This document shows positions 1 through 64,000 of a stretch of 64,000 nt of DNA, in pieces. Made by a program: the position numbers and the translations under genes. The DNA comes from Haloferula helveola (GTDB lineage Bacteria > Verrucomicrobiota > Verrucomicrobiia > Verrucomicrobiales > Akkermansiaceae). How positions within the stretch are numbered: the first letter of the stretch is position 1; each line of letters opens with the position of its first letter. The stretch covers positions 4,712,001-4,776,000 of the forward strand of contig NZ_AP024702.1 in assembly GCF_037076345.1 (NCBI RefSeq), read 5' to 3'. Under the pieces are notes generated by a model, which had not been told where the DNA came from, did no database searches, and saw only the letters and a program-made list of their open reading frames with translations.

Positions 1-230
1 CCGCTCAGGTCGATGAGTTTGGTGTCGTCGCCCTTCGATTTCAGGACCTCGTCCTTGGCTCCGACCGCGAGAATCTTGCCGTCCTTGACCGCCACCGCCT
101 CGGCGGTTGGTTGATCGTCATTGACGGTGATGACGGCGCCGCCGTGGTAGATGGCGTCCGCCGTGTCGGCGGCGTGGACAAGGCCGCTCGAGAGCAGTCC
201 GAGAAAGGGGAGGAGGCAGGTGGGTTTCAT
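1..230 (-). CDS. Secreted amidohydrolase, N-terminal part only
   Basis: The gene runs off the left edge, so only about 76 residues are visible. They begin MKPTCLLPFLGLLSSG, a signal peptide ending near VHAADT, followed by DAIYHGGAVITVND and AVAVKDGKILAVGA. This is the N-terminal beta-sandwich typical of YtcJ-like (amidohydrolase_3) metal-dependent hydrolases. The metal-binding residues lie outside the window, so activity and substrate cannot be judged. The ATG at 230 fits the signal peptide. It is transcribed in the same direction as the genes to its right. Family assignment is fair, function open. Confidence 0.6.
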   Translation of the reverse strand, partial: MKPTCLLPFLGLLSSGLVHAADTADAIYHGGAVITVNDDQPTAEAVAVKDGKILAVGAKDEVLKSKGDDTKLIDLS

Positions 231-273
231 GCTCGGATGGGTTTGAGTTGAGAGTTTTCAGGGGACGGCGCCT

Positions 274-864
274 CTAGCTGGCGGCAGCCATGCCTTTCGA
301 AATCTTGCGGAACTTCATGGTGAGCAGGAGCAGGGGAATGGCCATCAGGACCGCGGCGATGCCGAGAAGACGGACCACCCATTCTCCGAAGAACATGGGG
401 GCCACGATGAGAAGAACCCCGAACAGCGTCGTGACGATTCCGCCAAAGAGGCCGCCTCGCTTCTCGCCATCGACCTCTTTGAAGGAGCCGACGATTTCAA
501 AGATGCCGCTGATGATCACGAAGGGAGCGACGATGAAGAGCACGGTCTTGATCGCGACCGAGGAAACGAGGGCCGGTTGGAGAAAGACGAAAGCCCCGGC
601 GGCGAGCATGAGCGCGCCACGGAAAATCGACCAACCGCGTGATTGCGCCTGACCGGTGAAGGCGGCCGTCAGAGCGAGAACGCCGTCGAGCGTGATCAGA
701 ATCGCGATCACCTGGGTGAACGCGACCAGGCTCAGGCCCGGCTTGAAGATCATGAAGAGCCCGATCCCGAGCATGGCCAGGCCGCGGAACAGGAAGTACC
801 ACCAGACGGCGCCGATGGATTGGTTGGCGCCGAGGCGAGCGGGCTTGGCTTCCTTGGTGCTCAT
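274..864 (-). CDS. HdeD-like (DUF308) six-helix membrane protein
   Basis: This 196-residue protein has a short charged N-terminus and then about six hydrophobic segments arranged in pairs (for example YFLFRGLAMLGIGLFMI, VAFTQVIAILITLDGVLAL, VLFIVAPFVIISGIFEIVG). A loop SFKEVDGEKRGG sits between the second and third pairs. This is the pattern of the HdeD/DUF308 family of inner-membrane proteins; E. coli HdeD is linked to acid resistance at high cell density, but no biochemical activity is established. The ATG at 864 (MSTKEAKP) is the natural start. It lies downstream of a sulfatase, from which a strong hairpin separates it, so it is probably transcribed on its own. Confidence 0.75.
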   Translation of the reverse strand: MSTKEAKPARLGANQSIGAVWWYFLFRGLAMLGIGLFMIFKPGLSLVAFTQVIAILITLDGVLALTAAFTGQAQSRGWSIFRGALMLAAGAFVFLQPALVSSVAIKTVLFIVAPFVIISGIFEIVGSFKEVDGEKRGGLFGGIVTTLFGVLLIVAPMFFGEWVVRLLGIAAVLMAIPLLLLTMKFRKISKGMAAAS

Positions 865-893
865 GGCGGTCCGTCGCTAAGGGGCCAAACGTC

Positions 894-920
894 AACCGGC
901 CGGCGAGGTGCCGGCCGGTT
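894..920 (-). terminator. Stem-loop after the sulfatase gene
   Basis: A perfect inverted repeat with 11-base arms (AACCGGCCGGC / GCCGGCCGGTT) and a 5-base loop lies just past the stop codon of the leftward sulfatase. The minus-strand side is followed only by a weak T-containing stretch, so it may be a terminator or an RNA-stability hairpin. Confidence 0.55.
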
Positions 921-934
921 GGGGAGTCAGTGGC

Positions 935-2518
935 TTACTGCCGCGGGTTGTTGATGAACTGCTCGACGACGTTCGACATGTCGAAGGACTTGCCGCCTTG
1001 CACCGGCGGATAGTCGGCCAGCGACTTGAGGTGGGCGTTCATCTGCTCGCCCATCGGCGCCATCAGCCATGAGACCTTTTGCATCAGGTGACCGTAGGCG
1101 TCGGTCGTGTCGTAGCTCTCATACGGGTCGGTCCGGATATTGAAGACCATCGGCGCGGTGCGCGGCTGGATCGGATCGTAGTAATCTTCCTTGGTCGAGA
1201 AGTGGAACTTCCACGGACCCATGCGAACGGCCATCAGCTTGCTCTCGTAGTAGTGGAAGATGAGGTTCCGTTCCGACTTGTCGGACTTGCCCATCCAGTA
1301 ATCGAGGTTGTTGACGCCGTCGATGAACTGCTTGTCCTCCTTGAGGATCTTCTCCGGGAGGTCCGGCATTCCGGCGGCCGCGGCGAGGGTGGTGAACAGG
1401 TCCTGGTGCCCTTGGATGCCATTGAGCACCTGTCCGGCCGGAATCTTGCCGTTCCAGCGCGCGAAGCAGGGCACGCGGACCCCGCCTTCATAGGTGGTCA
1501 TCTTTTCTCCGCGGAAGGGGGTGGTGCCCCCGTGCGGCCATGAGTTGTGCTCGGGGCCGTTGTCGGTCGAGTAGACGATGATCGTGTTGTCATCGATGCC
1601 CATGTCCTTGAGCGCCTTCAGCACCGTGCCGATATCGTGGTCGTGCTGGAGCATGCCGGCGCCGTAGTAGTCCATCTCCATCGTCGACTTCTCGACCTTC
1701 TTCAGCCACTCCTCGTCGATGCGGGTGTAGAGGTGCATCCGGCTGGAGTTGAGCCAGCAGAAGAACGGCTCGTCCTTGTCGACCGAGCGCTTCATGAAGT
1801 CGAGCGCCTTGGGGATGACTTCCGCGGAGTCGAAGTTGTGCATGCGGGCCTGGGTCAGCGGGCCGGTGTCCTCGATCTTCTGTTTGCCGACCTTGCCGAA
1901 GCGCGGGTGAACGGTCGGGTCCTCGGTGTCGGTGGCGAAGGAGTGGATCACGCCGCGCGTGCCGAACTTCTCTTCGTAGGCCTCGAGGCTGCCCGAGTAT
2001 TCCTCGGCGAAGTTCTGGTAGTCCCGCTGCTCGCTCTCCTCCTGGGTGTTGAGGTGGTAGAGGTTTCCGTAGAACTCGTCGAACCCGTGGGCGGTCGGAA
2101 GGTGCTCGTTGCGGTCGCCGAGGTGGTTCTTGCCGAAGTGGCCGGTGTTGTAGCCGCCTTCCTTCAGATACTCGGCGAGGCAGGGTGATGCGGCCTGAAG
2201 CCCGAGTGCGTCGCCCGGTTGGCCGACCGTCGTCATTCCCGAGCGGATCGGATACTGGCCAGTGATGAATGCGGCCCGACCCGCGGTGCAGGACGGCTGG
2301 GCGTAGTGGTCGGTGAAGCGGACGCCTCCGTTGGCGATGCTATCGAGGTTCGGCGTCTTGTAGCCCATCAGTCCGCCTTCATAGCAGCTGAGGTTGGACC
2401 AGCCGATGTCGTCACCCCAGATGACCAGGATGTTCGGTTTGTCGGCGGCGTGGACAGTGCCTGTTAGGGCAACAAGGGCGGGCGCGAGAGCCCGACTCAC
2501 GGTTCGGTTCAGTTTCAT
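935..2518 (-). CDS. Secreted sulfatase (arylsulfatase A-like)
   Basis: This 527-residue protein begins with a signal peptide (MKLNRTVSR, cleavage near VHAAD) followed by [15 protein letters not shown], where the two Asp (about 36 and 37) bind calcium. The sulfatase signature [12 protein letters not shown] follows, with Cys77 as the residue converted to formylglycine (C-T-A-G-R, Ala instead of the commoner Pro). The later [19 protein letters not shown] carries the second metal-binding pair. The family hydrolyses sulfate esters; the substrate is not deducible. In-frame sequence extends upstream, but the ATG at 2518 is chosen because the signal peptide starts there. A divergent AraC-type regulator is next door and may control it. 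No formylglycine-generating enzyme is visible in the window. Confidence 0.9.
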
Positions 2519-2666
2519 GTGTTCGGAGGTAGGTTTGGTAGCCGGAACGCAGGCCCAAGGACTCCGGAAAATCAGCTCCAGAGACCCTGTTAGCCTTTTG
2601 TTCGTAAGTAGCATTACTAGTTTGGTTCTCGCGCCGCGCGAATCATTTCGATATGCAATTTGCGAA
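2519..2666. promoter_or_regulatory. Divergent intergenic region, sulfatase / AraC regulator
   Basis: These 148 bases separate the divergent starts of the sulfatase and the AraC-type regulator and must hold both promoters. The part near 2595-2665 is AT-richer than its surroundings. No clear consensus pair or operator repeat could be picked out by eye. Confidence 0.4.
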
Positions 2667-3644
2667 ATGTCTGACGATGACCACAGCGCTCGCTTCATGA
2701 AGGGCAAGGTGCCCTTTCGTGACGTCGATCACTACTCCGAGTCACTCGCTCCGGTATGGGACTTGGAATTCCGCCAGCTCACCGCTTCCCAAGGCCCCGG
2801 AGGTTGCAGTTTCGTCACCGACGGCCGCGCGCTGATCTATCAGGAGCGGTATCCGGCGGCGGTTTCGATCAATGGGGCGGTCGGCAGCGAGCGGATCGCC
2901 TTCGCATTGACCGACACCCAGGGGCAGTCCGGACGCTGGGAGGGACGCGGCCATCCGCCGGACTCCATCGCTTATGCGGACTATCGCAAGAGTCTGGATG
3001 TCATGATGCCTGCCGGAACCAACAATCTGGTAGCCGTGCTGCCGGTTCGGGAATTTGCCGACAAGTTCGCCCGCCTGTCCGGTCGCGATTACGATTCGGC
3101 GCTTTCTCCCGACCGCCTGTTCGCCCGAATGAAAGACGGCGGGCGGGAGCGGATCGCGACTTGCCTTCAGAGATTGATGTCCGAGCCGGTCGATGCAGGC
3201 ACGGTAACGACTTCGATCGTCGCAAGCCTGCTCGACGGGTGCTTTTTCGGGACTGACGAGCAGATGGATGATCGAAGGCAGTCGCGGCAGTTGTTCAGGC
3301 GGGCGGTTGAGATCTGCATGGAAGCTTCGCCTCCGCTGACCAGCCCGGGTGAAATCGCGCTGCGGCTCGACGTGAGTCTGCGGTCGCTGCAGTTGGCCTT
3401 CCGGGCGTGCGCTGGCGTTTCTCCGGGAACCTACCTGCGACGGCTCCGCCTGAACCGTGCCCACGCGATGCTCCTGCGTTCCCGGATCGGCGAAACGACC
3501 GTGGGAGCCGTCGGGCTGGATCTGGGATTCACCGAACTCGGGCGGTTCGCCGGCGAGTATCGGGAGCTCTTCGCCGAACTGCCGTCGGAGACCCTCGCCA
3601 AGCCTCCGCGGGTCGTGCGGGGACGGTTTCCGGACTTTCCGTGA
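2667..3644 (+). CDS. AraC-family transcriptional regulator
   Basis: This protein has 325 residues from the ATG at 2667; in-frame sequence upstream lacks protein-like composition. The first ~210 residues form an effector-binding-type domain (around [19 protein letters not shown]) without a recognised subfamily. The C-terminal ~100 residues hold the double helix-turn-helix: [20 protein letters not shown], then [20 protein letters not shown], then [20 protein letters not shown], the classical AraC/XylS second helix region. The divergent position beside a sulfatase suggests it regulates that gene, as many AraC proteins do with neighbouring catabolic genes. The effector is unknown. It converges with the hydrolase gene that ends at 3655. 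Confidence 0.88.
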
Positions 3645-3654
3645 GATGCCGGGC

Positions 3655-5625
3655 TTAACGGCCGACAGGGCGTCCCAGTTGGATCCTTGTCTTCGGTTTG
3701 ACCTCGGGGAGTTCCTCCTCCTGTGCCGTTTGCGGAAGCTGCTTGCCAAGATGGAGGTAGAGCAGTCGTCGGACCTCTTCGATGGCGTCGTCGTTTCCGG
3801 TGATCGTCACGTGGCTCGCGGCCACCATCCGCTCGCTCGCGACGTCGTCGAGATGTGAGCTCCAATAGGGCACAACCTTGTCGCTTGAGTCGGCGATGGA
3901 ATCCGACGGATCCGCTTGCCCCGCGATGGTGTGGTAATCGACGCGGGGGTTGACCGGGAGTTCGAGGACCTTCGCGAGGAACTGGGAGTCGGGGCGGAGG
4001 CTCTTGATGCTGTCTGGCCTCGAAGTCAGCTGATTCTTGCTGAACTCGGTGAGGCCGGGGAGACGGTCCAGTTGGGTAATCGAGAGCCCCGTGCTCAGAA
4101 TGTCGCCGGGGAGACGAATGAGCCACGATCCGAACCGGCCGAGCGAGTTTCTGGCCAAGTCGCTTCCCCGGTGTGGGGCGGCGATGAAGATGGCCCGGCG
4201 AATCGAGGGATCGTAGTCGAATACCATCAGGCGCCGCAGCTTCTCCTGCTGGGCTTCGCCGACATCGAGGTCCTCGATCGGTGTATTGAGATACATGTTC
4301 CGGACGCGGTCACCGCTTTTGCGGATCTGGATGTTGGTCAGGATTCCTCCCATGCTGTGCCCGATCATGACCATCCGGTCGAGTGCGGCGCCGCCGCCTC
4401 GGGCCTTGGCCATGGCGCGATAGGCGGCCAGATGTGACCGCAGTTCGGCGGCATTGCGGATGATCGGGTAACCGGTGGGGTATTGGAACACCAAGGGTTG
4501 GTAGTTTTGGCGAAGGACCGGATCGCTTCCGAGTACGGCGATCATCGTAATCCACGTGTCGGGGCTCGACATCAAGCCGTGGACGAAGATCAACGGAATC
4601 TTGTCGGCTTGGTAAGGGGTCAGCTCGTAGAGATCGGTCTCTCCTTCTTCCTTCGCCGGCCGGAGCATGCCGAGAAACCCGTCTTCCGGAGTGGGCGCGT
4701 ACTGATACAGGTAGGCAAGGGCGGCCGTCCACTCGCCTGCCAGAGGCGCCGATCGGCCTCCGACTTGGACGCTTCCGGTTCGGGACAGGTCGCTGACGAT
4801 CATCTCGGCACGATTCCCGGTCTCGGAAAACCCGACAGTCGCGTTGAGGTGGAGGATCAGGCCGAAGTCCGGGACAAATCTGGTTTCCAGATCGTCGATC
4901 TGGTCCTTAGGGCGGCGCCCGATGACGACACCGCCGATTCCGTCGTTGTATCGACGCTCAAGCTCGGCGTGTTTCAGTTCGATCCTGTCGGCGGCGTAGA
5001 GCTCATCGAACGATCCTGGGCGAATCGTTCCGGCGCCGGTGGTGCGCAGGTTCAGGTGGTGGACTCCGATGGGACCCTTGAATGTGGCGTGCAGCTTCCT
5101 GACACGGCGTCGGCTCTGAAGCAGGCAGGCCAGGTCTGCGCAGCTGTCGTTGTAGATCAGGCGGAGGTCTCGCGCAGCCCCCGACGGCGACATTTGAAGG
5201 GCATGATCGAAGCTCAAGCGCGCCGCATCGAGGTAACAGCCCGCCGCGAATTCCGGGTCCGTCTCCGCGACTTCGTCTCCCAGCGCTCCGCACAGCCGGG
5301 CGAGCGCGAGCAACCGCTCGTCGCTCGGCTCCACTTTCTGGAGTTCGTCGAGCTTCTTCAGCGCCGCCGAAGGATCGGACCGGTAAAGACGATCCAATCC
5401 ATCCTGCCTCAGGACCCGACGGCTCCGACCGTCCAGTCCCGCAAGTTCGGCGGCAGGCGCGCCGGCGACCGGCTTGTTCCGGATCTCAACGCTTGGCGAA
5501 GCGCAGGAAGCGAACAACAGGAGGGCTGTTAGGGTGCCCACGCGAATGAACCAAGACGACAGCGGGACAGTGTGCCCAGTGCGACGGGAAGCTGGAGTCG
5601 CTCGAGGCTCTCTATCCGTATCCAT
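3655..5625 (-). CDS. Lipoprotein alpha/beta hydrolase (lipase/esterase-like)
   Basis: This is a 656-residue protein. After an N-terminal tail comes a hydrophobic stretch ending in LLLFASCAS, a lipobox, so it is probably a lipid-anchored periplasmic or outer-membrane protein. The middle is helical and repeat-like without a recognised domain. The hydrolase core begins near KIPLIFVHGLMSSPDTW (oxyanion HG) and holds the nucleophile elbow MIGHSMGGI, with Ser424 as catalytic residue. A late His in MVAASHVTITGND may complete the triad. GHSMGG and the HG loop fit lipases and PGAP1-like esterases. The ATG at 5625 gives an unusually long region before the lipobox, so a later start, such as the GTG before PLSSWFIRV, is possible. 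Confidence 0.75.
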   Translation of the reverse strand: MDTDREPRATPASRRTGHTVPLSSWFIRVGTLTALLLFASCASPSVEIRNKPVAGAPAAELAGLDGRSRRVLRQDGLDRLYRSDPSAALKKLDELQKVEPSDERLLALARLCGALGDEVAETDPEFAAGCYLDAARLSFDHALQMSPSGAARDLRLIYNDSCADLACLLQSRRRVRKLHATFKGPIGVHHLNLRTTGAGTIRPGSFDELYAADRIELKHAELERRYNDGIGGVVIGRRPKDQIDDLETRFVPDFGLILHLNATVGFSETGNRAEMIVSDLSRTGSVQVGGRSAPLAGEWTAALAYLYQYAPTPEDGFLGMLRPAKEEGETDLYELTPYQADKIPLIFVHGLMSSPDTWITMIAVLGSDPVLRQNYQPLVFQYPTGYPIIRNAAELRSHLAAYRAMAKARGGGAALDRMVMIGHSMGGILTNIQIRKSGDRVRNMYLNTPIEDLDVGEAQQEKLRRLMVFDYDPSIRRAIFIAAPHRGSDLARNSLGRFGSWLIRLPGDILSTGLSITQLDRLPGLTEFSKNQLTSRPDSIKSLRPDSQFLAKVLELPVNPRVDYHTIAGQADPSDSIADSSDKVVPYWSSHLDDVASERMVAASHVTITGNDDAIEEVRRLLYLHLGKQLPQTAQEEELPEVKPKTRIQLGRPVGR

Positions 5626-5736
5626 AGCAGCATATGACGGGAAATCGGACCGCAGGCTTCAAGCCCGAAACTCCGGTCTCAAAGAACGGTGCGACGAAAA
5701 GAATGTTGCCCCGGTGTGACGAAGTCCGCCAGCGGC

Positions 5737-7296
5737 TCACGGATTCATTGCCTGCGAGAGCGGTTTCGGTGAGGCGGTCGGAAGGGACCAGGTCACGAGG
5801 AACAGGCCGCAACCGATCGCCAGAACCAGCGCGGCGGCCGCGATCCGGGCACGGCTGGCGAAGCGGCCGCGTCGTTCTTCGCCGAGCCGGCGCTCGACCG
5901 AGTTCCTGCCGACGATGGCCAGCAGCCCGATCCCGGACATGGCGACAGCCATGCCGAGGGAAATCGCACAGACGAGTAGGATGGCGGGTATCAGGAGATC
6001 ATTGGCCATGCCGAAGAGCAGGACCAGCAGGGCACCGGTGCAGGGGACCGAACCGACCGCGAGGGCCAGCCAGCCGGACGGTCCCTTCTTCTCGTGAAGA
6101 GACGCGCAGGAACAACACCCGTCGCTGTGATCGTGGTGATGCCCGTGGTCGTGATGGTGCTCCCTTCGCCCTGACGACCGGACCGCCTTCCACAGCATGA
6201 AGGCACCGATGCCGGCGATGGTGGCGTAGCTCGCGAGTCGGACCATGCGGTAGTCCGAGGGCGCCTGACCGGTGGTTTGGCGGACGGCGAAATCGGTCAG
6301 CCACACCACGAGGATCGCCGACAGGACATGAAACACCGCGATCTGGGTGCCCATCCGGATGCCGCGACCGAGACTTCCGCCGTGGCCGATGAAATAGGAA
6401 ACGACCACCGCCTTTCCATGCCCGGGGCCCAGGGTGTGCACGACGCCGTAGAGGAACGCGACCACCAGGCCCCACAGCAGCGGCCCGGAGCTCCGGCGTT
6501 CGCTGATGTCGGTCATGGTCTTGGTGAAGAGCAGCGAGACCCGCGTCTGCCACGCCTGCCACAGCCCGTGACCCTTCAGCGCCTCCTCAGGCACCTCGAC
6601 CTCGGCCAGCGTGTCGGAGTCGGATGCGGAGTAGGACGAAATGATCGGTGCCGTCATGTTGTAGGCGACCTTCACGGTGCCGCTTCCATCGACGAGGAAC
6701 AGTTGGTATTCCGCCGGTTCCAAATGCAGGGTGCCTTCGATCCAGACGGGGGTGAAACGCCCGCGGTTCTCGACCCCGTCCGGAGCCGAGACGTGGATCA
6801 TTTGGTTGGGCGGCGGAGGAGGGGTGTGAATGCAGGCGCCGACCCATGGGACCAGGAGAAACTCGGTGATGCGGCTTTGGTCCTCCCGCAGAGGGAGCAC
6901 GTAGCCCGGGATCCGGATGGTCTTCCCGGCCATGCTTGCGTCGACCTGTTCCGCCTGCTTCTTCCGCTGCTCGATGACCCGGTCCCTCTGGGACAGGATC
7001 CAATCGACGTCGATCCCCTGGGCTTCGAGTTCGGCGACGAGCTTCTTCTCGTTGCGCGCGCTTTCTCCATCGGGATCGATCGCATCGCGGGCGAGCAGAT
7101 TCCGGACCCGGGCGATCATCCCGAGGTTCTGGAGTTGCTCCTTGGACAGTTCGGCGAAGGGGTCGTCGAACTCGACCGCTTCGCTCGGGAGTAGATCCTT
7201 CCAAGTGACCTCCCTCGCTTCCTCGGCGGCGGCAGGAAGCAAGGCCGAGAAGGCTGTCAGGAGCAGCGGGACGGCAACCAGTAGCCGGGTCATCAT
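5737..7296 (-). CDS. DUF3299 domain fused to NicO/RcnA-type metal transporter
   Basis: This protein has 519 residues from the double ATG at 7296. Residues 1-24 are a signal peptide. Residues ~28-225 form a DUF3299 domain: TIRIPGYVLPL, then FLLVPWVGACIHTPPPPPN. Residues ~270-505 are a NicO/RcnA-like Ni/Co transporter: YGVVHTLGPGHGKAVVVSYF, AVFHVLSAILV, a cytoplasmic or periplasmic loop very rich in His (380-390) followed by CCSC, then AVGSVPCTGALLVL. NicO proteins move nickel or cobalt across the inner membrane. DUF3299 proteins are periplasmic and usually found near metal or ABC-transport genes. The fusion suggests a periplasmic metal-handling domain feeding the transporter. Direction of transport is unknown. 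Confidence 0.85.
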   Translation of the reverse strand: MMTRLLVAVPLLLTAFSALLPAAAEEAREVTWKDLLPSEAVEFDDPFAELSKEQLQNLGMIARVRNLLARDAIDPDGESARNEKKLVAELEAQGIDVDWILSQRDRVIEQRKKQAEQVDASMAGKTIRIPGYVLPLREDQSRITEFLLVPWVGACIHTPPPPPNQMIHVSAPDGVENRGRFTPVWIEGTLHLEPAEYQLFLVDGSGTVKVAYNMTAPIISSYSASDSDTLAEVEVPEEALKGHGLWQAWQTRVSLLFTKTMTDISERRSSGPLLWGLVVAFLYGVVHTLGPGHGKAVVVSYFIGHGGSLGRGIRMGTQIAVFHVLSAILVVWLTDFAVRQTTGQAPSDYRMVRLASYATIAGIGAFMLWKAVRSSGRREHHHDHGHHHDHSDGCCSCASLHEKKGPSGWLALAVGSVPCTGALLVLLFGMANDLLIPAILLVCAISLGMAVAMSGIGLLAIVGRNSVERRLGEERRGRFASRARIAAAALVLAIGCGLFLVTWSLPTASPKPLSQAMNP

Positions 7297-7390
7297 GGGG
7301 TCAGGATTCGGAGCTTCGTGCGGGCTGCGGGAGGGATGGTCGCGCGTCGCGGAGCGCATCCGTTCTCCCATTCATTGCCGTGGCCCGTCC

Positions 7391-8740
7391 TCAAGGCTCG
7401 AGGGTGTTCTTGTAGACCTTCCCGTCCTTCATGATGACGGCGAAGTTTTCTTCGGCATCACCGACCAGATTCAAGTCCTCGAGGGGGTTCCCGTTCACGA
7501 CGATCAGGTCGGCATAAGCACCTTCCTTCACCACTCCGAGCGGCCCTTTCGGATAGGGGCTTCTGGGGCCTGACATGGCCAGCAACTCCCCGGCGGTCGA
7601 TGTCGCCTGACGCAGCGCTTCGACCGGCGAGTACCAGCGGCCGAGTTTCGCGACGAACTTGCCCTGCTTCAATGCAAGCCCTGGATCGAACAGTGCATCG
7701 GTCCCGAAAACGGTCTTCACGCCGATCTCCTTCGCGAGCCGGTAAACCCGGTCGGTTCCTTCCGTGACCTGCACAAATTTGCGTCGGTTTTCGGATCCCT
7801 CGGGGAATGGGATCGCGTCCTCATCGTCCAGAATCGGCTGCATGCTGAGAAAGGCTCCCTTTTCCTTCATGAGGCGGAGGGTCGGCTCCGTCAGCAAATG
7901 CCCGTGTTCGATGCTCAGGACCCCGGCCTTGACGGCCCTCTGGGCCGCCTCGTCGGTAAAGACGTGGGTGCAAACGTAGGTGTTCCAGTCGGCGGCTGCC
8001 GCGACCGCCGCCTCCGTCTCCTCGATGGTGTATTGGGTGACGTCGAGCGGGTCGTAGTTGGAAGAAACGCCTCCTCCGGACATGATCTTGATCTGGGTGG
8101 ACCCCATGCGGAGAGCTTCGCGAGTGCGCAGGAGCACGTCCGGCACTCCGTCCGCCACGACAAAGTGGCCGATGCGCTCGGCGTAGCTGAGTGGTGCGCC
8201 CGGATCGATCGGCACGGCGGTTGGAGGTCGAAAATCGGAGTGTCCCGAAGTCTGGCTGATCGCCGGACCGGACGGGAAAATCCTGGGTCCATCGTAAACG
8301 CCCGCATCGGTCAGCTTGCAGAGAGAAAAGACGTTCCCCGCCATGTCCCGCACGGTGGTGAATCCCCGAAGCAACGCCTTCTCGTTGCTCTTCGCTCCGA
8401 CGAGCAGGTGATACGCCTGGTCGGTATTGAGCAGGGCGGGGACCGAGAGGCTGTTGAACGCGGAGTGCCAGTGCATGTCGATCAACCCCGGCATCACCAC
8501 CTTGCCTGTCGCGTCGAGGACGGTAGCGCCTTCCGGTGCCTCGATTCCCGCCGCGATCTTCGAGATCATGTTCCCTTCGATGAGGATGTCTTTTCCTTCG
8601 ATCAGCGTTTCGTTGACGCCATCGAAGATCTTCGCATTCGAGATGAGGGTGCTGGAAGCGGGTTCGTCCTGGGCGGATGCCGAGAGGATCGTGGCCGCGA
8701 GGGCCATGGTGAGGCCCGTGAGGTGCTTTTGCTTCTTCAT
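7391..8740 (-). CDS. Secreted amidohydrolase (imidazolonepropionase-like), copy 1
   Basis: This is a 449-residue protein from the ATG at 8740, with a signal peptide (MKKQKHLTGLTMALAATILS, cleavage after SASAQ). The fold marker VVMPGLIDMHWHSAFN supplies the first His-x-His metal pair. Later CTHVFTD and SIEHGHLL supply two more His, and VFGTDALFD the conserved Asp. This matches secreted Xaa-Pro dipeptidase- or imidazolonepropionase-like amidohydrolases. The substrate is not deducible. It is clearly paralogous to the next gene upstream (same GEL, HWH, GHSDFR/GHGDFR and TREALRMGSTQIK landmarks). The two are co-directional with 97 bases between them, so probably one transcript. Confidence 0.85.
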   Translation of the reverse strand: MKKQKHLTGLTMALAATILSASAQDEPASSTLISNAKIFDGVNETLIEGKDILIEGNMISKIAAGIEAPEGATVLDATGKVVMPGLIDMHWHSAFNSLSVPALLNTDQAYHLLVGAKSNEKALLRGFTTVRDMAGNVFSLCKLTDAGVYDGPRIFPSGPAISQTSGHSDFRPPTAVPIDPGAPLSYAERIGHFVVADGVPDVLLRTREALRMGSTQIKIMSGGGVSSNYDPLDVTQYTIEETEAAVAAAADWNTYVCTHVFTDEAAQRAVKAGVLSIEHGHLLTEPTLRLMKEKGAFLSMQPILDDEDAIPFPEGSENRRKFVQVTEGTDRVYRLAKEIGVKTVFGTDALFDPGLALKQGKFVAKLGRWYSPVEALRQATSTAGELLAMSGPRSPYPKGPLGVVKEGAYADLIVVNGNPLEDLNLVGDAEENFAVIMKDGKVYKNTLEP

Positions 8741-8837
8741 GATTCGTTGGTTCTGGCTGTGATGTAATTCTTCAGATGGGGTTTCACTTCGAAGACGCCA
8801 GTTTCTTGGTGATGGCGCGTGCCATGGTCTCATCGTG

Positions 8838-10181
8838 CTAGTTATTGATCGTGTTCTTGTAGATCTTCCCGTCCTTCATGATCAGGACGAAGTTCTTCTC
8901 CGGATCGGCCACGAGATCGAGGTTCTCGAGCGGGTTGCCATCGACCAGGAGCAAATCCGCCAACGAACCTTCCTTGATCACGCCATTCACTCCGGGATAG
9001 GGGTCCCTGGGACCGCACATCTTGAAGAGCTGGTAATTGGTGCTGGTGGCCATTTTCAACACCTCCCACGGCTCATACCACCTTTTGAGTTTGGCGAGTG
9101 ACTTCCCCTGTTTGGCCGCAATCTCCGCGCCGTTCTGCAAATCCGTGCCGAAGGCGAGCTTCAGATCATACTTTTTCGCCAACTCGTAGGCCTTCTCCGT
9201 GCCAGCGGTCATCGCTAGGAATTTTTGATTCTCGAAAGAATCTTCAGGAAATGGAATCCGGTCTTCATCATTCAACAACGGTTGCAAGCTAAGCCATGCG
9301 TCTTGTTTCTTGATCAGCTTCGCGGTGTCTTCCGTAATCATATTGCCGTGCTCGATGCACTGGACCCCCGCTTCCAAGGCTCCGCGGACCCCGAGATCCG
9401 AATAGGCATGCACACATACATAGGTGTTCCATGTGGCTGCGACTTCCACCGCTGCCTTCATCTCATCCAGCGTATACTGCATGACGTCCAGAGGGTCGCT
9501 CAGTGAGGCCACGCCTCCGCCCGCCATGACCTTGATCTGGGTGGCACCTCTCATCAGGTTCTCACGCACCCGCCTCTGCACCTGGGGCACCCCATCCGCG
9601 ATGCTCGTCCAGCCCATGATTTCCCCATCGAGAAGCTCTCTTCCGTCTTTCCTCGGGATCGCCGTAGGAAAGCGGAAATCGCCATGGCCGGAGGTCTGCG
9701 TGATATAGGCACCTGAAGGATAAACCCTGGGCCCCACGCATCTTCCCTCTTCGATCATCTTCTTGATTCCAAAAACCGGCCCTCCGACATCGCGGATCGT
9801 GGTGAAACCGCGCATCAGCGTGGCTTCGGCAGCTTCCGCCCCGACCAGGGTCAGATAGCCAAGGTCATTCACGAAGATCTGCATGCTGGCAATATGGGCA
9901 TGCATGAGATGCCAATGCGCATCGGTGAGCCCGGGCATCAGAGTCTTGCCGGCGGCATCAATCACCTCGGCGCCATCCGGCGCGGCAAGGTCCTTGCCGA
10001 TTTGCTTGATCAGGTTCCCCTCGATGAGGACATCGACTCCTTTCTGGAGTTCCTCGTTCACCCCGTCGAACACGACGGCATTGGTGATAACCGTGGATTT
10101 TGCGGGTTCCTTCGCCTGTACCGCCATCGACGTGAAGGCGGAGATCAGGGCGGCACCTGCGAGGGCTCTGAGTGGTTTCAT
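8838..10181 (-). CDS. Secreted amidohydrolase (imidazolonepropionase-like), copy 2
   Basis: This is a 447-residue protein from the ATG at 10181, with signal peptide MKPLRALAGAALISAFTSMA cleaved near VQAKE. Metal-site landmarks are LMPGLTDAHWHLMHAH, CVHAYSDLG, CIEHGNMI and AFGTDLQNG. It resembles the downstream copy along its whole length, so the pair arose by tandem duplication. Base composition looks slightly less GC-rich than in its neighbours, which could mean separate acquisition, but this was judged only by eye. With an outer-membrane barrel and an OprB-like porin upstream, it may process a small imported compound; that is inference. Confidence 0.85.
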   Translation of the reverse strand: MKPLRALAGAALISAFTSMAVQAKEPAKSTVITNAVVFDGVNEELQKGVDVLIEGNLIKQIGKDLAAPDGAEVIDAAGKTLMPGLTDAHWHLMHAHIASMQIFVNDLGYLTLVGAEAAEATLMRGFTTIRDVGGPVFGIKKMIEEGRCVGPRVYPSGAYITQTSGHGDFRFPTAIPRKDGRELLDGEIMGWTSIADGVPQVQRRVRENLMRGATQIKVMAGGGVASLSDPLDVMQYTLDEMKAAVEVAATWNTYVCVHAYSDLGVRGALEAGVQCIEHGNMITEDTAKLIKKQDAWLSLQPLLNDEDRIPFPEDSFENQKFLAMTAGTEKAYELAKKYDLKLAFGTDLQNGAEIAAKQGKSLAKLKRWYEPWEVLKMATSTNYQLFKMCGPRDPYPGVNGVIKEGSLADLLLVDGNPLENLDLVADPEKNFVLIMKDGKIYKNTINN

Positions 10182-10276
10182 CGTTCTAGAGGTTGGCGTG
10201 TTGACTAGGTCAGGAGGAGGCAAACGGCGGCAGGAGTGCCGCGAGGATTCGATAGGAAACCCATCGAGTTGTTGGT

Positions 10277-11173
10277 TCAGTTTCCGCGGATCCAGCGTTC
10301 GACAAAGTTGTCGATAACCGGGGTAACGTTGAAGCCGATCATCCAGTCCGAGCCGAAGGCGTCGGGGCGATCGATATAGTAGTTGATCTCAGCCTGGAGT
10401 TTGACCGGAGTGTTGCCGAACATGACGGTCTTGCCGACGGTCAGGTTGAGCGGGATCGTCCAGTCGTTGGTTTTCCAATCGTAGCTGAGGATCGGGGTGC
10501 TGCCGACGCTCCAGCCGCCCCCGGGAAGGGAGATGAGGAAAAGTTGGCACTGCGAGGTGTTGAACTGGCCGTCGCGCCAGCCGGCGACATTCCACTGGTG
10601 GCTGGGGAAGATCCCGTAAACACCCCACTCCTCGAACTTGGCCAGCAGCATTTCGGGTCCGGCTCTAAATTGGCCTCCGGCGATGCGGCTGTCGGTGGCG
10701 GTCGGCAGGGTTCCCACCATTCCCACGGCCCAAAGGAAGCCGTTGGGTTCGGTCACCCCGTAGCCGATGTCGAAGCCGATGTCGCCGAGGCCGGTGACGC
10801 TGTCCCAAGTGCCGGTTGCTGGATCGATGATCGGCTGCTCGAAGAGGATCGGGAAGGCGGGCCGCACGAAGAGGTTGGCTTTGCCGCCGGAGGAGGTCGG
10901 TTCGAGGGAGAAGGGGAAGACCGGTTGGAAGAGGAGCGTGAAGTTGTCCTGACTCGCCGAGCCCGGGATGTCCCCATCGTAGAAGCGATACTGGTTCTTG
11001 AAAGTCAGGCTGGCCAGCGAGTTGTTCGGGTTGGCGAGTTCGCGGGCGATCTCGTCGGTGGACTTGGCGGGAACGGAGCGGCTCTCCAGCTCAATCGCCG
11101 CGTCTTGGGCATGGGCCCCCGTCGAAATGCCAAGCACGGCCACGGCGAGCGAGTTGATCAGTTGTTGCTTCAT
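10277..11173 (-). CDS. Outer-membrane beta-barrel protein, unknown function
   Basis: This is a 298-residue protein from the ATG at 11173 (a TTG lies three codons earlier). A signal peptide ends at GAHAQD. The rest alternates short amphipathic strands with turns (LTFKNQYRFYDGD, FTLLFQPVFPFSL, ANLFVRPAFPILF, PVKLQAEINYYID), and the protein ends WIRGN. Overall it looks like a transporter-type barrel of the kind annotated as putative outer-membrane protein near porins. No catalytic motif is visible. It lies between the amidohydrolase pair and an OprB-like porin, all leftward, so a shared role in substrate uptake is plausible. Confidence 0.6.
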   Translation of the reverse strand: MKQQLINSLAVAVLGISTGAHAQDAAIELESRSVPAKSTDEIARELANPNNSLASLTFKNQYRFYDGDIPGSASQDNFTLLFQPVFPFSLEPTSSGGKANLFVRPAFPILFEQPIIDPATGTWDSVTGLGDIGFDIGYGVTEPNGFLWAVGMVGTLPTATDSRIAGGQFRAGPEMLLAKFEEWGVYGIFPSHQWNVAGWRDGQFNTSQCQLFLISLPGGGWSVGSTPILSYDWKTNDWTIPLNLTVGKTVMFGNTPVKLQAEINYYIDRPDAFGSDWMIGFNVTPVIDNFVERWIRGN

Positions 11174-11271
11174 GGTTTTCAATGGATATCTAGGGCGGAT
11201 CCCTTCCAGTAGGCGGCGAATGAAACGATAGTCTCGGTCTCAACCTCGAAATCCCCCCTGCGGGTTCATGT

Positions 11272-12534
11272 TCAGAACGTCAGTCGGGTACGCAACCCGA
11301 ACAGGGCCACGAAGTGTTCGTTAGGGTTGAGTGCCGGATTGATGAGAAACTGGAGGCTCGGTGTGAGCTGGAAATTCTCCAACAACTGCAGTCGGTAGAA
11401 GACTTCAGCGGTCCACTGGTCATCGAGTGGCACGGGGAAGGTGTCCGAATTGGGGCGCCCCCAGTTGAGGCCCACGCCGAGCAAATGCCCGCCGGGTTCG
11501 TTCATGTAGCCGAAGCCCGTGCTGACCGATGCTTCGTAGGCGCCCGCGCCTTCGTCCGCCCAGCCACCACGCAGGAACACCAACCACCGGTCGGCGAGCA
11601 GCTTCGATACCGAAGCGTTCACTCCCCAGCCGCCCTGACCACCGGTTTCCTTGCTGTCGTCGAGCTGCCAGATCGCGATGTGTGCATTGTCGAGGAAGAG
11701 CCGCTTGCCTCCGCCGGTGAATCCGATTTCGAGGGACTTGAAGGTGTCGAAATCACTGAAGAATGTCTCGAATCCTCCGAACACGGAGGTCGGGTCCGCG
11801 CTGGCATCGGCGATCCCGGCCACCGCATAGACGTGGTCCGTCAGGTAGCCGCCGATCATTATGCCAAACGCACCGTCAGGCAGCACCGACTGGGTGTTCG
11901 AACCCGTCGAGAACGCGAGATTGTGGAAACCGTTCCAGGGGCTGGCGAGACCGTAGACGTCGAAGTAGGACTTGATGTCGATGAAGCCGACCCTCGCCAC
12001 AACCCGGTCGTCGCAGAAGTACTGCTTCCAATTGAGTTCCGTGACTCGAAAACCGTCGTCGTTGAAGACCGGCTCGGGGGCTCCCGCGTAGCCCACTTCA
12101 AAGCCGAAGGCGGCGGGTGGCACGTCGGTGAAGCGGTGCCGGTGCTCGACCTTGTAGACCAGGCCGCCGGTGTTCTTGCCTTTGGGATTCACCAGGTCCC
12201 ACGATCCGAACAGCCGGAAGATTCCCGAAGCGGAGGTATCGTCGCCGGGGCTGTCACTGGCGGCGAAACCGACCGCCGTGTAGTCGCCACCGAAACTGAA
12301 TCCGGTTCTGTCAGTGACCCCGGTTTTCCACTCCTCCCATAACTCGAGCAAGTTGCGGTCGAGCAGATCTGCCTTTTCCTGCCGCATCTCCCCGGCGAGC
12401 GTATGAGGGTCGTCGGGCCCGGATAGAGGGTTGCTGTCGAGAGCGCCCGTTTCCGCCCGGGCGATCGGCGCGGTCGCAAGAACGAGTGTGACCATGGAAG
12501 TTACAGGGGAGGGGAGTTCCCGGTACGGCTTCAT
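11272..12534 (-). CDS. OprB-type carbohydrate-selective porin
   Basis: This is a 420-residue protein from the ATG at 12534, with a signal peptide ending near ARAET. Barrel strands begin around FSFGGDYTAVGFA and include SGIFRLFGSWDLVNPKGKNT and VYKVEHRHRF. The final strand, FVALFGLRTRLTF, ends in Phe as outer-membrane barrels do. The order and motifs match the OprB family, which lets sugars and small anions cross the outer membrane. The start is set by the signal peptide, since the longer upstream reading has no protein-like character. The CoA-metabolism cluster begins only 37 bases upstream, so it may be the last gene of that transcript or have its own promoter. Confidence 0.8.
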   Translation of the reverse strand: MKPYRELPSPVTSMVTLVLATAPIARAETGALDSNPLSGPDDPHTLAGEMRQEKADLLDRNLLELWEEWKTGVTDRTGFSFGGDYTAVGFAASDSPGDDTSASGIFRLFGSWDLVNPKGKNTGGLVYKVEHRHRFTDVPPAAFGFEVGYAGAPEPVFNDDGFRVTELNWKQYFCDDRVVARVGFIDIKSYFDVYGLASPWNGFHNLAFSTGSNTQSVLPDGAFGIMIGGYLTDHVYAVAGIADASADPTSVFGGFETFFSDFDTFKSLEIGFTGGGKRLFLDNAHIAIWQLDDSKETGGQGGWGVNASVSKLLADRWLVFLRGGWADEGAGAYEASVSTGFGYMNEPGGHLLGVGLNWGRPNSDTFPVPLDDQWTAEVFYRLQLLENFQLTPSLQFLINPALNPNEHFVALFGLRTRLTF

Positions 12535-12571
12535 GTTCAAGATTTGCTTCGGGTTCACTGGACGCTTGCCG

Positions 12572-13348
12572 CTAATACTCCTTGTAGTTTGGCTTCCGCT
12601 TCTCGGCGAAAGCAGCCATGCCCTCCTTCTGATCCGGAGTGCTGAAGAGCCCATGAAAGAGACGGCGCGCGAGCTTCAGGGCCGGGATGAGCGGCGTCTC
12701 GGCTTGCTCGTTCACCGCTTCCTTGCACGCGAGGACGGCCAGTCTCGGGTTGTTGGCGATCGTTGTGGCGATCTCCATGGCCACTTCGAGGTGTTTGCCG
12801 TCCTCGACGGCCTTGGTGATCATGCCAATTCGCTCGGCTTCCGCGGCGTCGAACCATTTTCCGGTCAGCACGTAGTACATCGCCTTGGCCTTGCCCACGG
12901 CACTGGCCAGGCGTGCCGGACCTCCGCCCCCGGGGAGGACGCCCAGTGTGACTTCGGTCAGGCCGAACTTGGCGGTCGAGTCGGCGATGATCATGTCACA
13001 CATCAGCGAGATCTCGGTGCCGCCGCCGAAGGCGAAGCCGCGAACCGCGGCGATGACCGGTTTGCGCAGCCCGGCGACCTGGTCCATGTAAGCGGCCAGA
13101 TCGGTGAGATAGGCGCTCTCGAAGTCCTGCGAGGCGATCCATTTCAGATCGGCGCCGGCGCAGAATGCCTTGTCGCCTCCGGCCAGGATCATGCAGCCGA
13201 TGCCGTGGTCGGCGTCGAATTCCATCAGGGCATCGGTGACTTCGGTCGTCACCTGCTCATTCAAGGCATTCATCGCCTCGGGGCGATTGAACGTTACGAT
13301 CCCGACCTTACCCTTCCGCTCGGTTGTGATGAACTGGTACTTGCTCAT
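12572..13348 (-). CDS. Enoyl-CoA hydratase/isomerase family protein, copy 1
   Basis: This is a 258-residue crotonase-fold protein of normal length. The oxyanion-hole segment KAFCAGADLKW and the active-site segment AFGGGTEISLMCDMIIAD carry the first catalytic Glu. LTEVTLGVLPGGGGPARL carries the second, so both Glu of true hydratases are kept. The reaction is hydration of trans-2-enoyl-CoA; the particular acyl chain is unknown. It lies 3 bases downstream of a second crotonase gene, and both belong to a leftward cluster with a CoA ligase, a MaoC dehydratase and a CoA-transferase. That setting resembles CaiD in carnitine/crotonobetaine metabolism, without proving it. Confidence 0.88.
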   Translation of the reverse strand: MSKYQFITTERKGKVGIVTFNRPEAMNALNEQVTTEVTDALMEFDADHGIGCMILAGGDKAFCAGADLKWIASQDFESAYLTDLAAYMDQVAGLRKPVIAAVRGFAFGGGTEISLMCDMIIADSTAKFGLTEVTLGVLPGGGGPARLASAVGKAKAMYYVLTGKWFDAAEAERIGMITKAVEDGKHLEVAMEIATTIANNPRLAVLACKEAVNEQAETPLIPALKLARRLFHGLFSTPDQKEGMAAFAEKRKPNYKEY

Positions 13349-13351
13349 CGA

Positions 13352-14107
13352 TTATTTCCCCTTCCAGTTGGGTGCGCGCTTTTCAGCAAAAGCCAGGGCG
13401 CCTTCCTTCGAGTCCTCGGTCCGCATGAGCCATTCGAAATACTCCTTCTCGAGCCTGACGGCTTGGGTGAGGGGCATGTCGAGTCCCTGCATGACGACTT
13501 GCTTCATCTTCTGGACGGCCAGCGGCGCGCACTTGGTGATCTCCGAGGCGATCTGTTCGCACTTCTCCATCAATTGATCCGCCGGGACCACATGATTGAC
13601 GAGGCCAAGCCGATAGGCGTCCGAGGCGTCAATGCGACCGCCGGTGTACAGTAGTTCAAGTGCCGGACCCAACGGAATCACTCGAGGCAGTCGCTGGGTG
13701 CCGTAGCCGCCCGGAATCCAGCCGAGCCGAACTTCACCCGAGCCGAAATGAGCATCTTCACTGCAAACGCGAATGTCGGCGGCCAGCGCCTGCTCCAAAC
13801 CGCCGCCGTTGCAGTGACCATGGATGGCTGCGATTACAGGTTTCGTCAGGGTCAACATGCGCGGGTAAAGGCGATCCACGAAACCCTCCGCATCGGGCGA
13901 CTTGACCCATTTGATGTCGGTTCCGACGCAGAATGCGCGGCCTTCGCCGCTAACGATCCCCACCCTCAGGTCGGGGTCGCCCTCCAGTTCTTCCCATGCA
14001 TCCGCGATCGCGTCGTACGTTTCGCCATCGCAGGCGTTCATGACTTCCGGGCGATTGATCTTCACGCGGATGATTCCGCCTGATTTTTCAATAATGACTT
14101 TTTTCAT
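13352..14107 (-). CDS. Enoyl-CoA hydratase/isomerase family protein, copy 2
   Basis: This is a 251-residue crotonase-fold protein starting MKKVIIEKSGGIIRVKINRP. Landmarks are GRAFCVGTDIKWV (oxyanion hole), HCNGGGLEQALAADIRVC (first catalytic Glu) and FGSGEVRLGWIPGGYGTQRL (second Glu). It is paralogous to the gene immediately downstream but clearly diverged, so the two may act on different intermediates. The 3-base gap implies a shared mRNA and possibly translational coupling. Confidence 0.88.
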   Translation of the reverse strand: MKKVIIEKSGGIIRVKINRPEVMNACDGETYDAIADAWEELEGDPDLRVGIVSGEGRAFCVGTDIKWVKSPDAEGFVDRLYPRMLTLTKPVIAAIHGHCNGGGLEQALAADIRVCSEDAHFGSGEVRLGWIPGGYGTQRLPRVIPLGPALELLYTGGRIDASDAYRLGLVNHVVPADQLMEKCEQIASEITKCAPLAVQKMKQVVMQGLDMPLTQAVRLEKEYFEWLMRTEDSKEGALAFAEKRAPNWKGK

Positions 14108-14168
14108 AATGATTCCAATTTCGGTTGCTTGAATGGGGGTGTTGAAATTCTTGAGTTTGGGAAGAATG

Positions 14169-14813
14169 CTATTTTGAGCTCTCGCCGGCAGGGATCAGTC
14201 CAAGCCCATCGAATCCGGCAATCATCAACTGCACTGCCAGTGCGCAAAGTAGCACGCCCACAATCCGCATCACCACCTTCAGGAACTCGGGCGGAATCTT
14301 TGCAAAGATACGCTCCGCGCCCAAAAGCACCCCAAGGTTGATGGCCATGATGATCAGGATGATCCCGAGCAGGATTCCGACATCCATGATGGCTCCAGGG
14401 CTGAATCCCTGTCGGAGAGTCGCCTCGATTGCGATAATGGCGACAAGGCCCTGAGGAGACGCCATCAGCGGTACCGCGAGCGGGTAGGCTGCGATACCGA
14501 TGGACGGGGCAGGGGGTGGGCCGCTTGCGGTTTCCGGCTTGTCTTCTGCGATGACCAGATTGAGCGCAAAGACGAAGAGAATGGCGCCGCCGGAAATCAA
14601 CAGGGCTTCCACGGTAATCTTCAACGCCGACAGAATGACGGCCCCGGCCAAGGTAAATAAGATGCAAACGACCGTCGTGATCAGCACCGAACGGAAGGCG
14701 ATCTTCCGTTTGAGGGAAGCATCCGCGTTTCGGGTCATGGTCAGGCTGACGATCGCAGCCTTTCCCGCATTCGTGGTCGCGAATAGAAGTATAAATATCT
14801 CAATCCAGCCCAT
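14169..14813 (-). CDS. MarC-family integral membrane protein
   Basis: This is a 214-residue protein with about six membrane helices (MGWIEIFILLFATTNAGKAA, ITVEALLISGGAILFVFALN, GILLGIILIIMAINLGVLLG, VVMRIVGVLLCALAVQLMIA). The central segment GIAAYPLAVPLMASPQGL matches the conserved AxPLxxGPG-type motif of MarC/UPF0056, with Ser-Pro in place of Gly-Pro. Despite the name the family has no proven role in antibiotic resistance and may be a transporter. It sits between the crotonase genes and the CoA ligase, so within this cluster it might import or export the substrate; that is inference. Confidence 0.8.
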   Translation of the reverse strand: MGWIEIFILLFATTNAGKAAIVSLTMTRNADASLKRKIAFRSVLITTVVCILFTLAGAVILSALKITVEALLISGGAILFVFALNLVIAEDKPETASGPPPAPSIGIAAYPLAVPLMASPQGLVAIIAIEATLRQGFSPGAIMDVGILLGIILIIMAINLGVLLGAERIFAKIPPEFLKVVMRIVGVLLCALAVQLMIAGFDGLGLIPAGESSK

Positions 14814-14872
14814 CTCTAGTTCCTTTCCATTGTTTGTGCGTGTTCATCCTGATTCGCTGTTTTCCCTGGGGA

Positions 14873-16471
14873 TCAATCCGCGTCGATTGGTGGCAAGCGA
14901 TCCCGAAGTTGATTCTTCGCCACCTTGTCGAGGGTCGTGCGGGGAAGTTCGTCGACCACTTGCACGGATCGGGTCACCTTGAAGTCCGCTAGGTTTTCAC
15001 GACAGTAGGCGGTGATCTTCTCGATGAGATCCGCCTCGGGGAGAGCCTTGCCCGCGTCGTTGAGGATGACGAACGCGGCGGGCACGTCACCCAGCATGTG
15101 GTGTTTCTGCGCGACCACGGCACACTCCTCGACGAGGCCCGACTCGGTGATGACGCGTTCGATCTCGGACGCGGCCACATTCTCGCCGCCGACCCGCAGC
15201 ATGTCCTTGTCGCGGCCGACGAAGAAGAACCAGCCGTCCTCGTCGATCCGGACCATGTCACCCGTATCCAGCGCGCCGTTCGCATCGAAGGCATCCTCGG
15301 TCGCCTCGGGGTTATGATAGTATTGCTTGAAAAGGGAGACGCCCCGCTCGCCGTGGATGAAAAGAAGTCCCTGCTCGCCCGGCCCGGCCGGGGAGCCGTC
15401 CTCCTTGCGAACCTCGATTCCGTAAAAAGGAGAGGGACGCCCCATCGTTCCGGGCGGGCCGACATGATCCGCATCCGCGATGATCGCGGAAGCCACGGTC
15501 TCGGTCATTCCCCAATAGCCTATGGTCTCAACCCCGAACTCTCTTTCTGGATCCGGCAATCGAGCCAGCGACATCAGCACGCGGACCCGGTGCTCGGGGA
15601 CGGGTCGGCCCTGGAGGGCCTTGAAGGCAAAGGGGATCATTGATGCCCAGGTCACGCCATATCGGGCGCATGTGTCCCAGAACCGTGAAGCGGAGAATTT
15701 CGGCTGCAGCACCACCGTGCCCCCGGACCAAAGGGTGGTCAGCAAGGCCACCTGAGCGTTGGCGTGAAACAGCGGCATGTAGACGAGTGTCGCGTCCTCG
15801 CGACGGAGACGCATGCTCATCGCCATGGATCTTCCGCACCACAAGGCGTTGGCGTGGGTCCAGACGGTGGGCCTGGGGCGAGAGGTTGTCCCGGAGGTGA
15901 ACTGCACCGAAAAATCCCGCGCGGGATCCCGCGGCAGATCGGGAAGAGGAGAGTCGCTGCAGAATTGCGAAAAGGGCTCGGCTCCAAACTCCTCCGGTCC
16001 CTGCGTCGGACCATCGGTTGGGGGCTGACTTTCGGTCATGATCATGCAGGTGGCGTCTCCGCAGGCCTCGCGCACCATGGCGGCAAACGAAGGCTGGGTG
16101 ACTGCGGCGACGGGCCGCATGACTTCGGCAAAATAGCGGACGTCGGCCGGTACCGCCCGGGAGTTGGTCGTCACCGGGACGGCACCCAGGATGGCGCAGC
16201 CGAACCAGGCGATCAGGAGCTCCGGGCAGTTCTCAAGATGGACGAGCACGAAATCACCGGCGCCGATTCCGCGGTCATGTAGGCCGGCGGCGAACCGATT
16301 GGCATCGCTGGCGAACTCCGCATAGCTCCACCTTCGTTCCTCGCCCTCGAAGGGAGCCCAGATCAGGAAGGTCTTCTCCGGTTCTCGGTCGACCCATTGG
16401 CCGCCCAGCCAGGCAATATCCATGCCGCGAAACATATCCAGTTTCGAACTTGGAGATTCGTTGCCACTCAT
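14873..16471 (-). CDS. Acyl-CoA synthetase (AMP-binding, CaiC-like)
   Basis: This protein has 532 residues from the ATG at 16471; a GTG at 16531 would add 20 residues. The P-loop FTSGTTSRPRPTVWTH is the adenylate-forming A3 motif, ending TSRPRPT rather than TGxPKG. E. coli CaiC is recalled to have a similar TSRPKG form. YWGMTETVASAI is the A5 motif, DTGDMVRIDEDGWFFFVGR the A7-A8 region with hinge Asp and Arg, and RTTLDKVAKNQL the A10 motif with the catalytic Lys. It activates a carboxylic acid to its CoA thioester with ATP. Genes for a MaoC dehydratase and a CaiB-like CoA-transferase lie upstream, and two crotonases downstream. Confidence 0.87.
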   Translation of the reverse strand: MSGNESPSSKLDMFRGMDIAWLGGQWVDREPEKTFLIWAPFEGEERRWSYAEFASDANRFAAGLHDRGIGAGDFVLVHLENCPELLIAWFGCAILGAVPVTTNSRAVPADVRYFAEVMRPVAAVTQPSFAAMVREACGDATCMIMTESQPPTDGPTQGPEEFGAEPFSQFCSDSPLPDLPRDPARDFSVQFTSGTTSRPRPTVWTHANALWCGRSMAMSMRLRREDATLVYMPLFHANAQVALLTTLWSGGTVVLQPKFSASRFWDTCARYGVTWASMIPFAFKALQGRPVPEHRVRVLMSLARLPDPEREFGVETIGYWGMTETVASAIIADADHVGPPGTMGRPSPFYGIEVRKEDGSPAGPGEQGLLFIHGERGVSLFKQYYHNPEATEDAFDANGALDTGDMVRIDEDGWFFFVGRDKDMLRVGGENVAASEIERVITESGLVEECAVVAQKHHMLGDVPAAFVILNDAGKALPEADLIEKITAYCRENLADFKVTRSVQVVDELPRTTLDKVAKNQLRDRLPPIDAD

Positions 16472-16563
16472 AAGCCAGTTTCCGGCAATGTGCTCTCTCT
16501 CGAGAGCATCTTCGTCGACTGCGGGTGCCACGAGCGAGATCGCGTCATCCGCGAGGGTTGGGT

Positions 16564-17025
16564 TCAGTCGAGGGGAGTCCGCCTGGTCACGAAAAGGATG
16601 TGCTCGACGAAAGCGACGGTTTCTCCCCGCTGATTGACCGTGGTCTCCGTCTGCGTCAGCAGGCCATGGGTCTTGATCTTGTGGTGATCCTTCTTGGCGG
16701 TGATCTTCACCTCGACCTTGATCGTATCGCCCGGGAAGACGAGAGCTGGAAAGCGGATCTTGTCGTAGCCATAGTTCATCACGTTGGGATTGGCGCTTTC
16801 CGCGCGGAAGATCAGCCCCACGCTAAAGGCGAAGGTCAGAGTGCCGTGGGCAATCGGTTTCTTGAAAGGCTGGGTCTTGCAGAACTCGGCATCCGTGTGG
16901 TGGGGCTGCCAATCTCCGGAGTGCATGGCATGCGTCACGACATCGGTTTCGGTGATCGTTCTGCCGGGGGTCACGAAGGACTCGCCGATCTCGTAGTCCT
17001 CGAAGAATTTGGGTTCATCGCTCAT
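16564..17025 (-). CDS. MaoC-type (R)-hydratase
   Basis: This is a 153-residue hot-dog-fold protein of the single-domain MaoC type. The hydratase motif HSGDWQPHHTD gives catalytic Asp38 and His43, and PIAHGTLTFAFSVGL is the conserved helix cap. Such enzymes hydrate enoyl-CoA with (R) stereochemistry, opposite to crotonases. Having both kinds in one cluster suggests either different substrates or epimerisation of a 3-hydroxyacyl-CoA. Starts at the ATG at 17025, 55 bases after the CoA-transferase gene. Confidence 0.88.
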   Translation of the reverse strand: MSDEPKFFEDYEIGESFVTPGRTITETDVVTHAMHSGDWQPHHTDAEFCKTQPFKKPIAHGTLTFAFSVGLIFRAESANPNVMNYGYDKIRFPALVFPGDTIKVEVKITAKKDHHKIKTHGLLTQTETTVNQRGETVAFVEHILFVTRRTPLD

Positions 17026-17080
17026 GGTTCGGTCTCTTGGTTGTTTTGAATTTGGGTGCTTTCTTCCTGTGAAAGGCCGT

Positions 17081-18295
17081 TCACTTCGGCAGGCCGACGG
17101 CTCCGGCTTCAGCCAGCGCCTTGACTTCGTCCTCGCTGTAGCCGAGGGCGGTCAGTTCCGACATCGTGTGCTCGCCAACGCCGGGAGGGGTCTTCGGCTT
17201 CACCCTCTCGTAGCCGTCGGAACTGATCTGCATCGGGCTGTCGACGGTGCGGATGCCGTCGGATCCCTCGACGTCCGGGAAGCAGCCGTTGGCGATCATG
17301 TGCTCGTCTCCGGTGCACTCGGCCGTGGTTTGCGCAACACTGAAGTTCACGCCGAATTCGCTCAGGCGTTTCCTGACGACCTCGAGATCATGTTGTGCAA
17401 CGATGCCTTGCATTTCGTCGAACAAGGCCCTGGCGTTCTTCAGTCTCAGTTGTGGTGTTGCGAAACGTTCATCGCCCTTGAGATGATCGGCGCCGAAGGC
17501 TTCGCGGAGATTCTCGATATTGTTCGGATTGATTTCCACGATGATGATAAAGCGACCGTCCTTCGTCTTGTAGCGAGCGCCGGCGACTGGGTTTGGCCAT
17601 TCTTCCATATGGTATTTCGGCATCGGGGGCGTGCCGACCAACGCCGCCTGCATCATGGAGGAGTTCGCCCAGAGTCCGTTGTGCATCAGTGAAGTGAACA
17701 CCTCTGACCCTTTCCCGGTACGTTCGCGGTGAAACAGGCCTCCCAGGACAGCACCAGCGAGTGTCGCCGAGGTGCCCAGGTCACCAAGGCCGACGGGCAA
17801 GGCGACCGGATCGCCGTCCTTGGGGCGAAGTTCCTCCATAATTCCGGTCCGGGCGTACCAAGCGGTGGCGTCGAACCCCGGTGCGTCCTTGTCGGGCCCT
17901 TCCTTGCCGAAGCCATTGATCGAAGCAAAGACGATGTCGGGTTTGACCGCCTTGATGTCGTCGTAGGTATGCTTGAGGTGTTTCTGTACCGGGAGGGGTG
18001 AATTCGTCAGAAAGACGTCGGCCGTTTCTGCAAGCTTGTGGAGGGCCTGCTGGGCCTCAGGACTCTTGAGGTTGAGGGCGACCGACTTCTTGGTGCGGTT
18101 CTGGATGAACGTGGTCCACGGGATCTTGCTTGGCGGGAGTCCTGGCGTCAGGTGCCCGTAGCGCCAGGGGTCACCGCTGAGCGGTTCAATCTTGATCACT
18201 TCCGCGCCGAGATCGGCGAGGATGACCGTTGCGTTGGGCGCTGCCGCCATTGAGGCGACTTCGACGACTTTGATTCCTTCGAGGATATTGGACAT
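17081..18295 (-). CDS. CaiB/BaiF family (class III) CoA-transferase
   Basis: This protein has 404 residues from the ATG at 18295 (MSNILEGIKVVEVASM), the usual length. The start AAPNATVILADLGAEVIKIE and GDPWRYG are the CoA-binding opening of the family. LGDLGTSATLAGAVLGGL holds the conserved catalytic Asp that forms the acyl-anhydride with substrate. HNGLWANSSMM and GEHTMSELTALGYSEDEV also match. The enzyme moves CoA between a donor thioester and a free acid. It is the first structural gene of the leftward CoA cluster and lies 53 bases after a small 86-residue gene. Confidence 0.88.
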   Translation of the reverse strand: MSNILEGIKVVEVASMAAAPNATVILADLGAEVIKIEPLSGDPWRYGHLTPGLPPSKIPWTTFIQNRTKKSVALNLKSPEAQQALHKLAETADVFLTNSPLPVQKHLKHTYDDIKAVKPDIVFASINGFGKEGPDKDAPGFDATAWYARTGIMEELRPKDGDPVALPVGLGDLGTSATLAGAVLGGLFHRERTGKGSEVFTSLMHNGLWANSSMMQAALVGTPPMPKYHMEEWPNPVAGARYKTKDGRFIIIVEINPNNIENLREAFGADHLKGDERFATPQLRLKNARALFDEMQGIVAQHDLEVVRKRLSEFGVNFSVAQTTAECTGDEHMIANGCFPDVEGSDGIRTVDSPMQISSDGYERVKPKTPPGVGEHTMSELTALGYSEDEVKALAEAGAVGLPK

Positions 18296-18348
18296 GGGAT
18301 CGGTTGCTTTCGTGTGTTCTTCTGGCTTGTGCTGTCGCTTCGGCGGAT

Positions 18349-18609
18349 TCAGAGGGAGCTGGCCGTGGATTCTCGATCCGTTGCCTCGACATCGATGCAC
18401 TCGACCGAGAGGATCGGGAGTTGGAGGTCATAGAGGGAATTGAGCAGTCCGCAGAGCGCGGCTTGGTCGATGAGGCGTCCCACCAGAACGCTGACCCAAG
18501 TGCCGCCGTTGCCGGTGATCTCGCTAAGGTTCAGCCCTTCGAGGTGCCGGGCGAAGTCGTCGCCGAGCTTGCCCGGAACCGTGATCCGGTAGACGGCCGG
18601 GGCCGACAT
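18349..18609 (-). CDS. Small 86-residue protein, conserved partner of LuxR regulators (hypothetical)
   Basis: This small protein starts MSAPAVYRITVPGKLGDDF at the ATG at 18609. Its pattern is beta-alpha-beta-beta-alpha-beta: a YRITVPG strand, GLNLSEITGNGGTWVSVLVG, then RLIDQAALCGLLNSLYDLQL and ILSVECIDVE. This looks like a small ferredoxin-like or ACT-like fold in which the last helix (xQAxLxGLLxxLYDLxL) and strand are conserved. From memory, similar short proteins sit beside MalT-type LuxR genes in other bacteria, with no assigned function. Here it lies between the MalT-like regulator and the CoA cluster. It has no signal peptide or membrane segment. Confidence 0.7.
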   Translation of the reverse strand: MSAPAVYRITVPGKLGDDFARHLEGLNLSEITGNGGTWVSVLVGRLIDQAALCGLLNSLYDLQLPILSVECIDVEATDRESTASSL

Positions 18610-18724
18610 GGTCAGGGAGTGAGTGCTTTCCCTCATCTGCCCCCGAAGGTGGCGGAATCCCCGCTGCAGCGCATGGCCCGAAAGGGTACAAAAGAGGGTA
18701 CAATTCCGACGCTGCGTCGGATGA

Positions 18725-21421
18725 TTACTGCAGCAGTCCCAGCCCCGTCGCCTTGGCGACCGCCTCCTTGCGGCCATGCACGCCCAACTTCTCGTAAATG
18801 TTGTTGAGGTGGCGTTTCACGGTGCCCGGGGAGATGAAGAGCGTCTCTGCGATTTCCCGGTTGCTGAGGCGCTTCGCGGCATGGAGGAGGACCTCGTATT
18901 CCCGCTTGGAGAGCGCCTCGACGAGTGATCCGGCCGGGGGGCGGGGGACTTCGACCGCCACGTCTCCTTCGGAAGTTGCCGAAGGAACCGACGCAGCACC
19001 CCAGATGCTCCCGACGTAAGCGATGCCCTCTTCGTCGAGTTCGAGTTTTTGGAGAAGGGTCAGGAGGAGGGGCAGGCTGGCCGCGATGTCGGCGAAGACA
19101 CGGACCGATCCTCCGGGCTGTGCCAAGTGCAGGGCTTCGCGGAGGTCTGCGAGAGACTCTTCTCCGCGATCCATGGCATGATTCCAGAGCGCGCGCAGAG
19201 CAAGCAGCTCGAAGCGAGCCGCTACCGAGTTCATCTCTGCCGCCGCGTCCACGGTCCGGCCGAGGATCTCTCCCGCTTTCCGCAAACTTTCCGGGGTGTT
19301 GGTCGCCAACAGGATCTGCAGGGGGATACCGGCGAAATCGTCGAGAAGATTGGCGACGAAGGGCCGCGAACCGTGGGAGTCCACCCAGGCCAGCGCTTCG
19401 GAGAGGTGCCCTTCCCGCAGCGCGACGAGGGCCCTCGTGGATTCGTAGCAAAAGATCGTCCGTGGAGCCTTGTGGCGGTCAAGGAATCCGTGCATCGGCA
19501 CGAGCAACTCCCTGGACTCGTCCACCTGTCCCCGGGCCAGACAGATCATCACCTCCAGTCGCCGATTGAGAAGGTAGTCCTGGGGGTTGGCCAAGACGAC
19601 ATCGTCATCCCGTTCCGCACAGAATCCCGCCGCTGTTTCCAGATCGTTCAGTTGGTAGCTCGCCCATGCGGATTGGAATCGCGCGTTGACGGCATAGGAT
19701 CGGAAACCGTGTTCCCGGCAGTGTTCGAGGAAGGTCCCGGAGCACTCGCTGAGGCGGCGACTGTCCCCGAGGTGGAAATTCAAGTGGCACTCGGAGTGGA
19801 AGGCTTCCGGATACGGCGCTCCTGCCGCCTCCAATTCCCGCCGGATCCGGTCGATCGATTCTCGTGCGCGCCGGACGTCACCGTGCGCCCGGCAGGCGTT
19901 GCTCAGTGGCATGCACAGCAATCCGCGCAGCTCGGTCTCTTCCGGCCACAGTTGATCCAGGATGCCCTCGGCGCGGGTCACGATTTCGTCCCACTTCTTT
20001 TCGGCAGCCAGTTGGAAGGTGCAGGCCCATACCGCGACGCCGTGGAGGTAGAGTCGCAGCTTCGCGTCCCCATCAAATCCCACCAGAGCCGCTTCCAAAC
20101 GATCCGCAGTCTCATACGCCTCCGCGATGCGGACATCTTGGATGAGCTGAATGCAACGGGTGCCCAACAGCACCGGGTGGGCGTCGATCACCGACTGCGG
20201 AACCTTCGCAAACCACCGGGTGGTCCGATCGCGGCCGGGAGGATTCTCCATGTTCGAGATCTTTGCGACCAGCAGGTCGGTCACCGCATCGAGGTCATCG
20301 GCTTTGAGAAGATGATCGAGCGCCTCGCCGATTAGTTCCTGGGAAGCGAACCACATCGCCGCGCGCTGGTGGGTGCCACGGATTTCCTCCGGGGACTGGC
20401 GTAGCTTCAATTCGGCCTGCAGGGTATCCTGGAACAAGTGGTGGAAGCGGAACCACCCCCGGTCCTTGTCGAGGGGGATCACGAACAGATCGGAAGCCAC
20501 CAGCCAATCGACAAATTCCCGTCCGTCCAGCCCCGGAAACATCGCGTCGCACAAGCCGATATTGAAGCGATCCACCAAAGAGACTCCGAGCATGGCCGCC
20601 AGCCGTTCGGCATCAATCTGGTCGAGGATCCCTTCGATCAGGAAGTTGCTTACCAAGGCTGGCGCCGCGGGCATTCGCCTTGTGAAGTCCGCGACGTCCT
20701 TCGTATCGCGCAGGGCGACGATTAGCAGGCGTAGGGCCACCGGCCAGCCTTCGAGATGCCTGAGGGCCAGTTCCTTGAGCTCCGCCGGACGGATTACCGG
20801 AAGGTTGGCCTCCATGAAGGTGTCGACCTCCTGTTCATTGAACCTGAGGTCGCCGAGGCGGAACTCGTTCAGCTGGCCCTGCCTACGATGGCGGTTCAGT
20901 AGGATCGGCGGGTCCCGGCGGGTGACGAGGATCAGGTGGAAGTTGGACGGGGGATGGGCGAGGAGCAGATTCAGGAGATCGCGGATTCCTTCGTGACTCA
21001 GGAAATGGAAGTCGTCCACGACCAGGTATACGCGGCCTTCCAGCTTGAGCAGCTCATTGCTGAACAGGCGCACGACCTCTTCGTGATCTGGGAGGCGGTT
21101 TGATCTCGCGAGTTTGGCGGAGTCTTCGCACGCGCCCGGCAGGGCAACCTGAATCGCACTGACCAGATGCAGGAAAAAGGACTCGGGGTCGTTGTCGCTC
21201 GGGTCGGCCGAATACCAGGCGCTCGTCTCGCCCGCTCCGAAGCTTCCCAGCCACTGGCTGACAAGCGTGCTCTTGCCATATCCTGCGGGGGCGGAGACCA
21301 GCGTGAGCGGCGCGTCCTTTCCCTGATCCAGTCGGGCCAGCAATCTTGGCCGCGCGATGACATCCTTCGGCGGTTCCGGCCGGAAGAGCTTGGTAAGGAT
21401 GACTCTGGATTCGATGGGCAC
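18725..21421 (-). CDS. MalT-like LuxR-family ATP-dependent transcription activator
   Basis: This is an 898-residue STAND-type regulator. A Walker A motif, SAPAGYGKSTLV (about 44-55), is followed by VYLVVDDFHFLS (Walker B) and HLILVTRRDPPILLNRHR (sensor). The centre is a long helical TPR-like region. The last 65 residues are a LuxR DNA-binding domain: LSKREYEVLLHAAKRLSNRE, IAETLFISPGTVKRHLNNIY. Such proteins bind an inducer and ATP, oligomerise and activate nearby operons. It starts with GTG at 21421. Its position at the head of the leftward CoA cluster makes that cluster the likely target. Confidence 0.88.
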   Translation of the reverse strand: MPIESRVILTKLFRPEPPKDVIARPRLLARLDQGKDAPLTLVSAPAGYGKSTLVSQWLGSFGAGETSAWYSADPSDNDPESFFLHLVSAIQVALPGACEDSAKLARSNRLPDHEEVVRLFSNELLKLEGRVYLVVDDFHFLSHEGIRDLLNLLLAHPPSNFHLILVTRRDPPILLNRHRRQGQLNEFRLGDLRFNEQEVDTFMEANLPVIRPAELKELALRHLEGWPVALRLLIVALRDTKDVADFTRRMPAAPALVSNFLIEGILDQIDAERLAAMLGVSLVDRFNIGLCDAMFPGLDGREFVDWLVASDLFVIPLDKDRGWFRFHHLFQDTLQAELKLRQSPEEIRGTHQRAAMWFASQELIGEALDHLLKADDLDAVTDLLVAKISNMENPPGRDRTTRWFAKVPQSVIDAHPVLLGTRCIQLIQDVRIAEAYETADRLEAALVGFDGDAKLRLYLHGVAVWACTFQLAAEKKWDEIVTRAEGILDQLWPEETELRGLLCMPLSNACRAHGDVRRARESIDRIRRELEAAGAPYPEAFHSECHLNFHLGDSRRLSECSGTFLEHCREHGFRSYAVNARFQSAWASYQLNDLETAAGFCAERDDDVVLANPQDYLLNRRLEVMICLARGQVDESRELLVPMHGFLDRHKAPRTIFCYESTRALVALREGHLSEALAWVDSHGSRPFVANLLDDFAGIPLQILLATNTPESLRKAGEILGRTVDAAAEMNSVAARFELLALRALWNHAMDRGEESLADLREALHLAQPGGSVRVFADIAASLPLLLTLLQKLELDEEGIAYVGSIWGAASVPSATSEGDVAVEVPRPPAGSLVEALSKREYEVLLHAAKRLSNREIAETLFISPGTVKRHLNNIYEKLGVHGRKEAVAKATGLGLLQ

Positions 21422-21663
21422 TGCGTATCGTGTGGGCAGTTAGAGTCACCTAAGCTCCGAGGCCGTCCGCCGACAAGGACTTTGCCCCAAGATGGGCGTC
21501 TATTCGTGGGGGTTGGCCTCCATGAAACAGATCGCCCGGTCGTTCAGGTCCTATCCGGTAGTCCGGCCATCGCCAGTAGTAGCCGACCGGCCGCAATGCC
21601 CAAGTTGTCCTCCTGGCAAACAAATCCAGGGAAGCCGCCGAGACAACAATCGCTTCCCGGTGT
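21422..21663. other. Intergenic stretch, nothing recognised
   Basis: These 242 bases lie between the start of the MalT-like regulator and the end of the phospholipase-D gene. They must contain the regulator's promoter. No operator repeat, terminator or small gene was convincing by eye. Confidence 0.4.
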
Positions 21664-23235
21664 TCACAGCTGATCCTCGATCGGCAGGAGGGTCATCAGG
21701 CCGTTCATGAAGCGTCGGCCGAAGCTGGTCTCCGGATCGTGGGTCCAGGTCTTGGTTTCGCCATCGACCTCGGCGGTCCAGAGGGTTTTGCCCTTGTCGT
21801 CGAGCGTGACGCGGTAGGCGTTCTCCGGGCGGACGCCTTCATCGAGGAAGTCCTCGACCTGCTTGGCGAAGGCCTTGCTGTGAACCAGTAGTCCGATCTC
21901 CGAATTGATGTCCGCCGAGCGCGGGTCGAGATTGAAGCTGCCGATGAAAGTCTTCTCGCTGTCGATGACGAGGGACTTCGTATGAAGCGCGGACCGGGAG
22001 CTCGTCGCGTAGGGCGCCACCTGCGAGAGCATCGCGGGTGCGTCGGGGCGCAGTTCATAGACCTCCATGCCGGCGCGGAGGACCTGCGGACGACGCTTGG
22101 TGTGTCCGGCTTGGGCAGCCACCACGTCGTTGCCTGCGAGGGCGTTGGTCAGCGTGCGGACCTTCACGCCGCGTTCGGTGAGTTGGCGGGTGGTCTCAAC
22201 GCCGCTGTCGCGGAGGATGAAGTAGGCGGCTTCGATCTTCACCGAGCGCTTGGCGGCGGCGATCTCCGAGTGGAGTTGGATGTTCATCTTTCCGTCCGGA
22301 TCGTTGCCGCGCATCGACTCGAAGCTGTCGTGAAGCACTTCGCCTTTGGCCCACACCATCTTGTCGGCGATGTCGTCGATCCGGCCGCGCAGGTCATCGA
22401 CGTCCTGTTTCAGGGGGAACGGGTAGCGTTCCGGCCGGATGTTGCCGCGCAAGACGGCGAGCTGCTCCCGGAAATCGTTCATGTCCGGCACCTCGCGGAC
22501 GAATCCCTCGATGGGAATGGCGCCCGCGCTGTTCCAGAACTCGTCGAAGGTGGCGGAAATATCGCGGACGATCGGGCCGGCCGCGGCGATGTCGAGGTCG
22601 CGATTGTTGAAGCTTTCGCCGAGACCGAAGTATTCGTCCGCGATGTTGCGGCCGCCGATGATGGCGACGGAGTTGTCCATCACCATGATCTTGTTGTGCA
22701 TCCGCTTGTTGAGCCGGCCGAAGTTGGCAAGGAACTCGGTGGTGCGCAGATTCCGGTAGCGGTGCGGGTTGAAGATGCGGACCTCGATGTTCGGGTGGGC
22801 GGCGATCTTGGCGGTGGTGCTGTCGCGTTTCTTGAAGTTCACGTCGTCGAGCAGGAACCGGACGCGCACGCCGCGGTCGGCGGCCTGGATCAGGTGGTCG
22901 GCGAGCGTCAGTCCGATGGTGTCGGCGGTCCAGATGTAGTACTGGACGTCGAGGGTCTCGCGGGCGAAGTCGGCCAGAGCGACGCGGCTGGTGAACGCTT
23001 CGCGGTTGCCTCCCAAGGCAGCGAATCCGGACTTTCCGGGGTGGCGTCGGGCGGCGGCCTCGAACTGCCCAGCGACGCCGGAGGACGGTGCTTTCTTGAG
23101 CGCGGCGCTCGGAGTTTTCGGGACGTCCCGGTAATTGATCCCGCAACTGGCCGTGAGGAGGGTGGCGAGAACGGTCATGAGGGAGGTCAGCAGGATGGGT
23201 CGCACGGCGACTTCCGGAGAATCGGGGGTCGGCAT
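21664..23235 (-). CDS. Lipoprotein with two phospholipase-D (HKD) motifs, cardiolipin-synthase-like
   Basis: This is a 523-residue protein from the ATG at 23235 (another ATG precedes it directly). The signal sequence ends LLTASCGINY, a lipobox, so it should be lipid-anchored. Two HxKxxxxD motifs are complete: HNKIMVMDNSVAIIGGRN and HTKSLVIDSEKTFIGSFN, each followed by the usual Gly-Ser/Gly-Arg-Asn block. Both halves together form one active site for phosphodiester transfer or hydrolysis. Cardiolipin synthases are usually membrane-embedded, whereas a periplasmic lipoprotein form suggests a phospholipid-remodelling or nuclease-like role. The spacer upstream holds a nested inverted repeat. Confidence 0.85.
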   Translation of the reverse strand: MPTPDSPEVAVRPILLTSLMTVLATLLTASCGINYRDVPKTPSAALKKAPSSGVAGQFEAAARRHPGKSGFAALGGNREAFTSRVALADFARETLDVQYYIWTADTIGLTLADHLIQAADRGVRVRFLLDDVNFKKRDSTTAKIAAHPNIEVRIFNPHRYRNLRTTEFLANFGRLNKRMHNKIMVMDNSVAIIGGRNIADEYFGLGESFNNRDLDIAAAGPIVRDISATFDEFWNSAGAIPIEGFVREVPDMNDFREQLAVLRGNIRPERYPFPLKQDVDDLRGRIDDIADKMVWAKGEVLHDSFESMRGNDPDGKMNIQLHSEIAAAKRSVKIEAAYFILRDSGVETTRQLTERGVKVRTLTNALAGNDVVAAQAGHTKRRPQVLRAGMEVYELRPDAPAMLSQVAPYATSSRSALHTKSLVIDSEKTFIGSFNLDPRSADINSEIGLLVHSKAFAKQVEDFLDEGVRPENAYRVTLDDKGKTLWTAEVDGETKTWTHDPETSFGRRFMNGLMTLLPIEDQL

Positions 23236-23337
23236 CATCGGCGAGACTAGGTGCCGGGATTTCCACACGGCAAGCAGAAGTCGCCCGGGTGTGGAGTCGG
23301 AGGCGCGATGGTACGCGTCTGACTGCTCCGGTGTTTC

Positions 23338-23411
23338 GGAGAGCGGCTTTGCGAGTCGCGGGATCATTCGCTTCGCCGGGCTGGATGAGGCGGCTTGAAA
23401 AGCCGCTCTCC
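23338..23411. repeat. Nested inverted repeat, REP-like candidate
   Basis: GGAGAGCGGCTTT (23338-23350) is the exact reverse complement of AAAGCCGCTCTCC (23399-23411), 48 bases away. A second arm, GCGGCTT (23390-23396), can pair with the same right arm across a 3-base loop, so two mutually exclusive hairpins are possible. It lies between two leftward genes, after the outer-membrane gene's stop and before the phospholipase-D start. It may be a terminator, an mRNA-stability element or a dispersed palindromic repeat; no second copy was noticed in the window. Confidence 0.6.
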
Positions 23412-23437
23412 CCGTTGCGCACTTGAGCCCGCCGGAA

Positions 23438-24223
23438 CTAGAACGTCAGAGCCAGCCCGAGGATCGGGCCTCCTGAAGCGGCGTCGTAGAGGAAGCCGCC
23501 TTTCTGATAGTCAACCGCGGCATGGCGGTAGCCGAGGAACAGGGTGGATGATTCACCGAGGTCGTAGCCGATCAGCGCGACCGCTTGCCAGAGGAAGTCC
23601 GAGCTGACGCCGAAGCCGCCGACCTCGCCACGAAGCTGCGCGCTCCACGGGCCACCGAGCCGTTGGTTGAGGCGGAAGCCGATCGCCGGATCGAGCCAGC
23701 CTTCGCCCGAGCCGATGCTGGTAACGACGCGACGTCCGAGCAGGCGGAGTTCGTTGTCGATGTCGTAGTAAACGGCACCGGCGAACAGATCGAGGCGGGT
23801 GCAATCGGTATCGATCACGCTATAACCGCCGACGAGTTCGAGGCGTGTGGTTTGCGCGGTCAGCTTCGCCTGAGCCGGGGTGTTCCGGAGCGGCGTGTAG
23901 GTCGTCAGGGTAAGCGAGTTTCTGAGATAGAGCCCCTCGAGTTGGGCGAACCATGGACCCTTGCGTGCCTCCATCATTCCCATCGCGGTCATGTCGAGGG
24001 TGTCGAGGATGTCGCCGAAGGAGATGTCGACCGGCGTGGTGAATCCTCCCGCGCCGATGTCGCCATTGAGGCCCGCTCCCCAGCCGTAGAGGCCGAGGGT
24101 GATCTCCCACCCGTTGTCGGTGGTGGTGGTCATGACCGGCTCGGGTGCGGTGGGTGTGCCGGCATGCAGGGCGGTCGTCAGGATGGCCGAGGCGGTGAGG
24201 GCGAGAAGCGGAGTCGATTTCAT
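23438..24223 (-). CDS. Probable outer-membrane protein, unknown function
   Basis: This is a 261-residue protein with signal peptide MKSTPLLALTASAILTTA cleaved near LHAGT. It then has beta-strand periodicity: WEITLGLYGWGAGLNGDIG, RLELVGGYSVID, RLDLFAGAVYYDIDNEL, and a final TLFLGYRHAAVDYQKGGFL and LGLALTF. The C-terminal Phe and the strand pattern indicate a small 8- to 10-stranded barrel. No family was recognised. It precedes the phospholipase-D lipoprotein gene in the same direction, with a 200-base spacer that carries an inverted repeat. Confidence 0.6.
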   Translation of the reverse strand: MKSTPLLALTASAILTTALHAGTPTAPEPVMTTTTDNGWEITLGLYGWGAGLNGDIGAGGFTTPVDISFGDILDTLDMTAMGMMEARKGPWFAQLEGLYLRNSLTLTTYTPLRNTPAQAKLTAQTTRLELVGGYSVIDTDCTRLDLFAGAVYYDIDNELRLLGRRVVTSIGSGEGWLDPAIGFRLNQRLGGPWSAQLRGEVGGFGVSSDFLWQAVALIGYDLGESSTLFLGYRHAAVDYQKGGFLYDAASGGPILGLALTF

Positions 24224-24466
24224 GGCAGGCGATGGTCAGGTGAGTTGATAGTGGACAGGGTCTGTGAGGTCACGTGGAAACGAGTCGGTCGCGGTGGATG
24301 AACAAGGAGCGCGGGCCTGCAGGGGCCTCAACATTGGGCGTTGACGGGACCGTGGCAACGGGACCGCGAGAGCCACCTCGAGCGCCACCTCGGTGCGCGA
24401 CTGGGGTCGCGCGGTCCGGCTGAGGTGCGTGGCGGCGCCGCGCGGTCCGGGTTCGGGTGAGGTCGG
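24224..24466. other. Intergenic stretch, nothing recognised
   Basis: These 243 bases separate two leftward genes. They are very GC-rich with several short self-complementary stretches, but no clear terminator, operator or small gene was identified. Confidence 0.4.
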
Positions 24467-26098
24467 CTATGCCTTTTTGCCTCCGCCTTTTTTGTCGCCC
24501 TCGGGCTCGGAGGGAGCGAGGAACCACTTGTCCTTCGGTGTGAGGACCGGTTCCTCGGGCTGGGACCTGAAGTTCGGGGACATGATCTGGACTTCGAACT
24601 CGTTGAAGGTGTCCTGGATGCGTTGGTGGAGGTCGGAAAGGATCACGCCCTTCTTCGCGACATCCGAGGGGACGAAGCGGAGTTCGTACTCGGCGTAGAA
24701 GTCGGAGAGGGCGGTCTGGATGACCCGCGGTTCCGGCTTCTTGCGAATGCCCGGGGTGCGTTCGGTGGCGAGCAGGAGCATCGCGTGGACCTGACGCCAT
24801 GGCGTGTCGTAGCCGATGGTCACCTTGGTCGAGAGCTCGGTGCGTTGTTCGTTCTCCTCGATCCGCGAGTAGTTGAGTGTCTCCTTGGCGATGAGTACCG
24901 CGTTGGGCACGGTGACGTATTCGCGTCTAGGCGTGAGCACTTTCGTCGACAGCAGTCCGATGTCCTGGATCACGCCCTCGGTGTCACCGACCTTGGCATA
25001 CTCTCCGGTCCGGACCGCCCCGGAATAGAGTACCACAAAGCCGCTCATGACCTGGTTCACGAGGCCGGTCGAACCGAGCGAGAGCACGAGGCCGACGAAG
25101 ACACTGATGCCCTTGAAGGCGGGGCTCTCCGAGCCGGGGATGTAGGGGTAGGCGATCGTGATGCCGAAGATCCAGACGAGCACGACGACGATGCGGCGCG
25201 AGGCGCGTGCGGTATCGCTGCCGAGCCAGCTGTCGTCGTCTTTCGTGTGCTCGAGTTGGCGGAAGAGGTTGTCGGCCAGCCGCGCGACCCAGCGGGTCAG
25301 GGCGAAGATGACGATCACCATGATCACGCCGGGGAGCGCGTCGACGAAGCTCTGGAGCAGTCCGGCGGTGAGGGTGCGGAGACGCTCGCCCAATGCATGG
25401 CCCCACGGGGCGGTGTATGGGAACTGCCCGAGCACGGTGACGATCCAGACGTAACCGGCGAACAGCGCGACGCCCCAGCCGATCATGACGATCACCCTTC
25501 GGATGGCCTGGAGCATCATCGGCCGGAAGTCGAAGTTCCGAACCTTGAGTTGTTTCAGCTTCGAAGTCCGCTGGACCATGTAACGGCGGAGCTTGCGGCC
25601 GAGGAAGCGGAGGAACCAGAGGAGGCCCAGGAAAGCCGCGGTCGCTGCGATGGCGACACCGACGCCCTTGAGGATCACGGTGACGCTGCGTTGCTCCCGT
25701 TTGGCGTCGCGGACTTCCTCAAGCCGGGAGATGATTGTTTTGGTAAGCGAGTCGAGCGTTTCGCCGGTCGTCGGGTCGAGATCGGTCTCGACGACTGCGA
25801 ACAGGTGCTCATCGCCGATCATGAACGAGACCGTCTTGAGATCGCCGAGGGAAGTCCGCTCGCCGCGGATGTCCTCGTAGAGCTCGAAGTCCTCGACATC
25901 CGCGATCTTCGAGAGCGCGTTGCTGAGTCTTTGCTCGGGTGTCAGATTCCCGAGCGGAGCGCGGAAGACCGTGATCTCGCGGTTCCAGACGACCAGTGGT
26001 GCCGGCTCGAACGCGGGGTCCTGATTCTTCGTGTCTTGGGCTCCGGCGAAGGGAGCGAAACCTAGGAGAACGAGGAGGAGGAACAGGACCCGCTTCAT
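24467..26098 (-). CDS. MscS-family mechanosensitive ion channel
   Basis: This is a 543-residue protein from the ATG at 26098, with a signal peptide (MKRVLFLLLVLLGFAPFAGA). A periplasmic region follows, then about four or five membrane helices (for example VAIAATAAFLGLLWFLRFLG, IGWGVALFAGYVWIVTVLGQ, PGVIMVIVIFALTRWVARLA). The MscS pore helix and beta domain are SLGSTGLVNQVMSGFVVLYS, then VGDTEGVIQDIGLLSTKVLT, then EYVTVPNAVLIAKETLNYSR, all conserved. It opens on membrane tension to release solutes during osmotic down-shock. The C-terminus is Lys-rich (EGDKKGGGKKA). It lies 100 bases downstream of a TPR protein gene, separated by a good terminator. Confidence 0.88.
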   Translation of the reverse strand: MKRVLFLLLVLLGFAPFAGAQDTKNQDPAFEPAPLVVWNREITVFRAPLGNLTPEQRLSNALSKIADVEDFELYEDIRGERTSLGDLKTVSFMIGDEHLFAVVETDLDPTTGETLDSLTKTIISRLEEVRDAKREQRSVTVILKGVGVAIAATAAFLGLLWFLRFLGRKLRRYMVQRTSKLKQLKVRNFDFRPMMLQAIRRVIVMIGWGVALFAGYVWIVTVLGQFPYTAPWGHALGERLRTLTAGLLQSFVDALPGVIMVIVIFALTRWVARLADNLFRQLEHTKDDDSWLGSDTARASRRIVVVLVWIFGITIAYPYIPGSESPAFKGISVFVGLVLSLGSTGLVNQVMSGFVVLYSGAVRTGEYAKVGDTEGVIQDIGLLSTKVLTPRREYVTVPNAVLIAKETLNYSRIEENEQRTELSTKVTIGYDTPWRQVHAMLLLATERTPGIRKKPEPRVIQTALSDFYAEYELRFVPSDVAKKGVILSDLHQRIQDTFNEFEVQIMSPNFRSQPEEPVLTPKDKWFLAPSEPEGDKKGGGKKA

Positions 26099-26151
26099 GG
26101 CAACCTGCTTGTTAGGCTGCCGGCGTCCGGAAGTAAAGACGGGGAAACGAA

Positions 26152-26179
26152 ACGGGCGGCAGGTTTCCCCACCGCCCGT
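26152..26179 (-). terminator. Rho-independent terminator after the Pro/Thr-repeat protein
   Basis: Perfect 8-base arms ACGGGCGG / CCGCCCGT enclose a 12-base loop. On the minus strand the stem is followed by TTTCGTTTCC, a fair T-rich tail. It lies 20 bases past the stop codon of the leftward gene ending at 26199. Confidence 0.7.
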
Positions 26180-26198
26180 CCATGGCAACCACCGAAAA

Positions 26199-28298
26199 TC
26201 AATTCCGTTTGAAGTCGAGTCCCGGGTCCCCGGGCGGACCGCCGGCGAGGACGAACTTCAGCTCGGATTCCTCGGGCATCTGGACCGCGGCGACCATCTG
26301 GGTGTCCTCGGTATCGAGGACGAGCAGGCCGCCGTCGTTCATGCTGAACTCGCCATCGAAGGCGCTCGACTTCGAGTCCTTGGTGTAGTCCCAGACGAAC
26401 TTGCCGTCCGCTTTCAGCGTCAGGGTGATGGTGCCGTCCTCGCCCTTGTCGGCGACCCAGGTGCCGGTGAGTCTCTCAAGCGGCACGACTTCCGGGACGG
26501 GCATTTCCTCAAGCGGCTCCTCATCCTCCGCGGGCTCCTCTTCGGCGTCGCTTGCGGAATTCGTGGATGCTTTGCAGAGGTCGGCGAGTTGCTGCGACAC
26601 GCTGTCGGCCGGTTGGAGTGTCGCCGCGCTCTCGAACTCCTCGGTGGCGCGGTCGAGGTGTCCGCAGACCATGTAGTGGTAGCCGAGCAGGAAATGCGAG
26701 CCGGCGTCATCGGGCTTGGCGGCCGAGTATTCCTCAAGCCTCCGGAGCTGGTCGGTGTAGACCTCCTGCGAGCTGTAGAGCGTGACCATCGTCGTCCAAT
26801 CCCAGCCGGGACCCGAGGCGAGCACCGGGTTCAGCACGCCGGCCGCTTCGCCGAACTTGCCGAGGGCGAACAGGATGAGGGCTCGGTATTCGTGAAGCGC
26901 GCCGTCGCCTGGAGCGGCTTCAATCGCCTTGTCACAAAGTTCGAGCGCGACGAGATACTCGCCGATCTTGAACGCGTCCTGCGAGCGGGCGATGAAGGCT
27001 TCCGAGTTGCCGGTGGCATCGGCCAACTGCTCTTCGGTTCCTGTCGCCTCGGCGGCGACCACGGTGATCGGCTGCGAGTAGGTCACGTTGCCGACGGGCT
27101 GGGCCGGGTAGGGGTTCGAGTAGTTGTTGTAGCCGCTGTCGAAGATCAGCTTGCCGAGGCCCCACGCGACGAGGCCCCAGCCGATCGCTTCGGCGAAGTC
27201 GTTGCGGTCGTCGTAGATCACGTATCCCGGCAGAGGACGGTAGCCGCCCCAGTAGTGATGGTGATGGTGGCGGTACCAGCGGTTGTTCCATCCGCAGTTC
27301 CAGGAGCCGCCGTACCATGGGCGGGTCGTGGGCCGGCTCCACCATGGGTTGTAGCCCCAGTAGCGGCGGTTGGTCGACCAGTTGACGTTCTTCTGGAAGT
27401 TGTTGTTGATGTTGATGACCGTGTTTCCGGAGCCGATGTTGGTATTGCCTCCGGACCACCAGCTGCCGCCACCCGGACGTCCGCCGGGGCGGTTGTTGCT
27501 CGGCGGACGGCTGAAGCTCGGCCGCTGGACCGGACGGGTGTTCTGACCGGGCCGCACGGTGGCACCAGGGCGGATCCCGGGGAGCGGCTTGGGCTTGCTC
27601 GGCTGGGAAATGCCCGGGCGGTTGATGCCGGTGCCAGGCCGGTTGTTGCCGAGTCCGGGCTTCGTCGAGGGCCGATTGTTGCCGGTCCCGGGCCGGGTGC
27701 TCGGCAGGGTCATCGGCTTGTCCGGTTTGGGGTAGGTGATGTTGCCCGGGCGGGTCGAAGGCCGGGTGACCGGTCGGTTCGATGGAAGGGTGGAGGGGCG
27801 GGTTGACGGCTTCGTGGACGGCTTGGTCGGCAGCGTCGGCTTGGTGGACGGACGCGTTGTCGGCTTGGTGGGAAGCGTTGGTTTCGTCGATGGGCGCGTC
27901 GTCGGTTTTGTCGAGGGCTTCGTCGAGGGCCGGGTCGTGGGAGTGGTGGGCCGGGTCGTCGGTTTCGTGGACGGCTTCGTCGAGGGCCGGGTGGTTGGAG
28001 TGGACGGCCGCGTGGTCGGCCGGTTGTAGGTCGGTCGGGTGGCTGGCTTGGCGGTGGGGCGCTGGTAGGTCGGCTTCTTGATCTTCGAACCGGTGATCGG
28101 GCTGCGGCTCGGAGCCGGGCGCGAAGCGGGTTTGGAGTAGGTCGGTTTGGAGGGCTTGGAGAACTTCGCTTTCGAAGGGGCGCTCCTTGAGAGTCCGCCC
28201 TTGTTGGTTTGGGAGCCGAAGCCGCGCGCCATCGCGTCGTTTAAGAAGAGAGAGAAGCAGATCACCTGGATGGTGATGACTTTGCAGAGAAGTTTCAT
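26199..28298 (-). CDS. Secreted Pro/Thr-repeat protein with TPR domain
   Basis: This is a 699-residue protein from the ATG at 28298. A signal peptide (MKLLCKVITIQVICFSLFL) ends near AMARG. Residues ~40-300 are low-complexity and rich in Pro, Thr, Ser, Lys and Arg, with TRPSTKPSTKPT-type units at about 85-205. A Trp/Tyr/Asn/Gly-rich stretch with a poly-His run (RHHHHHYWGG) follows, and then a short hydrophobic segment. Residues ~475-600 contain tetratricopeptide repeats (YLVALELCDKAIEAAPGDGA, GHLDRATEEFESAATLQPAD). The C-terminal ~80 residues form a small domain (LTGTWVADKGEDGTITLTL) like those that score residual variation in secreted proteins. Function unknown; a cell-envelope linker is likely. 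Confidence 0.75.
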   Translation of the reverse strand: MKLLCKVITIQVICFSLFLNDAMARGFGSQTNKGGLSRSAPSKAKFSKPSKPTYSKPASRPAPSRSPITGSKIKKPTYQRPTAKPATRPTYNRPTTRPSTPTTRPSTKPSTKPTTRPTTPTTRPSTKPSTKPTTRPSTKPTLPTKPTTRPSTKPTLPTKPSTKPSTRPSTLPSNRPVTRPSTRPGNITYPKPDKPMTLPSTRPGTGNNRPSTKPGLGNNRPGTGINRPGISQPSKPKPLPGIRPGATVRPGQNTRPVQRPSFSRPPSNNRPGGRPGGGSWWSGGNTNIGSGNTVININNNFQKNVNWSTNRRYWGYNPWWSRPTTRPWYGGSWNCGWNNRWYRHHHHHYWGGYRPLPGYVIYDDRNDFAEAIGWGLVAWGLGKLIFDSGYNNYSNPYPAQPVGNVTYSQPITVVAAEATGTEEQLADATGNSEAFIARSQDAFKIGEYLVALELCDKAIEAAPGDGALHEYRALILFALGKFGEAAGVLNPVLASGPGWDWTTMVTLYSSQEVYTDQLRRLEEYSAAKPDDAGSHFLLGYHYMVCGHLDRATEEFESAATLQPADSVSQQLADLCKASTNSASDAEEEPAEDEEPLEEMPVPEVVPLERLTGTWVADKGEDGTITLTLKADGKFVWDYTKDSKSSAFDGEFSMNDGGLLVLDTEDTQMVAAVQMPEESELKFVLAGGPPGDPGLDFKRN
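27684..28046. repeat. Imperfect tandem repeat coding TRPSTKPST units
   Basis: This in-gene stretch encodes roughly 120 residues of alternating Arg/Lys-Pro-Ser/Thr units such as TTRPSTKPSTKPT and TLPTKPSTKPST. Copies differ at the base level, so it is not a recent slippage product. It would form an extended, possibly O-glycosylated or cell-wall-binding spacer. Confidence 0.8.
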
Positions 28299-28318
28299 CG
28301 GATAGGAGGTTAGGGGTT

Positions 28319-29245
28319 TCACTCGGTGGCGGCGGACTTCGGTTCCGGCGGGCGGCGGACGACCCTGACGGTCCGTTCGGGCTGGGCCTCGCCACCGAGC
28401 AGTTGGTCGCGGGTGGTCCATGCGAAATGTTCGCTGGAGGGATCGAGGACGAGGGTCTGGGTGGAAACGTTGCTCTCACCATCGGCGGTGACGCCACGGG
28501 TGCGCAGCATCCAGCTGGCCTCGTCGACCTCGGTCCATTCCGACTTGGTGAAGCCGCCGAGGGCGTCGAAGCCCCACGAGGTGTAGCCCTTTCGTTTCGG
28601 ATCCCAGGCGATGCGCCAAGTGGCCGACGTGCTTTCCTCGCCGGCCTCCTCGGTCAGCGCTCGGCCGTCGATGAACGGACCGTCGTCGCTCCAGTCAAAG
28701 GTGATCCAGGTGGTCGATCCGCCGGCCTGGATCTTCCAGTCGCCGACGATCCACTCGAGCCCGAGCATCTTCTCGCTCGGCGGGGCGGTGTCCTCCAGCG
28801 AGTCGCGCACGCTGGCGGTCAGCCATGAGCCGTCGTCCTGCTGGACCTGGACCGCGGTGTAGTTGTGCGAGATGACTTCGCCATCCGGAGCGGTCACGTG
28901 GAAGGTGCCTTCCTCGATCGCGATGGCCGGCGTGACGAAGCGCACCGAGCCCGCCTCGAGCGCGGCTTGCGGCGTCTCTTCCGGGGAGAAGATCTCGGCG
29001 TAAAACTCCTCGATCTCATCGCGGCCCGAAACCACGCCGCCGTCGGCCAGCGTGATCTCGCCGTCGGGAAGGAACAGCTTGGCCAGCGCCGCAGCGTCGC
29101 CCTTGTTGTAGGCATCGACGAACGAGACCGCCGACGCCTCGAGTTTTTCCAGTTTGGCGGCGTTCGGGTCATCGTCCTGTGCATGGAGTGCCGTCCACGG
29201 CAAAAAGGCGATGACCGAGAGGGTCCGAATTACATTCGCAGACAT
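28319..29245 (-). CDS. Secreted SnoaL-like (SgcJ/EcaC-type) protein
   Basis: This is a 308-residue protein from the ATG at 29245 (an ATG at 29254 is the alternative), with a signal peptide ending LHAQD. Residues ~15-140 form a SnoaL-like cone: AVSFVDAYNKGDAAALAKLF, then GEITLADGGVVSGRDEIEEF, the standard SgcJ/EcaC/DUF4440 pattern. The second half is another beta-rich domain (LEWIVGDWKIQAGGSTTWIT) that looks like the lipocalin-like domain often paired with it. The family often acts as a non-specific small-molecule binder or enzyme; no catalytic residues could be named. Confidence 0.75.
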   Translation of the reverse strand: MSANVIRTLSVIAFLPWTALHAQDDDPNAAKLEKLEASAVSFVDAYNKGDAAALAKLFLPDGEITLADGGVVSGRDEIEEFYAEIFSPEETPQAALEAGSVRFVTPAIAIEEGTFHVTAPDGEVISHNYTAVQVQQDDGSWLTASVRDSLEDTAPPSEKMLGLEWIVGDWKIQAGGSTTWITFDWSDDGPFIDGRALTEEAGEESTSATWRIAWDPKRKGYTSWGFDALGGFTKSEWTEVDEASWMLRTRGVTADGESNVSTQTLVLDPSSEHFAWTTRDQLLGGEAQPERTVRVVRRPPEPKSAATE

Positions 29246-29331
29246 AGACCACATTGATGGCCCATTCCTTCTGCGAGAGAAAGCAGTTTTTCGTGTCTGT
29301 CCGGTCGGAATGCCGGGCTTGCCGATTCCGC

Positions 29332-30597
29332 TCAGAAGAAGAAGCGTGCCGCCACACTGGTGGTCCAGCCGCTGTAAATCCGCTGTCCGTCCGACTCGAG
29401 GCGGTCGTACTGGACTCCGGTCATGAGCTTCACGTTCTCGCCGCAGAGATACCAGTTCAGGCCGGCGTAGAGGTTGTGGTGCTCGTCGCCGCGGCCGCCA
29501 TTCAGGGCAAGGCCGAGACGCTGCTCGGCGACGCGAGCGTAGCGGCCGTTGAGGCGGATGCCGTCCGGTTCCTCGGCCCCCTGATACTGGTAGCGGAGGA
29601 CCAGCTTCAGTTTGCCATCGACGATCCAGTACATCGGCATGACGTAGCCGCCCCAGAACATGCCTTCGCGGCGCGGATTGGTCTGGTCGCCATTGTCACC
29701 GATGCCGAGCGACGTGTGGACGGCCCACGGGCCCCGGCCGATCCGCGAGACGCCCGCGAGTGCCCACTCAATGCCGCCCGCGAGACGGTCTTCGGGAATG
29801 TCGGCATCCTGGTAGAAGAAGGAGAACCAGAGATCGTTCATGTCGAAAGGGGTCATTCCCGCGAAGTCACCCTCCCACGAAACGAAGAGCATGGTGCCTG
29901 CATTCCAACTCGGCATGTATCCCGACTCGTCGGTGGACACCACAGCGATATCCACGGTGGAGAGGCCTTTCGTGAATTTCAGCCACGCGGCGAGAGGGTT
30001 CGAGCCGTCTTCATCGTTCGGCCACATCTTGTTGGAGAAGTCGGCCCGCTCGATCGTATTGATGTGCGTGGCGGAGCGCTGCCATTGATCGGTCATCCGG
30101 ATCGAGCGGCGGCCGTAGCCGAACTCGAGGCTGTCGACGGCCTCGATGCCGAACGCCCGCCCGGCGTCGAAGCTCACGTAGGCGCTGCGGAAGTTCTCGT
30201 GTCCGAGTTGCCATCTGCCTCCGGCAGGACCGAGGTCGCGCGAGGCGTTCGAGGCGAACTTGAACTTGAAGTAGTCGAGGAAGCGCCCGTTGAACCCCCA
30301 CCAGAAACGGCGGTTCTCGTCATAGACATCGTTGAAGTGCCGTCCGTTGCGGTCCTTGCCGTCGATGTAGGTGTACTGGTGGTGATAGACGAGGTAGAGA
30401 TTCAGCTCCTGAAGGTAGGGATTCTCGTCGTTCTTGTAGAGCTTCGGAAAGTCCACGAGCGACTTGCACCAGTCGCCACCGGAAGGGGAAGGAGGTTGGG
30501 AAACCGGAGTCTTCGCTCCAAGCTCACCCGCTTGGGCGGCGTGGAATGCCAGCATGACCGTGAAGCCAATGCCGAGGATGCGAACAGGGATTCTCAT
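29332..30597 (-). CDS. OprP/OprO-like phosphate-selective-type porin
   Basis: This protein has 421 residues from the ATG at 30597, which gives the signal peptide MRIPVRILGIGFTVMLAFHA. In-frame sequence upstream is not protein-like. It has a beta-barrel alternation throughout (FRSAYVSFDAGRAFGIEAVD, LEFGYGRRSIRMTD, FEMDLWFSFFYQDADI-like blocks) and ends TTSVAARFFF with a terminal Phe. Overall length and the early HHQYTYIDGKDR region resemble OprP/OprO family porins. Whether it is specific for phosphate is not shown, but the phosphate-type genes begin only about 1.2 kb away. A DoxX-like gene is divergent from it. Confidence 0.65.
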   Translation of the reverse strand: MRIPVRILGIGFTVMLAFHAAQAGELGAKTPVSQPPSPSGGDWCKSLVDFPKLYKNDENPYLQELNLYLVYHHQYTYIDGKDRNGRHFNDVYDENRRFWWGFNGRFLDYFKFKFASNASRDLGPAGGRWQLGHENFRSAYVSFDAGRAFGIEAVDSLEFGYGRRSIRMTDQWQRSATHINTIERADFSNKMWPNDEDGSNPLAAWLKFTKGLSTVDIAVVSTDESGYMPSWNAGTMLFVSWEGDFAGMTPFDMNDLWFSFFYQDADIPEDRLAGGIEWALAGVSRIGRGPWAVHTSLGIGDNGDQTNPRREGMFWGGYVMPMYWIVDGKLKLVLRYQYQGAEEPDGIRLNGRYARVAEQRLGLALNGGRGDEHHNLYAGLNWYLCGENVKLMTGVQYDRLESDGQRIYSGWTTSVAARFFF

Positions 30598-30679
30598 GCG
30601 TCGAGCGTCCGTCGCTTGCTCCAGCGCCGTCAAGTGATGATGCCCGGTCCCGAACCAAAACCGGCAAACTGCGGCACTC

Positions 30680-31678
30680 ATGAAATTTCCGGATCTTCGG
30701 AGCGGTATGGGCGCGATCATTTTCATGAGCTTGCCCAGCGCTTCGACTTTCAACTGGTCCGGAATCTTCAAACCGCACGACGGCCGTCTTGAAACGCTGC
30801 AGGCCCAGTTCCACTGGACCTTCCGGGTGACTGCCGCCCTTTGCTTCATCGGGCACGGGGCTTGGGGGGTGATCACCAAGTCCGGGTGGCTTCCGTTTTT
30901 CCAATCCCAAGGCATCGAGCCCGGGATTGCCTGGAAGCTCCAACCGCTGATCGGAGCGTTCGACGTCCTGATGGCGCTTGTGCTGCTGTGGAAGCCGCGT
31001 CGGATCGTGGTGATGTGGATGTTTCTGTGGGGTTTGTGGACGGCGATCCTCCGGCCGCTCGCGGGAAATCTGAAGAAGGAGCAGGTTGATGGCGAGTGGG
31101 TGGTCTCACTGGCAACCGACTCCATGCATGTGCCTAAGATGCAGACTTGGGAGTTCTGGGAACGGGCAGGCAACTGGGGCCCGCCATTTCTACTGCTGCT
31201 GATGGCCGGCGGCTTCGTGATGAGTCGCAAGGATTGGCTGGGCGCCTATGTCGAGCCGGCGATGACCGCCGCGAAGGCGAACACCATATGGTGGCTGTCC
31301 CGCTTTTGTGTGGGTGCCCTGATGGTGGGGCATGCCGGGTTCGGCTTCGGCGTGAAGAAGCAGATGCTGATCGACCATTGGCAGGCCGTGGGTGTCGATG
31401 CCGATGTCTCGACCATCGTCGCGATCGGCTGGGCGGAACTCGCACTTGGCTTCCTCGTGTTCCTTCTGCCGCTGCGCCCGATCGTTTGGCTGGTTCTGGT
31501 ATGGAAGCTCTTCACCGAGTTTCTCTACGTGCCGGCCGACACCGTGACGGGGAAAGGTCTTCTCAACATCTTCGAGTGGATCGAGCGGTGGGGCGACTAC
31601 GGGTTGCCACTGGCGATGTTGTTCTTCATCGGCTGGCGCAAGGCCCGGACGGCACCGAAGGATCCGGCGGTTGCGTAA
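30680..31678 (+). CDS. DoxX-like multi-pass membrane protein, unknown function
   Basis: This is a 332-residue protein with roughly eight hydrophobic segments, for example IVVMWMFLWGLWTAILRPL, PFLLLLMAGGFVMSRKDWLG, VAIGWAELALGFLVFLLPLR and LVLVWKLFTEFLYVP. Repeated features RVTAALCFIGHGAWG and RFCVGALMVGHAGFGFGV (Gly-His-Ala/Gly) suggest internal duplication of a DoxX-type four-helix unit. The role is unknown; DoxX relatives act in quinone or sulfur redox chemistry. An ATG at 30680 is used, though two in-frame Met follow closely. It lies upstream of the phosphate-type cassette but is separated from it by the operator-like repeat at 31712, so it is probably not in that operon. Confidence 0.6.
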   Translation: MKFPDLRSGMGAIIFMSLPSASTFNWSGIFKPHDGRLETLQAQFHWTFRVTAALCFIGHGAWGVITKSGWLPFFQSQGIEPGIAWKLQPLIGAFDVLMALVLLWKPRRIVVMWMFLWGLWTAILRPLAGNLKKEQVDGEWVVSLATDSMHVPKMQTWEFWERAGNWGPPFLLLLMAGGFVMSRKDWLGAYVEPAMTAAKANTIWWLSRFCVGALMVGHAGFGFGVKKQMLIDHWQAVGVDADVSTIVAIGWAELALGFLVFLLPLRPIVWLVLVWKLFTEFLYVPADTVTGKGLLNIFEWIERWGDYGLPLAMLFFIGWRKARTAPKDPAVA

Positions 31679-31711
31679 TCGTGTCTGCGACTACGCAGAT
31701 GCACGTAGCCG

Positions 31712-31729
31712 TGTGACGACACCGTCACA
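31712..31729. promoter_or_regulatory. Inverted repeat TGTGACG-N4-CGTCACA upstream of the Pst-like cassette
   Basis: Perfect 7-base arms with a 4-base spacer end 53 bases before the ATG of the ABC permease. The core GTGACG-N4-CGTCAC recurs exactly in front of the PiT-like gene (35160-35175), also about 58 bases from its start. A binding site for a shared regulator is the simplest reading. Confidence 0.65.
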
Positions 31730-31782
31730 TTCACCGTTTTGCGTCTGGGTCGCGTCCGGAGACGATCTCGCGCCTTGCCCTG

Positions 31783-32424
31783 ATGAGATTCGTTTTCTGG
31801 CCGCACCTTATCGCCGAGGCTGGAACGAATGCCGGTGGTTCCAGCATCGCCGAGGTGTGTTCGGGTGTCGGGTTGGGCGCGCTGATCGCGGTGCCTGTCT
31901 CCCTGCTGGGAAGTGTCATTGGCGCGCGGGCGGGAATGGTGCCCGAGAGATGGTTCGATTCGCTGATCGGGTCGATCGGTCGATTGCCGACGCTGCTCAC
32001 CTCGGTGCTGTTGGGTTTGTTTCTGGTTTCCCGGGGAGTGAATGAGTCGCCCGCCATGTGGGGCATGGTGGCCATGGTCGCGGGCACGCCGGTGATCTGG
32101 CGGATTTCGGCCCGTGCCTTGTCCGAGCTGCCGGTCGGCATTCTCGAATCGGCGCTTGCGTTGGGTTTGTCGCGCCTCAGGACCTTGTGGGTCGTCGGAT
32201 ATCCAGTCGTGGGTCCGGCCTTGACGGGAGCGGTGGTGGTCGGAGTGGCCCGGGCCCTGACGGTTGGCTGGCTGGTATACGAGCTGCGCCAGACGCAGAA
32301 GGCGCCGCCGGTTTCCGAGTGGTGGCAGGTCGTCGCGGTTGTCTCGGTTGTGACACTTTTGGGTTCTTGGTTGCTGGGAGTGGGCAGGAGAAAGTCCAAG
32401 GCCTTGGAAAGGGCGTCGTCATGA
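31783..32424 (+). CDS. Pst-like ABC transporter permease (short)
   Basis: This is a 213-residue membrane protein with about five helices. The cytoplasmic EAA-type loop ELPVGILESALALGLSRLRT followed by LWVVGYPVVGPALTGAVVVG places it in the PstA/PstC permease family, as does GVARALTVGWL near the end, which aligns with the family's ARA-GETAPL region. It is shorter than typical PstA (about 280). It overlaps the ATPase gene by the ATGA tetranucleotide, so the two are translationally coupled. No PstS-like binding protein or second permease is next to it; a homodimer of this permease is possible. Confidence 0.75.
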   Translation: MRFVFWPHLIAEAGTNAGGSSIAEVCSGVGLGALIAVPVSLLGSVIGARAGMVPERWFDSLIGSIGRLPTLLTSVLLGLFLVSRGVNESPAMWGMVAMVAGTPVIWRISARALSELPVGILESALALGLSRLRTLWVVGYPVVGPALTGAVVVGVARALTVGWLVYELRQTQKAPPVSEWWQVVAVVSVVTLLGSWLLGVGRRKSKALERASS

Positions 32425-33224
32425 CAGAAGCGGAACAGGTTGAGAACTGGTCGGAAGGCCAGCTGCCCGGAATCGAGTTCATCGATTTCCGGCTGCGGGT
32501 TGGCAGCCATGAGGTGATCCGTTCCGCGACCCTTGCTTTCGAACCTGGCGCGGTGACGGGTCTGCTGGGACCGACCGGATCCGGAAAGACGAGCCTGCTT
32601 CGTGCGATTGTCGGTCTTGAACACTTCACCGGTGTCGTCACCCGCAGGTCGGGCGATGTCCGGATCGGCGGCCTCGACATCGTGCGCACCAGGTCGGATC
32701 TGCGCCGACTGCGAAGCCGGGTCGTGATGATCCCCTCCGCAGGCGCACCGTTTTCCTTTTCGGTCTTCGACAACGTCGCCGCGGCTTTGCGGGAGCAATG
32801 CAAGAACCGCGCCGAGCTGCGTCAGCGGGTGAGCGAAACGCTTGAGCGCTGCGGGTTGGGTGACGTTCCCGCCGGCAAGCCCGCGCTGGCTCTCGGCCAT
32901 GGGCAACGCCGCTTCTTGTGCGTCGCCCGTGCGCTCGCGCTACGTCCCGCGGCCCTCTTGCTCGACGAGCCTTTCGACGGACTCGATCCGTTCGAATCGA
33001 GTCGGATGGAGCAGCTCATCGCCTCGCTCGCCGGGCGCCACACCGTTGTTCTCGCGACCCAGCACACCGAGCGGGCGGCCGCGGTCTGTTCGAGGATGCA
33101 CCTTTTGATCGGTGGCGAACTCGTCGAATCGGGTACAACTTCCCAAATGCTCGCCAGTCCGAAAGACCGTCGGACCGAAGCCTATCTCAGCGGCCGGCCT
33201 GCGGTCGCATCTGTTGAATCATGA
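32421..33224 (+). CDS. Divergent PstB-like ABC transporter ATPase
   Basis: This protein has 267 residues. Walker A is GPTGSGKTS (50-58), Walker B is ALLLDEPFDGLD (178-189), and the H-loop His is 215 (TQHTERAA). The segment PFSFSVFDNVAAAL aligns with the PstB motif PFPMSIYDNV, giving the phosphate-type assignment. Two positions depart from the norm: the Q-loop Gln is Ser106 (VVMIPSAGAP) and the LSGGQ signature reads ALGHGQ (157-162). Either could slow ATP hydrolysis. It overlaps both the upstream permease and the downstream phoU by ATGA, so all three are made together. Confidence 0.82.
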   Translation: MTEAEQVENWSEGQLPGIEFIDFRLRVGSHEVIRSATLAFEPGAVTGLLGPTGSGKTSLLRAIVGLEHFTGVVTRRSGDVRIGGLDIVRTRSDLRRLRSRVVMIPSAGAPFSFSVFDNVAAALREQCKNRAELRQRVSETLERCGLGDVPAGKPALALGHGQRRFLCVARALALRPAALLLDEPFDGLDPFESSRMEQLIASLAGRHTVVLATQHTERAAAVCSRMHLLIGGELVESGTTSQMLASPKDRRTEAYLSGRPAVASVES

Positions 33225-33931
33225 ATTCCCAAGCATCGCACTACCTCGGAGACTTCGACTCGGCGCTGCAGGCGCTGCGCTCCGAGGTCTTCTCCATGGC
33301 GGACATGGCCAAGCACAACATCGACCGGGCCATCCGGGCGTTGGTCGAACAGGATCTCGACCTGTGCCGGACGGTGATTGCGGACGACAACGAGGTGGAT
33401 GAGGCGGAGCGTCGGGTCGACCGGATGGGGATGGAGGCGATCGCCCGTTTCAAGCCGGTGGCGACCGACCTGAGGATGGTGATTTCCTCGATGAAGATCT
33501 CGACCAACCTCGAGCGGGTGTCCGACCACGCGGTGGGCATTGCGAAACGGGTGCGGAAGATCCTTCGCTGCGGAGAGGTGGCGGAGTTCACCTATGCCGA
33601 CCTTCTCTACTCGATGGCTTCGTCGATCCTCGCCGATGCCGTCGCTTCCTATGCGGATGGAAATGTCGAACTGGGTGCCTCACTCAGCGAGCGCGACAAG
33701 GAGCTCGACCGCGCCTACAAGCGCTGCACCAATTCGCTGAGTGACTCGCTCGGCCGCTCCGAAGGGAATTCCGAGCTCTACCTCCATCTGATTTTCATCC
33801 TGAGGTCCTTGGAGAGGATCGGCGACCTGGCGGTGAACATCGGCGAGGATGCCGTGTTCATGGAAGCCGCTCGCGACATTCGCCACGGCCACGCCCTCGA
33901 CGAGGAACCGATGCCGGAAAACCAAGGCTGA
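33221..33931 (+). CDS. phoU: PhoU phosphate-signalling regulator
   Basis: This 236-residue all-helical protein is of normal PhoU length, with two three-helix PhoU repeats. The metal-binding motifs are recognisable: ADDNEVDEAERRVDRM and SLSERDKELDRAYKRC each provide the E/DxxxD pattern, and LRMVISSMKISTNLERVSDH and LIFILRSLERIGDLAVNIGE are the family's most conserved helices. PhoU links Pst transport to the PhoR/PhoB two-component system and represses phosphate genes when phosphate is ample. It is the last gene of the cassette, and no phoR/phoB is visible in the window. Confidence 0.93.
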   Translation: MNSQASHYLGDFDSALQALRSEVFSMADMAKHNIDRAIRALVEQDLDLCRTVIADDNEVDEAERRVDRMGMEAIARFKPVATDLRMVISSMKISTNLERVSDHAVGIAKRVRKILRCGEVAEFTYADLLYSMASSILADAVASYADGNVELGASLSERDKELDRAYKRCTNSLSDSLGRSEGNSELYLHLIFILRSLERIGDLAVNIGEDAVFMEAARDIRHGHALDEEPMPENQG

Positions 33932-33949
33932 AGCCCGTCGGCAAACCGC

Positions 33950-35101
33950 TCAGGAATCTTCGTCGGGAGAGTCGCTTTCCTGTTCCGTTGCCGTCTCCGC
34001 GGGCGCGTCGGCGGCAGGTTCGTCAGCGACCACCTTGGTGACGAAGATCGGGAGGGCGAGGGCCAGCACGATCGCGACCACCGAGCCGAGGAAGGCCTTG
34101 CCGGCATCCATGAACACGATACGGGCGACCACCGGTTTGCCGCGGTGACGGAGCTTCATCGCGAGACCGATCTCGCGGCCTGCCAGCAGGCCGAGGAAGA
34201 CCCAGGTCGTGCTCATCGGCATCTTCGGCGGCCATGGCACGTCCATCCCCATTTTCTCGAAAAGGGCCGGGATGTAGTCGACCTTGAACATCAGTAGGAC
34301 CACGCCGTAGAGCAGGTCGATGAAGGTCGCCGAACGGACGTCGAGGGTGTTCGTCTTGGAGGTGACGACTGCCTGGATCTTTCCACCTTTCTGTCGGATC
34401 AGATAGCCCTGAAGCGCGACCATCCCGCCGAGGGAAAGCACGAGGCCGCCGACGTGCAGCTCCCGTGGCAGATAGGCGAAAATGTTCGCGAGGTCCTGAA
34501 CCAGCCACATGCTCCACAGGAACCCCGTGGAGAGCCACTGGAAGACCATCCAGCCTGGGTGGGGCTTGTCCTTGACCTCGTCCGGTTCGTTGTAAAACCG
34601 GCGCTCGAGTGCGCCGGTGACGAGGAAGAAAATGACGAGGCCCAGGACAAAGGCGATGGCGTAGCCGACCAGCGACTTCTGCATCATCGATCCGAAGAGG
34701 TCGATGGCACCCTGCGCCGATTTGCCCTGCTGGGCGGCGACCAGACCTTTGAAGGCGGTCAGGACCAGCAGCGAGGTGCTGACCGGAATACCGGCGCGGG
34801 TCAGCAGCACGAGCGCGAGTGGGGGGAGGACGAAGAGCCACGTGAAGTATCCGCCGTAGGAATGGGGGAACGGCACCTCTTTGCCCGGTGAGTTGAGCCG
34901 TCCGAAAGCGGGGTCTCCCGCGTTGATCATCCAGCCCCAGGTGACCGTGACGATCATGATTCCGGAGATCCAGATCCAGAGGATCCACCACGGTCGCTTT
35001 GCGTTGGAGCTGAGAAAGGTGCCTAGGGTTTGGATCGAGTCGTTCGCCACAATGGCGTAGGCGGCGAGCGCGAAGGCGAGAATCATCCAGAGGGTGTCCA
35101 T
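33950..35101 (-). CDS. PiT-like inorganic phosphate permease
   Basis: This is a 383-residue membrane protein with about nine helices. The N-terminal ALAAYAIVANDSIQTLGTFL resembles the PHO4/PiT signature (GANDxANxxGT) with the invariant Asn-Asp, and an extended basic/acidic C-terminus follows. TFIDLLYGVVLLMFKVDYIP looks like part of the second repeat, but the second signature is not obvious. PiT carriers bring phosphate in with cations. The gene is convergent with phoU, 18 bases from its stop, and shares its upstream inverted repeat with the Pst-like cassette, so it probably belongs to the same regulon. Alternative: a divergent relative with another substrate. Confidence 0.65.
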   Translation of the reverse strand: MDTLWMILAFALAAYAIVANDSIQTLGTFLSSNAKRPWWILWIWISGIMIVTVTWGWMINAGDPAFGRLNSPGKEVPFPHSYGGYFTWLFVLPPLALVLLTRAGIPVSTSLLVLTAFKGLVAAQQGKSAQGAIDLFGSMMQKSLVGYAIAFVLGLVIFFLVTGALERRFYNEPDEVKDKPHPGWMVFQWLSTGFLWSMWLVQDLANIFAYLPRELHVGGLVLSLGGMVALQGYLIRQKGGKIQAVVTSKTNTLDVRSATFIDLLYGVVLLMFKVDYIPALFEKMGMDVPWPPKMPMSTTWVFLGLLAGREIGLAMKLRHRGKPVVARIVFMDAGKAFLGSVVAIVLALALPIFVTKVVADEPAADAPAETATEQESDSPDEDS

Positions 35102-35159
35102 GCGCGGGAGAGCAACGGATGCCGGTGAAGCGTCGGCAAGGCGGGACCGTGTGCGACGC

Positions 35160-35175
35160 GTGACGTTATCGTCAC
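35160..35175. promoter_or_regulatory. Inverted repeat GTGACG-N4-CGTCAC upstream of the PiT-like gene
   Basis: Perfect 6-base arms with a TTAT spacer lie 59-74 bases before the PiT-like ATG (minus strand). They also lie 82 bases before the divergent HNH gene. The core is identical to that at 31712-31729. Confidence 0.65.
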
Positions 35176-35256
35176 CGAACTGTCGCTTCAGAGCATCTTT
35201 CGGATTGAACCGAGACGCTTTGTCGGTAGTCTGCGCTGCAATTATTGATATGGAGA

Positions 35257-35871
35257 ATGGAAGTTTCTCTTAATCGTTCAGTTTTGGTGCTGAACCGTTT
35301 CTGGCAGCCGGTGCAAACCTGCTCGGCGCGTCGGGCGCTGAAGCTTCTCTGTCTCGGGCATGCCCAGGCGCTGCAAACGGAGGGCGAGGAGAAGTTCCGG
35401 ACCCATGACTTTTCGAGCTGGGCGGAGTACTCGGAATCCGGAGCGGTCAAGGAACTCGTCCACTCGGTGAGCATCGTCCTCGGCGTGCCGCGAATCATCG
35501 TGCTGTCGCTCTACGACAAGTTTCCGCGGCTGCAGGTCCGGCTCACGCGCCGCAACGTCTTCCTGCGCGACCAGTTCACCTGCCAGTACTGTGCGAAGGA
35601 GTTCTCCGAGCCCGAGCTCAATCTCGATCACGTGATGCCGCGCGACAAGGGCGGGCGGATGACTTGGGAAAACATCGTCACTTCCTGCATCCGCTGCAAC
35701 ACGCGCAAGGCCAACAAGCTTCCGAAGGAGGCGAACATGCATCCCTTAAAGAAGCCGGTGACTCCTAAGTGGCGGCCGATCTTCGGGCTACGCGGATACA
35801 ACGGTTCGCCGGACGACAGCTGGCGCCATTTCCTCGAGCCCGACCGCACGGCGGTCCGGATGTCGGCCTGA
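35257..35871 (+). CDS. HNH endonuclease family protein
   Basis: This is a 204-residue protein from the ATG at 35257; a TTG four codons earlier is possible, and GGAG lies only 2 bases upstream of the ATG. The N-terminal region (SVLVLNRFWQPVQTCSARRA) is typical of a widespread stand-alone HNH family. The HNH core is at about 105-155: RRNVFLRDQFTCQYCAKEF, ELNLDHVMPRDKGGRMTWEN, CIRCNTRKANK. Two CxxC pairs bind the structural zinc and DHV supplies the catalytic His. The family's physiological role is not known; it is often a solitary housekeeping gene rather than part of a restriction system. Confidence 0.85.
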   Translation: MEVSLNRSVLVLNRFWQPVQTCSARRALKLLCLGHAQALQTEGEEKFRTHDFSSWAEYSESGAVKELVHSVSIVLGVPRIIVLSLYDKFPRLQVRLTRRNVFLRDQFTCQYCAKEFSEPELNLDHVMPRDKGGRMTWENIVTSCIRCNTRKANKLPKEANMHPLKKPVTPKWRPIFGLRGYNGSPDDSWRHFLEPDRTAVRMSA

Positions 35872-35883
35872 TGTTGGGGCGGG

Positions 35884-37569
35884 TCAGGGGAGTTCGCTTA
35901 GTCCGACGTCGAATCGGTAGCAGCGTGCCGGATGCAAGGGACCGGCGGAGTTATCGATGATCACCCGTTCGACCGGGCCGCTGTCGAGGCCGGTGTCGAG
36001 TGGCGGACCCATCGGGAACCAGTCGACCAGGTTGTCGGAATACTCGCACTGGTAGAGGTAGTCCGGCTCCGAGGTGAAGTGGAGCAGGGTGCCGTTGATG
36101 ATCGTGATCGGGGTGTCGGCATCCTGCGGGTTCGAGTTCGGGCCGAGCAGGTAGAAGGCCGTGTCCAGACCGGGTTCGAAGGGCAGGGCGTGGGTGTAGC
36201 TCGATCCGGCATTCGCGCTGGAGTGCGGATCGCCCGACGGGAACCAGTCGCCGAGGTTGGTCGAGTAGAGAAGCTGGTACTGACGGCCGGTTTCGGCGGT
36301 GAATTGGGCCGCCTTGCCCCGCGTGATGCGTATGCTGTCGACGAGGTCGTCGGGGATTGGGACGATCACCTCGGTCAGAATCGAGGCTCCCGAAATGGCC
36401 CAGGCCGCCTGCTCACCGGAGGGATTGATGCCGTTGCCCGCGACCACATCGCCATTGCTCGAAACACCGACCGCGCTGGTGAGCGTCCAGCCGGTCAGAC
36501 TGACGCCGAGACCTTCGAGCACTGTCGAGAGTTTCCGCAGACCATTCGCGGCGTCCCAGATCACCGCGACGGTGCCGGTGTCGTCGCTGCTCTCCCCAAC
36601 CGCGAATGTGCCGTCGCCGCTGACGGCGAGAAGCTTGCAGTAGGTGTCGCCACCCGGCAGGTCGCCGACCGACATCGGGACGCCTGCTGTCCAGACCACG
36701 CCTTCGAGCCCGTCGGCTGATTCACCGTTTCCGACGATCACCTGCGAGTCGTCGGAAATGCCGAGTGCTTGGGAAGAGAGCGCACCTCCGGGGAGGTCAC
36801 CGAGCCCGCTGATGCCGCTGGCGGAAGTCCACTGGAACGCTTCGCTGCCCTGCTCGACGATTACCGGAGGCGGGACGTAGTTGTCGGTAGGATCGGGATC
36901 CGGAACGCTTTGGAAGATCGTAAAAGTGCTTGTTCCGATGACGGTCTGGCCATCTGCCGAGATGTCGTCGGCTTGGGAAATGATCCCGTAGCTGTCACCG
37001 ACCTGGGTGGGCGTGGGTGTCAGCACCCCGACGCTTTGCATCGTGCCGCTGGTGGCACCGGTGGCGGTCCAGATAAAACCGCGGAAGCCGTTGTTGCTGG
37101 TGCTGGTGCCGACGACCTTCTGGCCATCGTCCGAGATTCCGCGGGCGTCGGAGTTCCGGTAGCCTGAAGTGTTGAGGGTGCCGAGCTGCGTTTGGCCGGT
37201 GCCTTCGATCCAGCGGGAAGCCCGCACGGTTCCGACACCCAGCACCACCGTGCCGCAGGCTTTGGTCCCATCACCCGAGATGTCGGCCGCGTTGGACTGG
37301 AACGGACTGTTCGGCAGGTCACCGAGGCCCAGTCCCGTGCCGGGAAGCGTCCACCGGGCAGCTTCCGTGCCGCTGGCCGAATCGCTTTGGCCGCAGACCA
37401 TCAGACCGTCAGCCGATACGCCCCAAGCACGGCTCAACACCTCTCCGCCCCCGAGATCCGGCAATTCCACGAATTCGGGCAAGTCGGGGCCGGCTGCGTG
37501 GAGGCAGGGGCTGGCCATGCCGAGGACTACGGCGCAGCATCGGATCGGTTTCCGGGTCAATTGGGGCAT
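35884..37569 (-). CDS. Secreted HAF-repeat protein, shorter paralog
   Basis: This is a 561-residue protein from the ATG at 37569 with a signal peptide (MPQLTRKPIRCCAVVLGM, cleavage near LHAAG). Residues ~25-420 hold repeats of the HAF type (for example GLGDLPGGALSSQALGISDD, VVWTAGVPMSVGDLPGG), each ~40-50 residues and likely forming a beta-propeller-like fold. The C-terminus has two copies of a short strand-rich unit (YQLLYSTNLGDWFPSG, YQCEYSDNLVDWFPMG). The HAF region is close to that of the next gene upstream, so the pair is a tandem duplication with unlike tails. No enzyme motif is seen. Role at the cell surface is inferred. Confidence 0.8.
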   Translation of the reverse strand: MPQLTRKPIRCCAVVLGMASPCLHAAGPDLPEFVELPDLGGGEVLSRAWGVSADGLMVCGQSDSASGTEAARWTLPGTGLGLGDLPNSPFQSNAADISGDGTKACGTVVLGVGTVRASRWIEGTGQTQLGTLNTSGYRNSDARGISDDGQKVVGTSTSNNGFRGFIWTATGATSGTMQSVGVLTPTPTQVGDSYGIISQADDISADGQTVIGTSTFTIFQSVPDPDPTDNYVPPPVIVEQGSEAFQWTSASGISGLGDLPGGALSSQALGISDDSQVIVGNGESADGLEGVVWTAGVPMSVGDLPGGDTYCKLLAVSGDGTFAVGESSDDTGTVAVIWDAANGLRKLSTVLEGLGVSLTGWTLTSAVGVSSNGDVVAGNGINPSGEQAAWAISGASILTEVIVPIPDDLVDSIRITRGKAAQFTAETGRQYQLLYSTNLGDWFPSGDPHSSANAGSSYTHALPFEPGLDTAFYLLGPNSNPQDADTPITIINGTLLHFTSEPDYLYQCEYSDNLVDWFPMGPPLDTGLDSGPVERVIIDNSAGPLHPARCYRFDVGLSELP

Positions 37570-37649
37570 CGCGACGGGCAGTGAAGGCACAACGTTCGGC
37601 GAAACCGTGCCAGCGGAAAACGGGCCTGTCAGGCGATAATTCGATCAAG

Positions 37650-37661
37650 CGTGGATCCACG
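37650..37661. repeat. 12-base perfect palindrome CGTGGATCCACG
   Basis: It lies between the two HAF genes, about 80 bases before the start of the shorter one. It could be an operator or part of a dispersed intergenic repeat. A single copy was seen. Confidence 0.4.
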
Positions 37662-37722
37662 AATGCACGCGGATTGGCCGATTCCTCCCCGAATCTGAAC
37701 TTCTTGGGCTGATTTCAGGGGG

Positions 37723-40700
37723 TCAGGGCCGCTGGAACCTGTCGCCGAGGATCACCGCTTCCTCCGCGGCCAAACTCACGGTTCCGTAAAGAATCCCGGG
37801 CATGGAGCCGGTGAGGGCGGGATCGACGAGCATGCCGAAGAACTCGTAGGGACGTTCTCCGGTGGCCTCAGCGACGTTCAGAGCCAGATGGAATTGCGGA
37901 AGCTCCAGCATCGAAAACCCGCTTTTTCCAGAGAAGGTGAAACCGAGAGTCGGGCCGCCTTTGCGGGCTGCCCGGTAGCCGAAGATCTGGCTCGATGAGA
38001 AGCTGTCCCCGGGAGCGTGGGGTTCGACGACCTCGAAATCGAATGGAGACGCCTTCTTGGAGGAAAGCGGGCGCATCACCCGACTGACATCGAGATCCGG
38101 GCCGTCGCCTCGAATCCACCACTTGAGCGTGGTGCCGTCACCCGAGTACTGCATCCATAGTTGCCCGGCATCACGAGGGCTGCCGGCGATCGTGCTGATC
38201 CACTTCGCAAAGGTGGCGGTGTCGACGGCCAGCGTTTGGTGGATGCCGGCTCCGTTGATGAACACGAGTTCGAGGTTCGTTGTGAGCTCACGCTCCACCA
38301 CGAACGAGCCGCTGCCATCGGGAACCGCGATCTCTCCGGCGAGATCGACCGTCCCGGAAAGCAGGCCGGGCCGCGTGCCGGTCAGTGTCGGATCGACCAA
38401 CGCACCGGTCAGGCGCCACGGCATGTCACCGGTCGGGTCCGCGAGATCCACCCACTCACCGGGCTGTCCGGTCGCCACGGGTTGCGAAAACCCGGGACCG
38501 GCCAGGATGAAGTTGAGCGACGGGCGCCCCTTGGCGCTGACCGAATAGCCGAAGCTCTGTTCAAATCCGAACGACTCGCCGGCGGCGTGAGGTTCGACAA
38601 CCTCGCCGGTCATGGTCACCGGTTTCGAGAATTTCGGCGGCTTCATGACCTTGGTGACATCCAGATCGGGTCCGTCGCCACGGATCAGCCACTGCAGGGT
38701 CTTTCCATCGAGCGACTGGCGCATCCATAACTCACCTGCAGCCCTCGGACTGCCGGCGATACTGCTAAGCCAGTAGGCAAATCCGGCGGTGTCCACAGGG
38801 TCGTCGTGGTAGAGACCGGAAAGGTCGGTGTAGACGATTCCGAGATCCATTTCGACCCTGCGCTCGATGAACGCATCGGGCTTCGACTTGCCACTCGTCG
38901 GGCTGCTGCCCATCGCGATTTCCTGGGGATCGGTGAAACCGTCGCCGTCGGTGTCGGCACGCGTGGGGCTGGTCTTGTAGAGGATCACTTCCTCTCCGTC
39001 CGGGATTCCGTCGTCGTCAGAGTCTCGGTCGTTCCTGTCACTTCTCGCCTTGGCCTCCTTGCTGTCGATGAGTCCGTCCCCATCCGTGTCGAAGTCGAGC
39101 GTCAGCCCGAGTTTGGCATTGCGGGTGGAGAGCGCGAGAACCACGGGAGTTCCCGAAGTCAGCGGATCCATTTCCGCGTGGATCTGCTGGGTGGTATTGG
39201 AGCGGGCGTAGAATGTGAGGTTGCCCTTCCGCTTGTTCAGCGTGACGGTGCCCGACTGGGTGCCGACATGGATGGTCGCATCCGGGCCGGGTTGGATCAC
39301 TCCTTTCGCAAGGCTGACCGAGACGGTGATCGCGACGGGTTTGTCGGCTGGGTTGAGCGGATCCGTTCCCGCACCGATTTCAGCGGAGTCGTTCACCCGG
39401 TCGCCGTCGGTGTCGGCGCGTTTCGGGTCGGTGCCGTGGGTCCTGACCTCATCGAAGTCGCTGAGGCCGTCCCTGTCGGTGTCGCGGTGGTTGAAATCGG
39501 TGCCTAGCGCGACTTCCTCGCTGTCCAGCAGTCCGTCGCCGTCGCTGTCTCCATCAAGTACGAAGGACACCGTGGTTGCGGGTCCGAGGACCACGGTTTG
39601 GGGTGCGCCGCCGTCGAGTTTGCCGAATTCCGCCGTGAGCCCGTAGCTCGCGCCGTGGGGCAGGTAGAGCACGCGGCTTCCCGTTCCCTGAGACATGCTG
39701 ACCGGAAATGACCGCTCATATCCATCACTTCGGGCAGTGACATGGGCGGTGGCGTTGTTTGCGGACAATCCACTGGCCACCCGGAGCGACGCGGTGACCG
39801 GCACCGGATAGCTTACTTCCTCCGGAGTGCCTCCGCTCAGGATGTGGTTGATGCCGGAGACCACCCACCCCTCGTTGTGACCGCTGGGATTGATGGAGTT
39901 GCCGGCGATCACGTCGCCATCCCGGGAAATGGCGGTGGCTCCGGTGAGCGACCACCCAGAGAGCTCGAGTCCGGCATTCGCGAGCACGGCCGAAAGCTTC
40001 CGCAATCCGTTCGATGCGTCCCAGATGACGGCGACCTTGCCTGTGTCGTCGGTCCCTTCGCCGACCGCCACGGTTCCAGCTCCGTTCACGGCGAGCAGCC
40101 GGCAGTAGGTGGCTCCGCCGGGAATGTCTCCGACTCCGGCCGGTGTGCCGTCGGTCCACACGACACCTTCGCCGCCTGCTGCCGACTCGCCGGATCCGAC
40201 AATCACGCGACCGTCGTCCGAGACTCCGAAGGCTTGGGAAGAAAGCGCACCACCGGGCAGGTCACCCAGACCCACCATGCCGCCTGATGCGGTCCAGCGG
40301 AACGCCATGCTGCCTTGCTCAATGGGAGTCGGCGGAGGAGTGAAGCCGTCGTTCGGATCCGGATCGGGTGTGTTCCGGAAGACCGTGTAGGTGCTCGATC
40401 CGACCACAGTGCTGCCGTCCGCGGAGATGTCGTCGGCCTGAGAGACCACGCTGACGCTGTCGCCGGTCTGAGACGGGCTGGGTGTGAGCACACCGAGGCT
40501 CTGCATCGATCCGCTGGCCGGTCCGGAGGCGGTCCAAAGGAAGGCCCGCAGGCCGTTCGGACTGGTGCTGATGCCCACCACCTTGCTGCCGTCATCGGAA
40601 ATTCCGCGGGCATCCGAGTTCTGGTAACCGCTCGTGTTGAGGGTGCCGAGTTGGGTGTGGCCCTGACCTTCGACCCACCTTGAGGCACGGACCACGCCGA

Positions 40701-41019
40701 CGCCGAGCACCACGCTGCCACAAGTCCGGGATCCATCACCGGAGATGTCGGCGGCGTTCGACAGGAACGGGCTGTTGGGAAGGTCTCCGAGACCCTCGAC
40801 ACTGAATGGAAGCAGCCATCGGGTCGCCTCGGATCCGCTTGTCGATGAGCTTTGCCCGCACATTGCGGTGCCGTCGGAGGAGATACCCGAAACTTGGGCA
40901 CTCACCGAACCGCCGGGCAGGTCCTCCAATGGCAGGAATTCAAGAGACGTCGGGGGAAAAGCTTCCGCCGAAACACCCGAAACAAGAACCAGGATCGAAA
41001 AGAGGCGGAGGACGCTCAT
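37723..41019 (-). CDS. Secreted HAF-repeat protein with calcium-binding repeats, longer paralog
   Basis: This is a 1098-residue protein from the ATG at 41019 with a signal peptide (MSVLRLFSILVLVSGVSA). Residues ~25-420 are HAF repeats, very similar to the next gene. Then come thrombospondin-3-like calcium loops: DGDSDGDGLLDSEEVALGTD, DTDRDGLSDFDEVRTHGTD, DTDGDGFTDPQEIAMGSSP. The last ~330 residues are two copies of an unrecognised ~150-residue domain, marked by YWLSSIAGSPRAAGELWM / KWISTIAGSPRDAGQLWM and IRGDGPDLDV. The protein is probably exported and surface-associated. No cleavable PEP-CTERM tail is seen at the end (GDRFQRP). Confidence 0.82.
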   Translation of the reverse strand: MSVLRLFSILVLVSGVSAEAFPPTSLEFLPLEDLPGGSVSAQVSGISSDGTAMCGQSSSTSGSEATRWLLPFSVEGLGDLPNSPFLSNAADISGDGSRTCGSVVLGVGVVRASRWVEGQGHTQLGTLNTSGYQNSDARGISDDGSKVVGISTSPNGLRAFLWTASGPASGSMQSLGVLTPSPSQTGDSVSVVSQADDISADGSTVVGSSTYTVFRNTPDPDPNDGFTPPPTPIEQGSMAFRWTASGGMVGLGDLPGGALSSQAFGVSDDGRVIVGSGESAAGGEGVVWTDGTPAGVGDIPGGATYCRLLAVNGAGTVAVGEGTDDTGKVAVIWDASNGLRKLSAVLANAGLELSGWSLTGATAISRDGDVIAGNSINPSGHNEGWVVSGINHILSGGTPEEVSYPVPVTASLRVASGLSANNATAHVTARSDGYERSFPVSMSQGTGSRVLYLPHGASYGLTAEFGKLDGGAPQTVVLGPATTVSFVLDGDSDGDGLLDSEEVALGTDFNHRDTDRDGLSDFDEVRTHGTDPKRADTDGDRVNDSAEIGAGTDPLNPADKPVAITVSVSLAKGVIQPGPDATIHVGTQSGTVTLNKRKGNLTFYARSNTTQQIHAEMDPLTSGTPVVLALSTRNAKLGLTLDFDTDGDGLIDSKEAKARSDRNDRDSDDDGIPDGEEVILYKTSPTRADTDGDGFTDPQEIAMGSSPTSGKSKPDAFIERRVEMDLGIVYTDLSGLYHDDPVDTAGFAYWLSSIAGSPRAAGELWMRQSLDGKTLQWLIRGDGPDLDVTKVMKPPKFSKPVTMTGEVVEPHAAGESFGFEQSFGYSVSAKGRPSLNFILAGPGFSQPVATGQPGEWVDLADPTGDMPWRLTGALVDPTLTGTRPGLLSGTVDLAGEIAVPDGSGSFVVERELTTNLELVFINGAGIHQTLAVDTATFAKWISTIAGSPRDAGQLWMQYSGDGTTLKWWIRGDGPDLDVSRVMRPLSSKKASPFDFEVVEPHAPGDSFSSSQIFGYRAARKGGPTLGFTFSGKSGFSMLELPQFHLALNVAEATGERPYEFFGMLVDPALTGSMPGILYGTVSLAAEEAVILGDRFQRP

Positions 41020-41125
41020 CGGCGTGTGACACCCCGGAAGCCGGGACGGCGGAAATCTTCCTCCGGCACGGGCGGATGTCAGCTGCAGAAAACCGGAAAC
41101 CGCAAAAAGTTGCGGACGGTCGGCC

Positions 41126-41157
41126 ACGACTCCGGTCGGGGGGAAGACCGGAGTCGT
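41126..41157 (-). terminator. Stem-loop after the small PEP-CTERM gene
   Basis: Perfect 12-base arms ACGACTCCGGTC / GACCGGAGTCGT enclose an 8-base loop and start 19 bases past the stop codon of the leftward PEP-CTERM gene. A T-tail is absent, so it may act as a processing hairpin or factor-dependent terminator. Confidence 0.6.
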
Positions 41158-41176
41158 AGACGCGTCTCCGGCGGCT

Positions 41177-41374
41177 TCAGGAGCGGAACCGTCGGAAGAG
41201 GATCAGGCACAACCCCAGCACGCCGAGGAAGGCGGTGGCAGGCTCCGGGATGGCTTGGATCACCGCCTCCGGCTCCACCTCGGGTGTGGCCGCGGCCAGC
41301 CCCGACATCGCGACCGAGGCCGCGAGAAGCAAGGACGGGGGGAATCTCCGGGGGATGGGGGTGGCTAGCCGCAT
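41177..41374 (-). CDS. Tiny PEP-CTERM sorting-signal protein
   Basis: This is a 65-residue protein from the ATG at 41374. After a signal peptide (MRLATPIPRRFPPSLLLAAS), only about 20 residues remain before the sorting tail: AIPEPATAFLGVLGLCLILF then RRFRS. This is a complete PEP-CTERM signal: PEP motif, one membrane helix, basic end. Exosortase would cleave next to PEP. A mature protein of about 20 residues is unusually short. It could be a small surface peptide or a degraded remnant of a longer PEP-CTERM gene. Confidence 0.75.
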   Translation of the reverse strand: MRLATPIPRRFPPSLLLAASVAMSGLAAATPEVEPEAVIQAIPEPATAFLGVLGLCLILFRRFRS

Positions 41375-41452
41375 AACCTGCAAGAAAAACAGGGGATTAT
41401 GGCGATTTTCCGCCAAGCGGGTCAAGGCGATTTCTGCGTGCTCCCGACGGCC

Positions 41453-42241
41453 TCAACCGCCGAAGCCCGCCGGAAAGACCATGTTGAGGAGCAAGGTCAG
41501 GAAGAAATTGAAGACCAGCAGGGCGAGCGCGGAGAAGACCATGGCACGGGTCGTTCCCTGACCCACCCCCACAGCGCCATTCGTCACGGTCAGGCCCTGG
41601 TGGCAGGAGACCGTGACGATCAGGAATCCGAACACGACGCCCTTGATCAGCGCGATCAGGATGTCGGAGAGGTCGGTGTAGTGGTGGACCTGGTCCATCC
41701 AGTAGGCCGCATTGACGCCGAACGGGCCGGTGCCGACGACCAACGACGCCCCGATTCCGAACGCGGCCGACTCGGCGATGAGGAGCGGCATCGCGATGAA
41801 CATCGCGATCATCCGCGGCGTCACCAGATAGTCGATCGGGTGAACCCCCATCGAGCGCAGCGCGTCAATCTGCTCGGTCACCTTCATGGTGCCGATTTCC
41901 GCGGCCATGGACGCACCGACCCGCCCCGCCAGCATCAGGGCGGTGATCGATGGGCCGAGCTCGCGCAGCATCGCCACGCTGACCAACGCTCCGGCACCGC
42001 TCTCCATCCCGAGAGGGCTGAACTGGAACAGCGCCTGCGCGGCGAGCACGGCACCGGTGAAGGCACCGGTCATGATCACCACCGGCTGGGACCGGTAACC
42101 GATTTCCGCAATCTGCCGGAGGATCAGCGTGCCCCGGAGTTTGCCGTTCTTGATCGACTCGGCGATCTGCGCGATCAGCTGCCCCAACTCCCCGAGGTAG
42201 GAGAGGAAGCCCAGAGTCTGGTTGCCGATCCGCGCGAACAC
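41453..42241 (-). CDS. mlaE: MlaE-family ABC permease (phospholipid/lipid transport)
   Basis: This is a 262-residue permease of normal MlaE length. It starts with GTG at 42241. The segments IVIMTGAFTGAVLAAQALFQ, AMLRELGPSITALMLAGRVG, ASMAAEIGTMKVTEQIDALR and GVHPIDYLVTPRMIAMFIAM are the family's signature run. In E. coli MlaFEDB moves phospholipids between inner and outer membranes. Here the ATPase (MlaF) and MCE protein (MlaD) are not adjacent, so they would be encoded elsewhere. A zinc-ribbon membrane protein is divergent on the right. Confidence 0.85.
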   Translation of the reverse strand: MFARIGNQTLGFLSYLGELGQLIAQIAESIKNGKLRGTLILRQIAEIGYRSQPVVIMTGAFTGAVLAAQALFQFSPLGMESGAGALVSVAMLRELGPSITALMLAGRVGASMAAEIGTMKVTEQIDALRSMGVHPIDYLVTPRMIAMFIAMPLLIAESAAFGIGASLVVGTGPFGVNAAYWMDQVHHYTDLSDILIALIKGVVFGFLIVTVSCHQGLTVTNGAVGVGQGTTRAMVFSALALLVFNFFLTLLLNMVFPAGFGG

Positions 42242-42326
42242 ACCCGCAAGCTAATCGGCCGGATCCCGTGTGGCGAGTCGAGGATGCTGCTGGAATCGCG
42301 ATGCGAAAGTCGTCACTCTGTCCGCG

Positions 42327-42650
42327 ATGAGCGAGGACCTCTGGATCTGTCCCGGCTGTGGCGCGGAGCTGCGCGTGGGCCGAAAGGGATGTCCGAACTG
42401 CTCCAAGCCACCGAAGCGGAAACGCCGGAAGGCGAAGGTGCGGCAGGAGCGGAAGTCGTGGGAACAGGACTCGAGCTACGACGGTCTCGATCTTCCCGAC
42501 GAGGACTTCGACTACGACGAATTCGTGAATAGGGAATTCGGCAACGCGCCTCACCGCAGGGTGCCGATCCAATGGTACTGGTGGGTCGTCGCGATCCTGC
42601 TGCTGGGTGGTTTCGCGTGGGCACTTTTCGCCGGACTGAGCTGGCTCTGA
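42327..42650 (+). CDS. Small zinc-ribbon membrane protein, unknown function
   Basis: This is a 107-residue protein from the ATG at 42327. The N-terminus has a zinc-ribbon Cys set at about 8, 11, 22 and 25 (CPGCGAELRVGRKGCPNC). A strongly basic run follows (SKPPKRKRRKAKVRQERKS), then an acidic stretch, and a single C-terminal helix WWVVAILLLGGFAWALFAGL. It is thus a tail-anchored protein with the zinc finger in the cytoplasm. No known family recognised. It ends 18 bases before the convergent DUF2905 gene. Confidence 0.7.
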   Translation: MSEDLWICPGCGAELRVGRKGCPNCSKPPKRKRRKAKVRQERKSWEQDSSYDGLDLPDEDFDYDEFVNREFGNAPHRRVPIQWYWWVVAILLLGGFAWALFAGLSWL

Positions 42651-42668
42651 CGGAAGGCGGTTCGGGTT

Positions 42669-42896
42669 TCAGTTGCCGAAGAAGCGCCGGATCAGCGAGA
42701 GGACAATCGTGGCGACCACGCTGATCACGATGCAGGTCACGACGGGAAAGTAGAACCCGCCTTTGTCGCCCTCGATCCGGATGTCGCCCGGCAGTTTTCC
42801 AAGCCAGCCGAACCAGCGGCCGCCAAACCACAGCGCCAGTCCGATGACGACCGCGACGACGCCGAACACGACCAGCGCTTTGCCGAGGGCGGACAT
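42669..42896 (-). CDS. DUF2905 small membrane protein
   Basis: This is a 75-residue protein with two hydrophobic segments: LVVFGVVAVVIGLALWFGG, and PVVTCIVISVVATIVLSLI after the loop GWLGKLPGDIRIEGDKGGFY. This loop is the hallmark of the DUF2905 family, which has no known function. The ATG at 42896 is separated by one base from the stop codon of the upstream TIM-barrel gene, implying a shared transcript. Confidence 0.85.
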   Translation of the reverse strand: MSALGKALVVFGVVAVVIGLALWFGGRWFGWLGKLPGDIRIEGDKGGFYFPVVTCIVISVVATIVLSLIRRFFGN

Positions 42897-42897
42897 G

Positions 42898-43824
42898 TCA
42901 GGCAAAAGCTTCGCGCAGCATCTTCAGGCTCTTCGGAATCGCGGTCAGCGGGTCCTCCTTGCCTTCGAACTCGAGTGAAACGTAGCCACCGAATCCCGCG
43001 TCGCGGAGAATGCCGGCGATCCGCGGGTAATCGAGGTCGAGCGTGTACCACACGCCACCACCGACGTAGGTCTTCGCCTGCAGCAACACCGCCTCACCGG
43101 CGAGTTGCTTCAGCCGGTCGTAGGGGTCTTCGAGGAAATTGCCGGTATCGAGGGTGACCTTGAGCCAGGGGGAGTCGACCGCCCGGGTCACGCGCAGGAT
43201 GCCTTCAGGGGTGACGCCGAGTCCCCAGTGGTTCTCGAGCCCGAGCACGACGCCGCACTTCTCTGCGACCGGCACGATCTTCTCATAGGCGTCGATCACC
43301 CAGCCGTAGGCATCTTCCTCGGTGTAGCCTTCGATCGGTGGTTCGACTCCGCGACGCTCCATCAGTTCGTCGAAGTCCTTCGAAGTACCCCAAGTGCCGG
43401 AGTTGACCCGCATCGTCGGAATGCCGAGCGCGTAGGCCTGCTCGATGCAGTCGATGGTGTGGTCGATGTTCTTCTGCCGCTTCTCCTTGTCAGGCGAGAG
43501 GAAGCCCTGGTGCGTCGAATAGCCCATCAGATCGAGGCCGTTCAAAAACGCGTGGCGTTTGATCTTCTGCAGGTCCGAGTTCTCGACCGATGTGAGTTGG
43601 CGTTGGAGGATCTCCAGTCCTTCGAATCCCATTCGCGCGGCGTGGTCGAGGCAGACGGTCAGGTCGCGGAGTTCATCGCGCCGGAAACCCCAAAACGAAT
43701 ACGACGAGACGCCGATCGGGTTGGGTCGCGCCTTCGGGGGCGCAGGGTCGCTGCTTTGCGCGGTTGCGGAGCCAAGCGGAGCCGCCGACAGCGCGGCGCA
43801 TTGGAGAAATCCTCGTCTTTTCAC
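42898..43824 (-). CDS. Secreted sugar-phosphate isomerase/epimerase-like TIM-barrel protein
   Basis: This protein has 308 residues from the GTG at 43824, the only start that gives MKRRGFLQCAALSAAPLGS-type Tat signal sequence (KRRGF). The body is an AP-endonuclease-2/xylose-isomerase-like TIM barrel: NPIGVSSYSFWGF, MGFEGLEILQR, MRVNSGTWG, VVLGLENHWGLGV (metal Glu), LKVTLDTGNF (Asp), and SLEFEGKEDP (final Glu). Such Tat-exported homologues are common in planctomycetes and verrucomicrobia and probably isomerise sugars or inositols in the periplasm. The preceding ATG-less upstream sequence is not protein-like. Confidence 0.83.
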   Translation of the reverse strand: MKRRGFLQCAALSAAPLGSATAQSSDPAPPKARPNPIGVSSYSFWGFRRDELRDLTVCLDHAARMGFEGLEILQRQLTSVENSDLQKIKRHAFLNGLDLMGYSTHQGFLSPDKEKRQKNIDHTIDCIEQAYALGIPTMRVNSGTWGTSKDFDELMERRGVEPPIEGYTEEDAYGWVIDAYEKIVPVAEKCGVVLGLENHWGLGVTPEGILRVTRAVDSPWLKVTLDTGNFLEDPYDRLKQLAGEAVLLQAKTYVGGGVWYTLDLDYPRIAGILRDAGFGGYVSLEFEGKEDPLTAIPKSLKMLREAFA

Positions 43825-43905
43825 GGTGGCGCAAGGATTCACAGGAATGCGTGGCGAAAGCAAGGAATGCTGCACAAGGAACGGTGTCAGAGCCGCTGAT
43901 CGGGC

Positions 43906-45390
43906 ATGCAAAGAATCGCATTGATGTTGATCGGAGCCGCCGGCATGGCCCAGGCGGCGGAATACCTGGTGGCGGTGCCGAAGGAGGTGTCCGCTGAGTG
44001 GCTCGGAGTGGGCAAGGCCTTGGCGGAAGTCCACGAAGCGAAGCTCGAACGCTTCGACGGCAAGGCGGAGAGTCTGGGGGATATCCTCGAGGCCGAGCGG
44101 CCCCGCTATCTTGCGGTCGTCGGTCCGGCTTCCACGTTCGACGGCAAGTTCGTCCGGGCGCTCAACCGGGTGTCGCGGGAGGTGGATGACGACCCGTATG
44201 CGGACGTCCGCTGGGGGCTCATCACCGGCGCGACTCCGGACGACGCGTTGCGGGTCGTGAAGACCCGGGAGCCGCTCGTGATCGACAGGGCGCTGACGAC
44301 CACCGGGATCAATCTCGGACTGGTCGAGTCCGGCCTGACCCTGAGCGATGGCGGGAAGGGCGGCTACACCATCAAGGAGGCCGGAGCCAAACCGGTGAAG
44401 GGGCAGTGGGACGCGGAGACCGAGCCCGATGGCACGGTCGGGATGTTCGAGAAGGCATGGAACGAGGATCGTCCCCAGTTGCTGGTCACCAGCTCGCATG
44501 CGACGCAGTTCAACCTCGAGATGCCGTTCGGGCTCGGGTTGATCGCCAGCCACGGCGGGAAGTTCCATGTTCTCGGGAAAAGCCTGAAGAACGAGTTCGC
44601 CCGCTTCCTCGGTGGCGCGATGTTTACCGGTGATCCGGCCAAGCTGGGCGAGTGGCTCGACAGCAAGAAGCTCCCCGTATTGGCCGATAGCGATGAGCCC
44701 AAGGTATGGGTCGCGGCCGGCAACTGTCTGATCGGCGACGCACGCGGAACCGACGAGTCGATGGTCGTGAGCGCGATGAGCTCCGGCGGGTTCCGACAGT
44801 TCGTCGGCTACGTGGTGCCGACGTGGTTCGGACGCGCCGGTTGGGGTACGCTCCGGCTTTGGCAGGACTCGCGCGGCAGCCTCTCGTTGAATGAAGCGTT
44901 CTTCCTGAACGACGCGCGGGTCATCGAGGAGACGCGGACGCGTTTCCCGGCCGCGCTCGAGGTCGACTTCGATGCCGACGACATCGAATCATGCATGCGC
45001 ACGGACCGGGCCTTCAACCAAGCGCTGGGCAAACTCCAGGCATCGGGTGTGAAGATCGAGAAGGATACCGTGGGGTTGATCCACGACCGTGACGTGCTGG
45101 CATTCTGGGGCGATCCCGCTTGGGACGCGCGCTTTGATCCCGATCGTTTGCCGCACGCGCTGGAGCATGAGTGGAGGAAAACCGAGAGCGGGATGGAGCT
45201 TCACTTGACCGCGCGTGCGGACTTCGAGGGCCAGTACCTTCGCTGTTTGCCGAAGCGGATGCAGTCCGCTCCCAGCATCGAGCTTCCGGAGGGAATGGAA
45301 GGGGTTGCTGCGGACGACTTCGTCTTCCTCAAGAAGTTCTCAATGAAGAAGGGTGAGGAGCGGGTCGTGAAGCTCTCGGCGAAAGCCTGA
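43906..45390 (+). CDS. Secreted protein with possible caspase-like (clan CD, C25-type) fold
   Basis: This is a 494-residue protein with a short signal peptide (MQRIALMLIGAAGMAQAAEY). It has alternating hydrophobic strands and helices. Two strands end in a potential His-Cys dyad: QLLVTSSHATQF with His198, and KVWVAAGNCLIGDA with Cys274, spaced as in clan CD peptidases such as gingipain (C25). The region after it, SAMSSGGFRQFVGYVVPTWF, also resembles C25 relatives. No propeptide, Ig-like domain or sorting tail is evident, so the C25 call is tentative. It is divergent from the TIM-barrel gene. Confidence 0.5.
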   Translation: MQRIALMLIGAAGMAQAAEYLVAVPKEVSAEWLGVGKALAEVHEAKLERFDGKAESLGDILEAERPRYLAVVGPASTFDGKFVRALNRVSREVDDDPYADVRWGLITGATPDDALRVVKTREPLVIDRALTTTGINLGLVESGLTLSDGGKGGYTIKEAGAKPVKGQWDAETEPDGTVGMFEKAWNEDRPQLLVTSSHATQFNLEMPFGLGLIASHGGKFHVLGKSLKNEFARFLGGAMFTGDPAKLGEWLDSKKLPVLADSDEPKVWVAAGNCLIGDARGTDESMVVSAMSSGGFRQFVGYVVPTWFGRAGWGTLRLWQDSRGSLSLNEAFFLNDARVIEETRTRFPAALEVDFDADDIESCMRTDRAFNQALGKLQASGVKIEKDTVGLIHDRDVLAFWGDPAWDARFDPDRLPHALEHEWRKTESGMELHLTARADFEGQYLRCLPKRMQSAPSIELPEGMEGVAADDFVFLKKFSMKKGEERVVKLSAKA

Positions 45391-45402
45391 GCCTGCACAC
45401 GG

Positions 45403-45951
45403 TCAGTCGATTTCGATCCGGTAGCGACGGACTTCCGGGTCGACTTCGCGCGACCAGGCATCGATGCCGCCATCGATGCCGCGCGTGTTCTTGAGGCCGT
45501 GGCCTTGGAACCACGAGCAGTGGTCGAGCACATGTCGGCCGCTGTGATCATAGAGCAGGATCGACTGGCCGGGATCGCCGGCGAACAATCGCTGCTGGAC
45601 CTCCTCGGTCATGAAAGTGGAGTCCGGCAGCGAGACCGCCTCGTGCTCCTCGCGGGTGCGGGTGTCGACCAGCAGCGGCGGGGATTCGGATTCCAGCATC
45701 GCCTTCGCCTCGGCCGGAGAAACGAGCATGCCCTTGTCGTGTTCATGGGCCGCCAGCAGGTGGGAAAGCATCGCTTCCGGATCGTGATCGCCGGCGCGCT
45801 TGGCAAGGCTGGCCAAGGTCTCCTCAGGCGGGAATCCGCAGCTCTGGCAGCCGCCCAGATGGTAGCGTGAGAAGAGTGCCCGCCGGGCTCCCGGCAGGGC
45901 ATCGAGGATCTCGCCCATCGGGGAGTCGACACTGAGTTCGTCCGTCGCCAT
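45403..45951 (-). CDS. Rhodanese-like protein with degenerate active site
   Basis: This is a 182-residue protein. Residues ~8-60 resemble the small DUF1858/ScdA-type N-terminal domain, with a CxxC at 35/38 (GGCQSCGF). Residues ~75-175 form a rhodanese fold: LLVDTRTREEHEAVSLPDS, then SILLYDHSGRHVLDHCSWFQ. The catalytic Cys of rhodaneses normally sits where this protein has Asp135 (YDHSGRH), so sulfur transfer by the usual mechanism is not expected. The nearby Cys145 lies in the next helix. It may sense or bind rather than catalyse. It is convergent with the putative protease and divergent from pssA. Confidence 0.8.
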   Translation of the reverse strand: MATDELSVDSPMGEILDALPGARRALFSRYHLGGCQSCGFPPEETLASLAKRAGDHDPEAMLSHLLAAHEHDKGMLVSPAEAKAMLESESPPLLVDTRTREEHEAVSLPDSTFMTEEVQQRLFAGDPGQSILLYDHSGRHVLDHCSWFQGHGLKNTRGIDGGIDAWSREVDPEVRRYRIEID

Positions 45952-46023
45952 GGCGGAGGCTAGGCCGGGTCCTCGCGATTTTCCACTGTTTCAGCCGGGA
46001 ATGCTGGGCCAGAGTGCGGCCGG

Positions 46024-46905
46024 ATGCTCCACCCGAAATCGCCAGACGAACCGAAGATCTACCTGCTGCCGAACCTGATGACGGCCGGCAACCTCGTGTG
46101 CGGGTTCTTCGCGGTGCTTTCCATTTTCCAAGGCATCCTCGTCGCGACTCCGCAAAAGGGCGCTTACGAATTTGAATTGGCGCAGCCGTTCTACGAGCGC
46201 GCGATCCTGCTGATCTTCGCGTCGTGCCTGTTCGATCTTCTCGATGGCCGTCTCGCGCGGCTCGGCGGAAAGGAGTCGCCTTTCGGGCGCGAGTTCGACT
46301 CGCTGGCAGACGTGATCTCCTTCGGCATGGCGCCGTCGCTCCTGATGGCCAAAGCGGTGCTCTTTCCTCTCGAGAAGGCGCTTGGGATTCCCGCGGTCGG
46401 GTGGGTGCTCGCTTGTCTCTATGTCCTGTGCGGGGCGATCCGGCTCGCGCGCTTCAACTGTCTGGCCGCGATGCCCAAAACGGCCGACTCCGATTCCGAC
46501 TTCCGTGGTATCCCGATCCCGATGGCCGCCGGCTTCATCTCGTCGCTGACCTTCCTGGTCATCTTCTTCAACAAGACCGACCGCAATCTCGGTGTCTGGA
46601 TCTACGTGCTCGCCGCGATGATGCTGGCGCTGTCGATCCTGATGATCAGCGATGTCCGCTACCCGAGCTTCAAAAAAGTCGGTTGGAAAACCCGTGGCAC
46701 GCCGGTCGTGATCGTGATCGCGGCGGTGGTGGTGATGGTCACGATCCGCTTTTACTACCTGATGCCGGCCGTGCTGTTCAGTGCCTACGTGCTCTACGGA
46801 CTCATCGTCCGGCCGTTCCTCTCGAAACGGGTGAGGCAGGAAATCGAGGAGCCCGACGAGAACGGATCGGACGAACCCGAGGCTGCCAAGGAGAGCGAGG
46901 GGTAA
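46024..46905 (+). CDS. pssA: CDP-diacylglycerol-serine O-phosphatidyltransferase
   Basis: This 293-residue membrane protein makes phosphatidylserine from CDP-diacylglycerol and serine, the first step to phosphatidylethanolamine. The CDP-alcohol phosphotransferase signature DGRLARLGGKESPFGREFDS followed by LAD is complete (DGxxAR-x8-GxxxD-xxxD). Eight hydrophobic segments follow the family's arrangement, and the opening YLLPNLMTAGNLVCGFFAVL is typical of the bacterial PssA type. The C-terminal tail is acidic. It ends 55 bases before an amidase gene, and the spacer is AT-rich (46908-46950), so the amidase may have its own promoter. Confidence 0.93.
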   Translation: MLHPKSPDEPKIYLLPNLMTAGNLVCGFFAVLSIFQGILVATPQKGAYEFELAQPFYERAILLIFASCLFDLLDGRLARLGGKESPFGREFDSLADVISFGMAPSLLMAKAVLFPLEKALGIPAVGWVLACLYVLCGAIRLARFNCLAAMPKTADSDSDFRGIPIPMAAGFISSLTFLVIFFNKTDRNLGVWIYVLAAMMLALSILMISDVRYPSFKKVGWKTRGTPVVIVIAAVVVMVTIRFYYLMPAVLFSAYVLYGLIVRPFLSKRVRQEIEEPDENGSDEPEAAKESEG

Positions 46906-46960
46906 AAGTTTTAAAAAGTTTTTGATCAAGAAAGCTTAATCATCTAGGCTGCAGGCCGTG

Positions 46961-47563
46961 ATGGGACACACGCTTTTCTCGAGGGTTCTGGCTGCCCTCG
47001 CCTCACTGGTCGTGCTTGCGGGCGTGGCGAGTGCCGCGAGATTTTCGACCGTGATCATTGATCCGGGCCATGGCGGCAAGGACAAGGGGGCCTATTGGGG
47101 AGGAGTGCGTGAGTCGACGCTGAACCTCAAGGTCGCGAACCAGCTGGAGGCGCTGCTCAAGAAGCGCGGCATCCGCACTGTGATGACCCGCCGCAGCGAC
47201 GTGTTCGTTTCTCTCTCGAGTCGTGCCGCGATCGCCAACCGCTATCGCAGCGCGGTATTCGTGAGCATCCATTTCAACGCCTCGACCAACACGGCGATCA
47301 AAGGTGCCGAGACCTACTACTGGGGAACCACCGGCAGGATGATTGCCGGGGCCATCCAGCGCCGTCTTCCGGCCCGCTGCCAGGTGCGCAATCGTGGCAT
47401 CCGGCGGCATGGTTTCACCGTGCTGGTGAAAACGCGCTGTCCGGCGGTTCTGGTGGAGTGCGGCTTCATCAGCAACTCGAGCGAGCGCCGCCGTTGCTCG
47501 ACGGTGTGGTACCAGCAAACCGCCGCGCGAGCGATTTACGACGGGCTGATGGCCTGCCGTTGA
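46961..47563 (+). CDS. N-acetylmuramoyl-L-alanine amidase (amidase_3)
   Basis: This is a 200-residue zinc amidase with a signal peptide (MGHTLFSRVLAALASLVVLA, cleavage near ASAAR). Zinc ligands and catalytic Glu are all present: VIIDPGHGGKDKGA (His), ESTLNLKVANQL (Glu), FVSIHFNAS (His) and AVLVECGFISN (Glu). It cleaves the amide link between MurNAc and the stem peptide and acts in the periplasm during division or wall turnover. There is no AMIN domain, so its localisation signal is unclear. The ATG at 46961 is preferred over a GTG one codon earlier. Confidence 0.9.
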   Translation: MGHTLFSRVLAALASLVVLAGVASAARFSTVIIDPGHGGKDKGAYWGGVRESTLNLKVANQLEALLKKRGIRTVMTRRSDVFVSLSSRAAIANRYRSAVFVSIHFNASTNTAIKGAETYYWGTTGRMIAGAIQRRLPARCQVRNRGIRRHGFTVLVKTRCPAVLVECGFISNSSERRRCSTVWYQQTAARAIYDGLMACR

Positions 47564-47569
47564 GGCAGC

Positions 47570-48349
47570 TCAGAACGAGAGCGTGATTCCCGCGCCGGCG
47601 TAGAAGAAGTCCTTCAGCAGGGCGTCATCGCCGTGGATGATCGGGTTCGAATCGAGCGCGAAGTTGTAGCTCGCGTAGGTCGAGAGCTCGATGTTGTCGG
47701 TGATGGAAATCAGTGCGGCCAGCGAGAGTGCGATGTGGTTCGCGCCGTGGTGTCCGTCGGCGACGTAGCCGTCGTTCGCTCCGAAGACGACACCGGGCTC
47801 AAAGGTGAGACACTCGATCGGCTCGAACGGACGGGTGAGGCTTAATTCGTAGAACGTGCCATTGGCATCGAACGAATAGGTGCCATCGAGTCCGAGTTGG
47901 AACCCACCGGGGATGGAGTCGATGAAGACTCCGGCGCTGAGTTCGTGATCGAGTTCGCCGTCGTGCGGGAAGCGCAGGTGGGTGTAGCTCGCATGAACTT
48001 CGAGAGGGCCGATCTCGATCCCGTATTCCAGTCCGAGTTGGAGTTCATTGTAGGCATTTGACGGGCTCTCCCCGTACCAAACGCCGAAGAGAAAGTCGTT
48101 CCAAGTCGCCTCGAACGCCGAGGTGAGCAGGCCGTCGCCATCCAGGCTATCCCGGCCTTCGGAGGCGTAGCGGCTGTCGTAGCCGAGGGTGACGGAGAAT
48201 GAGGGACCGGAATTTTCCGGCATCGGGTGTTCGTGATGCCGGTGAATCGGAGAGGCGTGGTGGTGCCGCGCGATCTCCGGCTCTTGGGCGCCAAGGGGAA
48301 GAGCGAGAAATGCAGCGAGCGTGGCGGCAAGCAATCTGGGGGCAGTCAT
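47570..48349 (-). CDS. His-rich outer-membrane protein of the metal ABC operon
   Basis: This is a 259-residue protein with signal peptide MTAPRLLAATLAAFLALPLG. It continues with a His-rich segment (HHHASPIHRHHEHP, residues 29-42, seven His). The rest has outer-membrane beta-strand spacing (FSVTLGYDSRYASEGRDS, WNDFLFGVWYGESPSNAYNE, LEVHASYTHLRF) and ends YAGAGITLSF with terminal Phe. Its ATG overlaps the stop codon of the metal ABC permease by ATGA. This coupling and the His cluster suggest an outer-membrane step of metal uptake. No family was recognised. Confidence 0.68.
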   Translation of the reverse strand: MTAPRLLAATLAAFLALPLGAQEPEIARHHHASPIHRHHEHPMPENSGPSFSVTLGYDSRYASEGRDSLDGDGLLTSAFEATWNDFLFGVWYGESPSNAYNELQLGLEYGIEIGPLEVHASYTHLRFPHDGELDHELSAGVFIDSIPGGFQLGLDGTYSFDANGTFYELSLTRPFEPIECLTFEPGVVFGANDGYVADGHHGANHIALSLAALISITDNIELSTYASYNFALDSNPIIHGDDALLKDFFYAGAGITLSF

Positions 48350-49257
48350 GAGGTCGGAAGATCGGTCGGTCGGGGTTCGGGCTTCCGCAGCAGTCGCGTG
48401 ACAATCCCGTTATGGGGGGCAAACAGCCACGCCAGCGTGAACAGGACGCCTGCGGCAAATGCCATCATGCCGGAGGTCGTCGTGTCGGTGAACCCGACCA
48501 GCGAGGGAAGAGTGAGGGCGCCGATGTGGCCCAGCACCGCGGATGCCGCGCCGACCGCCGAGGCGATGACTAGCATCGGGAGCAGCCGGTGGGTCAGGAG
48601 CTGGGCGGTGGCCGCGGGGACGATCAGCATCGCGATCACGATGATGCTGCCGACCGACTCGAATGCCGCCACGGTGGTGACGGCGACGATGGTCATCAGC
48701 AGGTAGTGGAGCAGCGACGACGAGAAGCCGAGTGTGTCGGAGAGGGAAGGGTCGAACGAACTCAGCCGCAGCTCCTTGTAGAGCAGTGTGATCACGCCAA
48801 GGTTCAGGAGCAGAACGATGCCGTTGATGATCGCGGCGCGCGGCACTTCGGACGGCACGATCGGTGCGCTGGTTTCGATCGCCCCGTAGAGAACGCAGCC
48901 GGGGTCGAGATCGACATGGTCGGCGGCGCGGACAATCAGCACCAACCCGATCGCGAACAGGGTGGTGAACACCACGCCCATCGCCGCGCCCCGGTCGACA
49001 TTGGCGAAGCGGTTGACCCACTGTGTGAATAGGGCGGTCAGCACTCCCGTGACGGCCGCACCGACAAACATCGGCAGGCTCGCGCGGGAACCGGTGAATA
49101 GGAAAGCGATGGCGAGGCCGGGCAGCACGGCATGGCTGATCGCATCGCCCATCATGCTCATCTTCCTCAGCACCAGAAAGCACCCCGGAAGCGCGCACGC
49201 GACGGCGCACAGCACGCCGGTGACGACGATCCAGGTGTCGGTGAAGTTCCAGTTCAT
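48346..49257 (-). CDS. Metal ABC transporter permease (ZnuB/MntB/TroC type)
   Basis: This is a 303-residue permease with about nine helices. Family markers are VVTGVLCAVACALPGCFLVL, RKMSMMGDAISHAVLPGLAI and ESVGSIIVIAMLIVPAATAQ, as in the ABC-3 (MntB/ZnuB) permease family for Mn, Zn or Fe. It is the second permease of a five-gene leftward operon. Its start is preceded by nine copies of a 7-base repeat, leaving 109 bases after the preceding gene and no normal ribosome-binding site. Confidence 0.85.
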   Translation of the reverse strand: MNWNFTDTWIVVTGVLCAVACALPGCFLVLRKMSMMGDAISHAVLPGLAIAFLFTGSRASLPMFVGAAVTGVLTALFTQWVNRFANVDRGAAMGVVFTTLFAIGLVLIVRAADHVDLDPGCVLYGAIETSAPIVPSEVPRAAIINGIVLLLNLGVITLLYKELRLSSFDPSLSDTLGFSSSLLHYLLMTIVAVTTVAAFESVGSIIVIAMLIVPAATAQLLTHRLLPMLVIASAVGAASAVLGHIGALTLPSLVGFTDTTTSGMMAFAAGVLFTLAWLFAPHNGIVTRLLRKPEPRPTDLPTS

Positions 49258-49260
49258 GGG

Positions 49261-49328
49261 GAGCGTGGAGCGTGGAGCGTGGAGCGTGGAGCGTGGAGCG
49301 TGGAGCGTGGAGCGTGGAGCGTGGAGCG
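49261..49328. repeat. Tandem 7-base repeat GAGCGTG, nine copies
   Basis: Nine perfect copies of GAGCGTG plus a partial copy end 3 bases from the start codon of the second metal ABC permease. On the mRNA sense strand this reads CACGCTC. Such short repeats are prone to copy-number change and could alter translation or spacing of that permease. Confidence 0.9.
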
Positions 49329-49366
49329 GAGGTCTGACTCTCAGCTCGATTCTCCAAGCTCTCCGC

Positions 49367-50683
49367 TCAGATCAGGTGGGGGCTGGCGGGGATCTGGAGA
49401 TCGGGTGCGAGTTCGGCTTCGAGTTCCCGGACCATCTCGGGCCCGAGGATGTGTTCCACCATATCGGCGTCGCGATCGACATGGCTCGGCGCGATTTCGG
49501 CGTGGTGGATCAGGTAGAGTTCCCACAGCCGGTGGTTGCGGGTGATGCGGGCGGCTTCGCCGAATCCGGATTCGGAGAGAAGCACGGCCGACGGATCGGA
49601 AGTCGGTTCGAGGTGGTCCTCGCGACGCGCGAGTGAGAGTTTTCGTTTCAGTTGTCCCATCGTCCAGCTGCGGTGCTGAAGTAGGGATTGCAGGGTGACC
49701 GGGCGGTTGGAAACAGGTTGGTCCGAGGCTTCGAGGATCTCGTAAACCGAGCGCAAGAGGTGCTGGCGCCCGACCCGGCGCTTGAGCTTCAGGTGATCCA
49801 TGTAGCGTGGCAGGACGCCCCGCTTGCCGCCGAAGAACATGCTGATGAGGAAAATGGATGAAGCGGTAAGAACGATGACTGGTCCGGAAGGGAGGTCGGC
49901 AAACAAGTCGCTCAGAAGTGCTCCGAAGTGCCCGCTGATTCCGCCGATTGCAGCAGATATCACGAGCATCAGCTTCATGTTTTCTGTCCAGAAACGGGCT
50001 GACGCAGCCGGAATGATAAGGAATGCGATCACGAGTATCAAGCCGACGGCTTGAATGCCGATCACGGTTACTGCCGTCACCAGAGCAAGGACTAGGGTAT
50101 CAAGGAGCAAGACGGGCCATCCCTCTGATGCCGCAAAAGCTTCGTCAAAGCAGAGGAGCGTGAATTCCTTCAGTAGCAGAACCACCGTGACGATGACGGC
50201 GGTTGTCACAAGGGCGATCAGGAGAAGGTCGGAAAGTACGATGGATGCAGTTCGTCCGTAGATGTAGTCAGTCAGCCCCGAGGCACCGGGCAGATTCTGC
50301 ACCATCCGCAGGATGGCCACACCGGTGCCGAAGAAGACGGAGAGGACGAAGCCCATCGCGACGTCGTCGCGCAGGCGGGTGGTGCGGCGGATGGCGAGCA
50401 TCACCGCGACTCCCGCCAGTCCGGAGAGCGTGGCGCCGACCAGCAGGGCGGGGAGGCTCTTTCCGGCGCCACCGAGCGAGGCGACGATGGCGAAGGCAAT
50501 GGCGATGCCCGGCAGTGTGGCGTGCGAGAGCACGTCGCCCATCAGAGACCGCTTGCGCAGCAGCAGCAGGCTGCCGACGAGGCCGGATCCGATGCCCAGA
50601 CACCATGTCGCGGCGACGACCAGCCGCGTGTTGTAGCTTTGCAGCGTCAACACCTCGACAAAGTCGTGGAAGGAGAAGGGCAT
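49367..50683 (-). CDS. Metal ABC permease fused to DtxR/MntR-like regulator
   Basis: This protein has 438 residues from the ATG at 50683. Residues 1-295 are an ABC-3 type metal permease (RKRSLMGDVLSHATLPGIAI, IGIQAVGLILVIAFLIIPAA). Residues ~305-438 look like a DtxR/MntR regulator: a winged helix-like part (LLRSVYEILEAS, LSESGFGEAARITRNHRLWE) and a dimerisation/metal-site helix (YLIHHAEIAPSHVDRDADMV, with EHIL). Such fusions let metal binding control the transporter directly or tether the repressor to the membrane. It overlaps the ATPase stop by one base (TGATG). Confidence 0.8.
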   Translation of the reverse strand: MPFSFHDFVEVLTLQSYNTRLVVAATWCLGIGSGLVGSLLLLRKRSLMGDVLSHATLPGIAIAFAIVASLGGAGKSLPALLVGATLSGLAGVAVMLAIRRTTRLRDDVAMGFVLSVFFGTGVAILRMVQNLPGASGLTDYIYGRTASIVLSDLLLIALVTTAVIVTVVLLLKEFTLLCFDEAFAASEGWPVLLLDTLVLALVTAVTVIGIQAVGLILVIAFLIIPAASARFWTENMKLMLVISAAIGGISGHFGALLSDLFADLPSGPVIVLTASSIFLISMFFGGKRGVLPRYMDHLKLKRRVGRQHLLRSVYEILEASDQPVSNRPVTLQSLLQHRSWTMGQLKRKLSLARREDHLEPTSDPSAVLLSESGFGEAARITRNHRLWELYLIHHAEIAPSHVDRDADMVEHILGPEMVRELEAELAPDLQIPASPHLI

Positions 50684-51456
50684 CAGTGGGGGCGGGTCAG
50701 CGCGTTGGCGGCGCGGTCCAGCAGCGCGAGGCGGCCGCCGTAGGTCTTCTTCAGGTTCTCGTCGGTGAACACCTCTTCGGTCGGTCCTGAAGCGACGACC
50801 CGCATGTTGAGCATGACGGTCCAATCGAAGTACTCGGCGACGGTCGACAGGTCGTGATGGACCACGAGACAGGTCCGGCCGCGTTCGCGCAGTTCCTTGA
50901 GCAGGGTGACGATCGCCTGTTCGGTGGCGGCATCCACCGCGGCGAAGGGCTCGTCCATGAAATACACCTTGGCATCCTGCGCCAGCGCCCGCGCCAGGAA
51001 GACCCGCTGCTGTTGGCCGCCGGAGAGCTGGCTGATCTGGCGCTTGGCCAGATGGCGGATCCCGACCTTCTCGAGGGCTTCGAGCGCCGTCTTCCGCTGG
51101 GCGGCACCGACCCGCTTGAACCAACCGAGACTGCGATAGGTGCCCATCGCGACCACATCGAGCGCGGACACCGGGAAGTCCCAGTCGACGCTTTCACGCT
51201 GCGGAACGTAGGCCACGAGATGGCGGTTCTTGCGATAGGGCTCGCCGTAGATGTTCGCCCAGCCCGAGGTCTTCGGGATGAGGTCCAGGCAGGCCTTGAT
51301 GAGGGTCGACTTTCCGGCGCCGTTCGGGCCGATGATTCCCACCAGCTTGCCTTCGGGAATGTTCAGCTCGACGTCCCAGATCACCGGCTTGCGCTGATAC
51401 GCCACGGTCAGGTCGTGGACGGTCAACGGGTAGTCAGGCGGGTGTTCGTGCTGCAT
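50683..51456 (-). CDS. Metal ABC transporter ATP-binding protein
   Basis: This is a 257-residue ATPase of the ZnuC/MntC type. Walker A is IGPNGAGKSTLIKA, the signature is QLSGGQQQRVFLARAL, Walker B is KVYFMDEPFAAVD, and the H-loop is VVHHDLSTVAEYFD. It energises the two permeases encoded downstream. Preceded by a substrate-binding lipoprotein gene (7-base gap) and followed by the permease-regulator fusion (1-base overlap). Metal choice cannot be read from this subunit. Confidence 0.93.
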   Translation of the reverse strand: MQHEHPPDYPLTVHDLTVAYQRKPVIWDVELNIPEGKLVGIIGPNGAGKSTLIKACLDLIPKTSGWANIYGEPYRKNRHLVAYVPQRESVDWDFPVSALDVVAMGTYRSLGWFKRVGAAQRKTALEALEKVGIRHLAKRQISQLSGGQQQRVFLARALAQDAKVYFMDEPFAAVDAATEQAIVTLLKELRERGRTCLVVHHDLSTVAEYFDWTVMLNMRVVASGPTEEVFTDENLKKTYGGRLALLDRAANALTRPH

Positions 51457-51463
51457 GGGCCGA

Positions 51464-52426
51464 TCAGTTGAGTTTGCCGTTCATTCCCTTCTCGGGAGCG
51501 GTTCCGCCGAGCGCGCGGGTGATGGTCGTCACGTTATGGTCAATCATCCCGATGTAGGTGCCCTCGTAGGTTCCGGTGGTCCCCATCGCATCGGAAAAAA
51601 GCTCGCCGCCGATGCTGACGTCGTGACCGCGGGAACGGGTGCCTTCGACGAGCGCCTCGACCGACTTGCGCGGGATCGAGCTCTCGACAAAGACCGCCGG
51701 GATCTTCCTTTCGATGATGAAATTCACGAGATCGTTGATGTCCTTCAGTCCCGCCTCGGACTCGGTGCTGATGCCTTGGATGCCCCTGACTTCGAGTCCG
51801 TAGGCTCGGGCCATGTAGCCGAAGGCGTCGTGTGCTGTGATCAGGACCCGCTGACCTTCGGGAATGCTCCCGAGGCTGGTGCGCGCGTATTCGTCGAGCT
51901 TGCCGAGTTCGGCGACGTAGTGGTCGTGGTTGGTCTTGAAATCCGCGGCGTGCTGCGGCGCGAGTTCGGAAAGCGCGAGTTCGATTTCTCCCGCCGCCTT
52001 GATCCATCCGGAGACGTCCATCCAAACGTGCGGGTCGAAGTGGTCCGCCTCGTCGCTCATGACGTAGTTCGAGTCCCCGAGGATGGTCTCCGTGACCGCG
52101 TGCACGGGTTTTCCCGAGCGAGCGAAACGGACCATGGTGTCGGTCATTTTGCCCTCAAGCATCAGGCCGTTGTAGAAGATCAGGTCGGCAGCCTGCAGCT
52201 TCTTGAGGTCGGGGCTCGACGGTTTGTAGAGGTGGGGATCAACGCCTTCTCCGATCAGGCTTTCGACGCTCACATGCTCACCGCCGATTTCGCGCGCAAC
52301 GTCGCCGATCATCGCGATCGTCGTCACGACCTTCGGTGTGCCATCGGATGTCGAATTCTGGTCCTCACCGCAGCCAACGAGGCCGAGTGCGGCGAGAGCG
52401 GAAAGGATGAACCGTAGGGGTCGCAT
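51464..52426 (-). CDS. Metal ABC transporter substrate-binding lipoprotein (ZnuA/TroA-like)
   Basis: This is a 320-residue cluster A-I binding protein. The signal ends ALGLVGCGED, a lipobox. Metal-ligand segments are EGVDPHLYKPSSPD (His), HFDPHVWMDVSG (His), VLITAHDAFGYMARAYGLE (His), and GELFSDAMG (Asp). The region GIQGISTESEAGLKDI is the loop holding the third ligand in Mn-type proteins, so Mn, Zn or Fe cannot be separated by eye. It is the first gene of the leftward operon; a candidate operator lies just upstream. Confidence 0.92.
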   Translation of the reverse strand: MRPLRFILSALAALGLVGCGEDQNSTSDGTPKVVTTIAMIGDVAREIGGEHVSVESLIGEGVDPHLYKPSSPDLKKLQAADLIFYNGLMLEGKMTDTMVRFARSGKPVHAVTETILGDSNYVMSDEADHFDPHVWMDVSGWIKAAGEIELALSELAPQHAADFKTNHDHYVAELGKLDEYARTSLGSIPEGQRVLITAHDAFGYMARAYGLEVRGIQGISTESEAGLKDINDLVNFIIERKIPAVFVESSIPRKSVEALVEGTRSRGHDVSIGGELFSDAMGTTGTYEGTYIGMIDHNVTTITRALGGTAPEKGMNGKLN

Positions 52427-52448
52427 GGGCGTGATTCAATCGCAGGAC

Positions 52449-52485
52449 TTTGATGAGTCAAAATAAAAGTTCATGAATCATCAAA
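52449..52485. promoter_or_regulatory. Inverted repeat TTTGATGA-N21-TCATCAAA before the metal ABC operon
   Basis: Perfect 8-base arms, 23 bases upstream of the metal-binding lipoprotein start codon, in the AT-richest part of the gap between two divergent genes. A metalloregulator operator (MntR/Fur/DtxR-like) is possible; the spacing is unlike their classical boxes. Confidence 0.45.
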
Positions 52486-52549
52486 CTGCCATGGAGTGGC
52501 GAAGGGGAGGGGTGTTTTTCGGCAAAGTGGCGCTTGCGCGGATCGTCGG

Positions 52550-53470
52550 ATGCGGCAAGGGAGGGGCGTGACCGATGAGGAGGTAGAAGCGCGACCGGCG
52601 AGGAAGTCGAAGATCGTCATCATGCTGGTGCTGCTGCCGTTTTGGCTGGTGGCGTCGACGGTGCTCGGGGTCTGGCTTTGGCATCGCGGCCAGCAGCAGC
52701 AGGAGGCTCACGAACCCGAGAAATTCCGGACCGAGATTTCGGCGGACGGGCTGGCGGATGACGTCAACAAGCTGGTCAACATCTGTGGACCCCGACACGT
52801 CGGCACCGAGCAAGGGGAGCGGGGCTTGTCGAGGGCTGCAGCGATGATCGAAGGGACGCTGGGTCCGAGCAATGCGGGCTACCGGATCGAGAGTTCGCCC
52901 GGGCCGCCGACGCCCAACGGTTCATGGCCGATCATCCGGGCGACCTTGCCGGGTGACGAGCGGGAGCCGCTGGTCGTGCTGGCGGCCTACGACGCGTCTC
53001 CGGACGGTGGCGGGGTCGAAGCCAATGCGACGGGTGTGGCGTCGGTGATGGGGATCGCCCAAGCCCTTGCAGGGGAGAATCTGGGCCGACCGGTGGTCTT
53101 CGCATTCGTGCCGCATGCCTACGATGCTGGGTCGCCACGCCAGGAAGCTCTCGAGCGCCTTCTGGGCAAGCTGGGCTCGTTCGAGCGGATTCTGGTGGTT
53201 GAGGCGACGGGTGCCGACGCCAAGCTGATTGCCTCCGCCTCGGATCCGGGGCTGCTCACCGGTCTAGAGGGGCGCGTCATCACCGTCGAGATCGACCAAG
53301 CGCCTTTGGAATCGGCCCTGTATCAGGCGGGTCAGCCTGCGGTTCGGATTTCGACCCGTCGGCCCGTGACGGGCGATGTGGCGGATTCCGGACTGCCCTT
53401 GCCCGGGGTCCACGCCGAGGCGACCCGGAAGCTTGCCGAACTGGTCCGTGGGTTGGCCGGCAACGGCTGA
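52550..53470 (+). CDS. M28-like peptidase fold, apparently inactive
   Basis: This protein has 306 residues from the ATG at 52550; a GTG at 52568 preceded by GGGAGG is a good alternative. One N-terminal membrane helix (KIVIMLVLLPFWLVASTVLG) anchors an extracytoplasmic domain. LVVLAAYDASPDGGGVEANA with TGVASVMGIAQALAG aligns with the M28 aminopeptidase core HYDSxxxSPGADDNASGVA. Here the zinc His is Ala147, the bridging Asp appears to be Ala158, and the following EE pair is absent (FVPHAYDAGS). Catalysis by a two-zinc site is unlikely. It is divergent from the metal ABC operon. Confidence 0.6.
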   Translation: MRQGRGVTDEEVEARPARKSKIVIMLVLLPFWLVASTVLGVWLWHRGQQQQEAHEPEKFRTEISADGLADDVNKLVNICGPRHVGTEQGERGLSRAAAMIEGTLGPSNAGYRIESSPGPPTPNGSWPIIRATLPGDEREPLVVLAAYDASPDGGGVEANATGVASVMGIAQALAGENLGRPVVFAFVPHAYDAGSPRQEALERLLGKLGSFERILVVEATGADAKLIASASDPGLLTGLEGRVITVEIDQAPLESALYQAGQPAVRISTRRPVTGDVADSGLPLPGVHAEATRKLAELVRGLAGNG

Positions 53471-53478
53471 AAAACTTC

Positions 53479-53507
53479 TTGCGCGGCCGCACCGTTGCTC
53501 CTATCAA
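53479..53507 (+). promoter_or_regulatory. Promoter of tRNA-Ala
   Basis: TTGCGC (53479-53484) and TATCAA (53502-53507) are separated by 17 bases, a sigma-70-like arrangement, about 36 bases before the mature 5' end of the tRNA. Confidence 0.55.
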
Positions 53508-53542
53508 CCGCGCACCCCGCTCCGGCGGGCGTCCGAGTGATC

Positions 53543-53618
53543 GGGGCATTAGCTCAGTTGGTAGAGCACCTGCATGGCATGCAGGGGGTCAGCGGTTCGA
53601 ATCCGCTATGCTCCACCA
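53543..53618 (+). tRNA. tRNA-Ala: tRNA-Ala (anticodon GGC)
   Basis: This 76-base cloverleaf has CCA encoded. The acceptor arm GGGGCAT pairs with ATGCTCC and contains the G3-U70 pair, the alanine identity element. The D arm is AGCTCAGTTGGTAGAGC; the anticodon loop is ATGGCAT, giving anticodon GGC; the T arm is CAGCGGTTCGAATCCGCT-like. No intron or integrated element adjoins it. Confidence 0.95.
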
Positions 53619-53669
53619 CTCCTCGCGATTTTTGCGCACTGAGGGAGGTGGTTTTTATCCTCGATGAAT

Positions 53670-53688
53670 GGAGGGAATTTGTCCCTCC
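53670..53688. terminator. Short stem-loop between tRNA-Ala and the sulfatase gene
   Basis: Seven-base arms GGAGGGA / TCCCTCC with a 5-base loop lie between the tRNA and the convergent sulfatase stop at 53740. There is no T-tail, so a terminator role is only possible. Confidence 0.35.
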
Positions 53689-53739
53689 GGGAGCTTCCAC
53701 TTCGAGACCCGGATTGGTCGGTGTGCCGGTGGTTGAAAC

Positions 53740-55572
53740 TCAGTAGCTCAGCTTCCTCTTTCCGAGCAGGTACAGGGTAACCTCGGCGGAGCTGCGGGTG
53801 TTGAGGTCGCCGCTGGCGAGACACGCTTCGAGCGTTTCGCGGAACTCGAGTGCTGTCGGTCCGAACTCCTGAATCCTTTGCAGTGCCTGGAGGCGCAGTT
53901 GCATGTTGTCGCTCTTGGCGAATCGGATCAGTTCATCCCGGTAGGGCTTTCCATTCCCGGTGAGAAAGCAGGCCGCGGACACTTCGATCCGGGCGGGCGG
54001 GTACTCGGGCAGCGGTGTTTCATCGGTCAGGAGTTCCGGATGCAGGCGGTGGCCGACCGCTGCCCAGTAGGTGACGACCGGATCGTCGTCGGTCAGGAGT
54101 TCGGCAAGACGCGGTGAAGGTTCCGGGCGACTTGCCAGGTCCGCCGTTTCGAGGATCGCCCGGCGCCTTTCCTCGGACATCGCTTGTCCGTACTCGTAAG
54201 GCGTGGCCTTCTTCGAGATTCGCGCCAATTCGAACTCAGGAAGCAGAAGAACGTCTCCGCTCCCGATCAGGTGGTCGAACAGTGACTTCCGGAGTTCCTC
54301 GAGCCGGTCCGTATGGGCGGGCTCGGCTGTGAGATTGCGGAGTTCCCACGGGTCATCTTCGAGATCGTAGAGGACCTCGCAGGCGCCGGGGGCGAACGGG
54401 TCCGGTGCTTCATCCGAGAGAACGTCCGGTTTCCGAAGTTCGCGGGTGATGCTGGCGACGTCGAAGTACTTCATCGGCGCGACTTCGGGGGTGGGTAGGA
54501 ATCGCCGCGTGTAGAGGTATCGACCGTCGGTCACGCTTCTCGAGCAGCCCTCGGTTTCGTCGATCCGGTTGCGGGTACCGAAAATCAGCGGGCGGGGTGC
54601 TTGCCGGTGTTCTCCGAGAATCGCCCGGCCGGTCATCCATGGCTTTGCCGTTTCACCGGCAAGACTGAGCATGGTCGGCGCCAGGTCGTCGAAGCAGATC
54701 AGTTCGTCGGTGGTGCTGCCGGGCTCGCCCCAGGGACTCAGGTGCTTCCACTTCTCGGGAAAGACGATGATGAAGGGGACGCGGTAGCCGAGTCCGATCG
54801 GGTTCGCCTTTCCTCTGGGCATGGCCTCACCATGGTCGGCGTAGCAGAAGATGATGGTGTCGTCCGTGAGTCCGTCCTGTTCGAGTCGGGCAAGCATGTT
54901 GCCGATCTGATGGTCGGCGAGCGTGATGCTGTTGTAGACGCGGGCGAATTCGCGTCGCACCACGGGTTTGTCGGGGAGGAAGGGCGGCAGTCCGATCGAT
55001 GAGTCCGGGAGGCGCTTTTCGGTCGGAAGTTTCTCCAGAACGTTGGTCTTGTACCAATCGTAGGACTCCGTCATCGTCCGCGATTGGTGGGAGGCGTTGT
55101 AGTTGACCACCGTGAAGAACGGGGACCCCTCCGGGCGTTTCCGCCAGCCGGCCTGTCCGGAGGACTCGTTCCAGGACTCGCGGATCAGGCGCGGTTCGTC
55201 AGAGGTCGAGTAGTCGGTCTTCGAATTGTTGTAGGTCGCGTAGCCCTTTGAACGGAGGAAGCTCGGAAAGCCTTTGATGAAGTCCGGCAGGGGATAGGCG
55301 CTGCGGTGATGGCCCGTCCCCAGAAGATTGTTCTGGGTGCCGGTGATGATCGTGGTCCGCGCCGATGAGCAGACGGGCGAGTTGGCGAAGGCGCGGGTGA
55401 AACGGATCCCTCGTTCGGCAAGCCGATCGATGTTCGGAGTTCTTGCCGACTCGTTGCCATAGCAGCCGATGAAATGCGGCGAAGTGTCCTCAAGCACGAG
55501 CCAGAGGACGTTCGGCTGCGACTCGGCGAAGGTCGGAACGACGGTGAATAGGAGGAAGAGCAGTATTCTCAT
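53740..55572 (-). CDS. Secreted sulfatase (heparan N-sulfatase-like)
   Basis: This is a 610-residue protein with signal peptide MRILLFLLFTVVPTFAES. NVLWLVLEDTSPHFIGCYGN gives the metal-binding start (Glu-Asp), and ANSPVCSSARTTIITGTQ holds the modified residue Cys68 in the form C-S-S-A-R. The +2 residue is Ser rather than the usual Pro or Ala. FCYADHGEAMPRGKANPI gives the second metal site. The last ~150 residues look like HEAT-type helical repeats (VTYWAAVGHRLHPELLTDE, DELIRFAKSDNMQLRLQALQ). It belongs with N-sulphoglucosamine sulphohydrolase-like enzymes; substrate inferred to be a sulfated glycan. Co-directional with a sialidase-like gene 25 bases upstream. Confidence 0.87.
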   Translation of the reverse strand: MRILLFLLFTVVPTFAESQPNVLWLVLEDTSPHFIGCYGNESARTPNIDRLAERGIRFTRAFANSPVCSSARTTIITGTQNNLLGTGHHRSAYPLPDFIKGFPSFLRSKGYATYNNSKTDYSTSDEPRLIRESWNESSGQAGWRKRPEGSPFFTVVNYNASHQSRTMTESYDWYKTNVLEKLPTEKRLPDSSIGLPPFLPDKPVVRREFARVYNSITLADHQIGNMLARLEQDGLTDDTIIFCYADHGEAMPRGKANPIGLGYRVPFIIVFPEKWKHLSPWGEPGSTTDELICFDDLAPTMLSLAGETAKPWMTGRAILGEHRQAPRPLIFGTRNRIDETEGCSRSVTDGRYLYTRRFLPTPEVAPMKYFDVASITRELRKPDVLSDEAPDPFAPGACEVLYDLEDDPWELRNLTAEPAHTDRLEELRKSLFDHLIGSGDVLLLPEFELARISKKATPYEYGQAMSEERRRAILETADLASRPEPSPRLAELLTDDDPVVTYWAAVGHRLHPELLTDETPLPEYPPARIEVSAACFLTGNGKPYRDELIRFAKSDNMQLRLQALQRIQEFGPTALEFRETLEACLASGDLNTRSSAEVTLYLLGKRKLSY

Positions 55573-55597
55573 GGCGGATTGAAACGGTCGAACGGGC

Positions 55598-56911
55598 CTA
55601 GGGAGACTCCGTTTCGGTGGCTACGGGTCTGCTCAGGTCGGCAGGCGAGTTGGACATCGTCACGGTGCGGAAGTTCGGGATCCGGTGGAAGGTGATGAAG
55701 TTCGAGTCGTGATAGTTCGCTCCGCCCCACGACGTCCGGCAGACCGCGATGATGTCGGCACCGTCGAAGTGCCAGTCGAGATACTGGAAGCCAACTTTCG
55801 GGCCTGCCTTGGTGACCACGGTCCTGGGTGCGAAGCTGAGCGGACGGTAGTGTTCTTCCCATGTCCTGAGGTCCGGGGATGAAACGAGGGACACCACGTT
55901 GCGCTGGTGGTGGGGGCTCCTTTCCCAACTCGAACCGGAATCGTGTCGCGTGACCTTGTTGGCGAGGGTCCAGTATCGTCCGCCCTCGGGATCCTTCCGG
56001 ATGGTGAATTTGGATTCGCCGCCGATGAAGGGCAGGAAGCCGGTGTCCGGGTCGAAGGTGAGGCGGTGCTTGTTCGAGTCGATCCGCATCATGGCCGCCA
56101 CTTCGAAGCGGCGGATGTCCTTATTCGCGAGAGGCAGATCGAAGCCGGCGCCTTCAGCCTGATGGGACTCGAAACGCAGCACGTTGACGAGTTCTCCGTC
56201 GGGAGTGACGACCACGTTGCCCTCGAGCCACTCCTCGTTTCGGGTGTTCAGCCACCGACGGTCGACGGTCAGGCGGTTCGTCGTTTTCCAACTCCCGGAA
56301 CGCAGCAGGTCGGCGTCCTCCGATGCCGACATGACAAAGGCGCTGAAACGACGTCGCGGGCGTTCGGCGGAGAACTCCTCGAAAGCTCTCCAGATCCTCC
56401 CTCCGTGCACTATGATCGGGACTGGCCCGCAGTGGTAGTCACCCTCGGCAAGCAATCCGGACTCTCCGTCAACCGGTTCGGTCCACGACTTTCCGCGGTC
56501 GGTCGAACGGCGGATCGCGATGGCTCCTCCCGGCGTGGTCACTCCGATCGCGTAGAGCGCCTTCCGGTGAGAGAACAGCGTCGACCACTTCTGCCCCTTG
56601 AACGAACCGCGCGGCTCCCAGCTCAGCCCCTTGTCGCCGGAAGCGCGGATGTAGGTCGTGCCGCGACTGTCGTAGGAAACGAGCAGTTCTCCGTCATCGA
56701 GAATCTCCAGACTGGGGGAGAACAGGTAGATCTTCTCCGGCTCGGGGCTTGCCGCCACCACGATGCCGGGCGGTGGCCCGGTGGGTGCCGGGGGCTTCGG
56801 GTCCGCCTGAGCAGTAAGCGTCGCGGCGAGGGCGACAACGATCAGCCTTCCGGGAAACGCGACTCGGAAGCCGGATTTTCCGGTTTTCCGAGGGAGGGCA
56901 AACAATCGCAT
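55598..56911 (-). CDS. Secreted sialidase-like BNR-repeat protein
   Basis: This protein has 437 residues from the ATG at 56911 (a TTG at 56923 is possible). It has a signal region (MRLFALPRKTGKSGFRVAFP plus hydrophobic segment, cleavage near TAQAD). Asp-box motifs typical of the six-bladed sialidase propeller are ASGDKGLSWEPRG and STDRGKSWTEPVD. The catalytic Tyr, Glu and Arg triad could not be fixed by eye, so a sialidase or just a propeller glycosidase is possible. The gene sits between two sulfatase genes, fitting removal of sugars from sulfated glycans. Confidence 0.72.
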   Translation of the reverse strand: MRLFALPRKTGKSGFRVAFPGRLIVVALAATLTAQADPKPPAPTGPPPGIVVAASPEPEKIYLFSPSLEILDDGELLVSYDSRGTTYIRASGDKGLSWEPRGSFKGQKWSTLFSHRKALYAIGVTTPGGAIAIRRSTDRGKSWTEPVDGESGLLAEGDYHCGPVPIIVHGGRIWRAFEEFSAERPRRRFSAFVMSASEDADLLRSGSWKTTNRLTVDRRWLNTRNEEWLEGNVVVTPDGELVNVLRFESHQAEGAGFDLPLANKDIRRFEVAAMMRIDSNKHRLTFDPDTGFLPFIGGESKFTIRKDPEGGRYWTLANKVTRHDSGSSWERSPHHQRNVVSLVSSPDLRTWEEHYRPLSFAPRTVVTKAGPKVGFQYLDWHFDGADIIAVCRTSWGGANYHDSNFITFHRIPNFRTVTMSNSPADLSRPVATETESP

Positions 56912-56942
56912 CGGACAGGGCAATCAGTAGGCAACGGCGGGC

Positions 56943-57452
56943 TCAGGGCCCGTCTTTCGCATCGGTCGCCAGAGCTTCGTCGACCTTGCGGTCAAAGTCG
57001 CGCTCGGTGGAGTCGCCATGCCAAAGCATCGAGCCGTCCGGCAGAAAGACCGCCGCGTGGGGCATCGAACCGATCGATGCGGGAAGGAAGCCGTTTTTTC
57101 GGATGATGACCCCCTCGGCTCGCTCGTCCTTGACGGCGTTGGCGATGTCTTCATCGGAGACCTGCCGCTGACGATGGATCGCGATGATCACCGCGTCGGA
57201 CTTGTCGCGGTCCAGCTTCTTGCGAAGACGGCCGAGTTCCTTGAGCCGCTGCAGGCAGGCCGGGGTGAGGACTCCGAACTCCTCGACAATGACAACCTTT
57301 CCGGTGAGCTCGGCCGGCTTGATCTCGGAAGCCGGCACGCCTTTGACCGGTTCGCCCCAAGTGACTTGGGTGACCTTGTATGCGCTCACGTCCTCTTTTT
57401 CCGCGAGCAGGGACAACGGCAGCATTGCGATGAGAAGAGCGAGCGTTTTCAT
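56943..57452 (-). CDS. Secreted thioredoxin-like protein
   Basis: This is a 169-residue protein with a signal peptide (MKTLALLIAMLPLSLLAEKE). The core GKVVIVEEFGVLTPACLQRL is the thioredoxin-fold start, but with a single Cys in TPAC rather than CxxC. HRQRQVSDEDIANAVKDERA and GSMPHAAVFLPDGSMLWHGD (cis-Pro region, MP) follow the fold. A one-Cys thioredoxin-like protein may act as a thiol sensor or be a relic of a TlpA/redoxin. Its ATG overlaps the stop of the large sulfatase gene by ATGA, so it is co-translated with it. Confidence 0.65.
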   Translation of the reverse strand: MKTLALLIAMLPLSLLAEKEDVSAYKVTQVTWGEPVKGVPASEIKPAELTGKVVIVEEFGVLTPACLQRLKELGRLRKKLDRDKSDAVIIAIHRQRQVSDEDIANAVKDERAEGVIIRKNGFLPASIGSMPHAAVFLPDGSMLWHGDSTERDFDRKVDEALATDAKDGP

Positions 57453-60400
57453 GGGTAAAGGGTCTCCAGCAGGTAGAACTCCCGAGAGCGGTTGGCAGGT
57501 GTCTGGAAAACGAGTGGTGTGTCGGCGGGAAGAGGTCCGGCCAGCCAGACCTGATCCCAGCTACCCTCGGTCAGGTCCGGTGAAGCCCAAACCCGATAGC
57601 GCCTGCCTTCCAGTCCATCGAAGGGTAGCCGGAAATCACCTCCTTGGATCGCGGGTGAAGGCGTGAACATTGAGGTCGCGTCGTTCGGGTTCGTCCCCTC
57701 GATCTTCTCGTCCAGATCGGATCGTCCGTCGCCGTCGGAATCGTTGTCGTCGCGAACGAGCGGCACGGGCGGGAGTTCCTCCAGCGTGGACGTGTTGCGC
57801 GGGTAGTTCGCATCGAGATTGTCGAGGTCGTCGACCATGAACCACGAAAGGATCGCATGGAGGTCGGTCTCTGTGCCGATCAGGTTGGTCGACTCGCCGG
57901 GGTCGGTGGCAAGGTTGTAGAGCTCCCAGCTTCCGGTCGCATACAGATACACGAGCTTCCAATCGCCCCGGCGGATGGCCGAGTAGGGAGAGCCTCCCTG
58001 CGGCGACCAGTGGGGGTAGTGAAAGGTGAGGGGCCGGGAGCGCTCGAATGGCGCGCCCGTCAGAAGTGGCGCGACGCTGTCGCCGGTCATCACATGTTCG
58101 GCCGGTGCCGGAAGCTCGGCGAGATCAAGCAGGGTGGGGAGCATGTCGTGTGTGACAATCGGTTCCTCGACCACCGCCGGTGTGATGGTTCCCGGCCACC
58201 AGAACACCCATGGTTCGCGGATGCCGCCTTCGTAGTTGCCGCCTTTGCCGTCGCGAAGCGGTCGGTTAGAGGTGTAGGTGGTCAACCCGCCGTTGTCGGC
58301 GGTGAAGACGATGAGGGTGTTGTCAGCGATCGAATCGTCCGTGCCCGGGTTGCCGTCGGGATCCTCCAACGTGGCAAGGATCGCGCCGAGCGAGAGGTCG
58401 GTGTGTTCGACCATCGCGGCGTAAGTCGGGTTCGTCTGTCCCTGCCAGTCCGTACCCGGGTTGTTGTCGAGCTTGTCCTGATACTTCTGGACCGTCGCGG
58501 CCGGCGCCTGGATCGGCGTGTGAACGGCATAGTGCGAGAGATACATCGCGAAGGCGGTGCCATCGGCGGCCGCGTCGCGGATCTGCGCGACGGCCTGTTC
58601 GGTGAGCACGTCGGTGAGGTAGCTGCCGTCGGGGGCGACGGACGATCCGAGGTTGGGTAAGGCGCTGAACCCATTCGCTGAGGCGAAGTAGCGCTCGGGT
58701 GCCGGGGGCGTGCCGTATTGGTTGCCACCGATGTTGATCTCGAAGCCGAAGTTCAACGGATTCGCGGCCGGGTCCGAGCCGGATCCGAGGTGCCATTTCC
58801 CGACATGGATCGTGCGGTAGCCGCAGTCGTGGAAGATGCTCGCGAAGTTCGGCGTGGTGGGCGGGAGTTCCTTGACCCACTCGGCTTCGCGGACGGGTTT
58901 TCCTGTATCCCCGGCGCCGGTGATCCAGTCGGTCAGCCTGTTGAAAGCGGGTGCCTGGCCGGTCATCAGCGCGCCGCGGGTCGGCGAGCACACGGGAGTC
59001 GAGGCGTAGCCGTTCGGGAAGTACCGGCCCTCGGCGGCGAGACGGTTCATGTGGGGCGTTTCGTGGAAGACGGAACCGGTCGGCGCTCCGTTCTGTTGCC
59101 AGTCGGCCCAGCCGAAGTCATCGAGGAAAAAGACGATGACGTTGGGGAAGGGCGTGTCACCGACGGAAAGGGTGATCGTTTCCGAGTCGCTGCGACCGGT
59201 GTCGTCGGCCGCGGTCAGCGTGTAGGTAGTCTTGGCGGTAGGAGTGACCGCATAGCTGGTGAGTCCGGTGACATCGATGGCGCCGGGATTCAGGGTCAGG
59301 ACGGTTGAGTCCTCGACGCTCCAGGACAGGGTCACGGTCGAGCCCGCCGGGACACGATTCTGCGGCGAGGCGGCAAACTCGAGGATCGTGGGGAGCGGAG
59401 GGGGCTCGGCGAGATTCGCGATCTCCGCGTCGGTCAGGGCCGAGTCGTAGATCCGGAAGTCATCGATCCAGCCATCGAATCCGAGAGCGGAGCTTGGTGT
59501 GGTGCTGGAGCCGATCGCGAGCGGCGAGGGAGCGGTATCGAGGGTGACGCCGGTCGCGCCGCCGGCTTCGGGCGGGAGCGGCACGCCGTCGAGGAAGACA
59601 TCGACATCTGCGAACGTGGTGGCGCCATCATTGACCCGGAGCACCACATGGTGCCAACCGCCGTCGCTGCCGGTGAAGTCGTAACCGTTGCCGTAGGTGA
59701 TGTTACCTCCCCAATGGCGGAGACGGAGGCCGCCCGCCTCGAGTCCTAGGTCAATGGCCCTTCCGCTACTATTGGTGCCGTAGCCGAAGAGTTTGTCCTG
59801 GCCGGCATCGGCAGCCTGGCGGAAGCGAAGGGCGATGGTCCGGGGGGCGTTTCCGGAGGGGGTGATGCCCGACGCGACCCGCACCACGCCGTCCGGATCA
59901 TCGCCGGCGGTGAAGCGGAAGCTTTCTCCCGGCAGGCCGGGCTCGCCCGCGACGGGAGCCGTCGCGGAAGCGACGATCGATGCATCGTTGCCGTTCCCCG
60001 AGTAGTCGAGGAGGCTGGCTCCGGAGATGCCGCTGCTTTCGAAGCCGTAGTGAACGAGCGGGGCCGGCAGCGCCGCGCCGGACGCGAGGTAGTCGAAGTG
60101 GGTGAAGGTCGCTTGGGCGTTAGCGGCGTTCGGCGGTTCGGGGATGGAGACGACGAGCGTGGACCCAAGGGTGGCGTCGGGGTTGTCGAAGGTGACGTTG
60201 CGGATGGTTCCGCCGTCCCATGGCGCGGTGACGGATAGGGAGTTGGTCGCGCCGTCCCACGAGGCGCTTCCGACGGATCCGCCGATGGCTGCCACCTGGG
60301 CCTGCGGATCGGCAAGGAAGCCGCTGATGCGGATGGTGCAATTGGTCCAGCGCACTCCGAATCCGCTGAGGCGGCTGGTCAGGTCGATCCCAATGGTCAG

Positions 60401-61270
60401 CGTCTCTCCATCATCGAAGGCGTTGACGTTGGTCCCGTTGCTGTCGCCGATCCAGTTGCCCCCGGGTCCTGTCGAGAAGCTGTTGGTGGTCGTGAAAGTG
60501 AGAAGGCGGTCGTTGCTGGTGAAGGTGGACTCGCCGACATTGGTCGGGAAAACGGTGGCGGGAAGGGTGAGCCGCGAGCCGATCTGCTGGGTGAAGGTTG
60601 TCACCAGGGACTCGGTGAGAAGTTCGTGACCGTCGGGGTTCGGCAGCCCCGCCGCAGTGAGTAGCGAGGACGAGGCGCCGGCAGCGGCGGCTTTGAGCCA
60701 GAGACGCGAACCGTCGGCGACCGGAATGCCCTCGCTCGCCGCGATGGTGCGGACGAGGTCGATCCTTTGACGCAAGTCGGTCGATCCGTCCGTGAGATCA
60801 TCGGTGGGTGTGCCGTGCGGGGTCAGCGCGATGACCGGCACGGCGGCCGCCTGGGCATCGTCGATCATCCCACGCCACGCGGTTTCCATGGCGGCGAGGG
60901 AGATGCCGACGTCGGTGAGCGCGTAGTCGAGAACGATGAGGTCGGGGTCCTGCGAAAGCACGTCTGCGGCGAAGCGGGCGGCGCCGAGGTCGCTGGTCTC
61001 TCCATTGGCCGCCGTCACGATCGAGTTCAGGACCGCGTGGGGATACCGGTCCTTGAGGGCGACCCGGAAGAGATGTGGGTAAGACCCGAATGTATCGACC
61101 GCCGGTGGGTTCTGGTAGCCGGCCGGGACCTGGTTGCCATGGAAAACGATGTTGATCGTCCGGTTCGTCGGCCATTCCTTGCGAAGTTCGGCGTCGAGGT
61201 CGCCGAAGGTGATGGCCGAGGCCGGAAGGGCGAAGGTGATCAGTCCGAGAGCTGTGGATCGGAATCGCAT
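57449..61270 (-). CDS. 1273-residue SGNH hydrolase - LamG - sulfatase fusion
   Basis: This protein has a signal peptide (MRFRSTALGLITFALPASA). Residues ~25-220 form an SGNH/GDSL-type hydrolase domain (INIVFHGNQVPAGYQ, DPDLIVLDYALTDVG). Residues ~235-400 form a beta-rich domain like those of PEP-CTERM proteins. A LamG/concanavalin-like domain (~400-640) follows: LVHYGFESSGISGASLLDYS, GWHHVVLRVNDGA, WIDDFRIYDSALTDAEI. An Ig-like segment (VTLSWSVEDST) comes next, then a sulfatase from ~707: NVIVFFLDDFGWADW, CSPTRGALMTGQAP with Cys761 for formylglycine, and FTADNGGL. The C-terminal region has a calcium-type DSDGDGRSDLDEK loop and ends FYLLETLYP. Probably surface-exposed and acting on sulfated, acylated polysaccharide. 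Confidence 0.8.
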   Translation of the reverse strand: MRFRSTALGLITFALPASAITFGDLDAELRKEWPTNRTINIVFHGNQVPAGYQNPPAVDTFGSYPHLFRVALKDRYPHAVLNSIVTAANGETSDLGAARFAADVLSQDPDLIVLDYALTDVGISLAAMETAWRGMIDDAQAAAVPVIALTPHGTPTDDLTDGSTDLRQRIDLVRTIAASEGIPVADGSRLWLKAAAAGASSSLLTAAGLPNPDGHELLTESLVTTFTQQIGSRLTLPATVFPTNVGESTFTSNDRLLTFTTTNSFSTGPGGNWIGDSNGTNVNAFDDGETLTIGIDLTSRLSGFGVRWTNCTIRISGFLADPQAQVAAIGGSVGSASWDGATNSLSVTAPWDGGTIRNVTFDNPDATLGSTLVVSIPEPPNAANAQATFTHFDYLASGAALPAPLVHYGFESSGISGASLLDYSGNGNDASIVASATAPVAGEPGLPGESFRFTAGDDPDGVVRVASGITPSGNAPRTIALRFRQAADAGQDKLFGYGTNSSGRAIDLGLEAGGLRLRHWGGNITYGNGYDFTGSDGGWHHVVLRVNDGATTFADVDVFLDGVPLPPEAGGATGVTLDTAPSPLAIGSSTTPSSALGFDGWIDDFRIYDSALTDAEIANLAEPPPLPTILEFAASPQNRVPAGSTVTLSWSVEDSTVLTLNPGAIDVTGLTSYAVTPTAKTTYTLTAADDTGRSDSETITLSVGDTPFPNVIVFFLDDFGWADWQQNGAPTGSVFHETPHMNRLAAEGRYFPNGYASTPVCSPTRGALMTGQAPAFNRLTDWITGAGDTGKPVREAEWVKELPPTTPNFASIFHDCGYRTIHVGKWHLGSGSDPAANPLNFGFEINIGGNQYGTPPAPERYFASANGFSALPNLGSSVAPDGSYLTDVLTEQAVAQIRDAAADGTAFAMYLSHYAVHTPIQAPAATVQKYQDKLDNNPGTDWQGQTNPTYAAMVEHTDLSLGAILATLEDPDGNPGTDDSIADNTLIVFTADNGGLTTYTSNRPLRDGKGGNYEGGIREPWVFWWPGTITPAVVEEPIVTHDMLPTLLDLAELPAPAEHVMTGDSVAPLLTGAPFERSRPLTFHYPHWSPQGGSPYSAIRRGDWKLVYLYATGSWELYNLATDPGESTNLIGTETDLHAILSWFMVDDLDNLDANYPRNTSTLEELPPVPLVRDDNDSDGDGRSDLDEKIEGTNPNDATSMFTPSPAIQGGDFRLPFDGLEGRRYRVWASPDLTEGSWDQVWLAGPLPADTPLVFQTPANRSREFYLLETLYP

Positions 61271-61311
61271 GTGCGGTTGAGATAGGGTCAGAACGGTGAC
61301 ACTGGCAAGAA

Positions 61312-61349
61312 AGCGCCCCGCGCGGCCACCGAGACTGCTGCGGGGCGCT
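61312..61349 (-). terminator. Rho-independent terminator after PEP-CTERM gene
   Basis: Ten-base arms AGCGCCCCGC / GCGGGGCGCT with an 18-base loop, followed on the minus strand by TTTCTT. It lies 24 bases past the stop of the leftward PEP-CTERM gene. Confidence 0.75.
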
Positions 61350-61372
61350 CAGCTACCACTTTCCATGAATGT

Positions 61373-62068
61373 TCAGCGTCGGCGCCGGAGCAGGCCGAGA
61401 AGTCCGAAAACACCGAGAAGTGTCATCCCGGGCTCCGGAACCGCATCGTAACTGATGCTGCGGATGGCGAACTGGGCGCCCGCTTGGGTGGTGTCGGTGA
61501 CGCGCAAGTCGAGGGTTTGGCCCCGGCTGGCGTCGGGATCGAAGTTGATGGCCACGTCGGTGCCGCTGAAAAGTCCGCCCGGAATGTTCAGTCGGACCGT
61601 TCCCGCATTGTATACCGCGAACAGATTCACGTTCGTGATGGAGAAGGTCACTCCGGGATCCGATGTGAACCCGGAGATGATGACGCCGTCGTCAGGCCCG
61701 GGACCGTCCGCCCTTGAGAAGTCGTAGGTGATCTGACTCAGTCCGACCGTCGGGGCGAAGGCGAAAACCAAGCGCTCCTCGTTGCCGTTGTTCGGATTGG
61801 TGTCCGGGTCGTTGAACGCGTTGAAGTTCGTGCCGGGCTCGTCCATGCCCAGTCGGGGCTCGGCTCCGCTCGGAGCGTTGAAGGTCCCGGGCGTGCCACC
61901 GACGAACGGTGTCAGTGTCACGTTCCCGTCGCTGAACGAGGTCGTGTTGGTGTCGGAACTGATCGTCGCAGGGGACAGTGTCGTGACGGCCCCCGATGCG
62001 GGGGGCGCCCAACCGACGGCCAATGCGGCTGCCGCCAGAGCGGAGATCTTCCACGGTGTGGTGCTCAT
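61373..62068 (-). CDS. PEP-CTERM surface protein
   Basis: This is a 231-residue protein from the ATG at 62068, with a signal peptide (MSTTPWKISALAAAALAVGW, cleavage near ASGAV). The middle has a single beta-sandwich-like domain (ERLVFAFAPTVGLSQITYDF, VTFSITNVNLFAVYN). The C-terminus carries a full PEP-CTERM sorting signal: AVPEPGMTLLGVFGLLGLLR followed by RRR. It would be recognised by exosortase and probably anchored or released at the surface. It resembles the beta-rich domain in the 1273-residue fusion next door. The exosortase itself is not in the window. Confidence 0.88.
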   Translation of the reverse strand: MSTTPWKISALAAAALAVGWAPPASGAVTTLSPATISSDTNTTSFSDGNVTLTPFVGGTPGTFNAPSGAEPRLGMDEPGTNFNAFNDPDTNPNNGNEERLVFAFAPTVGLSQITYDFSRADGPGPDDGVIISGFTSDPGVTFSITNVNLFAVYNAGTVRLNIPGGLFSGTDVAINFDPDASRGQTLDLRVTDTTQAGAQFAIRSISYDAVPEPGMTLLGVFGLLGLLRRRR

Positions 62069-62116
62069 GTGCGAGGTGTATGGAAACGCGTTGTCCAAGA
62101 TCCCTTTCGTGCTCCT

Positions 62117-64000
62117 TCAGGGTTCGCTGACCCGGTAGAATGCCTTGGTTGCGGGTGCCGATGGATCCGTGACCTGGCTCGTGCCGACCCCGACCGAGAA
62201 TGACGAGCCGATCTGAATCCAGTCGTTGTTCAGGGTCTCGCTCCGCTCGAGGATGAAGGTTCCCGCCGTGTCCGTCGTGAAGTCGGCGGTGAAGACCGTT
62301 CCCGAGATCTGCGGATTGCTCAGGGTCAGGGTTGGATCACCGGACGCCGCTGCTTCGACGACCTGGATGCCGTAGATTCCCATCGAGTTCTGGAGGGCTC
62401 CCGGTGTGACCGTGACGTCGAAGGTTCCGCCGCTTTGACCGGAGAAGACCGCATAGTTGGCGGCTGGATTTCCGGACCCGGTGTCGGTCGTCTGGAGGAA
62501 GGTCCCGGGCGATCCGTCCACCACCTGGGTGGTGAAGGAATAGGTGGTCCCCGCAGCGCTGCTGCTGATGGTGCCGGTCCTGCCGTTGGTTTCCGATCCG
62601 AAGTAGACGTAGACGTCGTAGTTCGCGTAGGGGATGCCGGTCAGGGTGATCGATGCATCGGTCGCCTCCTGGGAGCGGCCATAGATGAAGGAGTTGTAAA
62701 GGCGGCCGTAGGGGGTGGCGTTGTCCGGGAAAGACGAGTAGGCGCCGAACCCTGCGGTGAAGGTCACGCCGACACCGCTCCCGGCATCACCGATGACATT
62801 GCCGGCCGAGTCGACGATCTCACCCGCATTCGGAGTGGCGATTTTGGCGATCGTGCCGCTCGCGTCGGTCGTGTTGTTGGCGAGGTCGATGGTCCGGTTC
62901 CAGTTCTTCTGCTCGACGCCCGGAGCACCGGCATAGACCAGCGGTCCGAACTCCACCGTGGGGCCGCCACCGACACCAGCGATCGCATTGAATCCGATCG
63001 CGAAGCCGGTGGGATTCGGTCCACCCGGATCTTCAGGATCTGCCAGGTTGGTGCCGCCGGCTCCAACTTCGTATTCGTCGCTCCAGCCGTCCTGGTCGGT
63101 GTCGAAGTTGGCCACGAGGGGGTCGGTGCCGGTGTCGTTGGCGTCCACGAAGATACCGGTATTGGTTTCGACGCCATCGAGCAGGCCGTCGCCATCAAAG
63201 TCCGGAAGCCTCGGGTCGGTGCCGGTGTCCGAGGTGGAAACAAAGATGCCGGTGTCAGTCTCGACGTCATCGGTATAGCCATCGCCGTCGGTATCCGGAT
63301 CGGTCGGGTTGGTGCCGTCGTCATGCTCGTCGATGTTGAGGATGCCGTCGCCGTCGAAGTCGCCGTTGGCGCCCTCCTTCACGGGGTCGGTCGTCCCGTC
63401 GTCATTCGGGTCGAGTCCGACCGAGATCTCGTAGTTGTCGCCCATTCCGTCGCCGTCGGTGTCGAGGTCCTCGATGATCTGGAACGCGGCGATGCCGCCA
63501 TTGTCCGTCACTTGGTTGAGGTCGAAGCTCTGATCGGTGCCAGACAGGCCGCGGAAGATCACATGGGTCGAGACCGGGTAGTTCTCGAAGGTGCCGTTCG
63601 AAGCATTGGTCTGGTCGGCGCCTCGGAACCATACCGGGTCGCTTCCCGCGGGCAGGATGGCCGGTGTGCGGAATCCGTATTCAAGGCCCGAGTTGATCTC
63701 CGCGATCCTTGCGGCGACGTTCTGGCTGAAGCCCATGACGTAGAACACGATATCGTAGCGTGCATACGGGATGTCGGCGATATCGATCAGTGCTGTTGGT
63801 GAGGCGGCAGTGGCAAACAGATAGCCGGAGTACAATCCGCTGATCGACTGATCGGGGTTGTTCAAACGGCTGAAGGTGCCGGCCGAACCGATGATGAAGT
63901 TTGCGGCGGTGGCACTGCCGCTACTGTCGACGAGAGTCCCTCCCGAGGGGGTCACGATGTCGGACTCGCTCGTCGATGTCTGGGCTTGGGGGAGTGCACC
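62117..64000 (-). CDS. Secreted calcium-repeat protein, cut by right window edge
   Basis: About 627 residues are visible; the reading frame is open to the edge, and the first residues (ALPQAQTSTSES) look like the end of a signal peptide, so the true start lies just beyond. Thrombospondin-3-like calcium loops dominate the middle: DLDTDGDGMGDNYEISVGLD, DFDGDGILNIDEHDDGTN, DPDTDGDGYTDDVETDTG, NFDTDQDGWSDEYEVGAGG. These are flanked by two copies of an unrecognised domain marked IPYARYDIVFYVMG and IPYANYDVYVYFG. The protein ends TKAFYRVSEP. It has no PEP-CTERM tail. Confidence 0.8.
   Translation of the reverse strand, partial: GALPQAQTSTSESDIVTPSGGTLVDSSGSATAANFIIGSAGTFSRLNNPDQSISGLYSGYLFATAASPTALIDIADIPYARYDIVFYVMGFSQNVAARIAEINSGLEYGFRTPAILPAGSDPVWFRGADQTNASNGTFENYPVSTHVIFRGLSGTDQSFDLNQVTDNGGIAAFQIIEDLDTDGDGMGDNYEISVGLDPNDDGTTDPVKEGANGDFDGDGILNIDEHDDGTNPTDPDTDGDGYTDDVETDTGIFVSTSDTGTDPRLPDFDGDGLLDGVETNTGIFVDANDTGTDPLVANFDTDQDGWSDEYEVGAGGTNLADPEDPGGPNPTGFAIGFNAIAGVGGGPTVEFGPLVYAGAPGVEQKNWNRTIDLANNTTDASGTIAKIATPNAGEIVDSAGNVIGDAGSGVGVTFTAGFGAYSSFPDNATPYGRLYNSFIYGRSQEATDASITLTGIPYANYDVYVYFGSETNGRTGTISSSAAGTTYSFTTQVVDGSPGTFLQTTDTGSGNPAANYAVFSGQSGGTFDVTVTPGALQNSMGIYGIQVVEAAASGDPTLTLSNPQISGTVFTADFTTDTAGTFILERSETLNNDWIQIGSSFSVGVGTSQVTDPSAPATKAFYRVSEP

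Follow-up and report, generated by a model that had tools for sequence, protein, structure and literature searches.

A compact permease, PstB-like ATPase and PhoU cassette at the probable ancestral pst locus of Haloferula helveola, a possible signalling remnant of a phosphate importer

The window analysed here, a stretch of 64,000 nucleotides of Haloferula helveola DNA (contig NZ_AP024702.1, positions 4,712,001 to 4,776,000), harbors a compact three-gene cassette that is best read as the remnant of a Pst importer, dead for transport and kept as a PhoU-linked signalling module. The probability of this reading is put at about one half. Most likely phosphate is no longer imported, judged from the loss of motifs and the missing PstS match; a signalling role with PhoR as partner is suggested more weakly, by analogy with Escherichia coli.

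Cassette layout and genomic setting

The cassette encodes a 213-aa permease (31783-32424), a 267-aa PstB-like ATPase (32421-33224) and a 236-aa PhoU (33221-33931), all on the forward strand and joined by ATGA overlaps at 32421-32424 and 33221-33224. The first-pass annotation of this DNA had described these three genes exactly, coordinates and overlaps included, and had pointed out that a binding protein and a second permease are missing next to them; neither occurs among the five proteins scanned between 30.7 and 35.1 kb. A 383-aa membrane protein, PiT-like and a possible phosphate carrier (33950-35101, reverse strand), is convergent with phoU across an 18-bp gap, and beyond it lies a flank-marker gene labelled by eye as HNH-endonuclease-like (35245-35871, forward strand). 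On the other side, a reverse-strand ORF (29332-31230) holds a gene labelled by eye as porin-like, whose true start is downstream of TTG. The search for promoter-like sites of the cassette returned none.

PhoU passes the equivalog cut-off of TIGR02135 (168.7 vs. 130.25 bits), scores 130.7 bits against PF01895 and is 50-56% identical to its orthologues in the genus, where 17 of 18 genomes, this one included, have a PhoU match. PstS (PF12849) has zero matches at E ≤ 0.01 in this genome, a single contig of 5.68 Mb that is 98% complete; 13 of 14 control genomes were positive. Within the genus a PstS match is found in 16 of 18 genomes, the exceptions being the present one and another that is 61% complete. 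The genome also encodes a PiT protein above cut-off (at 1033366) and, near 4.001 Mb, an NptA-looking protein with PhoU domains that is a candidate transporter. At about 29 kb on the contig, a PhoB-like regulator adjoins a PhoR/PnpS-like kinase; neither reaches its equivalog cut-off.

A probably remodelled ancestral pst locus

Sixteen other phoU loci of the genus were fetched for comparison. In five of them (L088, L090-L093) the porin-like gene is followed by PstS, PstC (752-775 aa), PstA (540-546 aa), PstB1, PstB2 and PhoU; only L091 was scanned for families, the other loci being assigned by similarity clusters. PstS to PhoU also occur together in L082 and L085, while contig ends truncate L083 and L086. 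In the remaining seven (L078-L081, L084, L087, L089) PstB2 precedes PhoU, and neither a PstS nor a permease belonging to these clusters occurs in the stretch read. The window has in common with the relatives' loci the porin-like gene, an ATPase, PhoU, the HNH-like gene and several further downstream genes. The porin-like gene is 34.6% identical over 462 aa to that of L090 (which has no Pfam match at E ≤ 0.001), and its homologue in the relatives lies upstream of pstS. The HNH-like gene has a counterpart of 79.9% identity that lies 3′ of phoU in L088 and L091, and it adjoins phoU in the relatives G013 and G017. Because these flanks are common to relatives with pstS-pstC-pstA-pstB-pstB-phoU, the cassette appears to be the ancestral pst operon of the genus, and remodelling in place is the simplest history. 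The losses would comprise PstS, PstA, one of the two PstB and the long N-terminal portion of PstC, and the permease and ATPase would descend from the local PstC and PstB. The first-pass annotation had proposed to search the genome for PstS and PstC and had named a separate full pst operon as a sign that the cassette is a decayed copy. No such operon was found: besides the cassette permease, the PstC profile recovers two other loci (2492050 and 5069243), which look ModAB-like and FbpABC-like by eye.

Divergence was compared between the window and five syntenic relatives (fewer for some genes). Flanking genes differ between window and relatives to roughly the degree seen among the relatives. Identity between window and relatives vs. 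that among relatives is 79.9 vs. 84.3% for the HNH-like gene and 80.8-82.8 vs. 79.4% for the gene at 41456-42241, three more genes being similar. For PhoU the values are 49.8-54.6 vs. 58.5-77.1%. The ATPase is only 30.2-36.1% identical to those of the relatives, vs. 82.3-96.5% (PstB1) and 73.7-85.5% (PstB2) among them. The porin-like gene also diverges more than the flanking genes, and the ATPase most of all.

The permease

The permease (213 aa, vs. 319 and 296 aa for E. coli PstC and PstA) resembles the core of PstC, keeps the EAA coupling loop at about residues 116-128 and scores 25.8 bits against BPD_transp_1, slightly below the Pfam cut-off of 26.4. Against the NCBIfam models it reaches 25.5 bits for PstA (cut-off 193.45) and 23.2 bits for PstC (cut-off 196.45), while the relative G013 passes for both (206.9 and 246.9 bits). 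In blastp comparisons a PstC of the genus is closest (42.7 bits, residues 94-180 aligning with PstC 612-695), followed by PstA (29.6 bits). Residues 34-92 are collinear with PstC 457-516, a piece not significant by itself (E 0.39). The best matches across the phylum are long frames of PstC type. A P-V-x-E-W stretch is common to the permease and the PstC of the genus; such a stretch occurs in 12 of 58 RxxGE contexts from the fetched permease loci, contexts that were picked by an RxxGE-type pattern and are uninformative on motif frequency. Descent of the permease from the local PstC, resting on about 87 residues, is therefore likely and not proven, since a PstC profile of the genus places it no closer (26.2 bits) than the genome's own ModB-like permease (30.8 bits). 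Kinship with molybdate or iron importers, which the two other PstC-profile loci might suggest, was considered and rejected, the blastp score with the ModB-like protein being only 13.1 bits.

No other full-length match to the permease was found in 57 relatives or in 387 genomes of the phylum (own included), where the match ranked next has an E-value of 1.1e-7 and 6.4e-9, respectively; plasmids and IMG/VR gave no match either, and neither the permease nor the 383-aa neighbor has a PDB match at E ≤ 1. A match in a Salinisphaera locus (L060) covers 19 residues with no permease-like ORF there and was judged to be due to chance. An AlphaFold prediction for the isolated permease (pLDDT 50, pTM 0.26) was left out of the argument.

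In the alignment with E. coli PstC and PstA, the RxxGE motif of the permease reads R157-A-L-T-V161: the arginine, at the position of PstC R237 and PstA R220, is kept and GE is lost. All 12 aligned PstC and PstA sequences, those of E. coli included, have RxxGE, and the 224-aa ModB-like protein keeps RSLGE. The glutamate is residue 241 in the present E. coli record and Glu240 in PMC5775613, which is taken as the same motif.

The ATPase and the tandem PstB pairs of the phylum

PstB (TIGR00972) is the best family for the ATPase, with 181.3 bits against a cut-off of 343.2 (PstB1 and PstB2 of G013 reach 400 and 395.3 bits), and its best PDB match is the PstB structure 9k3x. A motif census bears out two substitutions seen at first pass, Ser106 at the position of the Q-loop Gln and LGHGQ (158-162) for LSGGQ, and adds V27 for the A-loop Tyr, Q214 for the H-switch His and R164 at the position of E. 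coli Q160. The ATPase keeps Walker A K56, Walker B D182 and the catalytic E183, and likewise the Asp of the D-loop and the Y and GR at the C-terminus of PstB. The comparison set of 55 other PstB rows is made up of E. coli PstB, 25 rows taken from the phoU loci of the genus and the 29 best matches in the phylum, a few of them near-identical. All 55 keep the signature S155 and G156, and 51 keep the Q-loop Gln and H-switch His. In a wider set of 106 other PstB rows, which holds near-duplicates, the E. coli Q160 position is Gln in every one. A group of 23 rows with odd motifs contains repeats of earlier ones and enters no count.

The four of 55 rows with changed motifs come from operons with two PstB in tandem, found in different families of the same phylum. 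Twelve such operons were read (L147-L150, L192-L199; seven family codes). In all 12, the first PstB (PstB-a) has Ala for the Q-loop Gln and Asn for the H-switch His with LSGGQ intact, and the second (PstB-b) has intact Gln and His with a broken signature (LPLDQ, LPMDQ or LSPEQ); since operons were picked for one member that already showed changes, 12 of 12 is no frequency for the phylum. An ABC ATP site is composed of the Walker/Q/H face of one subunit and the signature of the other. As each site spans two subunits, a PstB-a/PstB-b pair has one intact and one degenerate site, like asymmetric ABC exporters (PMC4046567), which predicts a Pst importer with a single active site. In the PstB pairs of the genus itself, both members have Q-loop Gln, LSGGQ and His intact. 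ATPase motifs are described in both tandem PstB of Enterococcus faecalis (PMC12096839), and Bacillus subtilis PstBA/PstBB are modelled as a pair (PMC11466899). Among the open-access matches listed, no paper described complementary degenerate PstB pairs or a PstS-less permease-PstB-PhoU cassette.

A proposed transport-dead module linked to PhoU

The ATPase keeps the Walker motifs and catalytic Glu and has lost other residues for hydrolysis or dimer closure. Together with the permease it may serve PhoU as a partner anchored in the membrane, which would hold a PhoR/PhoB-like system in check in the manner of E. coli PstB Q160K. According to PMC5775613, this mutant does not transport and still signals phosphate sufficiency, which its authors attribute to a state that is open and inward-facing. 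Starvation is signalled by E179Q, and mutants of PstA R220 and of PstC R237 and E240 lose transport and retain signalling. Arg164 of the cassette ATPase occupies the Q160 position and is predicted to favor the open, "phosphate-sufficient" state, and the Glu of E179 is kept. Uptake of phosphate would fall to carriers of PiT/NptA type, of which the 383-aa neighbor may be one. The suggestion at first pass of a phosphate-sensing module working with PhoU is compatible with this E. coli precedent, and it is still from likeness that the function is deduced. More specific, and more tentative, is the proposal of a natural ABC pseudo-transporter, a nucleotide-binding membrane platform for PhoU that would have shed its binding protein and catalytic ATP sites, with its phosphate-sufficient state fixed by Arg164 and with sensing split from transport. 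The kept catalytic Glu and RxxGE Arg count against a transport-dead cassette, as does the fact that changed motifs alone are no proof of lost function, such changes also occurring, as complementary pairs, in the PstB of other families.

The cassette shares with PstSCAB-PhoU of E. coli a PstB-like ATPase, a permease with an EAA loop and PhoU as last gene, and with the pst operon of genus members the same genomic place. It differs from PstSCAB-PhoU in having no PstS match and no second permease, in its broken RxxGE and changed ATPase motifs and in scores below the Pst cut-offs. The transport-dead E. coli mutants (PstA R220, PstC R237 or E240 to Gln, PstB Q160K; PMC5775613) resemble it in the motif and residue affected and in keeping PhoU; however, they are laboratory point mutants of a complete complex, whereas the cassette is natural, subunits are missing and signalling is deduced. 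Changed catalytic-site motifs on a conserved fold are also known from ABC heterodimers with one degenerate site, TM287/288 and BmrCD, whose degenerate sites still bind nucleotide (PMC4046567). Unlike these, which keep one working site, the single ATPase of the cassette would form two impaired ones.

Less probable readings: decay, foreign origin and active import

The main rival to a PhoU-linked signalling remnant is drift: PiT/NptA carriers would have taken over, with permease and ATPase drifting in a decaying pst operon and PhoU alone still useful. This is unlikely, though it would account for the missing PstS match, the other phosphate carriers in the genome and the confinement of steep divergence, among the genes compared, to the pst and porin-like genes; strong divergence of the cassette also fits relaxed constraint, and the cassette occurs in one genome only among those searched. 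However, both ORFs are free of stops and ATGA-overlapped up to phoU. When pstB2 of a relative was decayed neutrally in simulation, 0 of 300 runs were stop-free at 33% identity (mean 5.5 stops) and 2% of runs at 50% identity. The open frames thus make a plain pseudogene less likely and are compatible with weak constraint. An antisense ORF of 391 aa, spanning the permease gene and a large part of that of the ATPase, is open as well, which lessens the weight of stop-free frames in DNA this rich in GC. Codon scores, 0.114 for the permease and 0.180 for the ATPase, exceed the uniform-synonymous null; they were rejected as evidence of constraint because the antisense ORF scores alike (0.151). The residues that the ATPase retains (K56, D182, E183, the D-loop Asp and the C-terminal Y/GR) also speak against drift.

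It is distinctly improbable that permease and ATPase originated elsewhere, by transfer or as an old paralogue (e.g., in the degenerate PstB-a lineage seen in other families), and were then placed in front of phoU. A phylogeny against true PstB, recommended at first pass, could be built, but the placement of the ATPase among PstB has no support once motif columns are removed. In PstB trees it sits on a very long branch, and a mixture-model tree groups it with four PstB-a proteins (95/95), with which it has in common GSGKT (three of them), GLDP (all four) and PKD.RT (three). In an AU test that left out three rows (one outgroup, L123 and L117), p was 0.025 for the ATPase with PstB1, 0.149 with PstB2 and 0.062 with PstB1 plus family rows. 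Without motif columns and all outgroups, p rises to 0.311 (PstB1) and 0.245 (PstB2), and holding the ATPase with PstB-a, PstB2 or PstB1 in trees without motif columns costs 0.2, 0.3 and 1.1 log-likelihood units, respectively, so that the PstB-a grouping is unsupported. Moreover, PstB-a proteins keep LSGGQ and adjoin their partner, and the permease has its best matches in the long PstC-type frames and none in plasmids or IMG/VR.

The homodimeric transporter also envisaged in the first-pass annotation, a compact active importer (permease2-ATPase2) of phosphate or another anion with an unlinked binding protein, is quite improbable. The size of the permease and its EAA loop fit small homodimers such as ModB, and the kept catalytic Glu and RxxGE Arg are in its favor. 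Yet the ATPase chain carries both kinds of change, those of the Q-loop and H-switch and that of the signature, so that a homodimer would have no intact ATP site: both composite sites would be without Q-loop Gln, signature Ser and H-switch His. Nor can a complementary partner be named: among the 6 of 62 candidates that were scored in the genome, the ATPase itself is the only PstB-like match at E ≤ 1e-30, and these six include no second PstB with the complementary intact motifs of an asymmetric PstB-a/PstB-b pair. Loss of GE from RxxGE, which the ModB-like protein retains, also stands against active import, as does the lack of a PBP_like_2 protein in the genome (the only binding-protein family searched).

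The neighboring PiT-like protein

The label "PiT-like" given at first pass to the 383-aa neighbor is plausible and weak. Its GIPVSTS and MPMSTT resemble PiT repeats by eye, but its score against PHO4 (PF01384; E = 0.047, 13.1 bits) is below the cut-off of 33.7 bits, and a profile comparison with PiT gives a probability of only 3%. The family is present in 7 of 116 relatives (own included), the six other members being 63-71% identical in one comparison and 66-73% in another, and 5 of the 7 have weak PHO4 scores (best E 0.012). PstS is absent from 4 of 7 carrier genomes vs. 14 of 109 without the carrier (Fisher p 0.011, post hoc and with kinship ignored). The tie between cassette and carrier that had been proposed rests on adjacency, here and in G027, which lacks a PstS match and has the carrier beside phoU. 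That the permease and ATPase are a regulatory partner of this carrier and not of PhoR is very unlikely: the 18-bp gap, the pairing in G027 and the more frequent lack of PstS in carrier genomes would fit, but 5 of 6 other carrier genomes have no phoU in the stretch read, 3 of 7 have PstS, and G027 shows beside the carrier no permease match and an ATPase match of only 30 residues (E 0.019).

Implications for phosphate signalling

How Pst and PhoU signal phosphate to PhoR is an old open question, which is hard to study because sensing and transport use one machine. The complementary PstB pairs point to possible asymmetry in Pst ATPases, which is of relevance to models in which the PstB dimer is taken to be symmetric. 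If the cassette is a PhoU-linked signalling remnant, it would be a natural system that seems to retain PhoU, a coupling loop and ATP-binding motifs after the loss of catalytic residues, PstS and the transport motif, and may indicate what a minimal sensor needs. In its ATPase a basic residue stands at the site where mutation in the laboratory produces the same split between sensing and transport. Should the pseudo-transporter proposal hold, evolution would have separated in this organism the sensing and transport that are entangled in E. coli.

PiT and PiT-like genes and PstB2-PhoU pairs

The PiT-like membrane protein of 383 aa is encoded on the minus strand (window 33950-35101), and its gene adjoins phoU both in the H. 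helveola genome and in comparison genome G027. The family is present in 7 of 116 relatives and retains ANDSIQTLGTF and GIPVSTS in every member (7/7); no Pfam match with an E-value below 0.004 was obtained in the members scanned. The genome's own PiT gene, near 1.033 Mb (L124:433-3161 with its flanks), lies between two ORFs that by eye resemble polyphosphate kinase 2 and DUF47. At seven phoU loci of genus members (L078, L079, L080, L081, L084, L087, and L089), a canonical PstB2 and PhoU are separate from pstSCA, with no permeases within the stretch read. Near four of these pairs (L079, L080, L087, and L089) there is a PiT-like gene, at 30-32% to the own PiT.

The genus PstC (~757 aa, L091:2240-4510, in a pst operon) bears an N-terminal extension of ~430 aa with a faint beta-propeller likeness (Pfam E-value 0.00095, under the cut-off). 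Beyond the cassette, the minus strand encodes a neighbouring pair of large proteins, 568 and 1134 aa long (window 35884-41127), which are alike by eye, and a homologue occurs beyond phoU in genus loci L090 and L093.

Tandem PstB genes

Tandem PstB operons were compared in other families of the phylum (L147-L150 and L192-L199; genomes G331, G411, G196, G084, G152, G155, G259, G351, G365, G178, G385, and G059). In all 12 operons, selected because one member already showed changes, the first PstB carries Ala for the Q-loop Gln and Asn for the H-switch His while retaining LSGGQ; the second keeps Gln and His and has LPLDQ, LPMDQ, or LSPEQ as its signature. The degenerate motifs are complementary within each tandem (12/12), and this sequence pattern predicts that the two proteins would form a Pst ATPase heterodimer in which one site is active and the other degenerate.
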